Made by a program: the position numbers and the translations under genes. From assembly GCA_028871795.1 (NCBI GenBank), contig JAGWMG010000004.1:1-64000 (forward strand): a stretch of DNA of 64,000 bases, in the 5' to 3' direction. The notes beneath the pieces were generated by a model, which was given only the letters and a program-made list of their open reading frames with translations, ran no database searches and had not been told where the DNA came from. Origin of the DNA: Alphaproteobacteria bacterium. Its GTDB lineage: Bacteria > Pseudomonadota > Alphaproteobacteria > Micropepsales > Micropepsaceae. Of this stretch, positions 1 through 64,000 are shown piece by piece (positions within the stretch are counted from its first letter, which is position 1; each line of letters begins with the position of its first letter).

Positions 1-2
1 TC

Positions 3-47
3 CGCGAAGCCTGTGGGATGGCAAAGGTGCTCGGGGATTCCGCCTGA
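3..47 (+). CDS. 3' end of an unidentified upstream gene
   Basis: An open frame enters from the left edge and stops at a TGA at 45-47, giving a tail ending ACGMAKVLGDSA. Only 14 codons are visible. The usual neighbour upstream of secG is tpiA, but this tail does not look like the end of triosephosphate isomerase, so no function is proposed. About 170 bp without an obvious gene separate it from secG. Confidence 0.3.
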   Translation, partial: REACGMAKVLGDSA

Positions 48-218
48 AAAACGGATTTCACGGGCCGGCCGATGCCGGAAATCAGGGGCGGGTTCGCCGG
101 GCGCAGTTCGACAAATCGGGCGCTCGGTGTGCCCGCCTTTTCGTTGGAGAGCTGCCGTTCGCCCCTTCCCATCCCGGCACCAACCGTCTATTGAACCGGC
201 CCGGAAAAGGCACACGCC

Positions 219-569
219 ATGCAAGCCCTGTTGCTCGTCATCGAACTCCTGATCGCGGTTGCGCTCATCATCGTGGTCCTGATGCAGCGTTCGGAGGGCG
301 GCGCGTTGGGGATGGGCGGCGGCGGCTCGGGCCTGGGCGGGCTGTTCAGCCCGCGCGGCGCGTCCGACACGTTGACCCGCACGACGGCCATCCTGGCCGT
401 CCTGTTCTTCGGCATCTGCCTGGCCCTCAACCTGATGGTGGCGCACTCCGTAAAGCCGAAATCGATCCTTGATTCGACGGGCGCGCCGAGCCGGCTGACC
501 GTGCCGCTGCAAAGACCCGCGACACCGGCTCCGGCGCAACCGACGCCGTCGGTGCCGACACCCCACTAA
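219..569 (+). CDS. secG: Preprotein translocase subunit SecG
   Basis: 116 residues. SecG is the small accessory subunit of the SecYEG channel in the inner membrane. A first membrane helix (residues about 3-22) is followed by MQRSEGGALG and a Gly-rich loop (GMGGGGSGLGG), the family signature, then a second helix (about 52-74) and a Pro/Ala/Thr-rich tail. The ATG at 219 has an AAAGG stretch upstream. A longer overlapping frame starting at 191 lacks the helices and is a shadow. secG next to pyrG is a common alphaproteobacterial arrangement. Confidence 0.95.
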   Translation: MQALLLVIELLIAVALIIVVLMQRSEGGALGMGGGGSGLGGLFSPRGASDTLTRTTAILAVLFFGICLALNLMVAHSVKPKSILDSTGAPSRLTVPLQRPATPAPAQPTPSVPTPH

Positions 570-681
570 ATTCATGGAATTCAGCGGCTTGCGCGGCTTC
601 CCTGAGGCAAAACTTCGGATCGTCGAAAAAGCGAATCTTTGCGCTTGAGTGTGCGGAGGTCTTTCGACATGTTGGCCTTCC

Positions 682-2310
682 ATGGCGCGGTTGATCTTCA
701 TCACCGGCGGCGTGGTCTCTTCCTTGGGAAAAGGTCTAGCCTCCGCGGCTCTCGGAGCCCTTTTGCAGGCGCGCGGCTATAAGGTCCGCCTGCGCAAGCT
801 GGACCCCTATCTCAACGTCGATCCGGGGACCATGAGTCCCCATCAGCACGGCGAGGTCTATGTCACCGACGACGGTGCGGAGACCGATCTCGACCTTGGC
901 CACTACGAGCGCTTCACCGGCGTGTCGTCGGGGCGCGCCGACAACATCACCAGCGGGCGCATCTACCAGCAGGTCATCGAGAAGGAGCGCCGCGGCGAGT
1001 ATCTCGGCCGCACCGTGCAGGTGATCCCCCACGTCACCGACATGATAAAGGAATTCATGCTGGCGGGCAGCGGCGACGTCGATTTCCTGCTTTGCGAGAT
1101 CGGCGGCACGGTGGGCGACATCGAGGGCCTGCCGTTCTTCGAAGCCATCCGCCAGCTCGGCAACGAACTGGGCCGCGAGCATCACGCCTTCGTGCATCTG
1201 ACGCTGGTGCCTTATCTCGAAGCCGCCGGCGAACTGAAGACCAAGCCGACGCAGCACTCGGTGAAGGAGTTACGCGCCATCGGCATCCAGCCCGACATCC
1301 TGCTTTGCCGCTCGGCGAAACCTCTTCCGGAGGACGAACGCCGCAAAATCGGCCTGTTCTGCAACCTGCCGGCCCGGCGCGTGATCCCCGCGCTCGATCT
1401 TTCGACGATCTATGAGGTGCCGCTGGCCTATCACGAGGTGGGCTTCGACGACGAAATCCTCGACGTCTTCGGCATCAAGGACGCGCCGCCGCCCGATCTT
1501 TCCAGATGGCAATGGGTGGTGGACAGGGTGCGCAATCCGGAAGGCGAGGTGCGCATCGCCGTCGTCGGCAAATACATGCAGGTGAAAGATTCCTACAAGT
1601 CGCTGTCGGAAGCGCTCACCCACGGCGGGCTGGCCAACAACGTGCATGTGCAGATCGAAATGATCGACAGCGAGATTTTCGAGCGCGCCGACGCGGCGAG
1701 TTTCCTGGAGAACGTCAACGGCATCCTGGTGCCCGGCGGCTTCGGCGAACGCGGCACGGAGGGCAAGATCCGGGCGGTGAAGTTCGCGCGCGAACGCGGG
1801 GTGCCGTTCTTCGGCATCTGCTACGGGCTGCATATGGCGGTGATCGAGACGGCGCGCGATCTGGCCGGCCTCGAAGACGCCGGCACCACCGAGAACGGCA
1901 GGCCGCGCCATCCCGTGATCTGTCTGATGACCGAGTGGCTGAAAGGCAATCAGGTCGAGACGCGCGCGGCCGACGGCGACCTCGGCGGCACGATGCGTCT
2001 GGGCGCTTATCCCGCGGTGCTGACGGCGGGCAGTCGCGTCGCCGAAGTCTACGGCGTGCGCGAGATTTCCGAGCGCCACCGCCACCGCTTCGAGGTCAAC
2101 GTCAACTACATCAAGCACCTGGCCGAGCACGGATTGAAGGTGTCGGGCTGGTCGCCGGACGGCAGGCTGCCCGAGATCATGGAAATCCCCGACCACCCCT
2201 GGTTCATCGGCGTGCAGTTCCATCCCGAACTGAAATCGCGCCCCTTCGACCCGCACCCGCTGTTCCGGTCATTTATCGCTGCAGCGGTAAAGCAGGGGAG
2301 GTTGGTGTAG
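682..2310 (+). CDS. pyrG: CTP synthase
   Basis: 542 residues, the normal length for CTP synthase, which makes CTP from UTP, ATP and glutamine. The start at 682 gives the conserved opening [18 protein letters not shown]; the frame extends upstream to 649 but that stretch is not conserved. The N-terminal synthetase domain is followed by a class I glutamine amidotransferase domain with PGGFGERG, the nucleophile motif GICYGLH (Cys) and the HPE triad motif near the C-terminus (FHPELKSRP). A foreign-looking gene follows only 6 bp after the stop. Confidence 0.97.
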
Positions 2311-2316
2311 AAAGCT

Positions 2317-2961
2317 ATGCTGATCTTCACGCACCAATGTCCGCATTGTGCAACAGACCATATCGGCCTGCATATCGTTAATTGGAAGAAGGTGGCCGAA
2401 TATCAATACGTGGCCAACTTTCTATGCCCGCGTTGCGATCTGCCATCGGGGGCAATGTTCACTCCGAGCCGCTCAATGACCCCTTTTGAGCATTTGTCGC
2501 GCAATAACGACGAAGCGGACGTTTCAGATTATGGTTGGGAAGCGATAAGGTTCTGGCCTTCAGTCCCTAAGCCAGAAATTCCCGAAAACCTTCCGCCTGA
2601 GGTTACGCGCATCTACCTGCAGGCGGAGCGGAACTTCCCGATGGAAGGAAATGAAGAAGCTGCGGGAACGATGTACCGCAAAGCTCTCGATATCGGATTG
2701 AAGAGAATTGATCCTAATTTGGATGGCACGCTTGCCGCCCGTATCAGGAAGCTCTCTGCGGCAGGAAAGATTCCTATTGATGTGGCGGAATGGTCTGGCT
2801 GCGTGCGCGAAATCGGGAATGATGCAGCACACGAAGAGACCCCCGTCACACGAAAAGAGCTTGAGGACTTGAAGAACTTCAGTGATGCAGTTCTTCGCTA
2901 TCTCTTCTCGCTTCCGGGGATGGTGAAGAAACGGCGCGGCGAGAAACTGGATTGGGAATAG
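2317..2961 (+). CDS. DUF4145 domain protein with N-terminal zinc-ribbon-like cysteines
   Basis: 214 residues. The N-terminus has two CxxC pairs (CPHC and CPRC, about residues 8-39) that could bind zinc. The C-terminal half carries the DUF4145 signature (EIGNDAAHEE, about residues 166-175). Function is unknown; the domain recurs near restriction and abortive-infection genes, so a defence role is possible but only inferred. The gene begins 6 bp after pyrG, has visibly lower GC than its neighbours, and lies beside a toxin-antitoxin pair, which suggests acquired DNA. The start ATG is at 2317. Confidence 0.8.
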   Translation: MLIFTHQCPHCATDHIGLHIVNWKKVAEYQYVANFLCPRCDLPSGAMFTPSRSMTPFEHLSRNNDEADVSDYGWEAIRFWPSVPKPEIPENLPPEVTRIYLQAERNFPMEGNEEAAGTMYRKALDIGLKRIDPNLDGTLAARIRKLSAAGKIPIDVAEWSGCVREIGNDAAHEETPVTRKELEDLKNFSDAVLRYLFSLPGMVKKRRGEKLDWE

Positions 2962-2964
2962 CCG

Positions 2965-3270
2965 TCACGCCGCCCTGAGCGCCTTCGTCACCGCCTTCGG
3001 TGCGCGGTCGATGACCAGCAGATAGGCGCGCGTCGGGCCTTCGGGAATTCGCTTGCCCTGTTCCCAGTGACGCAGCGTGTTGACGGAGAATCCGAACTGC
3101 CGCGCGAATTGCTCTTGGGTCATTTTCAACTTGGTGCGAATCCGGCACACGTCGATTTCATGGGGAATGTGGACGCGATATTGGCTGACATCGGCTTCGC
3201 CTTTTGCAAAGGCGAGGGCCTGACGCGCGCCGCGCAGTATGCTTTCCGCAATCGGGTCTTTCTTTTTCAT
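2965..3270 (-). CDS. HTH antitoxin of a toxin-first type II pair
   Basis: 101 residues from ATG 3270. An N-terminal region that may contact the toxin is followed by a Cro/C1-type helix-turn-helix (KLKMTQEQFARQFGFSVNTL, then RHWEQGKRIPEGP, about residues 47-79). The start overlaps the toxin stop in ATGA, so translation is coupled. The layout (RelE-like toxin first, HTH antitoxin second) matches HigBA/NadT-NadS systems. It probably represses its own operon through the palindrome at 3627-3641. Confidence 0.85.
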   Translation of the reverse strand: MKKKDPIAESILRGARQALAFAKGEADVSQYRVHIPHEIDVCRIRTKLKMTQEQFARQFGFSVNTLRHWEQGKRIPEGPTRAYLLVIDRAPKAVTKALRAA

Positions 3271-3617
3271 GGCTTTCCGTAGCTTTCCACAGTCCATTTG
3301 GTGATCTTTTTCAATTCATTCTTTGCCGAATCGCTCAAATCGGCTTGCGTGTTCTTGGCATAGATCGAATAAACGAACAGCGGCAGCTTCTCGCTGTGAA
3401 AGAAATAAATCACCCGCGCGCCGCCGCGTTTGCCGCGTCCCTCAAGCCCCCAGCGCAGCTTTCTGACGCCGCCTGTGCCTGGGATCAGGTCGCCTGTCTC
3501 CGGGTTGCTCGCCAAGAAATCCACGAGCTGCACGCGTTCGTCCTCATCCATGAGTTTGCGCGTGGCTGCCAGGAATTCCGGGGTCTCCACCACGGTGACC
3601 GGCGCACTCTGTGCCAT
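3267..3617 (-). CDS. RelE-family toxin
   Basis: 116 residues. The RelE/HigB-like fold is recognisable from FLASNPETGDLIPGTGGVRK, RGGARVIYFF and LPLFVYSIYAKNTQADLS, typical of the COG4737-type toxins that cleave mRNA on the ribosome. It is the first gene of a two-gene operon; its TGA overlaps the antitoxin ATG. It lies in the accessory patch between pyrG and kdsA. Activity is inferred from family. Confidence 0.85.
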   Translation of the reverse strand: MAQSAPVTVVETPEFLAATRKLMDEDERVQLVDFLASNPETGDLIPGTGGVRKLRWGLEGRGKRGGARVIYFFHSEKLPLFVYSIYAKNTQADLSDSAKNELKKITKWTVESYGKP

Positions 3618-3626
3618 ACTGCAATA

Positions 3627-3641
3627 TAGTCCATTGGACTA
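3627..3641. promoter_or_regulatory. Palindromic operator of the toxin-antitoxin operon
   Basis: TAGTCC-ATT-GGACTA is a perfect 6-bp inverted repeat with a 3-base centre, 9 bp upstream of the toxin start. Position and symmetry fit an antitoxin-bound autoregulatory operator. Binding is inferred. Confidence 0.55.
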
Positions 3642-3699
3642 GGTAAATCAAATCGCCTTTCTTAGCGTTTCGTAAACGTCTGCCTCCTAGCATCGGCGC

Positions 3700-4530
3700 A
3701 TGAGCCGGAAGTCCGCGATTTTCGGGGTTGCGTGGGCGTTTTGCATAGCGCCGGCATTCGCTCAGGGTGCGGCGCCATCCGCGCCGCCTCAACCTCGCTA
3801 TGCCACCATGCTTTCGCCTGGCGACGACGATGCGCTGGTCGATGGCGCCAAGCCCACTGCCGCGCCGACGACCCCTGTCAGCACGGCGCCGGTCCAGCCT
3901 GTCGCCGCCGCTGCTCCGTCGACGACGACCCCGCGCTACGCGACGATGGAGACGCCGCAAACCGAAACCGTGACGGTCACCGGTCTGCGCCCGTCTGAAG
4001 ACACAACCTATCACCTGGGCACGGGCGACACGGTGCGCGTCACCGTCTTCGGCGAGACCGATCTTTCGGGCGAGTTTCAGATCGACAGTCAGGGTTATGT
4101 CCGCCTGCCGCTGATCGGGCAGGTGCCGGCCGAGGGGCTTTCCACCTACGAGCTGGAATCGCGCGTCGCCGCCGCCCTGACCCAAGGCAGTTATCTCATC
4201 AATCCGCGCGTCAGCGTCGAGGTCACCACCTACCGGCCGTTCTACATCATCGGCGAAGTCGCCAAGCCCGGCGAATATCCCTACGTGAACGCCATGTCGG
4301 TGCCCAACGCGATCGCGCTGGCGGGCGGTTACACCGAGCTGGCGTCGGAATCCACGGTCTACATCCGCCACCAGGGCCAGGTTAAAGGGCAGGAGGTACC
4401 GGCCGACGAGTCCACGCGTGTCCGCCCCGGCGACGTCGTGCGCGTCGAGCGGACGACCTATTGGTCCATCATAACGCTGCTCGCGCCCATCATCTCGCCG
4501 TTCACCAGCGTCGCCTATCTGCTGAAATAG
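3700..4530 (+). CDS. Polysaccharide biosynthesis/export protein (Wza-like, SLBB domain)
   Basis: 276 residues with a signal peptide (cleavage near AFA-QG, residue 22). After a Pro/Ala/Thr-rich spacer, a Poly_export domain starts at YHLGTGDTVRVTVFGE (about 102) and an SLBB-type segment follows (FYIIGEVAKPGEYPYVN, about 183-200). These periplasmic/outer-membrane proteins form the exit channel for capsule or exopolysaccharide. No Wzc kinase or polymerase lies beside it, and the protein is shorter than E. coli Wza. It is transcribed away from the toxin-antitoxin pair. Confidence 0.88.
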   Translation: MSRKSAIFGVAWAFCIAPAFAQGAAPSAPPQPRYATMLSPGDDDALVDGAKPTAAPTTPVSTAPVQPVAAAAPSTTTPRYATMETPQTETVTVTGLRPSEDTTYHLGTGDTVRVTVFGETDLSGEFQIDSQGYVRLPLIGQVPAEGLSTYELESRVAAALTQGSYLINPRVSVEVTTYRPFYIIGEVAKPGEYPYVNAMSVPNAIALAGGYTELASESTVYIRHQGQVKGQEVPADESTRVRPGDVVRVERTTYWSIITLLAPIISPFTSVAYLLK

Positions 4531-4564
4531 ACGCAGTGGCGTTTGCGCGGATCGTCGCTAGAAT

Positions 4565-5419
4565 ATGGCCATGACCGCTGTCCAGCCCAACGCGACCGTA
4601 AAGGTCGGTTCCGTCGAAATCGGCAATGCGAAGAAGCTCGCAATCATTGCCGGCCCCTGTCAGCTCGAAAGCCGGGTGCACGCCTTCGAAATGGCGTCCG
4701 CGCTGAAGGAGATCGCGGCCAAGGCCGGCGTCGGGCTGATCTACAAGACGAGTTTCGACAAGGCCAACCGCACCTCCGCCAACACGGCGCGCGGTATGGG
4801 GCTGGAGCTGGCGCTGCCGATCTTCGCCGACATCCGCCGCGAGCTTGGCGTTCCGGTGCTGACCGACGTGCACGAGCGCGACCATTGCGCCGCCGTGGCC
4901 GACGCCGTCGATGTGCTGCAGATTCCGGCCTTCCTCTGTCGGCAGACCGACCTGCTGATCGCGGCGGCGAAAACCCACAAGGCCGTCAATATCAAGAAGG
5001 GCCAGTTCCTGGCGCCGTGGGACATGAAGAACGTGATCGCCAAGATCACCGGCGCGGGCAATCCGAACGTGCTGGCGACCGAGCGCGGTGCGAGTTTCGG
5101 CTACAACGCGCTAGTGTCGGACATGCGCGCGCTGCCGATCATGGCGACGTTCGGCGTGCCGGTGGTGTTCGACGCCACGCATTCCGTACAGCAACCGGGC
5201 GGGCTCGGGGCCACGACGGGCGGCGAGCGCGAAATGGTGCCTTATCTCGCGCGCGCCGCCGTGGCGGTTGGCGTCGCCGCCGTCTTCATCGAGGTTCATC
5301 AGGACCCGGACCGCGCACCTTCGGACGGCCCCAACATGCTCAAGCTGAAGGACGTACCAGCGCTTCTCGATGAACTCGTCGCCATCGACGCCATCGCCAA
5401 AAGGCGGGTCGCGAGCTAG
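4565..5419 (+). CDS. kdsA: 2-dehydro-3-deoxyphosphooctonate aldolase (KDO-8-P synthase)
   Basis: 284 residues. It condenses phosphoenolpyruvate with arabinose 5-phosphate to KDO-8-P, the precursor of the lipopolysaccharide inner core. Family motifs are present: IIAGPCQLES (about 28-37), YKTSFDKANRTS, LTDVHE, IPAFLCRQTDLL, NIKKGQFLAPW, DATHSVQ and EVHQDPDRAPSDGPN. The ATG at 4565 is used, with a second in-frame ATG two codons on. The 3' end overlaps the convergent MAPEG gene by 4 bp. Confidence 0.95.
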   Translation: MAMTAVQPNATVKVGSVEIGNAKKLAIIAGPCQLESRVHAFEMASALKEIAAKAGVGLIYKTSFDKANRTSANTARGMGLELALPIFADIRRELGVPVLTDVHERDHCAAVADAVDVLQIPAFLCRQTDLLIAAAKTHKAVNIKKGQFLAPWDMKNVIAKITGAGNPNVLATERGASFGYNALVSDMRALPIMATFGVPVVFDATHSVQQPGGLGATTGGEREMVPYLARAAVAVGVAAVFIEVHQDPDRAPSDGPNMLKLKDVPALLDELVAIDAIAKRRVAS

Positions 5420-5835
5420 GCGTTCATGGCCATGAAGACTTCCACGATGCCATAGACCGAAAGGATCAGCAGCCCAAACTGCGCGATCGCGGCGATGCCA
5501 AATCCCGTTCCGCGCTTGTCCGGAGCGGTCATGTATCCCGTCATGTAAAAGACCCGCCCGACCACCCACATAAGGCCGAATGCCGCCGGCAGCCACGGCA
5601 GCAGATGAAAGTAGATTGTCGCCAGCCACAGCAGCGGAAGGAACACCGGCAGCGCCTCCAACGTGTTCATTTGCACGCGGAAGGCGCATTCGAATTCCAG
5701 CGGACCGGCCGTTGCAGGCGCCTTGACGCCATGCTTCGCGCGCATCTGTGCGACGCGCACGCCCATGTAGAAATAGAGGATGATCGCGAGAATTGTGACA
5801 ATCGCGCTCAACAAATCGGCAGGCAAGGTGGCCAT
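5416..5835 (-). CDS. MAPEG family membrane protein
   Basis: 139 residues with four predicted membrane helices. The MAPEG signature is clear: residues 30-60 include a basic cytosolic loop and FRVQMNTLEALPVFLPLLW, with GRVFYMTGY further on. The family includes glutathione transferase- and peroxidase-like membrane enzymes; the substrate cannot be read from sequence. It converges on kdsA with a 4-bp overlap. Confidence 0.88.
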   Translation of the reverse strand: MATLPADLLSAIVTILAIILYFYMGVRVAQMRAKHGVKAPATAGPLEFECAFRVQMNTLEALPVFLPLLWLATIYFHLLPWLPAAFGLMWVVGRVFYMTGYMTAPDKRGTGFGIAAIAQFGLLILSVYGIVEVFMAMNA

Positions 5836-5837
5836 AG

Positions 5838-7295
<1,458 letters not shown>

Positions 7296-7317
7296 CGCAC
7301 GCGGTTGCAGATTTAAC

Positions 7318-7372
7318 GATTCTCCGCTTGACCAGGCGAATCACTATGTGATTCGTTCAGCGGATGCGAATC
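7318..7372. promoter_or_regulatory. Cluster of four GANTC methylation sites with a palindrome upstream of the ftsB-like gene
   Basis: GATTC at 7318, GAATC at 7338, GATTC at 7350 and GAATC at 7368 lie within 55 bp. The middle two form a perfect palindrome CGAATCAC-TAT-GTGATTCG (7337-7355), 8 bp upstream of the ATG at 7364. GANTC is the target of the cell-cycle methyltransferase CcrM in Alphaproteobacteria, which affects transcription of division genes. Regulation here is inferred. Confidence 0.5.
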
Positions 7373-7681
7373 AGGCGAAGCGTTACTCGCTTTTTCAGTC
7401 TGGCCGTCCTGCCCGCCATCAGCGCCGCGGTGATTTCCTATTTCGGCTATTACGCGGTCTGGGGCGAGCGTGGCTATCGGGCGCTCGATGGTGTTCAAGC
7501 CCGGCTTGCGGACGCGCACGGCCAGTTGGATCAGATCAGCGACCAGAACAAACGGCTCGGCCACCGCATCGAGTTGTTGAAGCCCGGCGCGGCCGACCCC
7601 GACCTGGTGGAGGAGTTGGCCCGGACCAAATTGATGGACGGCGCTCCCGGCCAGGTGGCCGTCCCCCGCCAGCAGCAGTAA
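7364..7681 (+). CDS. FtsB/DivIC-like septum formation initiator
   Basis: 105 residues: a short basic N-terminus, one membrane helix (about 10-30, ending ISYFGYYAVWG), then a periplasmic coiled coil (YRALDGVQARLADAHGQLDQ and on to about residue 75) and a PDLVEELARTKL segment typical of the family. FtsB links FtsL and FtsQ at the divisome. The position between eno and pdhA is conserved in Alphaproteobacteria. Residues 76-105 are low-complexity. Confidence 0.9.
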   Translation: MRIRRSVTRFFSLAVLPAISAAVISYFGYYAVWGERGYRALDGVQARLADAHGQLDQISDQNKRLGHRIELLKPGAADPDLVEELARTKLMDGAPGQVAVPRQQQ

Positions 7682-7800
7682 ACCCGTCTTCCGCTCCCGA
7701 AAAGGCCGCCCTGACGTGCCGTCAAGCTTGCAAAATGCAGGCGCGCTTGCCACAACGCCCGCCCACGTCTTCTCAAACGGCAGCGTAAAGCGGGCAGGAA

Positions 7801-8811
7801 ATGAGCGAACCGAGGAAGGCCGTTGTAGCCGGTGTCAACACTAGCGCGCCGGCTGCGAATTCGCTGCTCCTGAAGACCTTCTATTCCGACATGCTGCTGA
7901 TACGCCGGTTCGACGAGCGGGCGGGCCAGCTTTATGGCATGGGTCTCATCGGCGGTTTCTGCCATCTGTACATCGGCCAGGAAGCGGTCGTCGTCGGCAT
8001 GCAAGCGAATGTCGGACCGCAGGACCAAGTCATCACTGCCTATCGCGATCACGGCCACATGCTCGCCTGCGGTATGGACCCCAAGGGCGTGATGAGCGAG
8101 CTGACGGGCCGCGCCTCGGGCTACTCCAAGGGCAAAGGCGGCTCGATGCACATGTTTTCGGGCGAGAAGCGGTTCTTCGGCGGTCACGGCATCGTCGGCG
8201 CACAGGTTCCCTTGGGCACCGGACTGGCCTTCGCCGACAGGTACCAAAACAACGGCGGGGTGTCGCTGACCTACTTCGGTGATGGTGCGGCGAACCAGGG
8301 CCAAGTCTACGAGAGCTTCAATATGGCCCAGCTTTGGAAGCTGCCGGTCGTCTACGTCATCGAGAACAACCATTACGCCATGGGTACGAGCGTCGAGCGA
8401 TCGAGCGCCGAGCCCCAACTGTTCAAGCGTGGCGTCTCCTTCAATATTCCGGGGGAGGAAGTGGACGGGATGGATGTCGAAGCCGTGCACGCCGCCGGGC
8501 GCAAGGCCACCGAATGGTGCCGTTCCGGCAACGGTCCTTATATCCTCGAGATGAAGACTTATCGCTACCGTGGCCACTCCATGTCCGACCCCGCGAAGTA
8601 TCGTACGCGCGAGGAAGTCCAGACCATGCGCGAGAAGCGCGATCCCATCGAGCATCTCGGCCAGAAGCTCATCTCCCGCGGCATCGCCACGGAAGACGAA
8701 CTCAAGGGGCTCGACAAGGAAATCCGCCTGACCGTCAATATGGCGGCCGAATTCGCGATCGAAAGCCCGGAACCGGAGCTGTCCGAACTCTTCACCGACA
8801 TGGTTGCCTGA
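7801..8811 (+). CDS. pdhA: Pyruvate dehydrogenase E1 component, alpha subunit
   Basis: 336 residues. It decarboxylates pyruvate with thiamine diphosphate. The ThDP motif is [15 protein letters not shown] (about 161-175) with [10 protein letters not shown] further on, and the phosphorylation-loop-like stretch [19 protein letters not shown] is present. The TGA shares one base with the pdhB ATG, so the operon is tightly coupled. A 119-bp gap separates it from the ftsB-like gene. Confidence 0.96.
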
Positions 8812-10256
8812 TGTCCACCCAGATTCTGATGCCCGCGCTCTCGCCCACGATGGAAGAGGGCAAGCTCGCCAAGTGGCTGGTCAAGGAAGGCGACGCCGTG
8901 AAGTCGGGCGACATCCTGGCCGAAATCGAAACCGACAAGGCGACAATGGAATTCGAGGCCGTGGACGAGGGCCGCATCGGAAAAATCCTGGTTCCCGAAG
9001 GCACCGAAGGCGTGAAGGTGAATTCGCCGATCGCCATGCTGGAGGGAGATGACGAGAGGAGTTCTTCCCCTTCCTCCTTTCAGGGGAAGCCAAGTTCGCG
9101 AATCGAATTTGGCGGGGGGGACGTGCATAGCGCGGCTAAACCCCTCCCCGAGCCGCTTCGCGGCTCGACCTCGTCCGGCAAAAGCTCCACCGGAGCTTTT
9201 GCTTCCGGCCTCGATCCTCAAGGGCAGGGTGGAAAAACTCTCACCGAACCGGAAGTCCCCGAAGGCACCGAGATGGTTACCATGACCGTGCGCGAGGCGT
9301 TGCGCGACGCCATGGCGGAAGAAATGCGCCGCGACGACACCGTGTTCCTGTTGGGCGAGGAAGTCGCACAATACCAGGGTGCCTACAAAGTCAGCCAGGG
9401 GCTGCTGGAGGAGTTCGGCGACAGGCGCGTGATCGACGCGCCAATCACCGAGCAGGGCTTTGCCGGCCTTGGTGTCGGTGCCGCGTTCAACGGCCTGAGG
9501 CCCATCATCGAATTTATGACCTGGAACTTCGCCATGCAGGCGATCGACCAGATCGTCAACTCCGCCGCCAAGACGCGCTACATGTCTGGCGGGCAGATGC
9601 ACTGCCCCATCGTCTTCCGCGGACCCAACGGGCCGGCGTCGCGAGTCGGCGCCCAGCACAGCCAGGATTATTCCGCCTGGTATGCCCATGTTCCGGGCCT
9701 GAAGGTGATCGCGCCGTATTTCGCGGCCGACGCCAAGGGTCTTTTGAAGGCGGCGATCCGCGATCCCAACCCCATTATTTTTCTGGAAAACGAAATTCTC
9801 TACGGCCGGTCTTTCCCGGTGCCGAAGCTCGACGATTGCGTGCTGCCGATCGGCAAGGCGCGGGTGATCCGGCCGGGCGCGCATGTGACCATCGTGGCGC
9901 ATTCGATCTGCGTCGGACTGATCCTGGAAGCCGCGGAGAAACTGGCGGCGGAAGGCATAGACGCCGAACTGATCGATCTGCGCACCCTGCGTCCGCTCGA
10001 CACCGACACGGTGATCGAGTCCGTGAAGAAAACCAACCGCGTCGTCACGGTGGAGCAGGGCTGGCCGATCTGCTCCATCGGTTCCGAAATCGCCTCCCAG
10101 GTCGTGGACAAGGCATTCGACTGGCTCGACGCGCCGCCCACCAAGGTCACCGGCAAGGACGTGCCGATGCCGTATGCCGCCAACCTCGAAAAGCTGGCGC
10201 TGCCGAGCGTGGACGACGTCATCGCCGCGGCGAAAGCGGTTTGCTACAGAGCCTGA
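8811..10256 (+). CDS. pdhB: Pyruvate dehydrogenase E1 component, beta subunit, with N-terminal lipoyl domain
   Basis: 481 residues. Residues 1-80 are a lipoyl domain with the target Lys in [10 protein letters not shown] (K43), as in other alphaproteobacterial PdhB proteins. A linker of about 70 residues follows, then the transketolase-like beta subunit ([57 protein letters not shown]). The linker is odd: its DNA has three perfect hairpins and a composition unlike the rest of the gene (see 9061-9200). The lipoyl domain is nearly identical to that of pdhC. Confidence 0.95.
9061..9200. repeat. Palindromic repeat-like DNA read in frame within the pdhB linker
   Basis: Three perfect inverted repeats sit inside the coding sequence: CTTCCCC/GGGGAAG (9064-9070, 9083-9089), GAGCCGC-TTC-GCGGCTC (9150-9166) and AAAAGCTCC-ACC-GGAGCTTTT (9180-9200), with runs such as CCCCTCCCCG and GGCGGGGGGG. 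This looks like intergenic palindromic repeat DNA that entered the gene without breaking the frame. Whether copies exist elsewhere in the genome is unknown. Confidence 0.6.
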
Positions 10257-10258
10257 CG

Positions 10259-10660
10259 ATGGATGCACCGGGCACGACATGGAAGAAGGGCGGCTGCCAT
10301 TGCGGCGCGGTCACCTTCGAGGTGCTGGCACCGGACGAAGTGGAGGTTATCGACTGCAGCTGCTCCATGTGCTCCAAGACGGGCTATCTGCATCTGATGG
10401 TGCCGAAAGAACGCTTCCGTCTGCTGTCGGGCGCCGATAAACTAACGACCTATCAATTCAACACCAAGGTCGCAAAACATCTGTTCTGCTCCGTCTGCGG
10501 GATAAAGTCGTTCTACGTGCCGCGCTCGCATCCGGACGGCTACAGCGTCAACTTCCGCTGCCTTACGTCCGCGGACTTTCGCGGCGTACGCATCGAGCCG
10601 TTCGATGGCGTCCATTGGGAACAACATGCGGCCGAACTGAAGCCGCTCGAGACGAACTGA
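10259..10660 (+). CDS. GFA/CENP-V family zinc protein
   Basis: 133 residues. Zinc-ligand motifs of the glutathione-dependent formaldehyde-activating (GFA/CENP-V) fold are present: GGCHCGAVTFEV (about 11-22), CSCSMCSKTG (about 37-46) and FCSVCGIKSFY. The family binds zinc and many members have no proven enzymatic role. It begins 2 bp after pdhB and its TGA overlaps the pdhC start, so it is co-translated within the pdh operon, where such a gene is not usual. Confidence 0.9.
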   Translation: MDAPGTTWKKGGCHCGAVTFEVLAPDEVEVIDCSCSMCSKTGYLHLMVPKERFRLLSGADKLTTYQFNTKVAKHLFCSVCGIKSFYVPRSHPDGYSVNFRCLTSADFRGVRIEPFDGVHWEQHAAELKPLETN

Positions 10661-11988
10661 TGTCGATCCAGATCCTCATGCCTGCCCTGTCGCCCACCAT
10701 GGAAGAGGGCAAGCTCGCCAAGTGGCTGGTCAAGGAAGGCGACATCGTGAAATCCGGCGACATCCTCGCAGAAATCGAGACCGACAAGGCAACGATGGAA
10801 TTCGAGGCCGTCGACGAAGGCCGCATCGGAAAAATCCTGGTTCCCGAAGGCACCGAAGGCGTGAAGGTCAACGCGCCCATCGCGGTTCTGTTCGGTGACG
10901 GCGAGAACGCCGCTGCCGATATTCCCGCCGCAATGGCGTCGATCAAGGAAGCGGTGGTCGCTGAAGTACAACCAAAATCCACCGTCGTGCAGGCTGCAGC
11001 CGCGCCGAAACAAATTTCGCTGGGTGCCCCTGCGGTCGCGCCAGCGCCCTCGGGTTCGCGCATTTTCGTCTCTCCACTTGCCCGGCGCATCGCCCAGCAG
11101 AAAAGCATCGACCTGGCGGTGCTCGCTGGCTCCGGCCCACGCGGGCGCATCGTCAAAACGGACGTGGAGCGTGCGACGTCCGGGGCGGTAAAGCCGACGG
11201 CGACGCCGGCCGTTTCGGTGCCACAACCATCCGTAGGCGGAGGGATTGCGGGAATCGCGCCGCTGCCCGACGCCAGGCTGTTCTACGGCAAGGACGACTA
11301 CGTCGAACTCCCTCACGACTCGATGCGCAAGTCCATCGCCAAGCGCTTGTCGTCCGCGGCCGCGCTGATCCCGCATTTCTACCTCACCATCGATTGCCGG
11401 ATCGACGAGCTTATGGCGGCGCGGGCGCGGCTGAACGAAGCTTCTGCGAAAGGTGAGGGTGCCTACAAGCTCTCGGTCAACGATTTCATCGTCAAGGCGG
11501 TCGCTCTCGCCCTCAAGCGCGTGCCGGAAGTGAATGCGAGCTGGACCGACTCCGCGATCCTGCGCCACAAACATGCTGACGTCGGAGTTGCCGTGGCGCT
11601 GGATTTCGGGCTGATCACGCCGATCGTTTTCCGCGCCGAGGAAAAAGGGCTGGCCGTCATCTCCAACGAAGTGAAGTCGCTGGCCGAGCGCGCCCGCGCC
11701 AAGAAACTCAAGCCGCAGGAGTACGAGGGCGGCAGCTTCGCCATCTCCAATCTCGGCATGTTTGGGATCAAGGATTTCACCGCCGTCATCAATCCGCCGC
11801 ACGCCGGCATCCTGGCGGTCGGCACGGGCGAACGTCGCACAATCGTCATTGGCGACAAGATCGAGATCGCCACCGTGATGTCCGTCACCATGTCCTGCGA
11901 CCACCGCGTCATTGACGGGGCGACGGGCGCGCGTTTCCTGCAGGTGTTCAAGCAATACGTCGAAGAACCGGCCGCGATGCTGCTATGA
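10660..11988 (+). CDS. pdhC: Pyruvate dehydrogenase E2, dihydrolipoamide acetyltransferase
   Basis: 442 residues. It transfers the acetyl group to CoA and forms the complex core. Domains: lipoyl (1-80, K43 in [10 protein letters not shown]), Ala/Pro-rich linker, peripheral-subunit-binding domain (SPLARRIAQQKSIDLAVLAG, about 131-165), then the catalytic domain from about 210, with the active-site motif SCDHRVIDGA near the C-terminus. The start at 10660 overlaps the previous stop by one base and aligns exactly with the PdhB lipoyl domain. Confidence 0.96.
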   Translation: MSIQILMPALSPTMEEGKLAKWLVKEGDIVKSGDILAEIETDKATMEFEAVDEGRIGKILVPEGTEGVKVNAPIAVLFGDGENAAADIPAAMASIKEAVVAEVQPKSTVVQAAAAPKQISLGAPAVAPAPSGSRIFVSPLARRIAQQKSIDLAVLAGSGPRGRIVKTDVERATSGAVKPTATPAVSVPQPSVGGGIAGIAPLPDARLFYGKDDYVELPHDSMRKSIAKRLSSAAALIPHFYLTIDCRIDELMAARARLNEASAKGEGAYKLSVNDFIVKAVALALKRVPEVNASWTDSAILRHKHADVGVAVALDFGLITPIVFRAEEKGLAVISNEVKSLAERARAKKLKPQEYEGGSFAISNLGMFGIKDFTAVINPPHAGILAVGTGERRTIVIGDKIEIATVMSVTMSCDHRVIDGATGARFLQVFKQYVEEPAAMLL

Positions 11989-11995
11989 GGCGGTC

Positions 11996-13159
11996 ATGGA
12001 AGAGCTAGGCGCTATCAGCGAGACTGCGGGCGCTGCAGCAGCGGAACTGGCCGTGTCAGCGCTCCTGGAGCAAGGCGGCAAGGTCGTTCCTTGCTCGAAC
12101 TGCGGCGCGCCGATGACCGGTGCGTACTGCGCGGCCTGCGGCCAACCCTGCCAGACGCATCGCCGGTCGGTGCTGCACCTGTTGCACGATTTCTTCAAGG
12201 ACATCGCCAGCTTCGACAGCCGTATCCTGCGGACCGTGCAAGCGCTGATGTTGCGCCCGGGTGAGCTGCCGTTGGCCTTCCGCGAAGGCCGCACCCAGCG
12301 CTATATGCCCGCGGTGCGGCTCTATCTGTTCGTCTCGCTGCTTTTCTTCCTGTTCCTGTCGGTGACGGGCATCGCGCTAGCGCAACTGACGCTCGATGTG
12401 ATCACGAAGAAATACGTAGCCGACAAAGCGGGCCATGTGTTCGTCATCAAAAACGGAGTGCGCGCGGCAATGGAGGGCTACGCCGCGGATGCCAAAGGCA
12501 ACGTGACGCTGACGACGGGCGGTGGCATGCGCATTCCGATGCCCATGATCAAAACCGACGGCTCTGCGACGAACACCGTCACCACCAAGCTGCATTTCTT
12601 CGGACGTCTCGGCGCGGACCATCCGCACTATTCCGCCGACGTCGCCAAGGTAATCAAAGAGATCAATCCGGCGAACGACGCGGAGTTGAAGAAAGAACCT
12701 AAGTCCGGCATGAACTGGTTCCTAAGTGCCGGATACAGGGTGTTGGTCAACGTGGAGAGCAACCCGGACGCGCTGAACGGGCCGCTGACGGTGTGGATTC
12801 CGCGCCTTCTGTTCTTGCTGCTGCCGCTGTTCGCGCTGCTTCTGGCGGCGTTCTACTGGCGCAGGCGTCGCGAGTTCTATTACGTCGACCATCTGGTATT
12901 CTCGCTCAGTACCCACAGCTTTGCCTTCGTCGTGCTGGCGGCGGCGGCCGTAGCGGCGCAGTTTGTTCCGGGCGAGTTCGTGGCGTGGCCGACTTTCGGC
13001 GTGCTTGCGCTCTATCTGTTGCTCGCGCTCAAGCGCTTCTACGGGCAAGGCTGGCTGGCGACCGGCTTGAAATTCGTCGGCATCGGGATCATCTACCCGA
13101 CGTTCTTCCTGGCACCCTCTCTCGGCGCTGCCATCGTCGCGAGCGTTGTTGCGGCTTAA
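11996..13159 (+). CDS. DUF3667-like membrane protein with N-terminal zinc ribbon
   Basis: 387 residues. A double CxxC ribbon (CSNCGAPMTGAYCAACGQPC, about 36-55) precedes a basic segment and a membrane helix (about 106-126). A soluble loop of about 130 residues follows, then four C-terminal helices (about 265-385). The order matches DUF3667 proteins, whose role is unknown. It starts 7 bp after pdhC and ends 21 bp before lpd, so it is in the operon without an obvious link to pyruvate oxidation. Confidence 0.8.
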   Translation: MEELGAISETAGAAAAELAVSALLEQGGKVVPCSNCGAPMTGAYCAACGQPCQTHRRSVLHLLHDFFKDIASFDSRILRTVQALMLRPGELPLAFREGRTQRYMPAVRLYLFVSLLFFLFLSVTGIALAQLTLDVITKKYVADKAGHVFVIKNGVRAAMEGYAADAKGNVTLTTGGGMRIPMPMIKTDGSATNTVTTKLHFFGRLGADHPHYSADVAKVIKEINPANDAELKKEPKSGMNWFLSAGYRVLVNVESNPDALNGPLTVWIPRLLFLLLPLFALLLAAFYWRRRREFYYVDHLVFSLSTHSFAFVVLAAAAVAAQFVPGEFVAWPTFGVLALYLLLALKRFYGQGWLATGLKFVGIGIIYPTFFLAPSLGAAIVASVVAA

Positions 13160-13180
13160 GACAATCCTTGGAGTTCGTCC

Positions 13181-14578
13181 ATGGCCGATACATTCGACGT
13201 CATCGTGGTGGGCGGCGGACCGGGCGGATATGTCTGCGCCATCCACGCGGCACAGCTCGGCCTGAAGACGGCCGTGGTCGAGCGCGACAGGCTCGGTGGC
13301 ATCTGCCTCAACTGGGGCTGCATCCCGACCAAGGCGCTGCTGCGCTCCTCCGAGATCTGGCATCTATTGCACCGGCTCGGCGAATTCGGATTCTCGGCCG
13401 ATAATCTTAAATTCGATCTCGCCAAGATCGTCGAGCGCTCGCGCAAGGTTTCGCAGCAATTGTCGAACGGTGTCAGCTTCCTGATGAAGAAGCACAAGAT
13501 CGCCGTCATCCCGGGCGAGGCGAGGCTATCGGGCGGGGGCAAGCTGGTCGTGACCAAGGACGGAATCTCGACCGAAATCGCGGGCCAAAACATCGTACTT
13601 GCCACCGGTGCGCGCGCCCGCACGCTGCCGGGTCTGGAGCCGGACGGCAATCTGATCTGGACCTATCGCGAGGCGATGATCCCAGCGTCGTTCCCAAAAT
13701 CGCTGCTGGTCGTCGGCTCTGGCGCCATCGGCATCGAGTTTGCCAGTTTCTTCCGCACGCTGGGGTCCGACGTCACGGTCGTCGAAGTGCTCGACCGCGT
13801 GCTGCCCGTGGAAGACGAGGAAATCTCCCAACTCGCGCACAAGGCTTTCGTCAAGCAGGGCATGAAGATCAAGGTCTCGACCACCGTCGAGAAGCTGGAG
13901 AAGGGCGCCGACAACGTCACCGCCACGCTGAAGGCCAAGGACGGCGCGAGCGAAACCATCACTGCGGAGCGCGTGATTCTGGCAGTCGGCATCGTCGGCA
14001 ACGTCGAGAATATCGGCTTGGACAGGGCCGGCGTGAAGGTCGAGAAAACCCATGTCGTGGTCGACGAATGGGGCGGGACGGGCGTGCCTGGCCTGTGGGC
14101 CATCGGCGATCTGGTCGGACCGCCCTGGCTGGCGCACAAGGCGATGCACGAAGGCGTGATCGTGGCGGAGCGCATCGCCGGGGTGAAGGGTATCCACCCG
14201 CTCGACACCTCGAAGGTTCCCGGCTGCACCTATTGCTGGCCGCAAGTGGCGTCCGTCGGCATGACAGAAGCGAAAGCCAAAGCGAGCGGCCGCAAGATCA
14301 AGGTCGGCCGCTTCCCCTTCATCGGCAACGGCAAGGCGATCGCGCTGGGCGATGCCGAAGGCCTGGTGAAAACCGTGTTCGACGCCGACACCGGCGAACT
14401 TCTCGGCGCGCATATGATCGGCGCCGAAGTGACCGAACTGATCCAGGGCTACGCCATCGCCCGCGCCGGCGAGCTTACCGATGTCGAGCTTGCGTCGACC
14501 ATCTTCCCGCATCCGACCCTGTCGGAGATGCTGCACGAAGCCGTCCTCGACGCCGACAAGAAGGCGCTGCATATCTAG
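13181..14578 (+). CDS. lpdA: Dihydrolipoyl dehydrogenase (E3)
   Basis: 465 residues. It reoxidises dihydrolipoamide with FAD and NAD+. Motifs: FAD-binding VVGGGPGGYVCAIHAAQLG, redox disulfide GGICLNWGCIPTKA (about 39-52), NAD-binding VVGSGAIGIEFASFF, and the C-terminal base region HPHPTLSE-like (FPHPTLSEMLHEA). It is the last gene of the pdh operon. Its 3' end overlaps the convergent SCO1 gene by 4 bp. Confidence 0.96.
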   Translation: MADTFDVIVVGGGPGGYVCAIHAAQLGLKTAVVERDRLGGICLNWGCIPTKALLRSSEIWHLLHRLGEFGFSADNLKFDLAKIVERSRKVSQQLSNGVSFLMKKHKIAVIPGEARLSGGGKLVVTKDGISTEIAGQNIVLATGARARTLPGLEPDGNLIWTYREAMIPASFPKSLLVVGSGAIGIEFASFFRTLGSDVTVVEVLDRVLPVEDEEISQLAHKAFVKQGMKIKVSTTVEKLEKGADNVTATLKAKDGASETITAERVILAVGIVGNVENIGLDRAGVKVEKTHVVVDEWGGTGVPGLWAIGDLVGPPWLAHKAMHEGVIVAERIAGVKGIHPLDTSKVPGCTYCWPQVASVGMTEAKAKASGRKIKVGRFPFIGNGKAIALGDAEGLVKTVFDADTGELLGAHMIGAEVTELIQGYAIARAGELTDVELASTIFPHPTLSEMLHEAVLDADKKALHI

Positions 14579-15141
14579 TCGAGCAGTCGTTTCACATCCT
14601 CCGCCAATCCCGCCGTATCGTCGGTGGAAAGAGTCACTAGGCGCGCGCGGCCCTCACGGTCGAAGAAGAACACGGCGCTGGAATGCATGACTTGGTAAGT
14701 GGGCTGCATCTTCACGCTGTAGGCGACGCGGTAGCGCCGCGCCAGATCGGCCAGCGCATTGTCGCTGCCGCGCAACCCGTCGACTTGCGGCGCGAAGGCC
14801 GCGGCGTACTTCTTCAGGATCGAAAGCCGGTCGCGGTTGGGATCGACGGTGACGAACAGCACCCGCACTCTGTCGGCGTCGCGGCCCAGTTGCCGCAGCA
14901 TGTCGGCAAGGTTGGCGAGCGTCGCGGGACAGACGTCCGGGCAGTTGGTGTAGCCAAAATAGAGGATGGTCACGCGCCCACGATAATCCTTGGCCGTCAC
15001 GGACGCGCCGTCGCTGGCGCGGGTCATCACGAATTCGAGGCGGGGCATGGCGCCAGAGATGTCGGTCGCGCGCCACGGCCTATCGCGCCCGCAGCCGGCG
15101 AGTACGGCCATCAACATCAGACACGCCGCGAAGCGATTCAT
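14575..15141 (-). CDS. SCO1/SenC family copper chaperone (lipoprotein)
   Basis: 188 residues with a lipoprotein signal (LMAVLAGC, Cys16). The thioredoxin-like SCO fold shows the copper-binding CPDVC motif in FGYTNCPDVCPATLANLADM, FVTVDPNRD, and the conserved distal His (YQVMHSSAVFFFD). SCO proteins deliver copper to the CuA site of cytochrome c oxidase. The divergent neighbour is a CtaG-like protein, in keeping with oxidase assembly. Confidence 0.92.
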   Translation of the reverse strand: MNRFAACLMLMAVLAGCGRDRPWRATDISGAMPRLEFVMTRASDGASVTAKDYRGRVTILYFGYTNCPDVCPATLANLADMLRQLGRDADRVRVLFVTVDPNRDRLSILKKYAAAFAPQVDGLRGSDNALADLARRYRVAYSVKMQPTYQVMHSSAVFFFDREGRARLVTLSTDDTAGLAEDVKRLLD

Positions 15142-15183
15142 GCGCCGGACATTACCATGGCGCCCTCGTCATAAATCGGCAAA

Positions 15184-16125
15184 ATGGCGGCGATGACTCT
15201 GGCGTGGACCAAAGACGAGAGCGCGCGCGACTGGCTCGCCTATGGGGCGCTGTTGGCCGTCGGCGGCGTGCTCTACGTCCTGTGTCGCCTGTTCCCCGCC
15301 GACCTGCCGTTCTGGATGCCGTGGGAATTTTCCTGGCCTGCCTATCTCGCCACAACGCTTTCGTTGGCTTGGTTCTTCCGCGGGATTGCGCGCCTGCCCG
15401 CGTCCGAGCGCCCGGCCGTGTGGCGCAACGCGGCGTTCGTGATCGGCGTGGCGGCCGATTACGCCGTACTGCAAACCCATGTCGATTACCTCGCTCAGCA
15501 CATGTTCTTCGTGCATCGCTGGGCGCATTTCATACTGCATCACACGGGCGCGTTCCTGATCGCGCTTGGCGCTTCCGGGCCGGCCGTGCGCGCCGGGATG
15601 CCGGATTTTCTGAAACCGCTGATCGACGCCCGCCCGGTGCAGCGCATGGTGGATTTCATGCAGCATCCCGCCGTCGCGCCGTTCCTGTTCGTGGGGCTGC
15701 TGTATTTCTGGTTGTTCCCCGAAGTCCACACGCGCGTCATGCTCGACCGCAATCTCTACGACATTATGAACTGGACGATGGCGATCAACGGCATATTCTT
15801 CTGGTGCCTGATCCTCGATCAGCGGCCCAAGCCGCCCGCGCGGCTCTCAAGCCTGATGCGCGCGCTGCTCATCATCGCCATCGAGTTGCCGCAGATGGTG
15901 CTGGGTGCGATCCTGTCGCTGTCGATGACCGACTATTACCCCGTGTACAATATCTGCGGCCGCGTGTTCGACATGACGGCGCTGAACGACCAGCATTACG
16001 GCGGGCTGATCATCTGGCTGCCCGGCACGATGATGAGCTTCGCCGCGATGATCTGCGTGCTCGTCGTCATGCGGATCAACGAGGAACGGGCGGAAAAGGA
16101 ACGATTCTTTTCACCCTCGCCGTGA
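15184..16125 (+). CDS. CtaG/Caa3-type cytochrome c oxidase assembly membrane protein
   Basis: 313 residues with about seven membrane helices. Histidine-rich helices typical of the Caa3_CtaG family are present (LQTHVDYLAQHMFFVHRWAH, then LHHTGAFLIAL, about 100-130), with conserved YHF-like and MTxL positions in the C-terminal half (DQHYGGLIIWLPGTMM). The family assists CuB insertion into oxidases. Divergence from an SCO1 gene with only 42 bp between supports that role. Confidence 0.8.
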   Translation: MAAMTLAWTKDESARDWLAYGALLAVGGVLYVLCRLFPADLPFWMPWEFSWPAYLATTLSLAWFFRGIARLPASERPAVWRNAAFVIGVAADYAVLQTHVDYLAQHMFFVHRWAHFILHHTGAFLIALGASGPAVRAGMPDFLKPLIDARPVQRMVDFMQHPAVAPFLFVGLLYFWLFPEVHTRVMLDRNLYDIMNWTMAINGIFFWCLILDQRPKPPARLSSLMRALLIIAIELPQMVLGAILSLSMTDYYPVYNICGRVFDMTALNDQHYGGLIIWLPGTMMSFAAMICVLVVMRINEERAEKERFFSPSP

Positions 16126-16226
16126 AGAGTTCCGTGCAACCGGGCCTGCAGCCGGTCGAAGCGGCCGCCTGCGTGCGGCGGCTCCACCATTGACGGCGAT
16201 AACCAGTCCAATAGTGTGCGGAGGCA

Positions 16227-17909
16227 ATGCAACCTGACGCCAGTTCTCCGTCCGTCGCACAGCAGCAATTCGAAGCCGCCGTCGTGCTGCACAGCATGGG
16301 GCGTCACGGCGAGGCGCTGAGCTGTTTGCAGCGCTCGCTCGCCCTCGACCCGGATTCGTTGGAGACACATGTTCTTCTCGGCAATGTGCTGGCTGCGCTC
16401 GGCCGCCACGACGAAGCCGTCGCTGCGTTCGAGAAGGCGCTCGAATTGCGTCCCGATGTCGCCTCTACGTTGAACAATCTCGGCAATTCGCTTGGTGCGC
16501 TCGGCAGGCACGAGCAAGCGCTCGCCTGTTTCGAACGGGCGCTTGCCGTTCAACCGACATTCGTTCTGGCGCATTACAATTTCGGAATGGCGCTGGCGGC
16601 GTTAAGCCGCCACGAGGAAGCCGTCGCGCATTTCCGGATTGTGGCCTCCGAATGGCCCGGCCATCCCGGAGCCCTGTACAATCTCGGCAATTCGCTGTCC
16701 GCGGCCTTTCGCGCCGCCGAGGCGCTGGAGGTTTTCGAACAGCTGTTGGCCATCGATTCCCGCGTTATGCCTGCCCATCTGGGAGCTGGGAATGCCCTGC
16801 AGGCGCTCGGACGCTTCACGGAAGCGCGCGGCGCCTATGAACGCGCCTTGGCGCTTGCACCGGATGTGCCAACACTCCACCGCGCGGTGGCGGAGATCAA
16901 GCAGTTCCGCGAAGGCGATCCGCAGCTCAAGGCGATGGAAGCTTTGGCGCGGGACATGGCACGATTTCCAGAACAGGAGCGCATCTCGCTGCATTTTGCA
17001 CTGGCCAAGGCCTATGACGATTTGGGGCAGCATATGTCTGCCTTCGAGCACTTGCGAAGCGGCAACGCCCTCAAGCGCCGGACAATCGTCTACGACGAAG
17101 CGGCGCAACTGGGCGCCTTGCATGACATTGAATCGGCGTTCACAGCCGACCTGATGCAGGCGCGCCGTGGTCAAGGCGATCCCTCCGAGCTGCCGGTCTT
17201 CATTCTGGGCATGCCGCGTTCGGGCACCACGCTGATCGAGCAGGTGTTGGCGAGCCATCCGCGCGCGTTCGGCGCGGGAGAGTTGCGGCACTTGCTCGAT
17301 CTCGTGGAAGAAGGCCACGCAGGTGCGCGGTTTCCGTTCGATTTCGCCTCGCTGTCGGACGAAGGACTATTCCGGCTGGGAAGCCTCTACGCGGCTCGGC
17401 TCAAGTCACATGCGCCGCAGGCCGATCGCATCGCAGACAAACTGCCGGCCAATTTCCGCTACGTCGGCCTCATCCATCTGGCGCTGCCCAAAGCGCGCAT
17501 CATCCATGTCAGCCGCGATCCGGTCGACACCTGCTTCTCGTGCTACAGCAAGCTGTTCGTCAACGGTCTCGAATTCACATGCGATCTCGGCGAGCTCGGC
17601 CGCTATTACCGCGCCTACGAGATACTTATGGCGCATTGGCGCCGCATACTGCCCGAAGGCGCCATGATCGAGGTGCAATACGAGGACCTAGTCGCGGATT
17701 TCGAAACGCAGGCGCGGCGGATCGTCGAGTATTGCGGCCTGGAATGGGACGAGCGCTGCCTCAGGTTCCACGAAGCCGAAAGGCCGATATACACGGTCAG
17801 CGTCCAACAGGTGCGCCGCCCGCTGTTCCGCAGCTCGGTCGGAAAATGGCGGCCTTATAAGAAGCACCTGAGTGTCTTGCTGGAGACACTAGGCATCGAC
17901 CCGACGTAA
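16227..17909 (+). CDS. TPR-sulfotransferase fusion protein
   Basis: 560 residues. Five to six tetratricopeptide repeats fill residues 5-230 (for example EALSCLQRSLALDPDSLETH and ALELRPDVASTLNNLGNSL). The C-terminal domain is a sulfotransferase with the PAPS 5'-phosphosulfate loop ILGMPRSGTTLIEQVLASHP (about 328-347) and the 3'-phosphate motif HVSRDPVDTCFSCY (about 424-437). The acceptor is unknown; such fusions modify proteins or surface glycans. No gene for PAPS synthesis is adjacent. Confidence 0.9.
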   Translation: MQPDASSPSVAQQQFEAAVVLHSMGRHGEALSCLQRSLALDPDSLETHVLLGNVLAALGRHDEAVAAFEKALELRPDVASTLNNLGNSLGALGRHEQALACFERALAVQPTFVLAHYNFGMALAALSRHEEAVAHFRIVASEWPGHPGALYNLGNSLSAAFRAAEALEVFEQLLAIDSRVMPAHLGAGNALQALGRFTEARGAYERALALAPDVPTLHRAVAEIKQFREGDPQLKAMEALARDMARFPEQERISLHFALAKAYDDLGQHMSAFEHLRSGNALKRRTIVYDEAAQLGALHDIESAFTADLMQARRGQGDPSELPVFILGMPRSGTTLIEQVLASHPRAFGAGELRHLLDLVEEGHAGARFPFDFASLSDEGLFRLGSLYAARLKSHAPQADRIADKLPANFRYVGLIHLALPKARIIHVSRDPVDTCFSCYSKLFVNGLEFTCDLGELGRYYRAYEILMAHWRRILPEGAMIEVQYEDLVADFETQARRIVEYCGLEWDERCLRFHEAERPIYTVSVQQVRRPLFRSSVGKWRPYKKHLSVLLETLGIDPT

Positions 17910-17935
17910 TCAGTCCAAAGGGGGTCTAATTCATA

Positions 17936-19717
17936 TCAATACCCCGCTGCGCCGCCATCCTTGCGCATCTCGGAGGCACCCCAATAGACGTGGTTCTTGG
18001 CGTCGAACATGATCGCCTGATAACCGCCGAAATTGCCGGTGCCGCCCACGATCTTGTAACCGCGCTTCGCCAGTTCCGCTTTCACTTCGGGACTGAAGCC
18101 GCTCTCCATCTCCACCGTACCGATGCCTTGCGACGGCTCGCCCGTCGGCTCGGCGTTGCCGTAGTGGCGCCAGCGCGCGGCGTCGCCCGCCTCCTGTACG
18201 TTCATCCCGAAATCGATGATGTCGGTGAGCACCTGGACATGACCTTGCGGCTGCATGTCGCCGCCCATCAGGCCGAACGACATGAACGGCTGGCCGTCTT
18301 TCATCACAAAGGCGGGAATGATGGTGTGGAACGGCCGCTTGCCCGGCGCGTAGACGTTCGCCGCGTTGGGATCGAGCGAATAAAGTTCGCCGCGGTCCTG
18401 GAACATGAAGCCCAGTCCGTCCGCCACCAGCCCCGAACCCATGCCGCGATAGTTCGACTGGATCAGCGAAACCATCATGCCGTTTTTGTCGGCGGTGGTG
18501 AGATAGATCGTGTCGCCGTCGTGGAGCCGCGGATCCCCGGGGCCGATGTTCGGATTGGCGTGCGCCAAATCGATCAGCTTGCGTCGCTCGTCGGCATAGC
18601 CTTCGGACAGCAGGCCCTTCATGGGAATCTTCGCGAATTTCGGATCGGCATACCATTTTGCCAGGTCCTCGAACGCGAGCCGCTTGGCTTCCAGCATCGC
18701 CGTCAGTGCGTCCGCGGAGCCCGCGCCCATCTTCTTCAGGTCATAGGATTTCAGGATTTGCAGCATCTGCAGAACCGCTGCGCCCTGACCGTTGGGCGGC
18801 AGCTCATAGACGTCATAGCCGCGGTAGTTCACCGACAGCGGCGTCACCCATTCGCCGTGATGGGCGGCGAAATCGGCATAACGCAGATCGCCGCCGACGC
18901 GCTTGAAATAGGCGTCGATGGTGTGGGCGATCGCGCCCTTATAGAACACGTCGCGCCCGCCGGCGGCAATCAGCGTCAGCGTGCGGGCGAGGTCGGGGTT
19001 CTTGAAGATTTCTCCCTCGGCTGGCGTGTGACCTCCGTTCTTGTCGGGTATCAGGTAAGTGTGCCGCGCGTTGTCGAGTTCTTCGATCAGCGCCTTGTGT
19101 TTTTCGAAGGCCGCCATATTGCCTTTCCAGTAGGCGGAAATGAGCTGCGTCACGGGAAATCCGTTCTTCGCATAGCCGATGGCCGGTGCTAGATCGTCCT
19201 TGATCGGCAACTTGCCGAACTTGGCGTGCAGCGCGAACCAGCCGTCGACCGTGCCCGGCACGGTGATCGGCAGCGAGCCGACGGGCGGAATGTGCGCCGA
19301 ATACGGCATGCCCGCCTTCTTGTAGGCGGCTTCGATCTCGGCTTTCAGCTTCGCGAGGTCGCGGCCCATCGGCGAGCGACCCGAGCTGTTGTAGCCGTAG
19401 AGCTTATGCGTCTTGGGATCGTAGACGATGGCGAAGAGATCGCCGCCGATCCCGTTCAGCACGGGCTGCATCAGCCCGATGGCGGCGTTGGCGGCGATGG
19501 CGGCGTCGACCGCGCTTCCGCCCTTCTTCAGAATGTCGACAGCGATCCCGGTGGCCAGCGGCTGTTCGGTCGCCGCCATGCCGTGCTGGGCCAGCACCGG
19601 CGAGCGCGTCGCCCATTCGGCGCCGGAATAGCGGTCGCCGCGGCTGATTTGTCCGGTGGCGCTGTTCGCGGTCAGTCCCATCAACACGATGATCGCTCCT
19701 GCAAGGGGGGTGCGCAC
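17936..19717 (-). CDS. ggt: Gamma-glutamyltransferase
   Basis: 593 residues with a GTG start and a signal peptide (LTANSATG). It is secreted and self-processed into two chains, and transfers or hydrolyses gamma-glutamyl groups of glutathione. The N-terminal signature HGMAATEQPLATGIAVDILK and GGSAVDAAIAANAAIGLMQP is clear. The autocleavage/nucleophile region is DTIYLTTADKNGMMVSLIQS, where the Thr pair replaces the usual TTH. It lies 3 bp downstream of msrA, so the two probably form an operon. Confidence 0.92.
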   Translation of the reverse strand: MRTPLAGAIIVLMGLTANSATGQISRGDRYSGAEWATRSPVLAQHGMAATEQPLATGIAVDILKKGGSAVDAAIAANAAIGLMQPVLNGIGGDLFAIVYDPKTHKLYGYNSSGRSPMGRDLAKLKAEIEAAYKKAGMPYSAHIPPVGSLPITVPGTVDGWFALHAKFGKLPIKDDLAPAIGYAKNGFPVTQLISAYWKGNMAAFEKHKALIEELDNARHTYLIPDKNGGHTPAEGEIFKNPDLARTLTLIAAGGRDVFYKGAIAHTIDAYFKRVGGDLRYADFAAHHGEWVTPLSVNYRGYDVYELPPNGQGAAVLQMLQILKSYDLKKMGAGSADALTAMLEAKRLAFEDLAKWYADPKFAKIPMKGLLSEGYADERRKLIDLAHANPNIGPGDPRLHDGDTIYLTTADKNGMMVSLIQSNYRGMGSGLVADGLGFMFQDRGELYSLDPNAANVYAPGKRPFHTIIPAFVMKDGQPFMSFGLMGGDMQPQGHVQVLTDIIDFGMNVQEAGDAARWRHYGNAEPTGEPSQGIGTVEMESGFSPEVKAELAKRGYKIVGGTGNFGGYQAIMFDAKNHVYWGASEMRKDGGAAGY

Positions 19718-19720
19718 GGT

Positions 19721-20206
19721 TCAATGCTCCGCAAAGTTGACATGGCAGGACGGTAGCCCGTTCTTCTCGAAATAGCGCTGGTGATATTCCTCCGCGCGCC
19801 AGAAGGGCGGGGCGGCTTCGATTGTCGTGACGACCGGCCGCTTGAACTTGCCGGAGGCTTCCAGCGCCGCTTTCTTTTCCTGCGCCGTGCGCTCCTGTTC
19901 GGGCGAATGCGTGAAGATCACCGAGCGGTATTGGGTGCCGACGTCCGGCCCCTGGCGGTTCAGCATCGTGGGATCGTGATTGGCGAAGAACGCGTCCACC
20001 AGCTTGCCGTAGGATACTTTCGCCGGATCGAACGTCACTTCCACGACTTCCGCGTGGCCGGTCTTGTCGCTGCAGACCTGCTTGTAGGTCGGGTTGCCGG
20101 CGTGGCCGCCAGCATAGCCGCAGACCGCGTCGGTCACGCCGTGCACCTGCCGGAAGAAGGATTCGACACCCCAGAAACACCCTGCTCCGAATGTGGCTTT
20201 TTCCAT
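19721..20206 (-). CDS. msrA: Peptide methionine-S-oxide reductase MsrA
   Basis: 161 residues. It reduces methionine S-sulfoxide. The active-site motif GAGCFWGVESFF is at the N-terminus and YRSVIFTHSPEQ and HQRYFEKN are present. ATG 20206 is chosen because AGGAGG stands 8 bp upstream and the protein then opens MEKATFGAGCFWG; the frame runs 20 codons further upstream without conservation. It precedes ggt directly. Confidence 0.95.
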   Translation of the reverse strand: MEKATFGAGCFWGVESFFRQVHGVTDAVCGYAGGHAGNPTYKQVCSDKTGHAEVVEVTFDPAKVSYGKLVDAFFANHDPTMLNRQGPDVGTQYRSVIFTHSPEQERTAQEKKAALEASGKFKRPVVTTIEAAPPFWRAEEYHQRYFEKNGLPSCHVNFAEH

Positions 20207-20312
20207 GCCGCGACCTCCTGCCGGTTTGCGGCGACTATAGGGCGCAGGCGCACAAGCGTCATCCAATCAAAAATTTTTTGACCGGCGAGCTTCGTTGCCC
20301 TAATGCCACGCT

Positions 20313-20840
20313 ATGCTGGACGCGCTCCTGCGGAGATTGACCGAACCGGCGCTGGAAGCCGTGGCGCAGCGGTTTTCCGCGAACGCGCCCGCCTTCGCTT
20401 TCGCAGGCCTTGCGCTCGGGCTGGCCGCCTTGCCGGTCATCGCGATGCGGTTTTATCTCCCCGGTCTGGCGGCCGTCGTCGTCAGTCGGCCGATTGCCGG
20501 TCTGGCGGCCGCGGCCGGACGGCAATCGGGCCAAGGGGACGGGCTCGTGTCCGTCTTCGATGCGGTCTGCTTCGCCGGTGTGCCGTTTGCCTTCGCCCTG
20601 GCGGACCCTTCTCGGGCGCTGCCGGCGGTTTTCCTGATGTTCGGGTTGACGGCGCAATGGACAAGCGCATTAGCGCTGGGGCGTACCTGGCTCGGAAACT
20701 TCGAGATCCTTGTCGCCATCGCGATTGCGTGCATTTTTCCGGACCGGTTCGCGATTATCGCCTATGTACTAGGTGTCCTGTGCTTCGTCGCGGCAGGCGC
20801 GCGCATCGCCGCCCGAGTCGCTCAAAGGAGAACCAGATGA
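20313..20840 (+). CDS. Degenerate CDP-alcohol phosphatidyltransferase-like membrane protein
   Basis: 175 residues with five to six predicted helices. The fold and segments such as PFAFALADPSRALPAVFLM resemble alphaproteobacterial CDP-alcohol phosphatidyltransferases. The catalytic DG-AR-G-D-D motif is not intact: the region reads RPIAGLAAAAGRQ then GDGLVSVFDAVCF, so most of the metal-binding Asp residues are missing. Enzyme activity is therefore doubtful. Its TGA overlaps the ATG of the next gene (ATGA). Confidence 0.65.
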   Translation: MLDALLRRLTEPALEAVAQRFSANAPAFAFAGLALGLAALPVIAMRFYLPGLAAVVVSRPIAGLAAAAGRQSGQGDGLVSVFDAVCFAGVPFAFALADPSRALPAVFLMFGLTAQWTSALALGRTWLGNFEILVAIAIACIFPDRFAIIAYVLGVLCFVAAGARIAARVAQRRTR

Positions 20841-22054
20841 ACGTCGTCATTGTAGGTGCCGGGGTTGCCGGGCTTGGCATCGGATGGAAGTTGGCTAAAG
20901 CCGGCGCGAAGGTGAAGGTCCTTGAGCGCGCACAAGCGGGCAGCGGAGCGACGACGGCTTCCGGCGGCATGATCGCGGCCACCGCCGAACTTGGCCATTC
21001 CGAGACGCCCGAAGCGGCCTTCGCCCGGCGCGCCAACGAATTGTGGCCGGGCTTCGTCGCGGACGTCGAGGCGCAATCCGGCGTCTCCGTCGATTATCGG
21101 AAGAACGGCTCGCTGATGGCGGCGCTCAAGAGCGAACATCGCGGGCATTCTCACGGCGGCGAGCATCCCGCCGCGTCCGGTGGTCAGCCGAACCCGCATG
21201 CACAAGGCGCCGACATCGCCATGCTGACCGCAGAAGAGGCGCGCGCGATGGAGCCGATGCTGACGGAAGACGTCGCCGGAGCGCTGTGGGCCCCACACGA
21301 GGCAACGATCAACACCCATGCGTTGGTGCGGGCGCTAGTGACAGCGTTCGTGAAGGCCGGCGGCAAGCTCCTTATCAACGAAACCGCCGTTCTCGTCGAA
21401 ACCGAAGGCGGCCGTGCCATTGGCGTACGCACGCCGTTTGCGCTGCATCGTGCCGACGCCTGTGTGATCGCGGCGGGCGCCTGGACTTTCGGTGTGGAAG
21501 GGCTGCCGCCCGGTGCGCTTCCGCCGGTCATTCCCGTCAAAGGCGAGATTGTGGTCCTGACGCCGCCCGCGGGCGCCGTGTTGCCGAAGCACGTCGTCTG
21601 GGGCAACGAAATTTATGTCGTCCCGCGCGCCGACCGGCTACTGGTGGGCGCCACGGTGGAACGGGCCGGCTTCGACACTTCCAAGTCGCCAGAGGCTTAC
21701 CGGTGGCTGTTGCGGCAATCGACGGGGCTGATGCCGGCTTTGGAAGACTGGAATGTTGCCGAACATTGGGCCGGCTTGCGGCCCGCGACGCCTGACGGCT
21801 TGCCGGTGCTGGGTGCGACCGCCGTGGACGGACTTTATGTGGCGAGCGGCCAATACCGCAACGGCATCCTGTTTGCACCGGCGGTAGCGGAGGTCATGTC
21901 CCGTCTCATTCTGGAACGGGCCAACGACTTTCCCGCGTTCGATCCGAGGCGGTTCGACGGCTCCGCGCCGCACGTCCCCGCTTCGGTGAACGAGACGGCA
22001 CACAGAGCGCCGGGGAAGGATTCTGGGTTTCAGGAATGGCACACTGGTTTCTGA
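20837..22054 (+). CDS. FAD-dependent oxidoreductase, ThiO/glycine oxidase-like
   Basis: 405 residues. The FAD-binding Rossmann motif is VIVGAGVAGLGIGWKLAKAG (residues 4-23) and the DAO-family C-terminal motif is HWAGLRPATPDGLPVLG with YVASGQYRNGILFAPA. This resembles glycine oxidase ThiO, used for the thiazole of thiamine, but no thi gene is nearby. An unusual His-rich insertion with six His lies at residues 101-121. AAAGGAG precedes the ATG, which overlaps the upstream stop. Confidence 0.85.
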   Translation: MNVVIVGAGVAGLGIGWKLAKAGAKVKVLERAQAGSGATTASGGMIAATAELGHSETPEAAFARRANELWPGFVADVEAQSGVSVDYRKNGSLMAALKSEHRGHSHGGEHPAASGGQPNPHAQGADIAMLTAEEARAMEPMLTEDVAGALWAPHEATINTHALVRALVTAFVKAGGKLLINETAVLVETEGGRAIGVRTPFALHRADACVIAAGAWTFGVEGLPPGALPPVIPVKGEIVVLTPPAGAVLPKHVVWGNEIYVVPRADRLLVGATVERAGFDTSKSPEAYRWLLRQSTGLMPALEDWNVAEHWAGLRPATPDGLPVLGATAVDGLYVASGQYRNGILFAPAVAEVMSRLILERANDFPAFDPRRFDGSAPHVPASVNETAHRAPGKDSGFQEWHTGF

Positions 22055-23022
22055 TCGCGGGTATACTGTTGCTGGCGGCAGGCGGCGAAGCGGTCCTGCG
22101 CGGCGGCGTCGGAATCGCGCGGGTGGCGGGACTTTCGCCTGTCCTGATCGGATTGCTCGTCATCGCCACGGCCACTGCGGCGCCTGAACTTTTCGTATCG
22201 TTGCGTGCGGCCACAACCGGAGCACCCGACATCGCGCTCGGGACCATTATCGGCGGCAACATCTTCATGCTCTTGTTCGTGCTCGGATTTGGAGCGCTGA
22301 TCCGGCCGATGGCGTCGCCGCCGAAAGTCGTTCTGCGCGACGGCGGAGTGATGCTGGGGGCGTCTCTCGTCATCGTGTTTTTTGCATTGAACGGAGATCT
22401 CTCGCGGCGCGAAGGTTTGTTTCTGTTGCTTGGCTTCGTTGTCTATCTGGTTGCGACCTTGCTTACCGACTGGCGCCGGTCGGCCGATCATTCCGTGGCG
22501 CTGGCGCGTGCGCTAGCACGGTCGCGAAGCGAGCCGCCGCCTGTCGTAGGCGCGTTATTCCTTCTGCTGCTGGGCGTGATTTGTCTGGTGTTGGGTGCGC
22601 TCTTCACGGTCGACGGCAGCGTGGCGCTGGCGCGCACGTTGCACCTTCAGCAAACTTTTGTCGGGCTGACGGTCATCGCCTTCGGCACGTCGCTGCCCAA
22701 ACTGATCGCTACGCTGGTCGCCGCCGGACGCGGCGACACCGACGTCACCGTCGGACACTTGATCGGTGCCAACGTTTTCAACCTGCTGGGCGTGTTGGGG
22801 ATCACGGCGGTTGTTGCGCCGCTCGCCGTGTCACGGATGCTGGCTTCCGCCGATGTGTACGTGATGGCGGTGGCGAGCGCGGCCTTGCTTCCGCTGCTTG
22901 CGATGCGCTGGCGCCTGTCACGGCCGAGAGGCGGCTTGCTCGTGATTTGCTATGTCGGCTATTTTGCCTTCCTGGTTTGGCGCCAGGGGTTGTTGTCATT
23001 TTCCCTGCTCGGCATCGGATAG
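22036..23022 (+). CDS. Sodium/calcium exchanger family membrane protein
   Basis: 328 residues, about ten helices in two inverted alpha repeats as in the CaCA (YrbG-like) family. The first repeat has ATATAAPELFVSLRAA with the ion-binding Glu. In the second, the usual GTSLPE reads AFGTSLPKLIATLVAA, so a Lys replaces the key Glu, and the later GHLIGANVFNLLGV is normal. Ion specificity may be lost or changed. It overlaps the FAD oxidoreductase by 19 bp. Confidence 0.85.
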   Translation: MAHWFLIAGILLLAAGGEAVLRGGVGIARVAGLSPVLIGLLVIATATAAPELFVSLRAATTGAPDIALGTIIGGNIFMLLFVLGFGALIRPMASPPKVVLRDGGVMLGASLVIVFFALNGDLSRREGLFLLLGFVVYLVATLLTDWRRSADHSVALARALARSRSEPPPVVGALFLLLLGVICLVLGALFTVDGSVALARTLHLQQTFVGLTVIAFGTSLPKLIATLVAAGRGDTDVTVGHLIGANVFNLLGVLGITAVVAPLAVSRMLASADVYVMAVASAALLPLLAMRWRLSRPRGGLLVICYVGYFAFLVWRQGLLSFSLLGIG

Positions 23023-23061
23023 AGAGCGGTGCGGTAACCCGCACGCGAACGGACAGTCATA

Positions 23062-23463
23062 ATGGAATTCGATCTCGACCCGGATCTGACCGCCGCTTCG
23101 TCCTTCGTTGCGGATTGGCCTTTGTCGCGCGTATTGTTGATGAACGATGCACGCTTCCCCTGGCTGGTGTTGGTGCCGCGGCGTTCGGGTGCGCGCGAGA
23201 TCTTCGATTTGAGCGAAGAAGATCGCCTGACTCTAAGCCGGGAATATTGCCGCGCCGGTGAGCGCCTCAAAGCCCTCACACAGGCCTGGAAGATCAACAT
23301 CGCAGCCCTCGGCAATGCGGTAGCGCAGCTTCATGTCCATGTCATCGCGCGCAACCAGGACGATCCGGTATGGCCGTCCCCGGTCTGGAGCCGCGGCTAC
23401 GCCGTTCCCTATGAGCCCGCCGCGTTGGCCAAATTTTTAAGCCGCCTCGTTAACGGTCTTTAA
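23062..23463 (+). CDS. HIT domain protein
   Basis: 133 residues. Histidine-triad nucleotide hydrolase/transferase fold: FPWLVLVPRRSGAREIFDL and the triad region AVAQLHVHVIARNQDDP. The first His of the usual HxHxH triad is Gln and the catalytic central His is kept, a variant I recall from other proteobacterial HIT proteins. It lies 39 bp after the exchanger gene. Confidence 0.88.
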   Translation: MEFDLDPDLTAASSFVADWPLSRVLLMNDARFPWLVLVPRRSGAREIFDLSEEDRLTLSREYCRAGERLKALTQAWKINIAALGNAVAQLHVHVIARNQDDPVWPSPVWSRGYAVPYEPAALAKFLSRLVNGL

Positions 23464-23512
23464 CCATATTCGCCTGTAAGCTGGTTGCCGGTCCATTCGG
23501 GAGAACCCGAAC

Positions 23513-24340
23513 ATGTCGGCAGTAGCCATCAATCCTGCGAGCGAAAAGGCTACGGTTGTCGCCGCCCTGCAGCGCGCCAGTGCCATCACCGGCTCGGACT
23601 TCCATTATTTGCTGGGTACCGCGATGCGGGAGTCGAGCCTCAAGCCGCAAGCCCAGGCGGGCAGGTCGTCGGCGGCCGGCCTGTTCCAGTTCGTCGAACA
23701 AACATGGCTCGGGCTGGTCAAGGACTATGGCGCGAAGTACGGACTGAGCTCCTATGCGAGCGCTATCGGCAAAGGCGCGGACGGGCGCCTTCACCTCGAC
23801 AACGCCGCCGACCGCCAGGCCGTCCTCGCATTGCGGAACGATCCGCAGCTCTCCTCTCTTATGGCGGGCGAATACGCGCAGCAAACCAAGGCGGAAATGC
23901 AGAGTACGCTGGGACGCGACGTCTGCGGCGGCGAGCTTTATGCCGCGCATTTCCTAGGAGCGGATGCCGCCTGCCGTCTGATCCGGATGAACGGCTCTAC
24001 GCCGGGTGCCTCGGCGGCGAGCGTTTTTCCGCAAGCGGCCAGCGCCAACAGAAATGTCTTCTATCACGCCGATGGCACCGCCAAGACCATACGCGAGGTT
24101 TACGGCTGGGCGCTCAACCAGCCTTCGGTCGCGGTGCCGCAGACTCCGGTCGCGCCGCCGCCGCCCGGCCCGGTCACCTACGGCCCGGACTATTCCGGTC
24201 TGCTCGCGTCCCTGTGGACGCCCTCAAAGGGATTCTTCTCGATCGGTGAAGACGGCAACTCCGCCTTCCCCTTGACGCCGGGTATTCTGGACATCCTGTC
24301 GTCGGTCTCGCCAGTTGCGAAGGACGACAGCGGCTCGTAA
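23513..24340 (+). CDS. Lytic transglycosylase-like protein
   Basis: 275 residues. The SLT-type muramidase motifs are GTAMRESSLKPQAQ (catalytic Glu about residue 41) and SSAAGLFQFVEQTWL, followed by HFLGADAACRLI. The C-terminal third is Pro-rich (VAPPPPGPVTYGP). No signal peptide is evident, so export may use another route. The family cleaves peptidoglycan to make 1,6-anhydro ends. Confidence 0.82.
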   Translation: MSAVAINPASEKATVVAALQRASAITGSDFHYLLGTAMRESSLKPQAQAGRSSAAGLFQFVEQTWLGLVKDYGAKYGLSSYASAIGKGADGRLHLDNAADRQAVLALRNDPQLSSLMAGEYAQQTKAEMQSTLGRDVCGGELYAAHFLGADAACRLIRMNGSTPGASAASVFPQAASANRNVFYHADGTAKTIREVYGWALNQPSVAVPQTPVAPPPPGPVTYGPDYSGLLASLWTPSKGFFSIGEDGNSAFPLTPGILDILSSVSPVAKDDSGS

Positions 24341-24364
24341 GGGTTCCCTGCAAAGGGGTGTCAC

Positions 24365-25492
24365 TTGCGCGCCGCGTTCCTATCCATCTGGGCGATTCTG
24401 GTTTCCGTCGGATTCTTGCAGATCGCCAACGGACTGCAGACCGACATCATCGGTATGCGCGCCGGCCTGGAAGCGTTCCCCGCCTGGACCGTCGGCTTGA
24501 TGATGGCCGCGTATTATGTCGGCTACTCTTTGTCGGCGCTGGCCGGACACGCCGTGATCGGGAAGATCGGCCATGGGCGCACGATCGTCGTCTGCGCGCT
24601 GGTTGCCGCGGCGGTCATTGTGGCGCATCCCATGGTGGTGACGCCGACGCTTTGGACCGGCTACCGATTTGTCTCCGGTTTTGCCTTGTCGCTGATCTAT
24701 GTCGCCTACGAGAGCTGGATCAACGAACGCGTTCCCAACGCGCTGCGCGGCCGAGTCTTCGCCACATATCTGGTCGTGCAAATGGCCTCGATGACGCTGG
24801 CGCAAGCACTGTTGACGCTCGGCGATCCCAGGACAGCCGGATTGTTTCTTCTTTCCGGCGGCGTGTTCGTGCTGGCGGCGTTCCCGGGTGTGACTCTGCG
24901 TTCCACGTTGCATACCGATGCGCCGCCCGCACCGCTCAACATTTTCCGGTTGTTTCGCCTGTCGCCATTGGGTGCGACGGCGACGGTCCTTGCCGGCGTG
25001 TCCTGGGCCGTCATCTTCGCCTTCGGACCGGTTTACGCCCAGCGCGCCGGCTTTTCCGTGGCGGGCGTCGGTCTGTTCATCGGATTGGCGATGGCGACGG
25101 GCTGCATCATGCAGTTTCCCCTCGGCTGGCTGTCGGACATGGCCGGACGGCGGCCGGTGATCGCCTTGACCTTCGCGATGGGTCTGGCGGCATCGCTATT
25201 CGGCGTCTGGGCCACGCATCGCGGCTTGACAGCGAACCTCGTCGCGGCCGCACTCGCGGGCAGCTTCATCTTTCCGATTTATGGAATTTCCGTTGCACAT
25301 GTGAACGACGTTATCGCCTCGCAGGCGCGCGTCGCCGCAGCGGCGGGATTGGTTCTGCTGTTCGGGATCGGCTCGATCTTCGGGCCGCTGTTGTGCGGCT
25401 GGGCGACCACGCTGCTTGGCCCCGTCGGATTTTTCACCATCCTCGCCGTCACAATGGCTACCGGCGTGGCAACGACCGCGGCTGCGCGGTAG
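24365..25492 (+). CDS. Major facilitator superfamily transporter
   Basis: 375 residues, about twelve membrane helices. The MFS motif between helices 8 and 9 is GWLSDMAGRRPVIA. N-terminal WAILVSVGFLQIANGLQTDI and IYVAYESWINERVPNALRGR resemble the YcaD-like branch of MFS proteins. TTG start at 24365 after an AAAGGGG ribosome site. The substrate is unknown. Confidence 0.88.
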   Translation: MRAAFLSIWAILVSVGFLQIANGLQTDIIGMRAGLEAFPAWTVGLMMAAYYVGYSLSALAGHAVIGKIGHGRTIVVCALVAAAVIVAHPMVVTPTLWTGYRFVSGFALSLIYVAYESWINERVPNALRGRVFATYLVVQMASMTLAQALLTLGDPRTAGLFLLSGGVFVLAAFPGVTLRSTLHTDAPPAPLNIFRLFRLSPLGATATVLAGVSWAVIFAFGPVYAQRAGFSVAGVGLFIGLAMATGCIMQFPLGWLSDMAGRRPVIALTFAMGLAASLFGVWATHRGLTANLVAAALAGSFIFPIYGISVAHVNDVIASQARVAAAAGLVLLFGIGSIFGPLLCGWATTLLGPVGFFTILAVTMATGVATTAAAR

Positions 25493-25531
25493 CGGTATCG
25501 GAACAATTCGCAGCTTACCCGGGGCGCCCGT

Positions 25532-26029
25532 TCAGCCCTTGTGCGTGACGTATGCGACGGCTTTCACCACCCGCGCTTCCAGCTCCTCGACCAGGGTCAA
25601 CGTCGTTAGGTCCGAAATGTCCTTGATCTTGTCGCGATGGATGACGCGGATCGCGTTGACATGCGCGTCCGCGAGTTGAAGCGGCACGGCGTCGTGCGAC
25701 TCCAGCGCGTCCATCAGTTTGCAGAGCGAAGCCGCGACGCGCGCGATCAGCGGAAACTCGAATGTCGTCGCCTGGCCTTTGAGATCGTGGCTGGCCCGAA
25801 AGAGGTCGCCCGCGCAGGCGGCACTTTTGTTCGCGACGAAGGCGTCATATGCCTCACCGAGCCGCGCGATGTCCTTGGCGATCCAGTCGGAGAATTCGAC
25901 CTTGAGAGTTTCCATAGCCGCTTCCGCGCGATTGATGGCCGCCATGTCCAAGCCAGCAAAGGTTCCGCCGACTTTTGCCTTCAGCATGTTGGGCGGCATG
26001 AAGAGTTCGATTGGCTGTTCTTTCGGCAT
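25532..26029 (-). CDS. Hpt-like phosphotransfer protein
   Basis: 165 residues, all helical. The phosphotransfer signature is ASHDLKGQATTFEFPLIARV (about residues 83-102) with the phosphorylatable His in HDLKGQ. It starts 18 bp after the response regulator gene on the same strand, so the two are probably co-transcribed and could be partners in a phosphorelay. No histidine kinase is nearby. Confidence 0.82.
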   Translation of the reverse strand: MPKEQPIELFMPPNMLKAKVGGTFAGLDMAAINRAEAAMETLKVEFSDWIAKDIARLGEAYDAFVANKSAACAGDLFRASHDLKGQATTFEFPLIARVAASLCKLMDALESHDAVPLQLADAHVNAIRVIHRDKIKDISDLTTLTLVEELEARVVKAVAYVTHKG

Positions 26030-26047
26030 GTTGTCCCCATCCGTCCC

Positions 26048-26584
26048 TTACTTGCTTGCGGCGACCGGCGAGTCGTCGAGCGCCGTCGTCCCTTCGGCAC
26101 CCGTGCGTCGTTCTGGCCCGCGGTATTCGTCGTTCGGGCGGCGGCGCCGGCACGGCCCGAAATAACTCTTGGTGCGCACAAAGGGGCGCGGATGTTCGAT
26201 CACCGAGATCAATCTTGTGAATATCGCCTTGACCGAAACGGGTTTGGCGAGGAATTCGTTGACGCCCGCGTCGCGCGCTTGGCGTACGTGGTCGACGTGC
26301 GTGTGGCCGGTCAGCATGATGATCGGCAGGAAAGGATTGGGCGAATTCGGCGATGTCCTCACCATGCGGGCGAATTCGAGTCCGTTCATGCCATCCATCT
26401 GCCAGTCGAGCAGGATCACGTCGGGGTTGGCGTCGCGCAAGATCGCCCAGGCGCGTTCGCCGTCGGAGGCTTCGAAGATTTGAATTGCGCCGAACGCCTG
26501 CAATATCGTCACGACCAGCTTTCGCATGTGCTGGTTGTCGTCCACGACGAGTATTTTCAGCCTGTCGAAGCGATAGCCGTTCAT
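26048..26584 (-). CDS. Single-domain response regulator
   Basis: 178 residues from ATG 26584. The receiver domain shows LKILVVDDNQHMRKLV (acidic pair), the phospho-acceptor Asp in VILLDWQMDGMNG, the MLTGHT switch Thr and the KPV Lys. The last 50 residues are basic and have no output domain (RRRRPNDEYRGPERRTG). This matches CheY/DivK-like or VpdD-type alphaproteobacterial regulators. The Hpt gene follows. Confidence 0.9.
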   Translation of the reverse strand: MNGYRFDRLKILVVDDNQHMRKLVVTILQAFGAIQIFEASDGERAWAILRDANPDVILLDWQMDGMNGLEFARMVRTSPNSPNPFLPIIMLTGHTHVDHVRQARDAGVNEFLAKPVSVKAIFTRLISVIEHPRPFVRTKSYFGPCRRRRPNDEYRGPERRTGAEGTTALDDSPVAASK

Positions 26585-26666
26585 TGTCCGTCCATCGACG
26601 CCAAATGAGCGCCCGCGAACAGACAGGTTACTTAACGCCACTTAATGCCGCGTGAAGCCGGAAAGC

Positions 26667-27428
26667 TTAATCGGAAAACTGCTCGGTAAGGATTCGTTCA
26701 TCGAGATTGCGCCCGTTGTCGAACAGCATGACCATCGAGATCGTAGCGTCCTGTGCGACGTCGACCGAAGTCACGTTCCGGACTTCCAGCCCGTCGGCCA
26801 CGGCACTGACCGGCCGCTTCTGCGTCTCCAGGACTTCGAAGCGCACACGCGCGCGATGCGGCAGCAGCGCTCCGCGCCAGCGCCGCGGCCTGAAGGCGCT
26901 GATGGGAGTCAAGGCCAAGAGGGCGGAGTCGATGGGCAGGATCGGACCATGCGCGGATAAATTGTAGGCGGTGCTGCCGGCTGGCGTGGCCACGAGCGCG
27001 CCGTCGCAGATCAGCTCGGCCATGCGCACCTTGCCGTCGACCAGGATGCGCAACTTGGTGGCTTGCCGGGTCTGACGCAAAAGCGAGACTTCGTTGAATG
27101 CGAGCGCGTCCACGCATTGATCCGCGGTGTTGGCGCGCATGCGCAGCGGATGGACCGTCGCCTGTTCAGCCCTCGCCAGGCGATCCGTCAGATCGGCTTC
27201 GTTGTATTCGTTCATCAGAAAGCCGACCGTGCCGAAATTCATTCCGTAGATAGGCTTGGAGCGCTCGAGAAAGGTGTGAAGCGTCTGCAGCATGAAGCCG
27301 TCGCCGCCAAGCGCGACGATGACGTCCGCCTTGTCCGGACCGGCGTCGTCATATTGCTGGCGCAAATTCGCCAGCGCGGCTTGGCCTTCGGGCACGGGCG
27401 TGGCAACGAAATGAAGCCTAGGCGCCAA
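26667..27428 (-). CDS. nadK: NAD kinase
   Basis: 253 residues. It phosphorylates NAD to NADP. The GGDG motif ([15 protein letters not shown], about 40-54), the [14 protein letters not shown] loop and the [16 protein letters not shown] motif are all present. TTG start at 27428 with GGGAGG 5 bp upstream; it begins 1 bp after the moaA stop, indicating one transcript. Confidence 0.95.
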
Positions 27429-27429
27429 A

Positions 27430-28419
27430 TCAACCTCCCGTCATAGACATCGCGCGCGCAACGGCAGGAGCGGAGTGGCGGCGGTCGATCATAAAATCGT
27501 GGCCTTTTGGCTTGCGTGCAATGGCGGCGTCTATGGCTTCGTCCAGCATCCTGTCGTCCGCGGATGTGCGCAAGGGACTGCGCAAATCGGCCGCATCCTC
27601 CTGGCCCAGGCACATGAACAGCGTGCCTGTGCAGGTCAAGCGGACGCGGTTGCAGCTTTCGCAGAAATTATGGGTGAGGGGCGTGATGAATCCCAGCCGG
27701 CCGCCGGTTTCCGCCACGCGGACATAGCGCGCCGGCCCGCCGGTTCTGTATGCGGTGTCCTCGAAGGTGAAACGCTGCGCCAATTTCGCGCGCACCATGG
27801 ACAGCGGCAGAAATTGTGCCAGCCGGTCGTCATCGATTCCGCCCATCGGCATCGTTTCGATCAGGGTCAAATCCATGCCGTGCCCGTGCGCCCAGCCGAT
27901 CAGGTCGGCGAACTCACCATCGTTGACGTCCTTCAACGCGACCGTGTTGATCTTGATTTTTAATCCCGCCTCCAAAGCCGCATCGATGCCGGCGAGCACT
28001 TTTCCGACTTCGCCCCAGCGGGTGATGGCGCGGAACTTGTCGGGATCGCGCGTATCGAGCGAGACATTGATCCGCCTGACGCCCGCCGCGTACAGCGGTT
28101 TGGCGAAGCGGACGAGTTGGCTGCCGTTGGTCGTGAGCGTCAGCTCCTTGAGCCCGCCCGCGCCGATCCAGCCGCCCAGCCGCTCGATCAGCCGGATCGC
28201 GCCTCGCCGCACAAGCGGTTCGCCGCCCGTGATGCGAATCCGTTCCACCCCTTTGCGCATGAATGCGGCGCAGACGCGCGCGGTCTCCTCCAGCGTCAAG
28301 ATCTCAGTCTTGGGCAGAAACTCGGGTTGCTCCGCCATACAGTAAACGCAGCGGAAGTCGCAGCGGTCCGTCAGCGAGACTCGCAAATAGGTGATATGGC
28401 GGCCGAAAGGGTCGATCAT
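27430..28419 (-). CDS. moaA: GTP 3',8-cyclase MoaA (molybdenum cofactor synthesis)
   Basis: 329 residues. Radical SAM enzyme that starts molybdopterin synthesis. The first 4Fe-4S cluster motif is CDFRCVYC (near residue 20), the second is [20 protein letters not shown] in the C-terminal part, and the protein ends with the GG dipeptide needed for activity. ATG 28419 gives the conserved [20 protein letters not shown]; the frame upstream is unrelated. A molybdenum hydroxylase is encoded 3 kb away. Confidence 0.95.
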
Positions 28420-28460
28420 GCCGGGTAGCCTAGCAGAGGCGTCGCGGCGAGAAATAGCCC

Positions 28461-29525
28461 CTAATGCGGGCGAAGTTCGGCCATCGCGTCGGGCTTGTTG
28501 AAGGTGTTGAACACGGCCTCGACTTCGCCCATGTCGGTGGCGGACAGGACCGGCCGCATCTTGCGGGCCTGGCGAGAGAGGTTGAACACGGTGGCGAAGA
28601 CGCAACGATCGATGCCGACGGCGCGACAGGCAAGGGCTACGGGCTTCGGACCTTTTTCGTAAAAGATCGGCCGCAGTTCCGTCAGTTGCAGGTCGAGCAT
28701 GCGGGCCAGCGCCAGATCGAACAAGTCGATCTGTCCCTGGTGCAGGACCCTGAGCAGGAAACCGGCCTTGAGCTGACCGGCATTGGCAAGCTTGTCAACG
28801 AGCTTCTGGGCACCTTCCGAGGGCGGGGTCTTGGGAACCGCCGGTTCGCTTTTCACGACCGCCTCGGCACGGTCGAATGCGGCATCCAGCCGTGCCGGCT
28901 CCATCTTGTAATTCTTGCTGATATAGGTCCTGAGCGCGTCGGACACCCAGTCGCACATTCGGACGGCGAGTTCCGAGGGAAGATCGTTGCGGTGTGCGAG
29001 CGGGTCTTGGAGGCTGGCCACATGCCGGGACTTTTCGACCAGCCCTTCAAAGGTCGTCGACGATATTTTGGCCGTCGTGTTGCGGACCAGCGCGATCAGC
29101 ACGCTTTCTGCTTCGCACTGCGCCAACGCTTCGGTTACCGGTTCGCTGATGTTCTGGCGCGACGCGACCGCTTCCTGATGGCCGACATCGCACTCCACGA
29201 CCATTCTCAACACATCGGTGTCGGTGAGCAGCGGACTGCGCAGGATGATCGGTCTGGCGACTTCGATCTTGTCGTCGGCCAGGAGCAGGATCAGTTCGTG
29301 CGGCGCTGTTGTGTCCTCTGCCAGGCGTTCGGCCAGCGCAATCCGGATGGCCATCTCGACATCGCTCGTGAGGCGGCGGAGGATGTCCTGCATCAATTCG
29401 CGCTCGCGCTCGCTCAGATGCGCGCCCTGGACGCGATAAAGGGAGGCAACAGCAAGGAAAATCTCCTCGCGCGTCGTGTCCTGCGGATTGGCGGCCAGCT
29501 GGGCCAGCCGTCCCATATCGCTCAT
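28461..29525 (-). CDS. DUF2336 protein
   Basis: 354 residues from ATG 29525, chosen because DUF2336 proteins begin close to the L-A-x-L motif ([15 protein letters not shown]); the frame extends to a TTG at 29603. The protein is alpha-helical with repeats resembling HEAT-like units ([20 protein letters not shown], then [13 protein letters not shown]). The family is restricted mainly to Alphaproteobacteria; some members relate to cell-cycle or stress signalling. It heads the minus-strand run toward moaA. Confidence 0.85.
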
Positions 29526-29660
29526 ATCCCGCGCGGTCAGTGCCACTTCATTCCCTCGCTGAAAGGCGGCATTCCGTTGCAGCCACTCCAACAGCAGTAG
29601 CAAAATGGCGTTAACAGCGTGTTAATCTAGTTTTCGCGGCAGACAGAACGGTTTGCGGAC

Positions 29661-31160
29661 ATGACCACGGAACCGCCTTTCCTTCTCAGCATCGATCAGG
29701 GCACGACTTCGACCAGAGCCATCCTGTTCGACGCCGGCGGCACGCCCTTGGCTTCGCACTCCATCGCACTGCGGCAGATTTATCCAGGTAACGCCTGGGT
29801 CGAGCACGACGCCGACGAGATTTGGCAGTCGGCCCTGACCTGTTGCCGCATTGTCGCGCGGGGCATCGCGGCCAAGGACATCGCCGGCATCGGCATCACC
29901 AATCAGCGCGAGACGACGCTGATCTGGGACCGCAAGACGGGCCGTGCCATCCACAACGCCATCGTCTGGCAGGACCGGCGGACGGCCGAACGCTGCCACA
30001 GGCTCAGGGCGATGGGCCTGGAAAGCAAGATCGCGGCAAAGACCGGGCTGGTGCTCGATCCCTATTTTTCCGCGACCAAGGCCGAATGGCTGCTCGACAA
30101 TGTGGCGGGCGCCCGCGAGCGCGCCGGAAAAGGCGAACTGGCTTTCGGCACCGTCGATTCCTGGCTGATCTACAAGCTGACGGATGGCGCGCTCCACGCC
30201 ACCGACACGACCAACGCCTCGCGCACGATGCTGCTCGACCTCAAGACGCTCTTCTGGAACGATGACCTGCTCACTCTGTTCGACATTCCGCGCCCGCTGC
30301 TCCCCGAGGTTCGCGACAGCGCCGGCGATTTCGGCGCGACGGCGCCGGACATCTTCGGCGCGCCGATCCGTATTCTCGGCGTTGCCGGCGACCAGCAGGC
30401 GGCGGCCATCGGGCAGGCGTGCTTTACTCCGGGCGACGTGAAATCGACCTACGGCACCGGTTGTTTCGCGCTCGTCAACACAGGGGTCGCCGTGCCGTCT
30501 TCCCAAAATCGGCTCTTGGCGACGAATGCCTATCGTATTGGCGGCAAGGCAGCGTACGCGGTGGAAGGCAGCATCTTCGTCGCCGGCGCAGTCGTGCAGT
30601 GGCTGCGCGACGCGCTCGGGGTGATCCGCAGCGCCGATGAAGTGGAAGCGTTGGCTCGCGCGGCGAAAAGAGCCGGCGGTCTCTATTTTGTGCCCGCTTT
30701 CACCGGCCTCGGCGCGCCGTACTGGGACCCTGACGCGCGCGGCGCCATCCTGGGGCTTACGCGCGACATGAGCGCAGCCGAAATCGCGCGCGCCGCGCTC
30801 GATGCGGTCTGCTATCAGACGCGCGATCTGCTGGAAGCCATGGCGCGCGACATGCGCACGGCGGGTCTCGGTGCGCCGTCGGCCCTGAAAGTCGACGGCG
30901 GCATGGTCGGGAACGACTGGTTCTGCCAGCGGCTCGCCGATCTTGCCGGCTTGCCGGTCGAGCGTCCGAAGATCGTCGAAACGACGGCGCTGGGCGCGGC
31001 CTATCTCGCGGGCCTGGCGGCCGGGCTGTTCCACGACACCGACGACATTGCAGCGCGCTGGGCGCTCGATCGCCGCTTCGAGCCTTCCCTTGCGGCATCT
31101 TCTCGTGACGCTCTGTACGAGGGTTGGAACGCCGCCGTCGCACGCATCCGTGCGGTTTGA
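29661..31160 (+). CDS. glpK: Glycerol kinase
   Basis: 499 residues, the standard length. It makes glycerol 3-phosphate. FGGY-family motifs: SIDQGTTSTRAILFD at the N-terminus, GITNQRETTLIWDRKTG, GTVDSWLIYKLT, STYGTGCFALVNTG and KVDGGMVGNDWFCQ. No glpF or glpD is adjacent. It diverges from the DUF2336 gene. Confidence 0.96.
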   Translation: MTTEPPFLLSIDQGTTSTRAILFDAGGTPLASHSIALRQIYPGNAWVEHDADEIWQSALTCCRIVARGIAAKDIAGIGITNQRETTLIWDRKTGRAIHNAIVWQDRRTAERCHRLRAMGLESKIAAKTGLVLDPYFSATKAEWLLDNVAGARERAGKGELAFGTVDSWLIYKLTDGALHATDTTNASRTMLLDLKTLFWNDDLLTLFDIPRPLLPEVRDSAGDFGATAPDIFGAPIRILGVAGDQQAAAIGQACFTPGDVKSTYGTGCFALVNTGVAVPSSQNRLLATNAYRIGGKAAYAVEGSIFVAGAVVQWLRDALGVIRSADEVEALARAAKRAGGLYFVPAFTGLGAPYWDPDARGAILGLTRDMSAAEIARAALDAVCYQTRDLLEAMARDMRTAGLGAPSALKVDGGMVGNDWFCQRLADLAGLPVERPKIVETTALGAAYLAGLAAGLFHDTDDIAARWALDRRFEPSLAASSRDALYEGWNAAVARIRAV

Positions 31161-31227
31161 CAGAGCAACTCCCGCGGCACACTGTTTCGCAAGACACGGA
31201 AGCGTCCAATCGAACCGAGATGAGCAC

Positions 31228-33504
31228 ATGAAATTCGGCATCGGTCAGCCTGTCCGCAGAACGGAAGACATCCGCTTCGTCACCGGTCACGGTCGATACA
31301 CGGACGATCTGCATTTTCCGAGCGAGGCGCACGCCGCGTTCGTCCGCTCGCCATACGCCCACGCCCGCATCCGCTCCATTGACGCGACTCAGGCGCGGTC
31401 CGCTCCGGGGGTCGTGGCGGTATTGACCTATGCCGATGTCGAAGCGGTCGGCGCGGGCCCGATGCCGTGCCTGGCGCCCATCGGCGGGGCGAAGCCCAGC
31501 CCGAAGCCCCTGCTCGCGAAGGACAAGGTGACCTTTGTCGGCGAAGCGGTGGCGATGGTGATTGCCGAAACTTACGCGCAGGCAGTGGACGCGGCAGAAC
31601 TGGTGGCTGTCGAATACGAAACGCTGGAGGCGGCCGGCACGCTGCAATCCGCGCCCAAGGCCGCAGCGATATGGGAATGTGCGTCCGGCAATCTTTGTTT
31701 CGATTGGAATGCCGGTGACGAAAAGGTTTGCGCGGAAGCGTTTGCCAACGCCTCGCATCGCGTGTCGCTTGAAGTCGTGCAGAACCGCGTCGTGGCCAAC
31801 CCTTTGGAAACGCGTAACGCCACAGGCATCTATGACACCAAGACCGACAAGTACACGCTGTACACGACCTCCCAAGGCGCCGGCAACGTGCGCGAAATGA
31901 TGGCCGGGCTGGTGCTTAAGACTGCGCCGGAAAAAATCCGCGTGGTCACGCCCGACGTTGGCGGCGGTTTCGGCATGAAGGGATTTCTTTATCCCGAGCA
32001 GCCGCTGGTCTTGATCGCCGCCAAGGCGCTGGGCCGGCCGGTGCGCTGGACATCCGACCGGACGGAGGCATTCCTGTCGGACGACCACGGCCGCGACATG
32101 CGCACGAGGGGCGAGCTCGCTCTCGATTCCAAAGGCCGTATTCTTGCGTTGCGCATTACGGGCACGGCGAACATGGGTGGTTATCTGTCCCAGTACGCAC
32201 CTTTCATTCCGACCCTCGCCGGCGGACGCATCTTCGGCGGCATCTATCGCGTGCCGGCCGTGCACGCGCGCGTGCGGGGCTTTTTCTCCAACAGTGCACC
32301 GGTCGACGCCTATCGCGGCGCCGGCCGGCCGGAAGCGGCCTATCTGATGGAGCGACTGATGGACGTCGCCGCCGCTCAAACCGGCATCGATCGTGTCGAG
32401 TTGCGCCGGCGCAATCTGCCAGCGCCCTCCGAACTGCCGTATAAGAACTGGAGCGGCGTTGCATTTGATTCCGGCGACTATCCGCATCTGCTGGAAAAGG
32501 CGGTGAAGTCTGCGGACGTGGCAGGCTTCGGCGTGCGCCGGGAACAATCGCGGGCGCGCGGCAAGCTGCGCGGGCTGGGCCTCAGCTATTACGTGGAAAT
32601 CACTTTTTCCGTCGGCAACGAGCCGGCGGCGGTCAAATTCGCTGACGACGGTACTGTCGAGGTGCGGGTCGGCACACAATCGAACGGGCAGGGGCACGAA
32701 ACCGCCTTTGCACAGCTTGTGGGGGAACGGCTGGGCGTTCCCTTCGAATCCGTCACCGTCAAGCAAGGAGACACCGATTGGGTGAACGGCGGTGGAACCG
32801 CCGGCTCGCGCTCTCTCAACATGGCCGGCGGCGCACTGATGCAGGCATCCGACGAAGTCATCCGCAAAGGCAAAGCCGCCGCCGCACATCTGCTCCAGGC
32901 CGGTAGCGAAGCCGTGGCCTTCGATGTCATCGATGGCGTGGGGCGGTTCAGCGTCGGCGCACGAAGCATAGGTGTCGCCGAGTTGGCCCTTACGCTCAAG
33001 CGCGACAGGATCACCGGTTTCGAGAACGGGCTGGACAGCGATGCGACCTACACAGGCAAAGCATCCACGTTCCCGAATGGCTGTCACATCTGCGAAGCGG
33101 AAGTCGATCCCGAGACGGGCAAGGTGGATGTCGTTTCCTATCGCGTGCTCGACGATTTCGGCCGCGTCATCAATCCGATGCTGGTGCGCGGACAGGTCCA
33201 AGGCGGTGTGGCCCAGGGCCTGGGCCAGGCGTTGCTCGAAAACTGCGTCTACGATCCCGAAAGCGGTCAATTGCTGACGGCAAGCTTCGCCGACTACGCC
33301 ATGCCTCGTGCCGAAGATGTGCCCGATATTGAATTCGCCTACGAGGAGGTCCTCTGCAAGACGAACGAATTGGGCGCCAAGGGCTGCGGCGAAGCCGGCA
33401 CCGTGGGCGCGCTTCCCGCCGTCACCAGCGCGGTTTGTGACGCAATCGGCGTGGCCCATATCGACATGCCCGCAACGCCGGAGCGCGTGTGGCGCGCGCT
33501 CTAG
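31228..33504 (+). CDS. Xanthine dehydrogenase family molybdopterin-binding subunit (CoxL-like)
   Basis: 758 residues. The N-terminal aldehyde oxidase/xanthine dehydrogenase a/b hammerhead opens [20 protein letters not shown]. Molybdopterin-binding segments are [45 protein letters not shown] and [17 protein letters not shown] (catalytic Glu). The AYRGAGR loop is the form II type, not the AYRCSFR of true CO dehydrogenase. The usual FAD and 2Fe-2S subunit genes are not beside it, so the partner subunits are unknown. Confidence 0.92.
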
Positions 33505-33552
33505 GCCAAAGGGTCCGCCTCCCGTTGAGGCACCGACACGGATGAAATCCTG

Positions 33553-34167
33553 ATGGGCTCGACACTCGCCAAGTCATCCGTCGAAGCGCGGCCGGCACGG
33601 CGCAAGCCCGAAAGCCTTGCGAAGATCAAGAAGGCTGCGCGCAAGTTGTTTGTCGAACGCGGATACCACGCCACGCGGCCGCAGGACATCGCGCGCGAAG
33701 CCGGTCTCGGACACGGCACGTTCTACCTTTATTATGAAGACAAGCGCGCCTGTTTTCTCGCATTCGTGGAGGACGCGCGTGCCGACCTGCACGATTACAT
33801 CCGTGGTCGCGTCGGCGCGGGGCGCTCGCTGGAGGACACGATCGCCACGACCTTGACTGCGATCCACGAATACTCCGACACCCATCCGGGTGTGCTCAGT
33901 GCGGCGATGACCGACGAAGCGGTGATCGATGTCGAAGGCGCCCAGGCCGTGCCGCTTCTGCTGCGCTGGGGCCGCGATTGGGCGCAAACCATCCGCGACG
34001 CGATGCGCGACGGGACGGCGGTCAAGACCTTCGACGCCGACATCGTCGGACAGGCCATTGTCGGCGCCATTCACCAATGCGGCAGCGAAGGCGATCGCGT
34101 GGGCCGCAAGCGGCAGGACGTCATCGACAATCTCACCCGCTTCTTGGTGCGCGCGCTGAAACCATAG
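33553..34167 (+). CDS. TetR family regulator
   Basis: 204 residues. The TetR N-terminal HTH is KIKKAARKLFVERGYHATRP followed by QDIAREAGLGHGTFYLYYED (about residues 23-62). The ligand domain follows. It lies 48 bp after the molybdenum hydroxylase on the same strand and may control it. No clear operator palindrome was seen. Confidence 0.92.
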   Translation: MGSTLAKSSVEARPARRKPESLAKIKKAARKLFVERGYHATRPQDIAREAGLGHGTFYLYYEDKRACFLAFVEDARADLHDYIRGRVGAGRSLEDTIATTLTAIHEYSDTHPGVLSAAMTDEAVIDVEGAQAVPLLLRWGRDWAQTIRDAMRDGTAVKTFDADIVGQAIVGAIHQCGSEGDRVGRKRQDVIDNLTRFLVRALKP

Positions 34168-34377
34168 TTTTGCGTGTGTTGATATGTCAAAAATGCAACC
34201 AAAAGTATATTGTCTAAATACGTGACGTAAAGAAAAATTCCACTACCGCGTGTGGGAAATGTTGGGCGTCGCGGTTGTTCAACCGAATTCGCCGGTGTGA
34301 CAAAGCCTGCCGTCGCGTCGCCGGGGTCGCGGGTCGGATTACCAAATTTTCGACGATGACAGGGTCAGGAGGCTCTC

Positions 34378-35190
34378 TTGGACCCACGAGGTGCTTTGCG
34401 CGCGATTTCAGCGCGTGTCGAATCCTATGCCTTGTTGCGTGTCCGCCCGCACCTGAACGGGAGCGGCGCCAAGTCCGGATTGGATGTCGGCGAGGCGGGC
34501 CTCGCGACGGACGCAAATCTGGACTTGTACCTTGCACACCAGTTTCTGCCTTGGGCCGGCGTCGGCGAAAGGCTGGTGATTGCCACCGCCGATACGAGCG
34601 CCGCAAATCTGGCGTGGCTCCGCGCCGCATATGACAAACCTCGGTTCGTGCCGGTTGCCTGTTCCGAACTTCACCGGAGAATCGCACGCCGGTTCCGCAA
34701 TCGCCTTTCCGACGACGCCGTCTTTTCGTTGTGGTCGAAGATGCCGGCGTTGTCCGCCCGCCGCAGAGTGATGCCCCGACAGGCCGCAGCGTTTATCGCC
34801 GCCGGTACGGCCATCGCCAGCGCCTGTTGCATGTGGCCGTTTGCAGCCATGCAAATCCTGGTCGCGGCGATGTCGATCGGATTTGCCGCCAGCGCGATGT
34901 TTCGCACCGCGCTCGCTTTGCTTGCCGGCCGCAACAAAGTGGCTTCCTTGGTGTCGACCGAAACAGGCACCTTGCCGACCTACACGATCCTCGTGCCGCT
35001 TTATCGGGAAGCAAAAGTCTTGCCCCAACTCGCGCGTTCGCTTTCGGCACTCGATTACCCGCGGCTCGATATTAAACTCGTCGTCGAGGAAGACGATCAG
35101 GAAACGTGCGACGCCGCTGACGCGGCGGCGGCGACGGGCCCTTTTGAAGTCATTCGCGTTCCCTACAGCCTGCCGCGCACCAAGCCGAAT
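34378..35190 (+). pseudogene. Family 2 glycosyltransferase gene, cut by the mobile element
   Basis: TTG start at 34378 with AGGAGG 5 bp upstream. About 270 residues remain: an N-terminal domain (about 1-130), two helices (about 135-180) and the start of a GT2 domain (PTYTILVPLYREAKVLPQLA, then the YPRLDIKLVVEEDD nucleotide-binding stretch). The family continues after RTKP with about 300 further residues including DXD and QXXRW-type motifs, but here the frame passes into unrelated element DNA and stops at 35325. The 3' part should lie beyond the right end of the element. Confidence 0.85.
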
Positions 35191-36770
35191 GATTGCGTTC
35201 CCTTGCCGGCATCAGTTCCAGGCTTTTCAAAGCCTTGGTTGTCCGAGGAATTCGCTTGCGGCGAGTTCGGGCCATCGTCGCCCGAGGGATTCGCCTTCGG
35301 CGGACTTGCCGTCTCGGGAACATAGTGAAGGCGGATATCGACCTCGTCCTTGCCGACTATGATGGTCTCGGTGATTGCCTCCACGATGGAGCGCTTGTCC
35401 TCTTTGGACAGGGAGGACCAGCGGGTATGGAGGTCACGGACCTCTTCGAGGATTTGCTCTCCCGACAGGGCATGGATACGAAGGACGTCCAAAGCGGCCT
35501 GTTCGGAAGGAATGGCGTCGTCCAGCTGGTTCAAGCGCTCCTCAAGCGGCTTGTACCGGTTTCCAAGGGCCTGTGAGGTCAATTGGCCGTCGATGTACGC
35601 GCGGTATACCTGATCCATCTCCCGCTTCACGGCGCCCCGCTCGCGCTCCAGGTGGTCAATTTTCTCCTGCCGCTCCTTCATGGCAGCGTCCTGATCCTCG
35701 CGGTACTTCGCTATCTGGTCTTCGGAGAACAGAAAGCCCTTGAGTTCGGCGTGGAAAATGGCCTCCAGGTCTTCCACCGGTATGCGGTTCTTGCAGGTCC
35801 AGCAGACGTATCGGGGGTTCCGGGACGGGACGTACATCTTCTGCCCGCAGTGGCAGTGGACGAGGCCAGCGAAGAGGTGGACGGGCTTCCGTGAGTTTGG
35901 CTTCTTCTTGCCGCGCTCCAATATGGCGTTCGCCCGGTTCCAGACCTCTTCCGAGACGATGGGCTCGACGGAGCGGATGACCCACTCGCTCTCGGGCTTC
36001 AAGACGACGTGTCCTCTCTTCGTGGCGTGGGAGGTCGAATAGTTCACCCGCAGTATCCCCTTGGCCGTGGTGTCGGCGATGAGGCGGGTGACGGTGGTGT
36101 TGGTGAACTTGGAGCCGTTCGAGGTCCGGTATCCGCGCTCGTTCAGGAGGCGCGCCACGGATTTCTTCCGGCGGTGCTCGATGAAAAGCTCATAGAGGAG
36201 TTTCCTCACCGGCGCTTCCTTGGGATGCGGGACGACTGTGCCGTCCACGCGGTGGTATCCGAAGGGAGGCTTGCCGCCCAAGGGCTTTCCCATCTTGGCC
36301 CTGATGGGGATGGACGCCGCCACTCGTTCGGCGATTTCTTCCCGCTCCCACTGTGCCATGGCGGCGATCATCGTATAGAACAAGCGACCGGCGGGCGTTG
36401 AGGTGTCGATGCTCTCATGGAGCGAGATGAGGTCGGCGTCGTGCTTTTTGAACTCCTCCGCGAATTCGAGAAGCTCCTTGGTGTTCCGGGCCAGCCGGGC
36501 GAGTTTGGAGAAGATGAGGCCGGTGATTTTTCCGGCGCGCATGTCGGCAAGCATCCGCTTCGCCTCGGGGTGCTCTATGACCGCTTTGCCGGAGACACCT
36601 GCAAGATCGTACAGGGCGTATACGTCCCAGCCCTTGGCTTCGGCATAGAGGCGGGCGCGTTTCTCGTGCACGGCCGGGCTTTCGCCGCGCGCTTGGTCTT
36701 CCGTACTGACGCGTATCCAGATGCCGACGGCCTTCCGACGTTCGTTGTGAGGCGGTTGCGCGTGCTTCAT
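35163..36770 (-). CDS. Large serine recombinase, probable integrase of the element
   Basis: 535 residues from ATG 36770 (GGGGGA 8 bp upstream). Resolvase domain with catalytic Ser22 in GIWIRVSTEDQ and the Arg-rich SKLARLARNTKEL motif; recombinase domain (about 180-290); zinc ribbon CHC then CWTC (about 318-340); coiled coil (about 360-440). Such enzymes catalyse attP/attB integration. It is the outermost element gene, and its last codons (GLVRGRL and the stop) are read from the interrupted glycosyltransferase DNA. Confidence 0.93.
   Translation of the reverse strand: MKHAQPPHNERRKAVGIWIRVSTEDQARGESPAVHEKRARLYAEAKGWDVYALYDLAGVSGKAVIEHPEAKRMLADMRAGKITGLIFSKLARLARNTKELLEFAEEFKKHDADLISLHESIDTSTPAGRLFYTMIAAMAQWEREEIAERVAASIPIRAKMGKPLGGKPPFGYHRVDGTVVPHPKEAPVRKLLYELFIEHRRKKSVARLLNERGYRTSNGSKFTNTTVTRLIADTTAKGILRVNYSTSHATKRGHVVLKPESEWVIRSVEPIVSEEVWNRANAILERGKKKPNSRKPVHLFAGLVHCHCGQKMYVPSRNPRYVCWTCKNRIPVEDLEAIFHAELKGFLFSEDQIAKYREDQDAAMKERQEKIDHLERERGAVKREMDQVYRAYIDGQLTSQALGNRYKPLEERLNQLDDAIPSEQAALDVLRIHALSGEQILEEVRDLHTRWSSLSKEDKRSIVEAITETIIVGKDEVDIRLHYVPETASPPKANPSGDDGPNSPQANSSDNQGFEKPGTDAGKGTQSFGLVRGRL
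35165..35215. other. Left attachment junction (attL) of the element
   Basis: Glycosyltransferase homology runs to the codons for RTKP (35175-35186) and then ends, while the serine recombinase frame crosses the same place from the other side. The exact crossover cannot be fixed without the right end or an empty site; it lies near 35180-35190. Confidence 0.6.
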
Positions 36771-36881
36771 GGGTTCTTCCCCCGACGCGGAATTCGCGGC
36801 GATTCTAGCGTCCATCGGGGATTAGTCTCAACGATGAAGAACTGGCCGGGAAGGGGGCGTTTTCCGCCAATCCGGCAACAA

Positions 36882-36901
36882 ACGCCGCCTTCCGGCGGCG
36901 T
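36882..36901. promoter_or_regulatory. Strong hairpin between divergent recombinase and methyltransferase genes
   Basis: ACGCCGCC-TTCC-GGCGGCGT is a perfect 8-bp stem with a 4-base loop in the 173-bp gap between the two divergent genes. It could be an operator or a terminator-like structure; there is no T-run after it. Confidence 0.4.
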
Positions 36902-36943
36902 GCCCTCGCCGCGACAATTGCGCAGCCGGACTTCCGGCAGAGC

Positions 36944-37612
36944 GTGGCGCGGCTTCCCAAGATTCCAGGCGCGAAAGAAATTGTGCGCATCGGCGGCGCG
37001 CTTCTCATTCGGGGCGACTGTCTTGCCGTACTGCCGCACCTCGCGGGCAAATACGACGCCATCGTGTCAGACCCGCCGTATGGCATCGCTTATAACCCGT
37101 CATCGCCGACAGGTTCGAAATGGAAGAGCGTGAAAAGGATCGTCGGGGATTCCGAGCCCTTCGATCCGCAGCCGCTCCTGGGGCACGTGAGGACGATATG
37201 CCTCTTCGGAGCGAACAACTTCGCAAATCGGCTGCCCAACTCGCGGCGCTGGTTCGTGTGGGACAAGCGGCCGGGCATGAAGAGCATGACATACTCGGAT
37301 TGCGAACTCGCGTGGTGCTCAACGGACGGTCCCGCGCGCATGATCCGCGTCGTGTGGAGCGGCGCGAACCGCGGCGAAGAACGCGGACAGCATTGGCATC
37401 CGACGCAGAAGCCGATTGAGGTTATGCGGCAGATTATAGAGACGGTATCGAAGCCGGGAGACACGATCCTCGACCCGTACATGGGTTCAGGAACTACGGG
37501 CATCGCCGCATTGCGCGCGGGACGGAAGTTCATCGGCGTTGAAATCGAGAGGCGGTGGTACGAGGCTGCGGAAACGCGGGTACAACGTGAGATAGGACCG
37601 AACTGGCGCTAG
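36944..37612 (+). CDS. Site-specific DNA methyltransferase (N6-adenine/N4-cytosine type)
   Basis: 222 residues from GTG 36944. Catalytic motif IV VSDPPYGIAYN (about residues 46-56) precedes the SAM-binding motif I ILDPYMGSGTTGIAAL (about 180-195), with HPTQKPIEVM before it: the beta-class order. No restriction gene is nearby, so it may be an orphan methylase that protects the element or alters regulation. The ribosome site is weak and the frame stays open upstream without a standard start. A decayed copy of the 3' half is at 40886-41166. Confidence 0.9.
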   Translation: MARLPKIPGAKEIVRIGGALLIRGDCLAVLPHLAGKYDAIVSDPPYGIAYNPSSPTGSKWKSVKRIVGDSEPFDPQPLLGHVRTICLFGANNFANRLPNSRRWFVWDKRPGMKSMTYSDCELAWCSTDGPARMIRVVWSGANRGEERGQHWHPTQKPIEVMRQIIETVSKPGDTILDPYMGSGTTGIAALRAGRKFIGVEIERRWYEAAETRVQREIGPNWR

Positions 37613-37767
37613 TATCTGTTTGCGCGCCAAGACGATAGTGACAGTTGGGGACCGGCCAATCCAAAATCCAATTGCCGTCACAGTCTCATGCAAATTGCAT
37701 CCCGCCGCACCCGCTGCGGCATCGTCTGTAGTTATAGAGGGACACCAAAAGAAAGCAGCAGAATCAG

Positions 37768-39198
37768 TTATCTCACTATCATATTCGAGAATTGCCACGG
37801 ATCACTGCGGTCAAGTTCTTCGGGCACATACAAGTTCCGGTCGTCAACCGGTGTCCAATTCGTGTACTGACCAATAATCCGACCCAGGTAAGGTCTTTGG
37901 ATATCTAGGCAACGGCGAAAATCCATTCGATCAGTATCCACAATGCCCGATGTCGGATTTTCGATCATCCAGATTACGCCCGCAAGCACAGCCGACGTTA
38001 CCTGAAGTGTGGTGGCATTTTGGAACGGCACCAATTTTCGCGTGTCCTGTATAGACAGCCGCGATCCATACCAAAATGCATTTTTCGAGTGTCCATAAAT
38101 GAGAACACCTAGTTCGTCAGCTCCATCAACAATTTCGTCTTCATTCAGCACGTGCCAATTTGATCGCTCAGGGCACTTGGCATCATACATGTCGTATAAC
38201 GACAAGACGGCCTCATCACACGGTCGATATGCAAAGAGGCAGGTCGGCCGGTAAATGACCTTGCCAGCTTTACGCAATGTGAAATAGTCAGCAATGGAAG
38301 TGGATTCGTTATGGGTTATAAGGAAGCCCTGTTGCGGTCCTGCCATTGGCGTCCAGGACCGGACACGGGTCTTGCCGCCTGCGCGAAGCAAATAGATGGA
38401 CGCGTCACAGCCAAGATCGTGGCGTCGCGCGTCCCGCGGCAACTGCTTTTCATGCGTCCCCCAACCAAGCTCCGCCGGTCGAAACGTCTCAGTTACGAAT
38501 GCCTCCACTGACCAAGTATTTACAAAGGTGCCAAGTTTTCTCCCTGCCGCGCTTCTCTGGGTGTCGCGTTCTGCAATGTGAATCCCCTTTACACCAAGTC
38601 GTTGCGCCAAATGCGCCCAGTCACTGGCGCTCTCAGGCACCACAGTGTTCTGTCCGGTATCATCGGCGAGCTTCAGAAGTGCTTCCTTTACGAGCCACGA
38701 AACGAAACCGGGATTTGCACCACAACAAGTAACAATTGTCGGCCCCCCAGGTGATTGGCGTTCAAGTGCTAACACACTCTCCCGCAGGGAGTAATCCGTG
38801 CGCTCCTGAACTGCACGGTCTGGATTATCGTAAAAGTCAGGCCAAAGCTCGATAGCGGTATCGATATATAGGCACCCAATCTCTTTCGCGAACCTCATTA
38901 TGTCCAGCGACGAAACATTTACTGCGAGATTGATGATCAACCCCTGTTTTCCACCAGCGAACAGAGGTGGCTTGAGAACGTCGCGATAGTTCTCTCGGGT
39001 TAGCGATACTTCGATGTAAGCTAGCCCCATTGATTTCAGGAGGCCAAAATCATTTCCGGTGGGTGCGACAACTGTGAGGAGATTCTTGTTGAATTCAAGA
39101 TGGCGCTCGATGAGCGGAATTATGCCACGGCCAATCGATCCAAACCCAAGGATAACGATTGGCCCGTCGAACCGCGCGTGAATGGAGAATTGGGTCAT
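37768..39198 (-). CDS. hss: Homospermidine synthase
   Basis: 476 residues. It makes homospermidine from two putrescines with NAD+. It matches the alphaproteobacterial enzyme along its length: GPIVILGFGSIGRGIIPLIE at the N-terminus, CCGANPGFVSWLVK, GVKGIHIAERDTQR, NTWSVEAFVTE, GWGTHEKQLP, THNESTSIADY, IVDGADELGVLIYGHSKNA and the ending DPWQFSNMIVR. ATG 39198 aligns with family starts; a GTG eight codons upstream is also possible. The GC content is clearly lower than in the core. It follows a regulator gene on the same strand. Confidence 0.93.
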   Translation of the reverse strand: MTQFSIHARFDGPIVILGFGSIGRGIIPLIERHLEFNKNLLTVVAPTGNDFGLLKSMGLAYIEVSLTRENYRDVLKPPLFAGGKQGLIINLAVNVSSLDIMRFAKEIGCLYIDTAIELWPDFYDNPDRAVQERTDYSLRESVLALERQSPGGPTIVTCCGANPGFVSWLVKEALLKLADDTGQNTVVPESASDWAHLAQRLGVKGIHIAERDTQRSAAGRKLGTFVNTWSVEAFVTETFRPAELGWGTHEKQLPRDARRHDLGCDASIYLLRAGGKTRVRSWTPMAGPQQGFLITHNESTSIADYFTLRKAGKVIYRPTCLFAYRPCDEAVLSLYDMYDAKCPERSNWHVLNEDEIVDGADELGVLIYGHSKNAFWYGSRLSIQDTRKLVPFQNATTLQVTSAVLAGVIWMIENPTSGIVDTDRMDFRRCLDIQRPYLGRIIGQYTNWTPVDDRNLYVPEELDRSDPWQFSNMIVR

Positions 39199-39317
39199 AA
39201 GCCGTGGCGTGGATAGATTCACACCGTCGCCAGCTCAATTCAGCAAGCGGCGATCACAGAACCAGTATAGCAGAAATCCCCTGCTATCTGCTTCTTAGTA
39301 CAAAGTGTTCAGGAGGT

Positions 39318-40208
39318 TCAAGAGGAACGCTTCTTCTTCCCCGGCTCTTTGATAGGTACGCCGCTCCACTCTTCCAGGAAGTGGAACATCTCCGAACCGG
39401 CTGCATTCTCAACGTGCTTTGCCGTCACGTAGTAATCCTGCTTCTTGCGAACTTGATCCACGTCGCTGTCCAGCGCACGGATCAGAAGCATGCGATCTGT
39501 GAAAAGGCTGCGATCATTGGTGGTAACGTCCGAAACGTATCCATACAGGCATGAGATTTTCTTGTCTTTCCGCGCCATTCTGCGCAACCCCTGCCAAAAT
39601 AGCTCTGTCGCCTCTTCTGGGTCTGTGCGTTTCCGCTGACCAATGACATTGGTGATCGCACCAACCTTGATGACGAACCCTTCGAATGTTTGGGCGTATT
39701 CCTCGCCGTCGCCTGCCCAGGAATCCATATATGCAAGCCTACCTTCGTTGTCACTGTAGATGCGCGCATACGCCTGCAAGTATGGGGTCGTCTTGTGCGT
39801 ACGTTCTTTGTCGTGTCGAAAGAGGAGATATGAACCTCTCAAATTGCGACGCTCATCTCCTGTGAACGACTGGAAGGCGCTTTCAAAGAAGATGTCGTGA
39901 ACGGGGAGCGCCATCTTGGTTATGATCGCCGCCTGAAGCGGGGATACGTCGATTTCGGAACAGAAATCCACGATATTGTTGATGAGAAACGCATCCTCTT
40001 CCAACTCGTGCCCGGAAGTTTTCAGCACAGAGCATATCGCTTCGACCAGCTGCCGTTGCTGTTTATCATCGAGCGATTGCGGTTTTGTCAGCCATCGCCA
40101 AGCTGTAGTCTTGTCGTTGTCCAACGCATCGGCGATCTTGCCGGGCTTGATGATCTCGAACTTGTGTCGGAGAATCTCAATCTTTTGGGCAAACTGAGCG
40201 TAGCTCAC
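39318..40208 (-). CDS. Unknown HTH-containing protein, possible regulator of hss
   Basis: 296 residues from GTG 40208, preceded by GAGGGGG. Residues 1-70 look like a phage-type HTH (KPGKIADALDNDKTTAWRWL). The C-terminal half has an alpha/beta domain (SYLLFRHDKERTHKTTPYLQ, TFEGFVIKVGAITNVIGQRK). A similar layout with FEGFVI is found in the protein at 60179-61195. I do not recognise the family. The hss gene follows 119 bp downstream, so it may control polyamine synthesis. Confidence 0.7.
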   Translation of the reverse strand: MSYAQFAQKIEILRHKFEIIKPGKIADALDNDKTTAWRWLTKPQSLDDKQQRQLVEAICSVLKTSGHELEEDAFLINNIVDFCSEIDVSPLQAAIITKMALPVHDIFFESAFQSFTGDERRNLRGSYLLFRHDKERTHKTTPYLQAYARIYSDNEGRLAYMDSWAGDGEEYAQTFEGFVIKVGAITNVIGQRKRTDPEEATELFWQGLRRMARKDKKISCLYGYVSDVTTNDRSLFTDRMLLIRALDSDVDQVRKKQDYYVTAKHVENAAGSEMFHFLEEWSGVPIKEPGKKKRSS

Positions 40209-40553
40209 TGTCACCCCCTCGAATGCAAGACATTGCAATGCAATGCAATGCAGCTCATTACGTCGCAATGTGACGCTAGCCGTCACAAAGAGTCGCGTCA
40301 AGACATCACATGGCCCCCGAAGTTTCTGCGATCCGGACGCAATACAATCGCTCTAGCAACCATTTTCGGTAGGTTTGTCGCCCGACAACGCTGCCTTTTG
40401 ATCACTGTAGACACCTTCTGCATACGAAGATTTTGTAGGCGTTGCGAATAACCGCACCCTGGCCCGGCAAGTATAGGTGGCCATCAAGAGTGCTGGCAAA
40501 ACATGGATTCAGGTTTGTCGGCCCTCCCTGGAAGAGCTTAGCCGGAGGCCAAC
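40209..40553. promoter_or_regulatory. Divergent intergenic region with pentanucleotide tandem repeat and palindrome
   Basis: No gene seen. It contains a tandem array of about four copies of GCAAT (40232-40252) just upstream of the start of the HTH gene, and a perfect inverted repeat TGTGACG-CTAGC-CGTCACA (40269-40287), a likely operator. GGAGG at 40543-40547 serves the next gene. The remaining sequence shows nothing I can name. Confidence 0.5.
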
Positions 40554-40829
40554 ATGAGCGAATTCTCAATTGGAATCCTAATGGGCATCGGCATCGCCAC
40601 ACCTATCTTGGCGTCGAAGAAGTGGGCAGCAGTATTCTTGCTGAATCTAATCGTCGCCCTGATGGTCGGCGCGCTCGCGTCTGGCCCAGTGGAGTTCTGC
40701 ACCGTTGCGAGGGCAATTTCGTCGATGGCAGCTTCGCACGCTGATCTTGCCGCAGGAATTGCTGTCGGCTTCATAACAGCAACGGTATTGCGAATGATAT
40801 TTGGTCTGTCGCACGAAGAGGGGAAATAA
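40554..40829 (+). CDS. Small membrane protein
   Basis: 91 residues, three hydrophobic segments (about 5-18, 26-43 and 62-80) and a short charged end (SHEEGK). GGAGG stands 6 bp before the ATG, which supports it as real. No family recognised. Confidence 0.65.
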   Translation: MSEFSIGILMGIGIATPILASKKWAAVFLLNLIVALMVGALASGPVEFCTVARAISSMAASHADLAAGIAVGFITATVLRMIFGLSHEEGK

Positions 40830-40885
40830 GCGCAGGGGGCGTCAAGTCGCCTCACATACAATGCTCTCCAGAAACGACACGACTC

Positions 40886-41166
40886 CCGCGCGCATGATCC
40901 GCGTGGTTTGGAGCGGCGCGAACCAGGGAGAAGAACGAGGACAGCACTGGCATCCGACTCAGAAGTCGATTGCCGTCATGCGGCAGATTATCGAAACGGT
41001 GTCAAGGCCGGACGACACGATCCTCGATCTATACATGGAGTCTGGCACGACGGGCATCACGGCGCTTCGCACCGGCCGGAAGTTCATCGGCGATGAAATC
41101 GAGAGGCGGTGGTTCAGGGTCGCGACGACGCGGCTACATCGAGAATTCCATGCGAGAAAGCAGTGA
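40886..41166 (+). pseudogene. 3' fragment of a DNA methyltransferase gene
   Basis: DNA and protein resemble the last 94 codons of the methyltransferase at 36944-37612: ARMIRVVWSGANQGEERGQH is nearly the same. The SAM motif is damaged (DPYMGSG has become DLYMESG) and the catalytic DPPY half is absent, so it cannot be active. It probably arose by duplication or recombination inside the element. Confidence 0.8.
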
Positions 41167-41261
41167 AGAGCACAAGTCAACCTTCGCCGAACAGGACAGA
41201 CCATTCTGTTCAGAGGACGCATTATCCGGTATCGTGGGCAATCGGCGCAGGGGGGCATCCG

Positions 41262-42206
41262 ATGCGGTGGATATTCATTGGAATTATCACCACTCTATTC
41301 CTCGCGTCGCTCGCTCATGCCGAAAGCCCCTCGGTCAACGACGCGAACGCGGGTCTGGAAGCTCTTGATAAAGGCGACTACGGCACGGCGATACAACTTT
41401 TGACGCAAGCGCTTCGAGAAGGCGGTCTTTCGAAATCCGACCGCGAACTCGCGTTCCTAACCCGCGCGAAGGCGTACATCGGCAAGCAACAGTATGATCC
41501 CGCGGAGTCCGATTTGAGTACTGCGGCTCGGTTGGACCCGAAGGACGGGGACGTGACAAACGTTCGCTCGCAAATACCGATGAGATACAGCGTAGAGCTG
41601 CGCCACGGAGTTTCTGTGGAAGAGGGCCGCGCCATCGTCGCCGCAGTCGGCGCAAAGGTCATCAATAATTTTTCCATCGCGAACGTCTTCTTGTCGGTTC
41701 GGCTCACGGCCGAACAAGCGGCGTCGCTTAAGAACAACCCAGCCGTGGCGTCGGTGGACACAGACCAGGAACAGATATTTATGGGGTATGATCTTTGCGG
41801 CTATTTCAGCGAGTACGGCGTCGAGAGCGGCTATTTCACTCGCACGGGCGGCTACGACCGCGGCGGCGGCATACCTGAACCCCCGCCGCCTCCCGGAAGC
41901 GACCCCGATGGCTATTACAGCAAGTGCGATCCTGTCGGCTATTACGAAGGCGACGGCACCTATCAGCGCTTGAGTAGCGAGGCCAAGCCGACGTTCGAGA
42001 CCTATCGCGTCGACTTGCGCGACGGCATTTCTCTCTCAGACGGTCGCACAACAGTCATCGGCATTGGCGGACAGGTGCTTTCTGATCTGGCGCCTTTTGC
42101 GGTGATCGTTCGGTTGACGGCCGGTCAGGCTGAAATGCTCGCCCGTTTCCCGCAAGTGCGGTCGGTGGAGAAAGCACCACCTTCAACGCCGTTGAATCGT
42201 AGATGA
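41262..42206 (+). CDS. Secreted TPR protein with two peptidase-inhibitor-I9-like domains
   Basis: 314 residues; signal peptide (residues 1-20, LASLAHA-ES). A short TPR-like region (NAGLEALDKGDYGTAIQLLT, about 28-85) is followed by two related domains: YSVELRHGVSVEEGRAIVAA (about 108-165) and YRVDLRDGISLSDGRTTVIG (about 248-302). Both end in VxSV-D/E, as in subtilisin propeptide/I9 folds. A Gly/Pro/Tyr-rich linker joins them. No peptidase is adjacent, so the target is unknown. GGGGGG lies 6 bp before the ATG. Confidence 0.7.
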   Translation: MRWIFIGIITTLFLASLAHAESPSVNDANAGLEALDKGDYGTAIQLLTQALREGGLSKSDRELAFLTRAKAYIGKQQYDPAESDLSTAARLDPKDGDVTNVRSQIPMRYSVELRHGVSVEEGRAIVAAVGAKVINNFSIANVFLSVRLTAEQAASLKNNPAVASVDTDQEQIFMGYDLCGYFSEYGVESGYFTRTGGYDRGGGIPEPPPPPGSDPDGYYSKCDPVGYYEGDGTYQRLSSEAKPTFETYRVDLRDGISLSDGRTTVIGIGGQVLSDLAPFAVIVRLTAGQAEMLARFPQVRSVEKAPPSTPLNRR

Positions 42207-42319
42207 TAGGCCCGCGAGGGCCCAAACAACGCGTGTTTGCCACAATGACGGAACTCGCGAATGCAGCGAGAATGGAGTATTAAGGCGGCAGGCAAACGCG
42301 TCAACGTTGGGGGGACGCC

Positions 42320-43819
42320 GTGTCGCGGGCGCGCATTACGCGATCAACGTCTTTTGTTTGCGCTGCGGCGGCGGCCGCGGTGCTGGTTGTTTCTTGCGCC
42401 ATTTCAGGAGTCGCGTTTGCGCAAGGGATGCCGCCGCAGCTTCAGCAGTTTTTTGGCAACTTGCTCGGTACCGCAATCCAGCAAGCACAGATTGCGGCCG
42501 CCGCGCGAAGGAGCTGGGAACAGGTCGACCAGCAAGTGCAGATGTGCCTGATCACGACGTACAACCTCTCCCCCAAGCAACTCGCCCAAAACGGCATCAG
42601 AGCGGATGATCCGAGAATTGTGCCGTACATCCAGTCGTGCCAACAAATAGTTTATGCTGCCAACCAGCAAGCCGCGCACGACGAAGCAGCGGAAGCGGAA
42701 CAGCAAGAACGCGCGCAGCAACCTCCAGACCAGAACAAGGAGGCGCGCGCATGGCTGGGTGTGACCGTCGCGGACCTCACCAGCGAGGTAGCGAGAGAGC
42801 ATCGCCTCGCAACCACGCGCGGTGCGGTCGTGACATACGTGTATCCCGGCAGTCCCGCCGACCGTGCCAGGATCAATCAGGGCGATGTGATTATCAAGTT
42901 TGGCGATAACGCCGTGACCGACGCCGAGTCGCTCATCATCCTATTGAACCTGATGCGCGGCGACGAACAGGTGGACATGATCGAGGCGCGCGGTATCACG
43001 GCCGTGATGACTACGGTACGGCTCGCATGGGCGAACGGAACTATGGACTCCGTCTCGGCGCAACGCGTAGCGCCGGAGGAACCGGTAGCGACTAACCCGC
43101 CTCTTCAGGTGGTGGAACCGTCGGACAATGTGCAGCCCGCAGAGCCCCCGCCGGTTGCGCACAGCTGGTACGTCGTGCGGGCGACGAAATCAGAGGCTGG
43201 GGGAGATGGTGTCGACGCGTTGCAGGCAGCCGCGAGACAAAAGATCGAAGCGCTCTGCGCCGGCGACTACTCCCTCACCGAGTACCACACATACGACGGT
43301 ACCGGAGAGGACGCCTCGGTCTCCGGCGTCCACGAGCCGTGGCTCGACGCGACGGTCGCGTGCGCCGCGGAGCGACCTGTTGCTCCGGAGGCCGCGACGG
43401 CGGCGCTGACGATTGACGACTTGATACAGGCACCGCGAAACGACAGCGCGAAGCCCATCCCGGGTGCGGAATTTTTCGATGTCTTCACTGAAGAGCTGGA
43501 CAATCCGTACGGCGCGACCTTGAAGGCGGTCACCGCCGTCCTCAAGAACCAGGACGACCGCATCGCAGTGACGGACAAGGACAAAGGGATGGTCGTCACC
43601 GCGTATCCGCCGAAGTGGGATACGGCCCGCGTGGAGCAATTCTTCATCGTGCTCGATCCGGAATCCGATACGCGAACCCGCATGACATTCAAGCTCGTCT
43701 CGCGCTGGCGTCATCTCGCGTCGTCCGACAAGGCCGAGTACCACGTTGACGACCGCGACACGGTGAGCCGGAGGGCCGCGGAATTCATCGCAGCCGTACG
43801 GCAGTCTCTCAAACGCTGA
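42320..43819 (+). CDS. Secreted PDZ-domain protein
   Basis: 499 residues from GTG 42320; signal peptide ending about residue 35 (GVAFA-QG). Gln/Ala-rich region to about 140, then a PDZ domain (ARAWLGVTVADLTSEVARE to DEQVDMIEARG, about 143-226). The rest has no known domain but contains a Cys-bearing segment and a C-terminal alpha/beta part (VEQFFIVLDPESDTRTRMTF). No serine protease triad is present. It is the middle gene of three secreted proteins. Confidence 0.75.
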   Translation: MSRARITRSTSFVCAAAAAAVLVVSCAISGVAFAQGMPPQLQQFFGNLLGTAIQQAQIAAAARRSWEQVDQQVQMCLITTYNLSPKQLAQNGIRADDPRIVPYIQSCQQIVYAANQQAAHDEAAEAEQQERAQQPPDQNKEARAWLGVTVADLTSEVAREHRLATTRGAVVTYVYPGSPADRARINQGDVIIKFGDNAVTDAESLIILLNLMRGDEQVDMIEARGITAVMTTVRLAWANGTMDSVSAQRVAPEEPVATNPPLQVVEPSDNVQPAEPPPVAHSWYVVRATKSEAGGDGVDALQAAARQKIEALCAGDYSLTEYHTYDGTGEDASVSGVHEPWLDATVACAAERPVAPEAATAALTIDDLIQAPRNDSAKPIPGAEFFDVFTEELDNPYGATLKAVTAVLKNQDDRIAVTDKDKGMVVTAYPPKWDTARVEQFFIVLDPESDTRTRMTFKLVSRWRHLASSDKAEYHVDDRDTVSRRAAEFIAAVRQSLKR

Positions 43820-43988
43820 CGCGATGTCTGCGACCGACCTCATCTTCCTCGTGAGCGTGCACGATTGCTGATCGGTCTCGCGGGTACATCCTTCAAGAAT
43901 CTCAACAGAATCAGGGACAAGAAGCGGATGTATATTTTCCCGCAGCGGTTGCCTAGTATCCCGCCCGTCGTTGGCTTGGGGGACGGCC

Positions 43989-46900
43989 ATGGGACGGGGG
44001 AGTCTATTTCTTCAGCGGCTGTATGTGATTGTCTGTTCGCTGATTCTGTTTGCCGTGTTCGGCGTACCGCCGGTGACGTCGGCGTACGCGCAAAACAAAG
44101 GCTCGAACGATTACTGCAACGGACACCCCTGTCGACAACGCAGCGGGCAGGGACAACAGCCCCAGCAGACTCCGCCGCCTCCGCCGCAGCAACAGCAGTG
44201 GAATCGTCCGCCTCCGCGGTGGAATAATCCGCAGCCTGACTATCACTGGCAGCAGAACAACAATCCGCCGACCAACAACCCGCAAAACGGCACTCAATGG
44301 CGGCGGTATCACAACAACCAAAACCAGTGGAACCAAACGCCACAAGACAACGGGTGGCAGCACGAGAACAATCCGCCATCACAATGGAATGGGTCGTCGC
44401 AGAACGGCCAATGGCATCAGCAGGACAAGAATCGTTCTCAAGGAGGCCAGGCCGGACGCGTTTGGATAGAAAACGGACAAGAATGTCGGACACCCGCGTG
44501 CCCTGCAGGCCAAGCCTGCCCCGCAATTATAGTCTGCACGCCCCTGGCATCACGTACTGACAGAACGGGTACGTACCAACAAGACAGCAGGCCGCCGCAA
44601 AATAGCCAATGGCAGCAAGGGAACGATCATTACAGGCAAGGCGGATACGGCCCGAACCCGAATGCCAATGGCTCAAGCGGACAGCCGGGTACCGGATGGA
44701 CGCATAACCCGCATTGGCACAACAATCAAAATCAGCAACAGGGAAACGGATCGCCGCAGAACAACGGATGGCAGCACGGGAACAACCGGAACGGTCTGAA
44801 CGGATTCGGCTCGAACCCGAACGCCAACGGCTCCAACGGACAGCCGGGTATCGAATGGACGCGCAACCCGCGTTGGCATAACGATCAAAACGGCGGCTTT
44901 AAGTCTAGGCCCGCCTGGCCGAGCGGTGCCCGGGGTCCGCAGCGGACCTTTGGCCAGAACCAGCAGCAGAACCCCGGGCCCTCGCTGTACCAAGTCCTCT
45001 CTTCGCCGGAAGATCGGCAGTTCGTGACGGGCCTCACGGCTCAGCAGCGACAAGCCTTGCGCCAATACACGCCTGAACAGATTCAATCGCTCAAGCAGAA
45101 CGGCCAGTGGGAGGCGACCAAGCAGAGCATCCTCTCGGGCAACGGGACCGCGTCAACGCAAGCCGTGCGGCCGACCGTTACGCCGCCGACCGCCCAACAG
45201 CGAGGAGCCGTGGCGGGCGGAACGAACGCTACGACCGGCGCGCTCGGATCAACAAGTACCTCCGGTTCGACCGGCACGTCCGGCTCTGCCGGTACAAGCG
45301 GATCGACGAGCACAACTCAGGCGAAGTCGACTCCGGTTCCGCCACAGACGCCCGCACCGACGAACGGGACAGGTTCTGCGGGGCCGGGCAAGGCGACAGC
45401 TGGATCAGGCACCACGACGGGGGTAGGGGGTACTGCATCAAATACGACGGGATCGGCGCCAAGTGCGAGCGGTGGTTCGTACACCTTTCAAAAGCAGCCG
45501 GACGGCACGCTCGCGGTGTACCAAAACGGAAAACTCGTTTCCTCTTCAGCTAGCCCCGATGCGGCCGCGAAATACTACGGATACACGCCATCATCTCCCA
45601 CGACCTCTGCACCCGTTAGTTCTGCCCCCGCGCCGTACACGTTTGTTGAGAACTATCTTGGCTCGCAGATGCTCACTGTCGGCGTTTATCAGAACGGAAA
45701 ACTCGTCGCGGTCGAGGCCCCCGATACTGCCGCGGCGAACTTCGGCTATCGCTCGGGAGAAAACGGCGCCTATAGCGCTTTTCTGGGTGCTTCCGCGACT
45801 AATCTCAAGACTAAGAGTGAGGTCCTCTCGTTCCCACAGACGAGCGACGATCTGAACGCCATAGCGGTGCCCTCAAACGGGACCGCAGGAAATGGCACGG
45901 CGGCGGGAACCGGTACGACGAGCACCAATGCCAGTTTAGGTCAAAAAGCGACGCCTTCGACACCCCAAGCACCGCAGGCGACCGTACAGGCAACCGTACC
46001 GGCGGCAAGTGTGCCGACTGGTACGAGCGCACCAACATGGTCCGCGGCCGCGAACTCCGGGAGCGCTTCGTACACGATTCCCGGTCAGAACATCACCTTC
46101 ACGATTCCCGCAAACGGCCAAGTGTTCCGCACAGTCGGCGACACCGGAGACGCAGTGTACGCGCGGGTCGGGAATCAACTGTATTCGCTCGGCTTCGCCA
46201 ATGACGTGCAGACGATGACCGGCGTGCAAGCGAAGCAATACGTGGCCGATCACATTCCTGCGTCGCGGCAAGGCCAGGTGGGTAACATCGACCCCAACGG
46301 CGTATACGTCATCAACGCCTCCGGCCTACCGCAGGAGATGACGTACACCGACCTCCGGAACCTCGGGCAACAGAATTTCGCGCAGCAAACCGGCATCCAG
46401 TGGTCGCAGCTTCCCACCTATAATTTGGGCGATGTGCAGAGTGCGTTCACCCACTTAGGCTCTTCGCAGCCTCATAACGTTATCGACCCGAACTTTTTTA
46501 CCACCATCACGCCGCCGAATGCGGCAGCGCAGCAGAATTACGTCCAGACCGTTTCGCCGAACAATCCGCAAGGCGCGAAAGTCACCACGACTACGGGACA
46601 AGTCGTTACCGACTCGCCATCGCTTGCCGCGAACTTGGCGAAGGCGGGAGGTACCCCGCAGCAAATTCAACAGGCGACTGTGCAAGCAAACCAAGGGACG
46701 TATACGACGCCGAACGGCGCGACGATCACGAATGCCGGGCAAGTGGTGACACCGGCTCCCGCGCCATCGACGGTACCGGCCACCCAGCCACAGACAGCAA
46801 TAAGTCCAATAAATCAAACACCGCCAGCGTCATCGTCTGCCCAGACGGCAGAGAAGACGTATGTCACGCCTTCAGGCGCGGTCGTTACCGCGTCGGGGCA

Positions 46901-47945
46901 ACTTGTGCAGCCGCCTCCGTCGCCAACGCCAGCTACCGCTACAGGACCAAACCCGTCAACTGGCTCTTCGGGAACCACTGGCGCGTCCGCTCCCGCCACT
47001 GGTAGCAGCAAGACATATACGTTCCAAACAACCTCGTCCGGCACCATCGCGGTATTTCAAAACGGGCAGCGCATTTCAACCACGACGCCGGAAAACGCGG
47101 CGCTCACGTATGGGTACAAGCCGCCGACAAGCACGAGCAGCCCTCCAAACACGAGCACGCAAACTCCGTCGACGCAGTCCCCGTCTCAGACGTACTCAGT
47201 CGCCACGCCCCAGCCTTACGCTTCGGTTCAATTCGGGCCGACGACCTCGACAGGAGCCACCCAGACTTCACCGGTGAATATATTATCCGGTTCAACTACC
47301 AATAATAATTCGTACACGTTCCAAACGACGGCCGACGGTAATGTGGCGGTTTTCAAGAACGGTCAACGAATTACAACAACAACGGCGCAAAACGCTGCTC
47401 TCAATTACGGATATTCGCCATCGCCAAACACGACTAGTTCTTCCGCGCTAAATGCGACCGCTTCGACATCAAATGCGGTTACATCCAACTCCGCGACAAC
47501 CACATCGTCTCAATCAACAAATGTTGCTCCTACTTCAGCAAAGGTGGCATCACCCTCATCCACTTCCACTGGCTGGGTGACCTACATGTCGCCGAATATT
47601 GCAGTAACTCCGCAGCACGCTGACAACTGCGTTTATTTCTTAAGCAAGGACATGCACGTATCATTACCTGGCGGTCTCTTTACCTATGCGGATAAGTACG
47701 CGTTGCCCCATGTGCAGGGCCCTCCAAAGAAAGGAGACGTCGCAATAATCAAGGTGACTGGTAAGTACGCAGATGAAGGACATGTGGCGCTCGTCACCGA
47801 TGTGACGGCAACAAGCATTACAATCGTGGAGGCAAATTTTTATCAAAGCGGCGCTGTAGACAGTCGCATTTCAACCGCATCCAGTCTTCAGGCGGCGGAG
47901 CAGAAGCTGCATATAACTGCCTTTTATCGGCCACCTGGAGGATAA
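43989..47945 (+). CDS. Giant secreted Q/N/T/S-rich repeat protein with C-terminal CHAP hydrolase domain
   Basis: 1318 residues from ATG 43989 (GGGGGA upstream; a TTG at 43971 is less likely). Signal peptide to about 30. Residues 35-340 are Q/N/P/W-rich with repeats around NPNANGS and QPG. The middle is T/S/P/G-rich and carries four units of about 38 residues (497, 549, 1009, 1108) of the form YTF..G..AV.QNG......A...YGY. The end (about 1195-1318) is a CHAP amidase with Cys1214 (NCVYFL) and His1265 (GHVALV). It probably acts on cell walls from outside or in the periplasm; the repeats are new to me. Confidence 0.8.
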   Translation: MGRGSLFLQRLYVIVCSLILFAVFGVPPVTSAYAQNKGSNDYCNGHPCRQRSGQGQQPQQTPPPPPQQQQWNRPPPRWNNPQPDYHWQQNNNPPTNNPQNGTQWRRYHNNQNQWNQTPQDNGWQHENNPPSQWNGSSQNGQWHQQDKNRSQGGQAGRVWIENGQECRTPACPAGQACPAIIVCTPLASRTDRTGTYQQDSRPPQNSQWQQGNDHYRQGGYGPNPNANGSSGQPGTGWTHNPHWHNNQNQQQGNGSPQNNGWQHGNNRNGLNGFGSNPNANGSNGQPGIEWTRNPRWHNDQNGGFKSRPAWPSGARGPQRTFGQNQQQNPGPSLYQVLSSPEDRQFVTGLTAQQRQALRQYTPEQIQSLKQNGQWEATKQSILSGNGTASTQAVRPTVTPPTAQQRGAVAGGTNATTGALGSTSTSGSTGTSGSAGTSGSTSTTQAKSTPVPPQTPAPTNGTGSAGPGKATAGSGTTTGVGGTASNTTGSAPSASGGSYTFQKQPDGTLAVYQNGKLVSSSASPDAAAKYYGYTPSSPTTSAPVSSAPAPYTFVENYLGSQMLTVGVYQNGKLVAVEAPDTAAANFGYRSGENGAYSAFLGASATNLKTKSEVLSFPQTSDDLNAIAVPSNGTAGNGTAAGTGTTSTNASLGQKATPSTPQAPQATVQATVPAASVPTGTSAPTWSAAANSGSASYTIPGQNITFTIPANGQVFRTVGDTGDAVYARVGNQLYSLGFANDVQTMTGVQAKQYVADHIPASRQGQVGNIDPNGVYVINASGLPQEMTYTDLRNLGQQNFAQQTGIQWSQLPTYNLGDVQSAFTHLGSSQPHNVIDPNFFTTITPPNAAAQQNYVQTVSPNNPQGAKVTTTTGQVVTDSPSLAANLAKAGGTPQQIQQATVQANQGTYTTPNGATITNAGQVVTPAPAPSTVPATQPQTAISPINQTPPASSSAQTAEKTYVTPSGAVVTASGQLVQPPPSPTPATATGPNPSTGSSGTTGASAPATGSSKTYTFQTTSSGTIAVFQNGQRISTTTPENAALTYGYKPPTSTSSPPNTSTQTPSTQSPSQTYSVATPQPYASVQFGPTTSTGATQTSPVNILSGSTTNNNSYTFQTTADGNVAVFKNGQRITTTTAQNAALNYGYSPSPNTTSSSALNATASTSNAVTSNSATTTSSQSTNVAPTSAKVASPSSTSTGWVTYMSPNIAVTPQHADNCVYFLSKDMHVSLPGGLFTYADKYALPHVQGPPKKGDVAIIKVTGKYADEGHVALVTDVTATSITIVEANFYQSGAVDSRISTASSLQAAEQKLHITAFYRPPGG

Positions 47946-47958
47946 ATTTGAGCGCATT

Positions 47959-48384
47959 TCACATGAAGTGAAAGATGCTCGAACGGTCAACCGTTACGTT
48001 TTGTTGCAAACAATATCTCGCGATGCCTATCGGAATGTTATATTTTTCAACCACTGAGCACGGAGGCCCATCTTGCCCTTGCCATAAGATTGAGAAATGG
48101 CCGTCGTTCATCAGGCGGGCAATGACTTCCACCCCACCGCCTTCTTTGGCTGTCACAGCAAATTCATAAATGTCTTCCCATCGGGCATACAAACTCACAT
48201 TCAGATTATTATCGCCGAGGTCCTGTGCTAGCTGCGCATCGACAGCGGCGTGCGGGGTTATGCTCGCTTGATTAATTGCTTCTTGCCTCAGTGTATCGCC
48301 GCTTGGGATTAACACAAAAAACGCGGCGACGGCTAATGCAACGAAAACTCCAATGCCACCGGCCCTCCATATCAATTTGCCCAT
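47959..48384 (-). CDS. Small membrane-anchored protein
   Basis: 141 residues. One N-terminal helix (about 10-26, GVFVALAVAAFFVLIPSG) anchors an extracytoplasmic domain with VSLYARWEDIYEFAVTAKEG and a possible disulfide (PPCSVVEKYN and ARYCLQQN). Family not recognised. It converges on the giant CHAP gene, 13 bp away. Confidence 0.6.
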   Translation of the reverse strand: MGKLIWRAGGIGVFVALAVAAFFVLIPSGDTLRQEAINQASITPHAAVDAQLAQDLGDNNLNVSLYARWEDIYEFAVTAKEGGGVEVIARLMNDGHFSILWQGQDGPPCSVVEKYNIPIGIARYCLQQNVTVDRSSIFHFM

Positions 48385-48560
48385 TCATATAAAATTATAG
48401 CACAGGAACGCTCGCCTCTCTGTGACACCTGCGCCACTGAATCCGCGTCGAATGGATTTTGACCCCGCTTAAACGGTAGAAAACTGAACTACGAATAACC
48501 TCCTTGACTAAGGGCTACATTTGCATCTCGTCTCATGGAACAACATCACTGTCCGTTATG

Positions 48561-48566
48561 TATAAT
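48561..48566 (+). promoter_or_regulatory. Candidate -10 element of the tyrosine recombinase gene
   Basis: A perfect TATAAT lies 15 bp before the left inverted repeat and 21 bp before the ATG. The -35 region is poor. If the flanked segment inverts, this promoter would stay outside it. Confidence 0.4.
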
Positions 48567-48580
48567 CCGTATACTGACTA

Positions 48581-48603
48581 AACATTATGGGCGATAGTGA
48601 TAA
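48581..48603. repeat. Left 23-bp inverted repeat flanking the tyrosine recombinase
   Basis: AACA-T-TATGGGCGATAGTG-A-TAA. It matches the reverse complement of 49300-49322 at 21 of 23 positions and includes the ATG at 48587. The 14-bp core is perfect. Confidence 0.85.
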
Positions 48604-49303
48604 CCGTCTGTTGGCGATGTCAACGGAAATTTCTCGCAATACGGGCAAGGATCGGCCACCGTCCAGCATGACGTGGTCGCTCTATGACGCTCATGGACAA
48701 CGAAAATACCTCACTGCCAGGGAACGTGCGGCATTCGTCCGCATAGCGGTGCGGACTGGCGGTCCCGTCGGAACGTTCTGTGCCGTGCTTGCACTCACTG
48801 GAGCGCGCATATCCGAGGCGCTGGCTCTCACACCCGAGCGCATCGACAGGGCCAACGATGCCATCGTATTCGAGACGCTAAAACGCCGAGAGCGTGGGAT
48901 ATTTCGCGCCGTACCAGTGCCGCGCGAACTCGTCGAGTTTCTCTATGAAGTACACGATCTTGAAGCCGTCTCACACGATACCGACCAACCCTTTATGCGC
49001 ATGTGGCCCTGGAGCCGTACGACGGCGTGGAAGCACGTGAAAGCGGTGATGCGCCTCGCAAACATTCCCGAGGCGCAGGCCAAACCGAAGGCGCTCAGGC
49101 ACGCCTTCGGCGTTGAGGCGGTGCAGGATCGCATCGCCATCACCCTCGTGAAGAAATGGCTAGGGCACGCGAAACTCCAATCCACGGAGATATATGCGAC
49201 GCCGTTGGGGAGAGAAGAACGCAGGCTTGCCGCCCACATGTGGCGCGGAATTCGCGGGAGTTTCGGCCCTGGTTCGGATCAAACTGAAAGCGTCAGCCCT
49301 TAA
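48587..49303 (+). CDS. Short tyrosine recombinase (integrase/invertase type)
   Basis: 238 residues. Catalytic residues of the family: Arg74 (TGARISEAL), Lys99 (TLKRRERG), Arg171-His172 (KALRHAFG; the usual box II His is Lys168), His194 (WLGHAKL), Tyr203 (STEIYATPLG). The N-terminal core-binding domain is short or missing. Start ATG 48587 lies in the left repeat; no ribosome site is clear, and ATG 48617 is an alternative. The stop lies in the right repeat. Framing by inverted repeats suggests that it acts on its own flanks. Confidence 0.85.
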   Translation: MGDSDNRLLAMSTEISRNTGKDRPPSSMTWSLYDAHGQRKYLTARERAAFVRIAVRTGGPVGTFCAVLALTGARISEALALTPERIDRANDAIVFETLKRRERGIFRAVPVPRELVEFLYEVHDLEAVSHDTDQPFMRMWPWSRTTAWKHVKAVMRLANIPEAQAKPKALRHAFGVEAVQDRIAITLVKKWLGHAKLQSTEIYATPLGREERRLAAHMWRGIRGSFGPGSDQTESVSP

Positions 49304-49322
49304 CACTATCGCCCATACTGTT
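49300..49322. repeat. Right 23-bp inverted repeat flanking the tyrosine recombinase
   Basis: TTA-A-CACTATCGCCCATA-C-TGTT, the inverted partner of 48581-48603, covering the TAA stop of the recombinase. Centre-to-centre distance 719 bp. Confidence 0.85.
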
Positions 49323-49408
49323 CAGGGATTGAAAATCCTTGAGCAACCTTAAGCTCGGCTCGGGCATGACGCCCGACGTACGGCGGGCGCTTGTGAGTTC
49401 AGTGGGGC

Positions 49409-49795
49409 ATGCACTTCGGCGAACATGTGACCCTCGACGGGTACGGAGGAAGCGCACGCCGGCTCGATGATCCGGCGGTCGTAACCTCGTGCCTCGAAGA
49501 ACTGTGCCGCGCGCTCAAGATGCGCGTGCTGTACGGCCCCTGTGTCGTCGCCGCGCCTGATAACCGGCTGAGGGACCCCGGCGGCTGGAGTGGGTTTCTT
49601 GTCATTGCCGAGAGCCACATCAGCATCCATACCTTTCCAAAGCGCCGCTTCCTCTCCGCTGACGTGTATTCGTGCCAAAACGGCATAGAGGTTGCCTTTA
49701 TCACCGACTGCCTGACGACCCGCTTCTGCCTAGAAGAAGTCGAAACACATTTCATCAAGCGAGGTACGAAGTATCCCGAAAAGAACGTCGCCTAA
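49409..49795 (+). CDS. SpeD-like pyruvoyl decarboxylase (S-adenosylmethionine decarboxylase homologue)
   Basis: 128 residues. The self-cleavage and active-site residues are in place: Glu68-Ser69 in AESHISIHTFPKRRFLSADV, His74 and Cys89, with the same spacing as in bacterial AdoMet decarboxylase (Ser63, His68, Cys83). Ser69 would become the pyruvoyl group. AdoMetDC supplies aminopropyl groups for spermidine, but some SpeD homologues on mobile DNA decarboxylate arginine or ornithine, so the substrate is open. It lies 87 bp beyond the right inverted repeat and heads a gene group with a 7-TM protein and a DUF2156 protein. Confidence 0.88.
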   Translation: MHFGEHVTLDGYGGSARRLDDPAVVTSCLEELCRALKMRVLYGPCVVAAPDNRLRDPGGWSGFLVIAESHISIHTFPKRRFLSADVYSCQNGIEVAFITDCLTTRFCLEEVETHFIKRGTKYPEKNVA

Positions 49796-49915
49796 TGACC
49801 AGATGCCAACAGCGGAAACCTTTGGCGTTACGGCTAGGGTGATCCGATTGCTGTCTTGCCCACCCTATAGGCGCGTTTGCAAGACACTCACTCACCCTCG
49901 CGTGGAGGACGGCGC

Positions 49916-50524
49916 GTGAGCGGAGTCCATGAGGCTTTCGGTATCACGGCGGCCGTCCTGTCGTTCGTTACCTGTCCGATGTATGTACTCGCCATCGTGC
50001 GAGGACAGACCAAACCGGACCGGGTGACGTGGTGGGTGTTGGCTTTCGTGTCGGGGATGATCGCTTCGACCTATCACGCGGTTGGCGCGCGGGAAACTCT
50101 CTGGCTCCCGGTCGAATACACGCTGAGTTTTCTCATCGTCGCGTTCTTCTCGATCCGATACGGCGACGGACCTCCCCGTCTCCATCTGCTTGATAGAATC
50201 TGCGTCGCGGGGGCAATCGCGAGCGGACTCATCTGGTGGGCTCTGAATTCGCCCGCTATCGCGCTCTTGGCCTGCATCGTTACCGAATTCATCGGCCTCT
50301 TTCCAACAATCGTCAAAGCATACGCTCGTCCGTGGACTGAGAATCGTCCAGCATGGATTATTGCGACCGTGGCAAGCGCGCTCAACGTGCTCGCGCTGAC
50401 CTCATACGGCCTCACGTTGTCCGCCTATCCCATCTACGTTCTCGCTACAAACATTGTCATTTTGGTGTTCTTGCTTCGGCCAGAACTCTGCCGTTTCGTG
50501 GGCGTGGCGGAGCGGCGGGCATGA
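49916..50524 (+). CDS. Seven-helix membrane protein, PQ-loop-like
   Basis: 202 residues from GTG 49916, chosen because GGAGG (49904-49908) is 7 bp upstream; a TTG at 49877 would add 13 residues. Seven helices. The stretches VLAIVRGQTKPDRVTWWVLA and TIVKAYARPWTENRPAWIIA each resemble the PQ-loop pattern of SemiSWEET-type transporters, giving a 3+1+3 plan. Its TGA overlaps the ATG of the DUF2156 gene. A role in carrying or delivering a small substrate is inference. Confidence 0.7.
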   Translation: MSGVHEAFGITAAVLSFVTCPMYVLAIVRGQTKPDRVTWWVLAFVSGMIASTYHAVGARETLWLPVEYTLSFLIVAFFSIRYGDGPPRLHLLDRICVAGAIASGLIWWALNSPAIALLACIVTEFIGLFPTIVKAYARPWTENRPAWIIATVASALNVLALTSYGLTLSAYPIYVLATNIVILVFLLRPELCRFVGVAERRA

Positions 50525-51429
50525 CGCTGCCCCAGTTTCCCGAAATGAAACGGCTCGAACTGGCGGATCGCGACGCGATCCAACGCCACACCGAACAATA
50601 TCCGCCATATTCCGACTTCAACTTCATCAGCATGTACTCATGGGACACGCATTCCACAATCCTCGTCTCCGAACTGAATGGCAATCTTGTCGTCCGCTTC
50701 GCCGACTACCAGACCGGCGAACCCTTCTACATGTTCCTCGGCGATTGCGCGGTCGATGATACCGCGCGAACGCTCCTCTCTCAGTCGCGGCGGGAGGAAC
50801 TTGAACCGGCGCTCAAGTTGATACCGGAGTGGTCGGCGCTCCTGCTCAATCCGAAGATGTTCTCCGTTTCGCATGAGCCGGACCACATGGACTACGTCGA
50901 GCACGTCGAACGGCTCCATACCTACAGCGGTCGGCGCTTTGCGGGTCAACGAAACGGCGTGAATCGCTTCAGGCGGGACAATCCGCACGCGCGATTTGAA
51001 ATCCTCGACCTGCGTTCCGTGGCGGTCCGTGAACAACTGATGGCGCTATTTGACGAGTGGTCGGCGCAGCGACGCGCGGGCGCCGACGGCCATGAGCGTG
51101 CGGCGTTTGCGCGCTGTGTTGAACAATGCTGGGGCCATCTGCTCGGAACCGGCATCGTACACCTCTCCGGCAGGCTCATCGCCGTTACCGTGCACGAGTG
51201 TGTGGGGAATGGCTTTGCCGTCAATCACTTCGAAAAGGCCCTGGCAACGGAGTTCAGGGGCGTATCGGCGTTCCTCACGCAGCGCACGGCGCACGTGCTC
51301 GCCGAGCTGGGTGTCCGGCATATCAACATTGAGCAGGACCTTGGTATCCGAGGATTGCGGATGAACAAGCGCTCCTATGCTCCCTGCGATGGCTTGCGGA
51401 AGTACAGGATTTCTGAATATGCACGATGA
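50521..51429 (+). CDS. DUF2156 (phosphatidylglycerol lysyltransferase C-domain-like) acyltransferase
   Basis: 302 residues. The domain is the GNAT-like fold of DUF2156 (LPG_synthase_C): YSDFNFISMYSWD near residue 21, LHTYSGRRFAGQRNGVNRFR in the middle, and HFEKALATEFRGVSAFLTQR with HINIEQDLGIRGLRMNKRSY near the end. MprF relatives move aminoacyl groups from tRNA to lipids; stand-alone versions have unknown acceptors. ATGA overlap with the 7-TM gene shows coupling. Confidence 0.85.
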   Translation: MTLPQFPEMKRLELADRDAIQRHTEQYPPYSDFNFISMYSWDTHSTILVSELNGNLVVRFADYQTGEPFYMFLGDCAVDDTARTLLSQSRREELEPALKLIPEWSALLLNPKMFSVSHEPDHMDYVEHVERLHTYSGRRFAGQRNGVNRFRRDNPHARFEILDLRSVAVREQLMALFDEWSAQRRAGADGHERAAFARCVEQCWGHLLGTGIVHLSGRLIAVTVHECVGNGFAVNHFEKALATEFRGVSAFLTQRTAHVLAELGVRHINIEQDLGIRGLRMNKRSYAPCDGLRKYRISEYAR

Positions 51430-51624
51430 CCTGATGACGCAGCGGCTGCCGCCCCCTGGTTTGCCGCGCGTGTCCATGGGAAGATGCGGCTCAAACTGCG
51501 CACACAGTGCGGAGTCCAGCCAAAACGTCCCCGGTCTCCCTTCGAAGATTTTGCTTGGAGAGGGGAAAGTGCCGTCACTAAACCAACATTCCAACGAAAC
51601 CACTCAGAAGCAGGCCAAACGATC

Positions 51625-52071
51625 ATGCGAACACAATTTCTGACCTTGGGCGTATGCGCAACCCTCGCGTTATGCGGCCCAGCGCGGGGCGGCGAGGCTT
51701 CGTCGCGTGTCTTCGCAGCCTGCGACGCCCAAGCCCAGCTGGCGGGCGGCTCGTACTCCATGGCTGATTATCTTCACTGCGCGGACGTTCAACTTGATGC
51801 GTTGGAACGAAGTCTCACCGAGGCGTACACCGCCGCGCTGGAGCGTGCGCGCAGATACCAAGCCGCAAAGCAGGTCACGAACGATCAAAAACCCTCTGAC
51901 GCTTTGCTACGCGAATCCCAGCGTAAATGGATCGAGTTCCGCGACGCCAATTGCGCCGTGCAAGTGGACTTAAGTTCGGCTGGTGGGAGCGCCCGCCACA
52001 ACGATATTCTTGTGTGCCGCATCGATGCCGTGAGCGCTCGGATCGACGAGTTAAACCAGCTTTACAGATAA
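51625..52071 (+). CDS. Secreted LprI-like (DUF1311) protein
   Basis: 148 residues from ATG 51625; signal peptide to about residue 22 (CGPARGGEA). Cysteines in FAACDAQ, YLHCADVQLDALERSLTEAY and DANCAVQ with WIEFRDANC match DUF1311, the LprI lysozyme-inhibitor-like domain. It may guard against lysozyme; this is inferred. The frame is open further upstream to 51484 but has no signal peptide there. Confidence 0.8.
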   Translation: MRTQFLTLGVCATLALCGPARGGEASSRVFAACDAQAQLAGGSYSMADYLHCADVQLDALERSLTEAYTAALERARRYQAAKQVTNDQKPSDALLRESQRKWIEFRDANCAVQVDLSSAGGSARHNDILVCRIDAVSARIDELNQLYR

Positions 52072-52163
52072 CAGGGCCGAGGTGTCGCTCGGAAGGCGAA
52101 ATGGGGGTTCGGCGTGAATTTCTGACACATCGGCCTGTAACCCGATACATGTGGGGTATGCTC

Positions 52164-52715
52164 ATGGACCACTCGTCGATCTTCACCAGATCATTGGGCA
52201 TTGCAGCGGCAACGGCACTGGCGCTGTTTGCAACCGCATCCTTCGCTCAGAACGGATCGCCCGGTATCGCGCAAGTGCCCGCAGCAATTCGCGCGACGCT
52301 TGATGGAAAGTACCCCGGCTGGCAGCTGTATGACATCGACGCGATGGACCCGGGCGAGCGCCGGTATTGCAACGTCAAGCCCGAGTGGAGTTCCGTCGCG
52401 GCGGGTGATTTCGATGGCGACGGCAACACCGACTACGCGCTCCTGATCCGGCACAATCAGGCCAATTATGCGCTCGCTTTCCTGAAGCGCGGCGGCGGCT
52501 ATCGCCTGTATAACGTGTTTCCGGCCAAACCGGCCGACCGGGGCGGAGCGAACTTCCTCGCAATCACCGCGCGAGGGCAGACGCTGTACGATGTTGAGCG
52601 TCACCGCACCATCGTCGCCAAGACCGACGGCGTGACGCTCATCTTCTGCGAGTCATCCGTCACCACGCACTTCTTCGAGAAGGGAAAATTCAGAACCGTT
52701 ATCTCGCAAGATTAG
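52164..52715 (+). CDS. Secreted protein with one FG-GAP-like calcium motif
   Basis: 183 residues from ATG 52164; ATGs at 52149 and 52158 are also in frame, but GGGGT precedes 52164. Signal peptide (ALALFATASFAQ-NG). One EF-hand-like/VCBS motif DFDGDGNTDYALLI (about 79-92) as in FG-GAP repeats. No full family match. It follows the LprI-like gene with a 92-bp gap. Confidence 0.7.
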   Translation: MDHSSIFTRSLGIAAATALALFATASFAQNGSPGIAQVPAAIRATLDGKYPGWQLYDIDAMDPGERRYCNVKPEWSSVAAGDFDGDGNTDYALLIRHNQANYALAFLKRGGGYRLYNVFPAKPADRGGANFLAITARGQTLYDVERHRTIVAKTDGVTLIFCESSVTTHFFEKGKFRTVISQD

Positions 52716-52865
52716 CGGACGCGCTACAACGACACGCTCCGATTTGCATAGAATCACGACGAGCGCCACGGCATCTCTCGGCAGAAGAAGCGACCACGAT
52801 CTGTTCCGAGTTGAACCTGTTCTTTTCCATCCCGATTGGCTGGTGTCGGCTGAGAATCGCGTGGA

Positions 52866-53429
52866 TTATTGACGCCTCCTAACGCACGCGTTCCTCTGCA
52901 ACGGCTCCTTGGGATTTCCATAGTGGACGAAGAGAAGCGCCGCAGCGTTGAAGAGTGCCATGTCCGCGTCCTCGGCATTCCAGGTTTTTCGCTTCTCCGG
53001 GAGCCGGTGACGGATTTCAACGAGATGTGATGCGACCACGGTCGCCACGTCATGCCGGGTCTTGAGATGCGCGCTTGCGAAGTATCCGGCGATCTGCGCC
53101 TTCGAGACGATATGTACCGGAATTCCGTGCATCGTCGCGAGCGAGACCACCGAGCGGCACAGCTTCTTCACGCGTTCGCACCGTCTTGTACCCAGTCCCT
53201 CAAATGCTTCCAGGACGATTGCAGCGGGATGATATTCCGAGACAAGAGACTCGACGCGCTTCATGCATCGGGCGTTTTTCTCCTTGGAGGTTCCCGGCAC
53301 TTTCGCCAGCGTGCATACGTCCCAGCCCACGGGCGATAACGGGCCGTCGAATACGATCCAGCCAAATCCCTCGCGAGAAGGGAAAATGGCGAGCGCGGTA
53401 TCAGCAAACGAACGATTGTTCTTGTTCAT
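52866..53429 (-). CDS. RuvC/RNase H-fold protein, possibly inactive
   Basis: 187 residues. Strand-turn pattern LAIFPSREGFGWIVFDGP at the N-terminus, PAAIVLEAFEG and a C-terminal DADMALFNAAALLF fit the RuvC-like fold of Holliday-junction nucleases. The first catalytic Asp expected at the end of strand 1 is Phe16. The second (Glu in VLEAF) and the last Asp are kept. The start overlaps the XRE gene stop (ATGA). It could be a structural or regulatory relative of resolvases. Confidence 0.6.
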   Translation of the reverse strand: MNKNNRSFADTALAIFPSREGFGWIVFDGPLSPVGWDVCTLAKVPGTSKEKNARCMKRVESLVSEYHPAAIVLEAFEGLGTRRCERVKKLCRSVVSLATMHGIPVHIVSKAQIAGYFASAHLKTRHDVATVVASHLVEIRHRLPEKRKTWNAEDADMALFNAAALLFVHYGNPKEPLQRNACVRRRQ

Positions 53430-53776
53430 ACGTGTAATTGTTCGCCCGCTATTCGAGAGGCAATCTCTTCGAGCAGCTGGCGCTTAATAAGGGTTTCCTT
53501 GTCGTCGAGACTGCCAAACGCCTCGGCCAGCAAGGCCGCGTGCTTGGCGATCTTCGACTCGACAGAGGCATAGAGGGAGGGAAACAGGCGGCGCGCGTGC
53601 ACGCCGAATACGAACTCAGCGCCGATCAGCGCTTCAAGGGACGGCGTACGGAGCAGCTTTTCGTAACGGGAAAGGGACTCGGCGGATACGCCGAGGAGCG
53701 CGCCCAGCTCTCGTTGCGTGAGCGCCCACCGCTTCCGGTTCGTGCGCAAATATGATGGATATGGAAAGTCGTGCAT
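53426..53776 (-). CDS. XRE family HTH regulator
   Basis: 116 residues. The N-terminal HTH is RKRWALTQRELGALLGVSAE, SLSRYEKLLRTP (about 14-45), then a helical C-terminal part. It is the first gene of a two-gene operon with the RuvC-like protein. Two operator-like palindromes lie 94-187 bp upstream, so autoregulation is likely. Confidence 0.85.
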   Translation of the reverse strand: MHDFPYPSYLRTNRKRWALTQRELGALLGVSAESLSRYEKLLRTPSLEALIGAEFVFGVHARRLFPSLYASVESKIAKHAALLAEAFGSLDDKETLIKRQLLEEIASRIAGEQLHV

Positions 53777-53869
53777 TCAGCGCGCAAGCGCTGTGTCCCA
53801 GCTCTCTCCTGAGACGCAGCGGTCGCGTGGGCCATTCTTTCAGACCCACCCCGACTTGTGACGAGGGAT

Positions 53870-53892
53870 GAACTTGCCACCATGGCAAGTTC
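53870..53892. promoter_or_regulatory. Operator-like palindrome GAACTTG-N9-CAAGTTC (copy 1)
   Basis: The perfect 10-bp arms GAACTTGCCA and TGGCAAGTTC are separated by 3 bases, upstream of the XRE/RuvC operon. The same outer arms with the same spacing recur at 58894-58916. Confidence 0.7.
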
Positions 53893-53940
53893 TAAAGGAC
53901 ATCGCGTTCATCTGAACTTCAGAATGACTCCCGAGGTTAC

Positions 53941-53963
53941 GCACTTGCCAAAATGTCAAGATA
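53941..53963. promoter_or_regulatory. Degenerate operator copy GCACTTG-N9-CAAGATA (copy 2)
   Basis: ACTTG and CAAG with the same 9-base centre, 71 bp from copy 1 (centre to centre). It looks like a weaker second binding site for the same factor. Confidence 0.5.
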
Positions 53964-54005
53964 GCCCTCCTTCCTTGGCTAGTCGCTCTCGCGCACGATG
54001 GGCTC

Positions 54006-54185
54006 GTGCGGAACGACGAAGAACGGCCGGGGTACATTTTCGTTAACCGGTATATGCCCGGCGCGAGCGCCGAAGAGCGCGAGGAAGCGTACCAGAACGT
54101 CCGTCAGCTTATCGCCGTCCTTGTACGGATCAATAACCGGCTACGCTGCGAAGCGCAGGAACGCGATTCGCCAGAATCCGATTAA
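54006..54185 (+). CDS. Small unknown protein
   Basis: 59 residues from GTG 54006; too short for a normal ORF cut-off. Sequence around YIFVNRYMPGASAEEREEAY and LIAVLVRINNRL looks protein-like and helical. The frame is open back to 53928 with no other start. It ends 35 bp before the second serine recombinase. Family unknown. Confidence 0.45.
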   Translation: MRNDEERPGYIFVNRYMPGASAEEREEAYQNVRQLIAVLVRINNRLRCEAQERDSPESD

Positions 54186-54220
54186 TGCGATAGATTCGAG
54201 TCCGGTTCTCAGCCGAGCGT

Positions 54221-55759
54221 ATGAAACAATACTTCGCGTACATCCGCGTCTCGACCGTGAAACAGGGGGAACACGGTTCATCCCTCCAGGAACAACGCAG
54301 CGCTATCGAAGCGTATGCCTCGCGCAACAGCCTTTCGATTGTCGCGTGGTTTGAAGAGACGGAAACGGCGGCGAAGCAGGGCCGCACGCATTTCACGAAG
54401 ATGTTGGCGCAACTGGAGCGCGGTATTGCGCAGGGCGTCATCATTCACAAGATCGACCGGAGCGCGCGCAATCTCAAGGATTGGGCAAATCTCGGTGATT
54501 TGATCGACCGGGGAATCGATGTTCATTTCGCGCACGACAGCGTCGATCTGCGCTCCCGCGGCGGTCGTCTCTCGGCGGACATCCAGGCCGTTGTCGCCGC
54601 CGACTACATCCGCAATCTCCGCGACGAAGTGAAAAAAGGATACTACGGCCGCCTCAAACAAGGATTGTTCCCGCTTCCCGCACCCATCGGCTATGTCGAC
54701 CAAGGCAAGGGCAAGCCCAAAATCCCCGATCCGATAAAAGCGCCGCTCGTCCGGGAGGCGTTCGAACTCTATGCGACAGGAACGGTGGGGCTGAAAGACT
54801 TGCGCGTCGAAATGGCGAAGCGCGGCCTCACTTCGACGCGGACGAAGAAGCCCCTATCGCTCTGCGGCATCTCGACGATGCTCAATAATCCATTCTATAT
54901 CGGTCTCATTCACATCAAGCGGACGAACGAGACGTACAACGGCATTCACGAGCCGCTGATTTCCAAAGCCTTGTTCGACCGCGTGCAGGCCATCCTCCGT
55001 GGGAAGCTCGTTGCCCGCGTCTTCAAACACGACTATCTCTTCCGGCGCATGGTTCGCTGCACGGCGTGCGGATACCACCTTATCGGCGAACGCCACAAAG
55101 GCCAGTACATCTACTACCGCTGCCACCAGTGCCCAAACCTCTATATCCGTGAGGAAGACCTGGACCATGCCGTCCAGATACAGCTTCAGCTGCTTCAATG
55201 GGACGAACGCGAAGAACTGAGAGCGAAAGAAGAAGCCGTGATCATGGCGGGCGAGGGCGAGGCGGAACTTGCAAGATTGCGCTCTTCGTTGAAGCTCCGG
55301 CTGGCCCAATGCGACGACCGGCTCTCCCGGCTCACGGACGCTTATATCGATCAGACGATAGACAAGGAGCTGTTTGAGAACCGCAAGCGTGCGGTGCTTG
55401 GAGAGCGCCGGGAACTTCTTGACCGGCTCGAAACTCTGTCTACGGACGACCTACCCGTCAAGATGGCGTTTGACCACCTCGAACTCGGAAACGCGGCTTA
55501 CTACGGCTACAAAAATGGAAACCGGGACGAAAAGCGCGGGATGGTCGAAGCGGTCACCTCGAACTTCGTCGCAGAAGGAAAAAAGCCAGTGATTACACTG
55601 AAATCTCCGTGGCGGGAGGTCGCTAAGTGGCGAGTTTCGTTAAAGGGTGCGCCGCATCGGGGTACGCCTCGTGACCGCGCCAAGCAACTGCTGAATATCG
55701 CACTGGCAGTTGCCAAGGAGTCAAAAAACACCTCCATAGCAAAGAAGAAAGTGGCATGA
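54221..55759 (+). CDS. Second large serine recombinase
   Basis: 512 residues. Catalytic Ser11 in YFAYIRVSTVKQGEHG and the KIDRSARNLKDW Arg motif; recombinase domain with NNPFYIGLIHIKR; zinc ribbon CTACGYHL and CHQCPN (about 278-306); coiled coil (about 345-420). It differs from the integrase at the left end and may belong to a nested element or serve inversion. Its TGA overlaps an ATG of a 45-codon frame. Confidence 0.92.
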   Translation: MKQYFAYIRVSTVKQGEHGSSLQEQRSAIEAYASRNSLSIVAWFEETETAAKQGRTHFTKMLAQLERGIAQGVIIHKIDRSARNLKDWANLGDLIDRGIDVHFAHDSVDLRSRGGRLSADIQAVVAADYIRNLRDEVKKGYYGRLKQGLFPLPAPIGYVDQGKGKPKIPDPIKAPLVREAFELYATGTVGLKDLRVEMAKRGLTSTRTKKPLSLCGISTMLNNPFYIGLIHIKRTNETYNGIHEPLISKALFDRVQAILRGKLVARVFKHDYLFRRMVRCTACGYHLIGERHKGQYIYYRCHQCPNLYIREEDLDHAVQIQLQLLQWDEREELRAKEEAVIMAGEGEAELARLRSSLKLRLAQCDDRLSRLTDAYIDQTIDKELFENRKRAVLGERRELLDRLETLSTDDLPVKMAFDHLELGNAAYYGYKNGNRDEKRGMVEAVTSNFVAEGKKPVITLKSPWREVAKWRVSLKGAPHRGTPRDRAKQLLNIALAVAKESKNTSIAKKKVA

Positions 55760-55893
55760 GGCGGGTCCGTGAACATCTGCCGACAGCTGCTCTCGGATCG
55801 ACGCTCTGGTGGCTTGCGGAGCATGTTCTCGATAAGGGCGTTGAGCACGCTGTCGGTACCGTCATGCACTTCATCGGGCACTTGCCGCTGTAA
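55756..55893 (+). CDS. Tiny protein coupled to the serine recombinase
   Basis: 45 residues from an ATG that overlaps the recombinase stop (ATGA). The sequence is amphipathic, with WWLAEHVLDKGVEHAVGTVM as one helix. It could be a small accessory factor; this rests on coupling only. Confidence 0.4.
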   Translation: MRRVREHLPTAALGSTLWWLAEHVLDKGVEHAVGTVMHFIGHLPL

Positions 55894-55950
55894 GCGGCGC
55901 GTGCGGACACTTTCGTATACAATCGGATATAGTTATGGTATAGTTGTTTC

Positions 55951-57021
55951 ATGGCTCAGAACCGCTTCGGCAAACGCATAGCCCTCACCCAGGCCATCCT
56001 CGGGAAGATCGCCAAGATCGACGAGTTGAAAGGCCTCTGGCAGGGAAGCGTGCGCGTGAGCCCCCAGATATTAGGGCGCTTGAAGTCATGGGTCATTATC
56101 ACCTCGACCGGCGCCTCGACCCGCATCGAAGGCGCGCGGATGACGGACGAGGAAATCGCCCGCTTTCTCCGGGGCTTCAAGGGCAAGCGCCCCAAGAGCC
56201 GCGATGAACAGGAGGTCGCCGGGTATGCCGACCTCATCGGTCGCATATTCGACAACTGGAAGACGATCAAGCTCACCGAGGGATGGATACTCCAGTTCCA
56301 CGGCATGCTTCTCAAGTTCTCCGACAAGGATCGCGTTCACAAAGGCACATACAAGAGCGCGCCCAACACCGTGGTCATGGTGAATGAGAAAGGCGAGCAG
56401 GCCGTCCTCTTCGAGCCGACGCCGCCGTACCTCGTCCAAGGCGAGATGCGCTCCGCCATCGAGTGGGCGAACCGGGAACTCGAAAACGGCGAGACGCACC
56501 CGCTTCTCGTGATCGCGAACTTCATCTTCGAGTTCCTCGCCATTCACCCCTTCGCGGACGGCAACGGCCGTGTATCCCGGGCGCTCACCAATCTGCTTCT
56601 CCTTCGCGCCGGATACGCCTATGTGCCGTATGTCTCCCTGGACGAAATCATCGAGCGGACGAAATCCGAATACTATCTCGCGCTCCGCGCCGCGCAGAAG
56701 CGCCACAAGACGAAGCGCGAGGACGTGACGCCGTGGGTATCGTACCTCCTCTCCGCCCTGACCGAGCAGGCTGAGCGCGCTCGTGCGCTCATGGAAAACG
56801 ACCAGCCGGAGAAGCTCCTCTCCGAAAAGCAGGCGGCGGTATACCGCTTGTTCGACGGAGGGAAAGAACTGGCCGTCGCGGAGATACATTTGCTTCTCAA
56901 AAAAACGGTACCGCTGCCGACGATCAAACAGGCACTCTCGCGCCTCACGAAGCTGAAGCTCCTGGAGCGCATCGGCCAGGGGCGCGGCACGCGGTATAGA
57001 CGGACAGCAAGCATAGATTAA
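55951..57021 (+). CDS. Fic domain protein 1 (class II, N-terminal inhibitory helix)
   Basis: 356 residues. Fic core motif HPFADGNGRVSR with His199; the inhibitory helix motif (S/T)xxxE(G/N) is present as Ser56-Glu60-Gly61 in ASTRIEGARM, so activity is held by the protein itself. The C-terminus is a winged-helix-like part (PLPTIKQALSRLTKLKLLER). Fic proteins AMPylate targets. AT-rich DNA upstream has two direct TATAGTT repeats. No separate antitoxin gene is next to it. Confidence 0.9.
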   Translation: MAQNRFGKRIALTQAILGKIAKIDELKGLWQGSVRVSPQILGRLKSWVIITSTGASTRIEGARMTDEEIARFLRGFKGKRPKSRDEQEVAGYADLIGRIFDNWKTIKLTEGWILQFHGMLLKFSDKDRVHKGTYKSAPNTVVMVNEKGEQAVLFEPTPPYLVQGEMRSAIEWANRELENGETHPLLVIANFIFEFLAIHPFADGNGRVSRALTNLLLLRAGYAYVPYVSLDEIIERTKSEYYLALRAAQKRHKTKREDVTPWVSYLLSALTEQAERARALMENDQPEKLLSEKQAAVYRLFDGGKELAVAEIHLLLKKTVPLPTIKQALSRLTKLKLLERIGQGRGTRYRRTASID

Positions 57022-57062
57022 CGTTGGACCAGGCAACCCAACAGATGACATAATTTGGGCGC

Positions 57063-57160
57063 TTGGATGCACGCGTTCACCGCACCTCGGTACACGCCAG
57101 TATGATCTGGTGTATCCACGCCGCGCCGGCCTTCGTCTGCCCCGAGACGACGGTTTTCCG
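57063..57160 (-). repeat. Partial copy of the small gene at 58565-58828, downstream of fic 1
   Basis: About 85 bp are nearly identical to 58565-58650, the 3' end of the small minus-strand gene. The frame kept here gives RKTVVSGQTKAGAAWIHQII then LACTEVR and the stop, but a TGA lies 5 codons before the possible GTG. It is a truncated duplicate between the two fic genes. Confidence 0.75.
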
Positions 57161-57225
57161 GTTAGGCACTCGGCAACGTCACAGACTCCAACCGGCATGC
57201 TTTCGAGTGCGTTCAGGCCATGTCG

Positions 57226-57254
57226 TGCGGAGATTAGAGCGTCTAATCTCCGCA
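57226..57254. promoter_or_regulatory. fic 2 operator site 1 (TGCGGAGAT-N11-ATCTCCGCA)
   Basis: A perfect 13-bp inverted repeat (TGCGGAGATTAGA / TCTAATCTCCGCA, 3-base centre), upstream of the fic 2 promoter. Same outer arms and spacing as site 2. Confidence 0.75.
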
Positions 57255-57272
57255 TCTATGCTTAGAATATTG

Positions 57273-57301
57273 TTGCTCGTGCGGAGATAGCACGGTATAA
57301 T
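57273..57301 (+). promoter_or_regulatory. fic 2 promoter
   Basis: TTGCTC (57273-57278), 17-bp spacer, perfect TATAAT (57296-57301). Transcription would start near 57308, very close to the ATGs at 57312, 57321 and 57327, so the message is almost leaderless if the first is used. Confidence 0.6.
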
Positions 57302-57308
57302 CTCCGCA
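57280..57308. promoter_or_regulatory. fic 2 operator site 2, covering the -10 box
   Basis: TGCGGAGAT (57280-57288), 11-base centre, ATCTCCGCA (57300-57308). It overlaps the promoter. Its centre is 54 bp from site 1, about five helical turns. Confidence 0.75.
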
Positions 57309-57311
57309 ACG

Positions 57312-58433
57312 ATGCAGAGAATGACCATGTACATCTATCAACGGAAAGGCTGGCCGAAATTCACGTGGGATGCCGCTCGCTTGTCCGGGCGGCTTGCTGC
57401 CACGCACGCCTTACAAGGGCGGCTCCTGGGGCATATGCAGGCTCTCGGCTTCGAGCTTCGCGCCGAAGCCACGCTTGAGAGCCTCACGGCCGAAGTCATC
57501 AAATCGAGTGAGATAGAAGGCCGTGTCCTCGACGTGACGCAAGTTCGCTCCTCCCTGGCGCGCCGTCTCGGCATGGATGTCGGCGCGCTCGCGCGAGTGG
57601 ACCGCAATGTCGAAGGCATCGTCGACATGATGCTCGACGCGACTCAAGAATTCACGAAGCCGCTTTCGGCAAGACGCCTGTTCGGCTGGCACGCGGCGCT
57701 CTTCCCGACGGGCCGGAGCGGCATGCACAAGATCACCGTTGGCGGTTGGCGGACGGACACAACCGGCGCCATGCAGGTCGTGTCGGGTCCGATTGGCCGT
57801 GAGCGCGTCCACTACGAAGCCCCGGCGGCCTCCGCGCTCCCGGGCGAGATGCGGGCGTTCATCGCATGGTTCAACCGGTACGACGGCACGGATTTGGTGC
57901 TCCGTGCCGGCGTCGCGCACCTCTGGTTCGTGACCATCCATCCCTTCGACGACGGCAACGGCCGCATCGCGCGCGCCATCGCTGACATGGCGCTCGCGCG
58001 CTCCGAAAAAAACCCGCAGCGCTTCTACAGCATGTCCTCTCAGATTCAGGAAGACCGCTCCGCCTATTACAACATCCTGGAGGCCACGCAGAAAGGCGGA
58101 CTCGACATCACGCCCTGGCTCGATTGGTTTCTCGGCTGCCTTGGCCGCGCGTTTGAGGGCGCGGAGGACATCCTGGCCTCCGTGCTCCGGAAGGCGCGTT
58201 TCTGGAAGCGTCACGCCGAGGCATCGTTCAACGAACGGCAACGGCTGGTGGTCAACCGCATGCTCGACGGCTTCGAGGGCAAGCTCACGTCATCAAAATG
58301 GGCAAAGCTCGCCAAGTGCTCGCAGGATACCGCGGGCCGCGATATCGACGACTTGCTCAAACGCGGCATCTTGACCAAGAACGCCGCGGGCGGGCGAAGC
58401 ACCAACTACTCGCTGGCAGAGGAGCCGGCATAA
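57312..58433 (+). CDS. Fic domain protein 2 (DUF4172-type N-terminus, class II)
   Basis: 373 residues from ATG 57312 (ATGs at 57321 and 57327 also possible). N-terminal DUF4172 segment MYIYQRKGWPKFTWDAARL; inhibitory motif Ser65-Glu69-Gly70 in KSSEIEGRVL; Fic core HPFDDGNGRIARA with His210; C-terminal winged helix (TSSKWAKLAKCSQDTAGRDI, about 325-368). The two identical-arm operators at its promoter suggest autoregulation, perhaps by its own wHTH. Confidence 0.9.
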   Translation: MQRMTMYIYQRKGWPKFTWDAARLSGRLAATHALQGRLLGHMQALGFELRAEATLESLTAEVIKSSEIEGRVLDVTQVRSSLARRLGMDVGALARVDRNVEGIVDMMLDATQEFTKPLSARRLFGWHAALFPTGRSGMHKITVGGWRTDTTGAMQVVSGPIGRERVHYEAPAASALPGEMRAFIAWFNRYDGTDLVLRAGVAHLWFVTIHPFDDGNGRIARAIADMALARSEKNPQRFYSMSSQIQEDRSAYYNILEATQKGGLDITPWLDWFLGCLGRAFEGAEDILASVLRKARFWKRHAEASFNERQRLVVNRMLDGFEGKLTSSKWAKLAKCSQDTAGRDIDDLLKRGILTKNAAGGRSTNYSLAEEPA

Positions 58434-58564
58434 GGCAGCGCGCGCCGGTCGGTTCCGGCGCGGCGGAAAACGGTAGAAGGCGGGGACGACCAGCGTATCT
58501 ATCGCTTTTGCTTCTTCTGAGGCAACGTTCCCGCCACTGCAATTCGCTTTGAGCATCGCAGAGT

Positions 58565-58828
58565 TCATCGCACCTCGGTACACGCCAGTATGATCTGGTG
58601 TATCCACGCCGCGACAGCCTTCGTCTGCCCCGAGACGACGGTTTTCCGGCCGCGATTGTTCTCCCGGAGTATGCGCTCCATGACACGCTTGGTGTCCTGG
58701 CTCAGGTCGTCGAGCGGCTTGGGGTGCGTGAGGTCGTGGACGACCTTGTCGGTCGTTCTGATAATGATGGTCCTCTTTTCTGACTTCTTTTTTTTCTCGC
58801 TCCAGGTCGTGAATCCTTCGTATCCCAT
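58565..58828 (-). CDS. Small unknown basic protein
   Basis: 87 residues. A Lys-rich start (WSEKKKKSEKRTIIIRTTD) is followed by VVHDLTHPKPLDDLSQDTKR and a C-terminal helix (AAWIHQIILACTEVR). Its 3' third is duplicated at 57063-57160. An operator (58894-58916) stands 66 bp before the start. Function not recognised. Confidence 0.55.
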   Translation of the reverse strand: MGYEGFTTWSEKKKKSEKRTIIIRTTDKVVHDLTHPKPLDDLSQDTKRVMERILRENNRGRKTVVSGQTKAVAAWIHQIILACTEVR

Positions 58829-58893
58829 GATGCGTGCGATGAACTGCTAATGCCCGCAGTGTCGTCCCGTATCGGTAAGTGCGGAAGGAGGAT

Positions 58894-58916
58894 GAACTTG
58901 ACCGGCTGGCAAGTTC
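58894..58916. promoter_or_regulatory. Operator-like palindrome GAACTTG-N9-CAAGTTC (copy 3)
   Basis: GAACTTG (58894-58900) and CAAGTTC (58910-58916), a 9-base spacer, just upstream of the small minus-strand gene. Same arms as at 53870-53892, 5 kb away. Confidence 0.7.
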
Positions 58917-58956
58917 TCCTATCAACGTCGTACGCGCACGATGTGTTCTACGTATC

Positions 58957-59745
58957 TCAGTATCTGCCGTTCTCATTCGCATCCGGCTTTGCAGGACTGG
59001 AGTGCGCCACGGACGCTTCGGGATGACCCAGGGGGGCCGTTTGAGCCCGGAAAGTATGCGCTGCCTGTGCACCCCCTGGTTTGGCCACCGCGGTCACAAT
59101 GGCCGTCGGATTGAAGGCCGCAGCCACATGCACCCACCAGTTCTGGACGAACGGAGATAGCGGAATCAGGATAATCCCCACGAGTAACGCGATGAGGATA
59201 CCGATGAAATGATGTCGTGGATTTCCCCAGCTGCGAGCCTCGCGCTGCATTTCCTCGAAGGAGAGCAGCGTTTCTCTTAGCGCCACGTAGTCGGAGACCG
59301 CCAAACGCAAATCATCGAGTTTGTGGCGGCACGTCCATGATAGAGCTTCGACCTTCGCCTTAAGGTGCGCCAGCCTGTCCTCAAACAGCGGAAGCGAATG
59401 CCGTGTGGTTCCGGTTACCCGCGTCTTCAGTGCCGCCCACCGCACGGCCAGTTGTTCCACCGCGCTCGTCAGCCCGACAATCATTTGCCTGCGGCACAGG
59501 ACGTATCCATAACGGAAAAGCTCGGTCGGCGAGGAACGATGGCGTTCCTGCTCAATCTCAACAGCAAGGCCGTCTATGAATCCGGCAACGCAACTTGCTA
59601 TGCGAAGTTCCTCGGGTGGCTCAAGTGAGAGCGTGGAGAGCATCGCTTGCGTATCCGAAGCCATGCGGCGAAGGTGACCTAGCTCTGATAAGACGTCGCG
59701 CCCTTTGCTATGCTCCGGTGCGCGATGGATGCGGTTCGTGCTCAT
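58957..59745 (-). CDS. Coiled-coil membrane protein of unknown function
   Basis: 262 residues from ATG 59745 (GGAG 9 bp upstream); the frame extends to 60015 without protein-like sequence. Mostly helical (LPLFEDRLAHLKAKVEALSW, about 123-142), with one or two C-terminal membrane helices (HHFIGILIALLVGIILIPLS, about 185-204) and a low-complexity tail. Family unknown. Confidence 0.65.
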   Translation of the reverse strand: MSTNRIHRAPEHSKGRDVLSELGHLRRMASDTQAMLSTLSLEPPEELRIASCVAGFIDGLAVEIEQERHRSSPTELFRYGYVLCRRQMIVGLTSAVEQLAVRWAALKTRVTGTTRHSLPLFEDRLAHLKAKVEALSWTCRHKLDDLRLAVSDYVALRETLLSFEEMQREARSWGNPRHHFIGILIALLVGIILIPLSPFVQNWWVHVAAAFNPTAIVTAVAKPGGAQAAHTFRAQTAPLGHPEASVAHSSPAKPDANENGRY

Positions 59746-60178
59746 CCGTGCCCACTCCACTCGGGTTGATCGTGTTTCACGTCCTTCCGTTTCCAAACTG
59801 CGCGTAGTCGTTCGCGTCTTGCCGCCTGCAAACTTCGCGGCGTATGCCGCGCGAACTGCATAAATTGTCGCGCTTATAGTCGACACGCGCCGAACGTACA
59901 GCCGGCGCGGAGAGCGGCGTGGTGCTAGTCCTTGCTCCTCATGCGACAGGTGGTGCTGACAGCGCACGTCGCTTCCTACGGGCATGCTCGTATGCCGGCT
60001 GGCGCGGTCGCCCAAATGATCTCATACCCATCTTCGGACGAAAGTCCTGATTCATTTGACAATTCCGTGATCGGCGCGAATGCAAGCACCAGCACGTGTT
60101 CGCACGTGCGCAGTTTGCACGTGCAACCCCCGTCCATTCTGTTTACTATGACGATTTTGCACGGCCAGGGAGAGCGTC
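59746..60178. promoter_or_regulatory. Divergent intergenic region with iterated GCACGTGC palindromes
   Basis: No gene is supported here. GCACGTG at 60092, GCACGTGC at 60102 and again at 60117-60124 lie 55-87 bp before the HTH gene and look like operator iterons. TTGACA at 60056-60061 could be a -35 box; no good -10 pairs with it. The rest shows nothing recognisable. Confidence 0.55.
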
Positions 60179-61195
60179 GTGGGTGAACTGGTGAACTTGC
60201 CCGTCCAAGAGCGGAGCCCATCGGCGGCCGACCACCTCGCGCTTAGGTTTCTCATCAAGTACCTGAGCCAAATGCTCGGTGTCGGGTACAAGACGGTTGC
60301 CGACGGGACTGGATTCACCGAAAGCACCGTCAAGAATTATGTGAACGACAAGTCAACGACGAGCAAAGCGGCCGCGGAGATGTACGCGGGATTTGCGAAG
60401 CGGTGCGCCGCGTTGATTATGGAACGGCCTCAACCGGGTCCCTTTCACGATTACGCCGTCCATCTCCTTGTGCATCTCTACGGCAGTGAATGGCTGAAAT
60501 CGGCAAGGATTGCGGCATCCGCGAGCATGCAAGCGGAGCCGCCGCCGGACGTAATTTTCGCGAACTGGCTCGGCATCACGGATGACAACATTGCGCATGC
60601 GGAAAGCCGCTTTCGTGGGCTCTGGCGGGTCGTGCGGCCGTCTTCCCCGGTCGCATCTCACCGTGACATGTCCGAGGTCCGAGAGGTAAACTATTCGCTC
60701 CTCAACATCCGTCCGCGGAGCGTCAATTCGGGGAAGCTCTGCGATTTCCGTTGGTACTATCTCGGCCAGGGTCGCGAGAAGGACGAATACGATGTTTTCG
60801 AGGGCTTCGTCATCCCGAACGTGAACCGGATAGAATTCTTGGGGCGCGCCCTCGACGGTTACGCGCTTCTGACCCTCATGGTGTGGCGCTTCAGGCCAAA
60901 CCGGGAGATTCTCGGCCATGTGCGCGTGGCGAGCGGGCAGGCGCTTTCACTCAACACGTTCGGCGCGCCCGTGAGCGCCCGCGTCCGCGCGTTCTTCGTC
61001 GAACAGAGCGATCAACTTTCAGGCCGCAAGTTCGACACCCTGAAGAACGATGAGGTGGACGCCATCGGCGTCGCGCCCCTCGACTCCCTGCGAGCGCGCG
61101 TCCCCGCCGACCAACACGACAAGACCGTTCACTATCTCTCCGACCGCCCTATCGTTGGCTTTTTCTCCGGCCAGGACGATACTAGCGAGGGATGA
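60179..61195 (+). CDS. Unknown HTH-containing protein
   Basis: 338 residues from GTG 60179 (GGAGAG upstream). Residues 20-55 resemble an HTH (YKTVADGTGFTESTVKNYVN). The second half has an alpha/beta domain with FRWYYLGQGREKDEYDVFEG then FVIPNVNRIEFLG. The layout is like that of the protein at 39318-40208 (HTH, then FEGFVI region), suggesting one unnamed family. Its stop overlaps the next start (ATGA). Confidence 0.7.
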   Translation: MGELVNLPVQERSPSAADHLALRFLIKYLSQMLGVGYKTVADGTGFTESTVKNYVNDKSTTSKAAAEMYAGFAKRCAALIMERPQPGPFHDYAVHLLVHLYGSEWLKSARIAASASMQAEPPPDVIFANWLGITDDNIAHAESRFRGLWRVVRPSSPVASHRDMSEVREVNYSLLNIRPRSVNSGKLCDFRWYYLGQGREKDEYDVFEGFVIPNVNRIEFLGRALDGYALLTLMVWRFRPNREILGHVRVASGQALSLNTFGAPVSARVRAFFVEQSDQLSGRKFDTLKNDEVDAIGVAPLDSLRARVPADQHDKTVHYLSDRPIVGFFSGQDDTSEG

Positions 61196-61572
61196 TCGAT
61201 TCGCACGATCCAGCATCGTTCCGATCAGGTTGGCGCCCCGTGGGCAGAAGCCGCGATGTGGCGCTTAGTTTCCAGCGCCACCTGAGGGATTTTGTCGTCA
61301 CCCTCGATTGCCTCTACTATTTCAAAGCTATAAGTGGCTTTGGCGTGCCGCTCCCCGACGACGAGAAGTTCGAGGCCATTGATGCGTTCGTCGTTCGGGA
61401 ATTCGGGTGCGAGTACGACGATATTATAACCGTGAACTCCGAGATGTTTGGCCCCGTCATCATCATGTCGGAAACAACGCTCAGGCGAGCGGGCGTGAAG
61501 CTGCCGCGGTGGGGCGAACCGCCGAGACAGAAGACGGGACAGAAGCCCGCCCTGACACTGGTCACGTCTTAG
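61192..61572 (+). CDS. Unknown protein coupled to the HTH gene
   Basis: 126 residues. Alpha/beta with LSFQRHLRDFVVTLDCLYYF and FGCEYDDIITVNSEMFGPVI. No family recognised. ATGA overlap with the HTH gene suggests a functional pair. It meets the next gene tail to tail with a 4-bp overlap. Confidence 0.6.
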   Translation: MIDSHDPASFRSGWRPVGRSRDVALSFQRHLRDFVVTLDCLYYFKAISGFGVPLPDDEKFEAIDAFVVREFGCEYDDIITVNSEMFGPVIIMSETTLRRAGVKLPRWGEPPRQKTGQKPALTLVTS

Positions 61573-61961
61573 CGGCGCGTGCCGTTTCTCTTATCATGGA
61601 GAGCGATTCCACGCCGGTACTTCCACTGCGCACACATGGCCGAAAAGCCCCCAACTAATGTTGTGAGGACGCCCATCGCTGTTACACCATAGCCGATACT
61701 CGCGAGGCCACCGGAGAAAGTCTTGACACCTTCGCCGGCGAGCACCGCCCCGCCTATTGGATTGATGTGTGCAAGCGCAATTCCCGCGGCCAGCATCGCG
61801 CCACCGGCCAGTATCATCGCCAATCCCGCTTTCTCGAACTGGGCCGCCCGCTCGAACCGGCCGGAGCGCAATCGAAGCGCCGCAACCTTCGTGCGGTACT
61901 TACGATCAGCGCGTTGTATCTGATCGAACCACTTGGAGGGATGATCGACGACCTCTCCCAT
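61569..61961 (-). CDS. Small membrane protein with two hydrophobic hairpins
   Basis: 130 residues from ATG 61961; a TTG two codons upstream is possible. A basic N-terminal helix (about 10-40), then Gly/Ala-rich membrane segments (AGLAMILAGGAMLAAGIALA and VTAMGVLTTLVGGFSAMCA) and a basic tail. Function unknown. Confidence 0.6.
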   Translation of the reverse strand: MGEVVDHPSKWFDQIQRADRKYRTKVAALRLRSGRFERAAQFEKAGLAMILAGGAMLAAGIALAHINPIGGAVLAGEGVKTFSGGLASIGYGVTAMGVLTTLVGGFSAMCAQWKYRRGIALHDKRNGTRR

Positions 61962-62078
61962 ACGCAATTCAGTGAATCATTCAAAGGGTTACTCGTCAAA
62001 TAGCGGCCGTTGCCGTTCCACATACTTGCCACGGTGTCCAATTCATCCGCCGTGCACACTCGCCATCCGCCACATACG

Positions 62079-62201
62079 ATGCGACGCGTGCAGGCAATTC
62101 ACCACAAACGGTTTGCAGGGATGGTTGCGAACGCCATTGTGCTTTCGCTGCAGTCGAAACTAGAATTCCTCCCGGATCAAACCAGGGGCTTCACGCCATG
62201 A
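62079..62201 (+). CDS. Possible tiny gene coupled to the next
   Basis: 40 residues from ATG 62079, ending in ATGA overlap with the gene at 62198. Sequence HKRFAGMVANAIVLSLQSKL is helix-like. The support is the overlap and position only. Confidence 0.3.
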   Translation: MRRVQAIHHKRFAGMVANAIVLSLQSKLEFLPDQTRGFTP

Positions 62202-62578
62202 AACTCTTGCTTCGTCGCAATGAGCGCTCGTCCATAACAGGCAAGCCGATTTATATTCTCGAAATGCGCGCCGAACTTTCAGCGGAGGAGAAGGGCTGGA
62301 TCGACAAATACAAATTCGGCCCGTCGCTTCTTTATTCGAAGAAGGGCAAACCGAACGCCAACGCCGACACCTTGGCGGGCGTCGGACAGATTCTTCTCCA
62401 CTATGCGATGGACCTCACCGTGTCCGTGAACGACCTCGTGAACGGCAAGAAGATCGAGTGCAAGGACATCATGGAGATGCTGGCCGTCGAAGCACAGATC
62501 AAGGAAGCGGCGCAGAATTTCGCGAATGTCCTCCGCGCGGCGTCGCAGTTCGGCGGCGAGGAAGTGATCGAACTCTAA
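62198..62578 (+). CDS. Unknown protein next to the coupling ATPase
   Basis: 126 residues. Contains KPIYILEMRAELSAEEKGWI near the start and LAVEAQIKEAAQNFANVLRA near the end. No family recognised. It ends 1 bp before the VirD4-like gene, so the two are co-expressed and it is probably part of the transfer module. Confidence 0.65.
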   Translation: MKLLLRRNERSSITGKPIYILEMRAELSAEEKGWIDKYKFGPSLLYSKKGKPNANADTLAGVGQILLHYAMDLTVSVNDLVNGKKIECKDIMEMLAVEAQIKEAAQNFANVLRAASQFGGEEVIEL

Positions 62579-62579
62579 C

Positions 62580-64000
62580 GTGGCGATCAACCTCTTCAGC
62601 TGGCTAATCCCCGGCACCAAGGACCGGGAAATCCGGGACACGCGTTCGTCATGGGAGCGCGCCGAGAAAGCATGGAAGGCGTCTCCGCTCGCAACCCAGG
62701 ACCCAGGTGGGTTTGCGGACGAAATAGTGCGGGAGGCGATGGGCCGCGTGGATCGGATGCCCGCGGTGCCGGTGCTGACCGCTCTCTGCGAAGCAACTGA
62801 AGAACTCGCCCGTGCCGAATCAATCGGCGATGTAGAGCCGTTGTGGAGCGTCATTGAGGAGAATGTCGAGGCCGCGGTCGGATTCCGAGAAATGATCGCG
62901 CGCCGCTCGGCATGGGCGACAAATTTCAAGGTGATGCGCGGCGCGTGGGTCAAACTCCTTTCCGGTCCCTACCGCGAATTCGTGAAAGCGCTCCCCGAAT
63001 CGTGCTTCGGGCAATGGGACGAGAAGGGAGAGTTCGAGGTTCCGCTCATCGACCTTCTCGACAATCCCGCCGAGGTTATCGAACGCTTCATTTCGTTTCC
63101 GTTCGACGACCAAGCGCTCAGTCTCAAGCTTTTCGACGAAAATCGCGGGCGTCTCCGTGGTCGCATCGCGGAAGCGTCGGGCATGTCGTTTGCCGACATG
63201 GCGCAGGGAAAGAAGAGCGTCATTCCGCCCACCGCGCAGAAGGGACTGAGCGCGCGTGAACTCTTAGACCTGTATTTGGGCGGTACGCCGTTCGCGGACC
63301 TCTTCGCGCTTCCGGTCCCGTTCTCCGTGCCGCAGCACGTCCGCTTCGAGCACTGCCACGTCATAGGCGGTACGGGACACGGCAAGACGCAGCTGTTGCA
63401 GAAGATGATCTATGCCGACTTGGTCCAGTCGCAATACGACCGCCGTTCCGTGGTCGTCATCGACAGCCAGGGCGACATGATCCAGAAGCTCTCGCGCCTC
63501 GAATTGTTCTCCCCGTTCGTGGGGAACGGCCTCGGTGAGCGGTTAGTGCTTATCGATCCTTCAGACGTGTTGCATCCGGTCGCCCTGAATCTCTTCGATG
63601 CGCACCTGGAGCGTGTCGCGGACTATGACCCCGCCGACCGCGAGCGGGTCTTAAACGGCGTCGTGGAGCTATACGAAACATTCTTCGACGCGCTTCTCGG
63701 GGCCGAACTCACCGCCCGGCAGGACGTGGTTTTTAGATACATCGCCCGCCTCATGCTCGTCATTCCGGGCGCGAATATCGAGACCCTGATGCGCCTCATG
63801 GAGAACGGGCGCGAATACAAGTCGTACATGGACCGGCTGGAGGGAGCCTCCCGCCGCTTTTTCGAGACGGAGTTTTTCAACCCGTCGTTCGCCGCGACGA
63901 AAACCCAAATCTCGAAGCGCTTGTGGGGCGTTCTCTCCACGCCCGCCTTCGACCGCATGTTCTCGCAGAAGGAGAACAAGCTCGACCTCTTCGAGGCCCT
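62580..64000 (+). CDS. VirD4/TraG-like coupling ATPase (5' part, runs off the window)
   Basis: GTG start at 62580; 473 codons visible. Walker A GGTGHGKTQLLQ (about residues 265-276) and Walker B SVVVIDSQGDM (about 294-304) fit the T4SS coupling/HerA-FtsK-type ATPases that feed DNA into a conjugation channel. Membrane helices are not obvious at the N-terminus, as in some soluble TraG-like forms. It is the main evidence that the element is conjugative. Confidence 0.85.
   Translation, partial: MAINLFSWLIPGTKDREIRDTRSSWERAEKAWKASPLATQDPGGFADEIVREAMGRVDRMPAVPVLTALCEATEELARAESIGDVEPLWSVIEENVEAAVGFREMIARRSAWATNFKVMRGAWVKLLSGPYREFVKALPESCFGQWDEKGEFEVPLIDLLDNPAEVIERFISFPFDDQALSLKLFDENRGRLRGRIAEASGMSFADMAQGKKSVIPPTAQKGLSARELLDLYLGGTPFADLFALPVPFSVPQHVRFEHCHVIGGTGHGKTQLLQKMIYADLVQSQYDRRSVVVIDSQGDMIQKLSRLELFSPFVGNGLGERLVLIDPSDVLHPVALNLFDAHLERVADYDPADRERVLNGVVELYETFFDALLGAELTARQDVVFRYIARLMLVIPGANIETLMRLMENGREYKSYMDRLEGASRRFFETEFFNPSFAATKTQISKRLWGVLSTPAFDRMFSQKENKLDLFEA

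Follow-up and report, generated by a model that had tools for sequence, protein, structure and literature searches.

The segment 48579-49324 of the window (the whole 64,000-nt stretch of DNA analysed) has the appearance of a minimal self-contained recombination cassette, in which one short tyrosine recombinase gene is enclosed by two inverted sites with the same spacer. On balance, its sequence speaks for a self-encoded invertible cassette that would uncouple its own gene from an outside promoter, with inversion and self-limitation as the main role. The unit is one minimal case of a wider family of seemingly mobile, often cargo-bearing cassettes, and flanked units, with sites on both sides of the gene, are probably mobile as well as invertible to judge from their ends. 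The unit and its borders comprise the following features.

48561-48566, plus strand: TATAAT, the sequence named in the first-pass annotation
48570-48575, plus strand: TATACT, -10-like box adjoining the left site, a putative promoter element
48579-48603, plus strand: left core site, TAAACATTAT-GGGCG-ATAGTGATAA, containing the start codon (outer arm 48579-48588, spacer 48589-48593, inner arm 48594-48603)
48587-49303, plus strand: tyrosine recombinase of 238 aa, predicted to be a catalytic domain only (PF00589, E 7.3e-15)
49300-49324, minus strand: right core site, inverted, TGAACAGTAT-GGGCG-ATAGTGTTAA, containing the stop codon TAA
49409-49795, plus strand: SpeD-like S-adenosylmethionine decarboxylase, first gene past the right site (PF02675, E 7.9e-23)

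The inverted 23-bp pair that the first-pass annotation described (48581-48603 and 49300-49322) is confirmed by the sequence and by a repeat search, as is its exact 14-bp core (48586-48599 and 49304-49317); arms extended to 48578-48603 and 49300-49325 are 88% complementary. The observation is real and not due to chance: this is the sole pair of inverted 23-mers in the 64-kb window with at least 21 of 23 matches and at most 1.5 kb between them, and 20 shuffled windows (1-kb blocks) contain none. No third copy of the 14-bp core with at most one mismatch occurs in the window's genome, where a control motif has one match. Each repeat is an imperfect palindrome that forms a 25-bp core site, with a 5-bp spacer between two 10-bp arms. 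This 10-5-10 palindrome is the build of a tyrosine recombinase core site, and the repeats are therefore read as core sites. The ATG (48587-48589) lies inside the left copy and the TAA (49301-49303) inside the right one, as had been stated, and the claim that the inverted gene would offer a frame of only seven codons holds in silico, where the frame reads MGDSVKG followed by a stop. The TATAAT said to lie outside the left copy is present; in relatives, however, the recurrent box is closer to the site, and its counterpart here is TATACT.

The identity of the enzyme as a tyrosine recombinase is borne out by its Pfam score (PF00589, 55.6 bits versus a cut-off of 27.1), and Phage_integrase is the only Pfam match of the gene between the sites. 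Residues R74, K99, K168, R171, H194 and Y203 are invariant in all 12 aligned relatives; we take them to be the catalytic residues, with Lys168 presumably at the position where His is usual. The TIGR02225 match covers only positions 134-272 of the 290 in the profile. The predicted structure (mean pLDDT 75.7) shows one domain after a low-confidence start, the stretch 197-204 that includes Y203 having pLDDT <50, and fold comparison gives a match to Xer recombinases. As modelled, the enzyme is a catalytic domain only, with no room for a core-binding domain. This sets the family apart from the simple tyrosine recombinases, which have a core-binding and a catalytic domain according to the part of the classification in PMC8138268 that was consulted. 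The match to PRK09871 (NCBIfam) is weak (E 2.7e-8, 33.6 bits versus a cut-off of 222), below the curated score of the FimB type, and phage records yield four distant matches with 29-32% identity.

Homologues were sought in 61 genomes, 37 of them of the genus, for which 69 genomes were available. Strong similarity is found at 25 places in 12 genus genomes (E up to 4.7e-25). An inverted site pair accompanies 22 of them and one site was found in the other three (L067, L073 and L074). Homologues lacking flanking repeats, which according to the first-pass annotation would speak against a switch, are represented only by more distant plasmid homologues, in which no convincing pair is seen. Three layouts can be distinguished. 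In types A and B, with TGAACAGnAT-like and TGAAACAnTAT-like arms, respectively, the gene stands between its sites, either alone or together with cargo; including the outer T of the type B arms changes the count from 10-5-10 to 11-5-11. In type C (L069-L072 and L085-L087 in the genus) the two sites precede the gene and are separated by 130-148 bp. Motif searches match in 15 of 60 genus genomes for type A, and in eight and five of 69 for types B and C, and the reversed control motif gives zero matches in each case. At least one match, that of type A in genome G064 (L084), is not part of a unit and looks like chance. These searches bring further units (L075, L078, L083, L121-L123 and L125) and also remnants. 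The closest homologue, L048, shares 79% identity and comes from a Rhizomicrobium metagenome-assembled genome, on a 5,658-bp contig that is apparently the same as that of L033. B and C each form a well supported clade in a tree of 41 proteins, where the window enzyme, L048 and L058 fall together next to clade B, at a fork with support of only 89/73. Contig C15 of G016 (L047/L073) carries a decayed recombinase copy with a right-type site downstream; the 88-bp exact direct match between the overlapping search regions may be one stretch counted twice. In G085, contigs C1 and C11 (L124/L125) each carry a type B site with spacer GCCGG; the two are perhaps the ends of one unit of ~12 kb split by assembly.

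The family extends beyond the genus. Of 385 genomes covered by a class-wide profile search, 16 contain strong relatives, and two of these 16 belong to the genus. Twelve plasmid loci were scanned for site pairs against three shuffles per locus, a thin control under which 10 of the 12 have a top inverted pair scoring above the shuffles; only L112 (Novosphingobium) and L113 (Sphingomonas parapaucimobilis), with flanking inverted pairs, matching spacers and a clear margin over the shuffles, are counted, and L107, L109-L111, L114, L115, L117 and L118 were left out by eye. No convincing pair is seen in the Acetobacteraceae plasmid homologues (L107-L111, L049, L050 and L052), several of which score slightly above three shuffles; these homologues lie mostly beside rep/par genes. 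Scanning of 31 further loci, namely 14 of 35 IMG/VR matches (L126-L139) and 17 of 20 genomic places, again with a thin control of three shuffles each, yields a site-like matched pair above all three shuffles in 14. Three are flanked recombinase-only units in other genera (L181, L185 and L186) and 11 are of type C (L127, L132, L133, L136, L184, L191, L192 and L194-L197), L132 and L133 being near-copies and L136 close to both. Outside the genus, type C sites are 122-135 bp apart, and it is this constant spacing together with the like arms, and not the shuffles, that gives weight to the pairs found there. Three loci with type C spacing (L134, L182 and L193) are borderline, as their site-like pairs are tied or outscored by other pairs. 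The plasmid locus L114 is a further borderline case of type C. In the other 14 of the 31 no site-like pair is seen; the top pair of L128, L130, L135, L187, L188 and L190 exceeds its shuffles and is not site-like by eye. Type C occurs in several alphaproteobacterial families and in some IMG/VR contigs, and its site pair has the look of a very small promoter segment that can invert, or of an attachment site that folds. The plasmid unit L113 (NZ_CP155750) is recombinase-only, and its inverted sites match at 26/27. An EAL gene with a chaperone-usher fimbrial cluster borders it on one side and a response regulator on the other, and it is a candidate fimbrial switch.

The key comparison concerns the spacers. 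All 30 tabulated pairs, among which 17 spacer sequences occur, carry the same spacer at both sites in inverted register, while the arms agree at a mean of 81% (outer) and 91% (inner). Random re-pairing (20,000 trials) gives a mean of 3.4 and a maximum of 10 spacer matches out of 30. Scoring by arms only recovers 27 of the 30 pairs, and in the 11 pairs first found by arms alone (L057, L058, L060, L062, L063, L065, L075, L083 and L121-L123) all spacers match. The remaining pairs were first spotted by whole-site likeness, which favours matching spacers, so that the test is weaker for them. Since tyrosine recombinases generally require partner sites to be identical in the overlap region, matched spacers in inverted orientation point to exchange between the two sites, with inversion as the product, and recombination between the sites is likely. 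The enclosed enzyme would bind, and presumably cut, two palindromic 25-bp core sites in inverted orientation, and exchange within the identical spacers would invert all DNA between them.

In L048 the start and stop codons again lie within the sites, and the left site contains the start codon in all five B units read. The same is possible in L083 and, in another genus, L181, two loci in which the reading frame also stays open beyond this point on the upstream side. In nearly all units the left outer arm ends in AT, making ATG with the G of the spacer; among right sites, many of type A and some of type B have an outer arm ending in TT, which after inversion would make the weaker start TTG (seen in L119). 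Of 23 flanked units, 12 have a -10-like box (TA...T) beyond the left site, two of them a weak one (L059 and L061), and one has such a box beyond the right site. With the box outside and the start codon in the left site, inversion would uncouple the gene from the promoter: transcription would come from the box just outside the left site, the flip would separate gene and promoter, and the enzyme would limit itself. Against this stands the lack of a visible box in most A units with spacer GCTGT and in all seven type C units. The flanked layout would turn the gene relative to an outside promoter and type C a short upstream stretch, and both could follow a common logic of self-uncoupling.

The self-silencing switch proposed in the first-pass annotation survives in part. 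The repeats do look like sites of the enzyme, the layout is kept in L048 and recurs elsewhere, spacers match throughout and a box lies outside the left site; on the other side, no intact inverted unit was found at the shared flanks compared, and the record of inversion consists of one decayed junction (L119). A self-silencing flip should leave silenced copies, yet orientations agree in 13 of 13 comparisons at shared flanks (four units at a relaxase module, four B units, the window unit with L048, and seven C loci). The following matches are not part of this count: sequence on the left of L060 recurs, without change of direction, on the right of L062; the distal left flanks of L063 and L075 match in inverted orientation; and short same-direction matches connect L058 with L060 and the window or L048 with L056. 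In L119 (G004), the 5' end of a recombinase gene (NFVSKALAKSTAII, in frame) is joined to a right-type outer arm, and beyond the junction a gene that by eye encodes an exported protein lies on the opposite strand. This is the kind of junction that inversion would leave, later decayed; the alternative is an insertion in reverse orientation.

It is possible, although we consider it unlikely, that the unit is mainly a mobile cassette, insertion-sequence-like or dif-module-like, with inversion as a by-product: the inverted sites would be its ends, serving movement or the exchange of cassettes between replicons with the same spacer. The borders of several units fit such a role. L062, L063, L065 and L078, each from a different genome, are alike over the site and the recombinase (mostly 57-92% per 60-column window). 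Their similarity is down to 15-50% in the first 20 bp beyond the left site and, at the right end, is limited to the last 28 bp (82-96%). Homology ends sharply at the sites, and the units therefore look mobile too. The same reading is favoured by the multiplicity of copies within single genomes (G034, for instance, has seven homologues), by L075, which has ends and cargo without a recombinase, and by four units (L057, L058, L062 and L083) that, by eye, lie on the same side of a conjugation-type module (relaxase, MobC-like and coupling protein) with different cargo. The first-pass annotation had suggested a search of relatives for the same repeats with other contents, and unrelated cargo is indeed found between like ends.

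Other observations speak against movement as the principal role. Excision requires direct repeats and the spacers here are inverted; target duplication is not seen in the flanks inspected, and the window unit and L048 may share simple descent. Nor could a clean empty site be aligned. The left flank common to L057, L058, L062 and L083, searched against the 69 genus genomes, matches in nine of them, with a long 1.1-kb match at seven places in six genomes, including that of the query itself and one on contig C1 of the window's genome. Three places without an adjacent unit (L104-L106) share the left side with units and have no adjoining stretch on the right, so that they do not provide a clean empty site. 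The single solo site with two outer-type arms is palindromic (L120:6575-6601, contig C8 of G085); it lies directly 5' of a gene that is lipoprotein-like by eye and may be an empty site.

Cargo is frequent and diverse. The 26 flanked units counted (23 in the spacer table plus L181, L185 and L186) include 11 with the recombinase only. These measure 717-752 bp in the window, L048, L061, L068, L121, L122, L181, L185 and L186, 844 bp in L113 and 947 bp in L112, where the open frame extends beyond the right site. Cargo is present in 12 of the 26; in the other three, the recombinase gene is split (L123), the unit is decayed (L078), or the recombinase is missing (L075). Encoded proteins comprise a CAP12-type TIR and a phosphorylase-like protein (L065), GmrSD_N and FRG (L059), HNH (L060), DACNV with a sub-threshold DAC match (L063), a cold-shock domain with sub-threshold AAA matches (L083), a carbamoyltransferase and a glycosyltransferase (L064) and a C39-like peptidase (L066), with an HTH match (L057) and an ACT match (L056) just under the cut-off; cargo genes of L055, L058 and L062 have no Pfam match. 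PADLOC, applied to ten type A cargo proteins, gives strong matches for both proteins of L065 and weak ones for L057, L062, L063 and L083. As a rule, cargo set for switching on by inversion is rejected; the gene at the right end points inward in nine of 12 cargo units, which is suggestive only.

Returning to the invertible cassette, it is tempting to propose, tentatively, a distinct element class of single-gene, self-encoded tyrosine recombinase cassettes with spacer-matched inverted ends, self-limiting by flipping away from an external promoter. Its larger members would have interchangeable cargo, including defence-like effectors that inversion could put under that promoter, and the type C layout could reach the same uncoupling by flipping the promoter.

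Quite improbable is the view that the sites serve only as operators, at which the enzyme or some other protein binds and regulates the gene, and are never recombined. The left site does adjoin a -10-like box in many units, and type C sites are both upstream of the gene at the short distances given above, within and outside the genus; however, an operator has no reason for identical 5-bp spacers that vary from pair to pair while arms drift, and an autorepressor would not bind past the stop codon or several kb downstream. Least credible of all is a relic or coincidence, in which the repeats would be the ends of a defunct element and have no function today. Decayed relatives do exist (L073, L076, L078 and L119), but the window unit has an intact reading frame, conserved catalytic residues and sites kept in its homologue of 79% identity.

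Several known systems resemble the family in part. Acinetobacter pdif modules or xrs cassettes are, in the consulted portions of PMC11705084 and PMC12907356, plasmid-borne adaptive genes of variable content bounded by mostly inverted tyrosine recombinase core sites of 28 bp (11-6-11) with central regions that often differ; they encode only sites and cargo and use the host XerC/XerD. The window family shares inverted core sites around variable genes, whereas its recombinase is inside the unit, its sites are 10-5-10 and its spacers match in all tabulated pairs. FimB and FimE are small tyrosine recombinases with a catalytic domain only and inverted sites close by, and they lie outside the segment that they invert. 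Type C with its short upstream segment is reminiscent of them; flanked units differ in holding the recombinase gene inside the segment, often with cargo. Hin of Salmonella is a serine recombinase, and its segment carries a promoter for neighbouring genes. The hin gene itself lies within the invertible segment, as stated in the portion consulted of PMC5903667. Unlike Hin, the window family has its -10-like box outside the segment and a tyrosine recombinase as enzyme. RIT, GInt and SE are tyrosine recombinase elements with two or three recombinase(-like) genes and partners, RIT and SE with inverted terminal repeats and SE with spacers from different sources at its two ends, according to the sections considered of PMC10214605. 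The window unit has one short recombinase gene instead of the three genes of RIT, and matched spacers. It is also distinct from DDE insertion sequences, as its gene matches only Phage_integrase and no DDE transposase. Integrase elements of the Tn916 type have unrelated coupling sequences at their two ends, unlike the 30 of 30 identical spacer pairs here. In the titles and abstract openings of the literature searched, no description was recognised as a recombinase between its own inverted sites.

Most short tyrosine recombinases carry no annotation beyond 'site-specific integrase'. In dozens of loci of this family the sequence itself reveals the likely substrate, with both sites, their spacer and their orientation, and inversion, self-limitation and cassette exchange are therefore directly testable. 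How cassettes of the pdif kind, with their inverted core sites, are moved is an open question on which the family bears as a system equipped with its own enzyme; the family is also a possible vehicle for defence-like genes in Alphaproteobacteria.

Genes near the units vary. The SpeD gene group, beside which the switch had been placed, is not a general companion: relatives have other genes at that place, often for exported proteins, so that SpeD as a partner of the recombinase unit is rejected and, from this comparison, the SpeD-like gene is probably not part of the window unit. An exported- or lipoprotein-like product is encoded by the first gene past the right site in 12 of 26 flanked units (25 with an open reading frame), compared with 8.9% of 1,009 control positions, at a threshold chosen after seeing the data. 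One of ten downstream proteins has a Pfam family, Sel1 (L060). A tRNA as target is rejected: the 64-kb window contains none, and among 19 loci there are only two tRNAs, both >5 kb from the unit. Further along the window, at 52866-55759, lie a gene of 187 aa that resembles RuvC by eye and matches no Pfam family, an HTH gene, and a large gene that is serine recombinase-like by eye. Homologous DNA follows the unit in L048, and a protein of 169 aa similar to the RuvC-like one is encoded near the B unit L059. Two neighbouring genes, Fic-like by eye, occupy 55951-58433.
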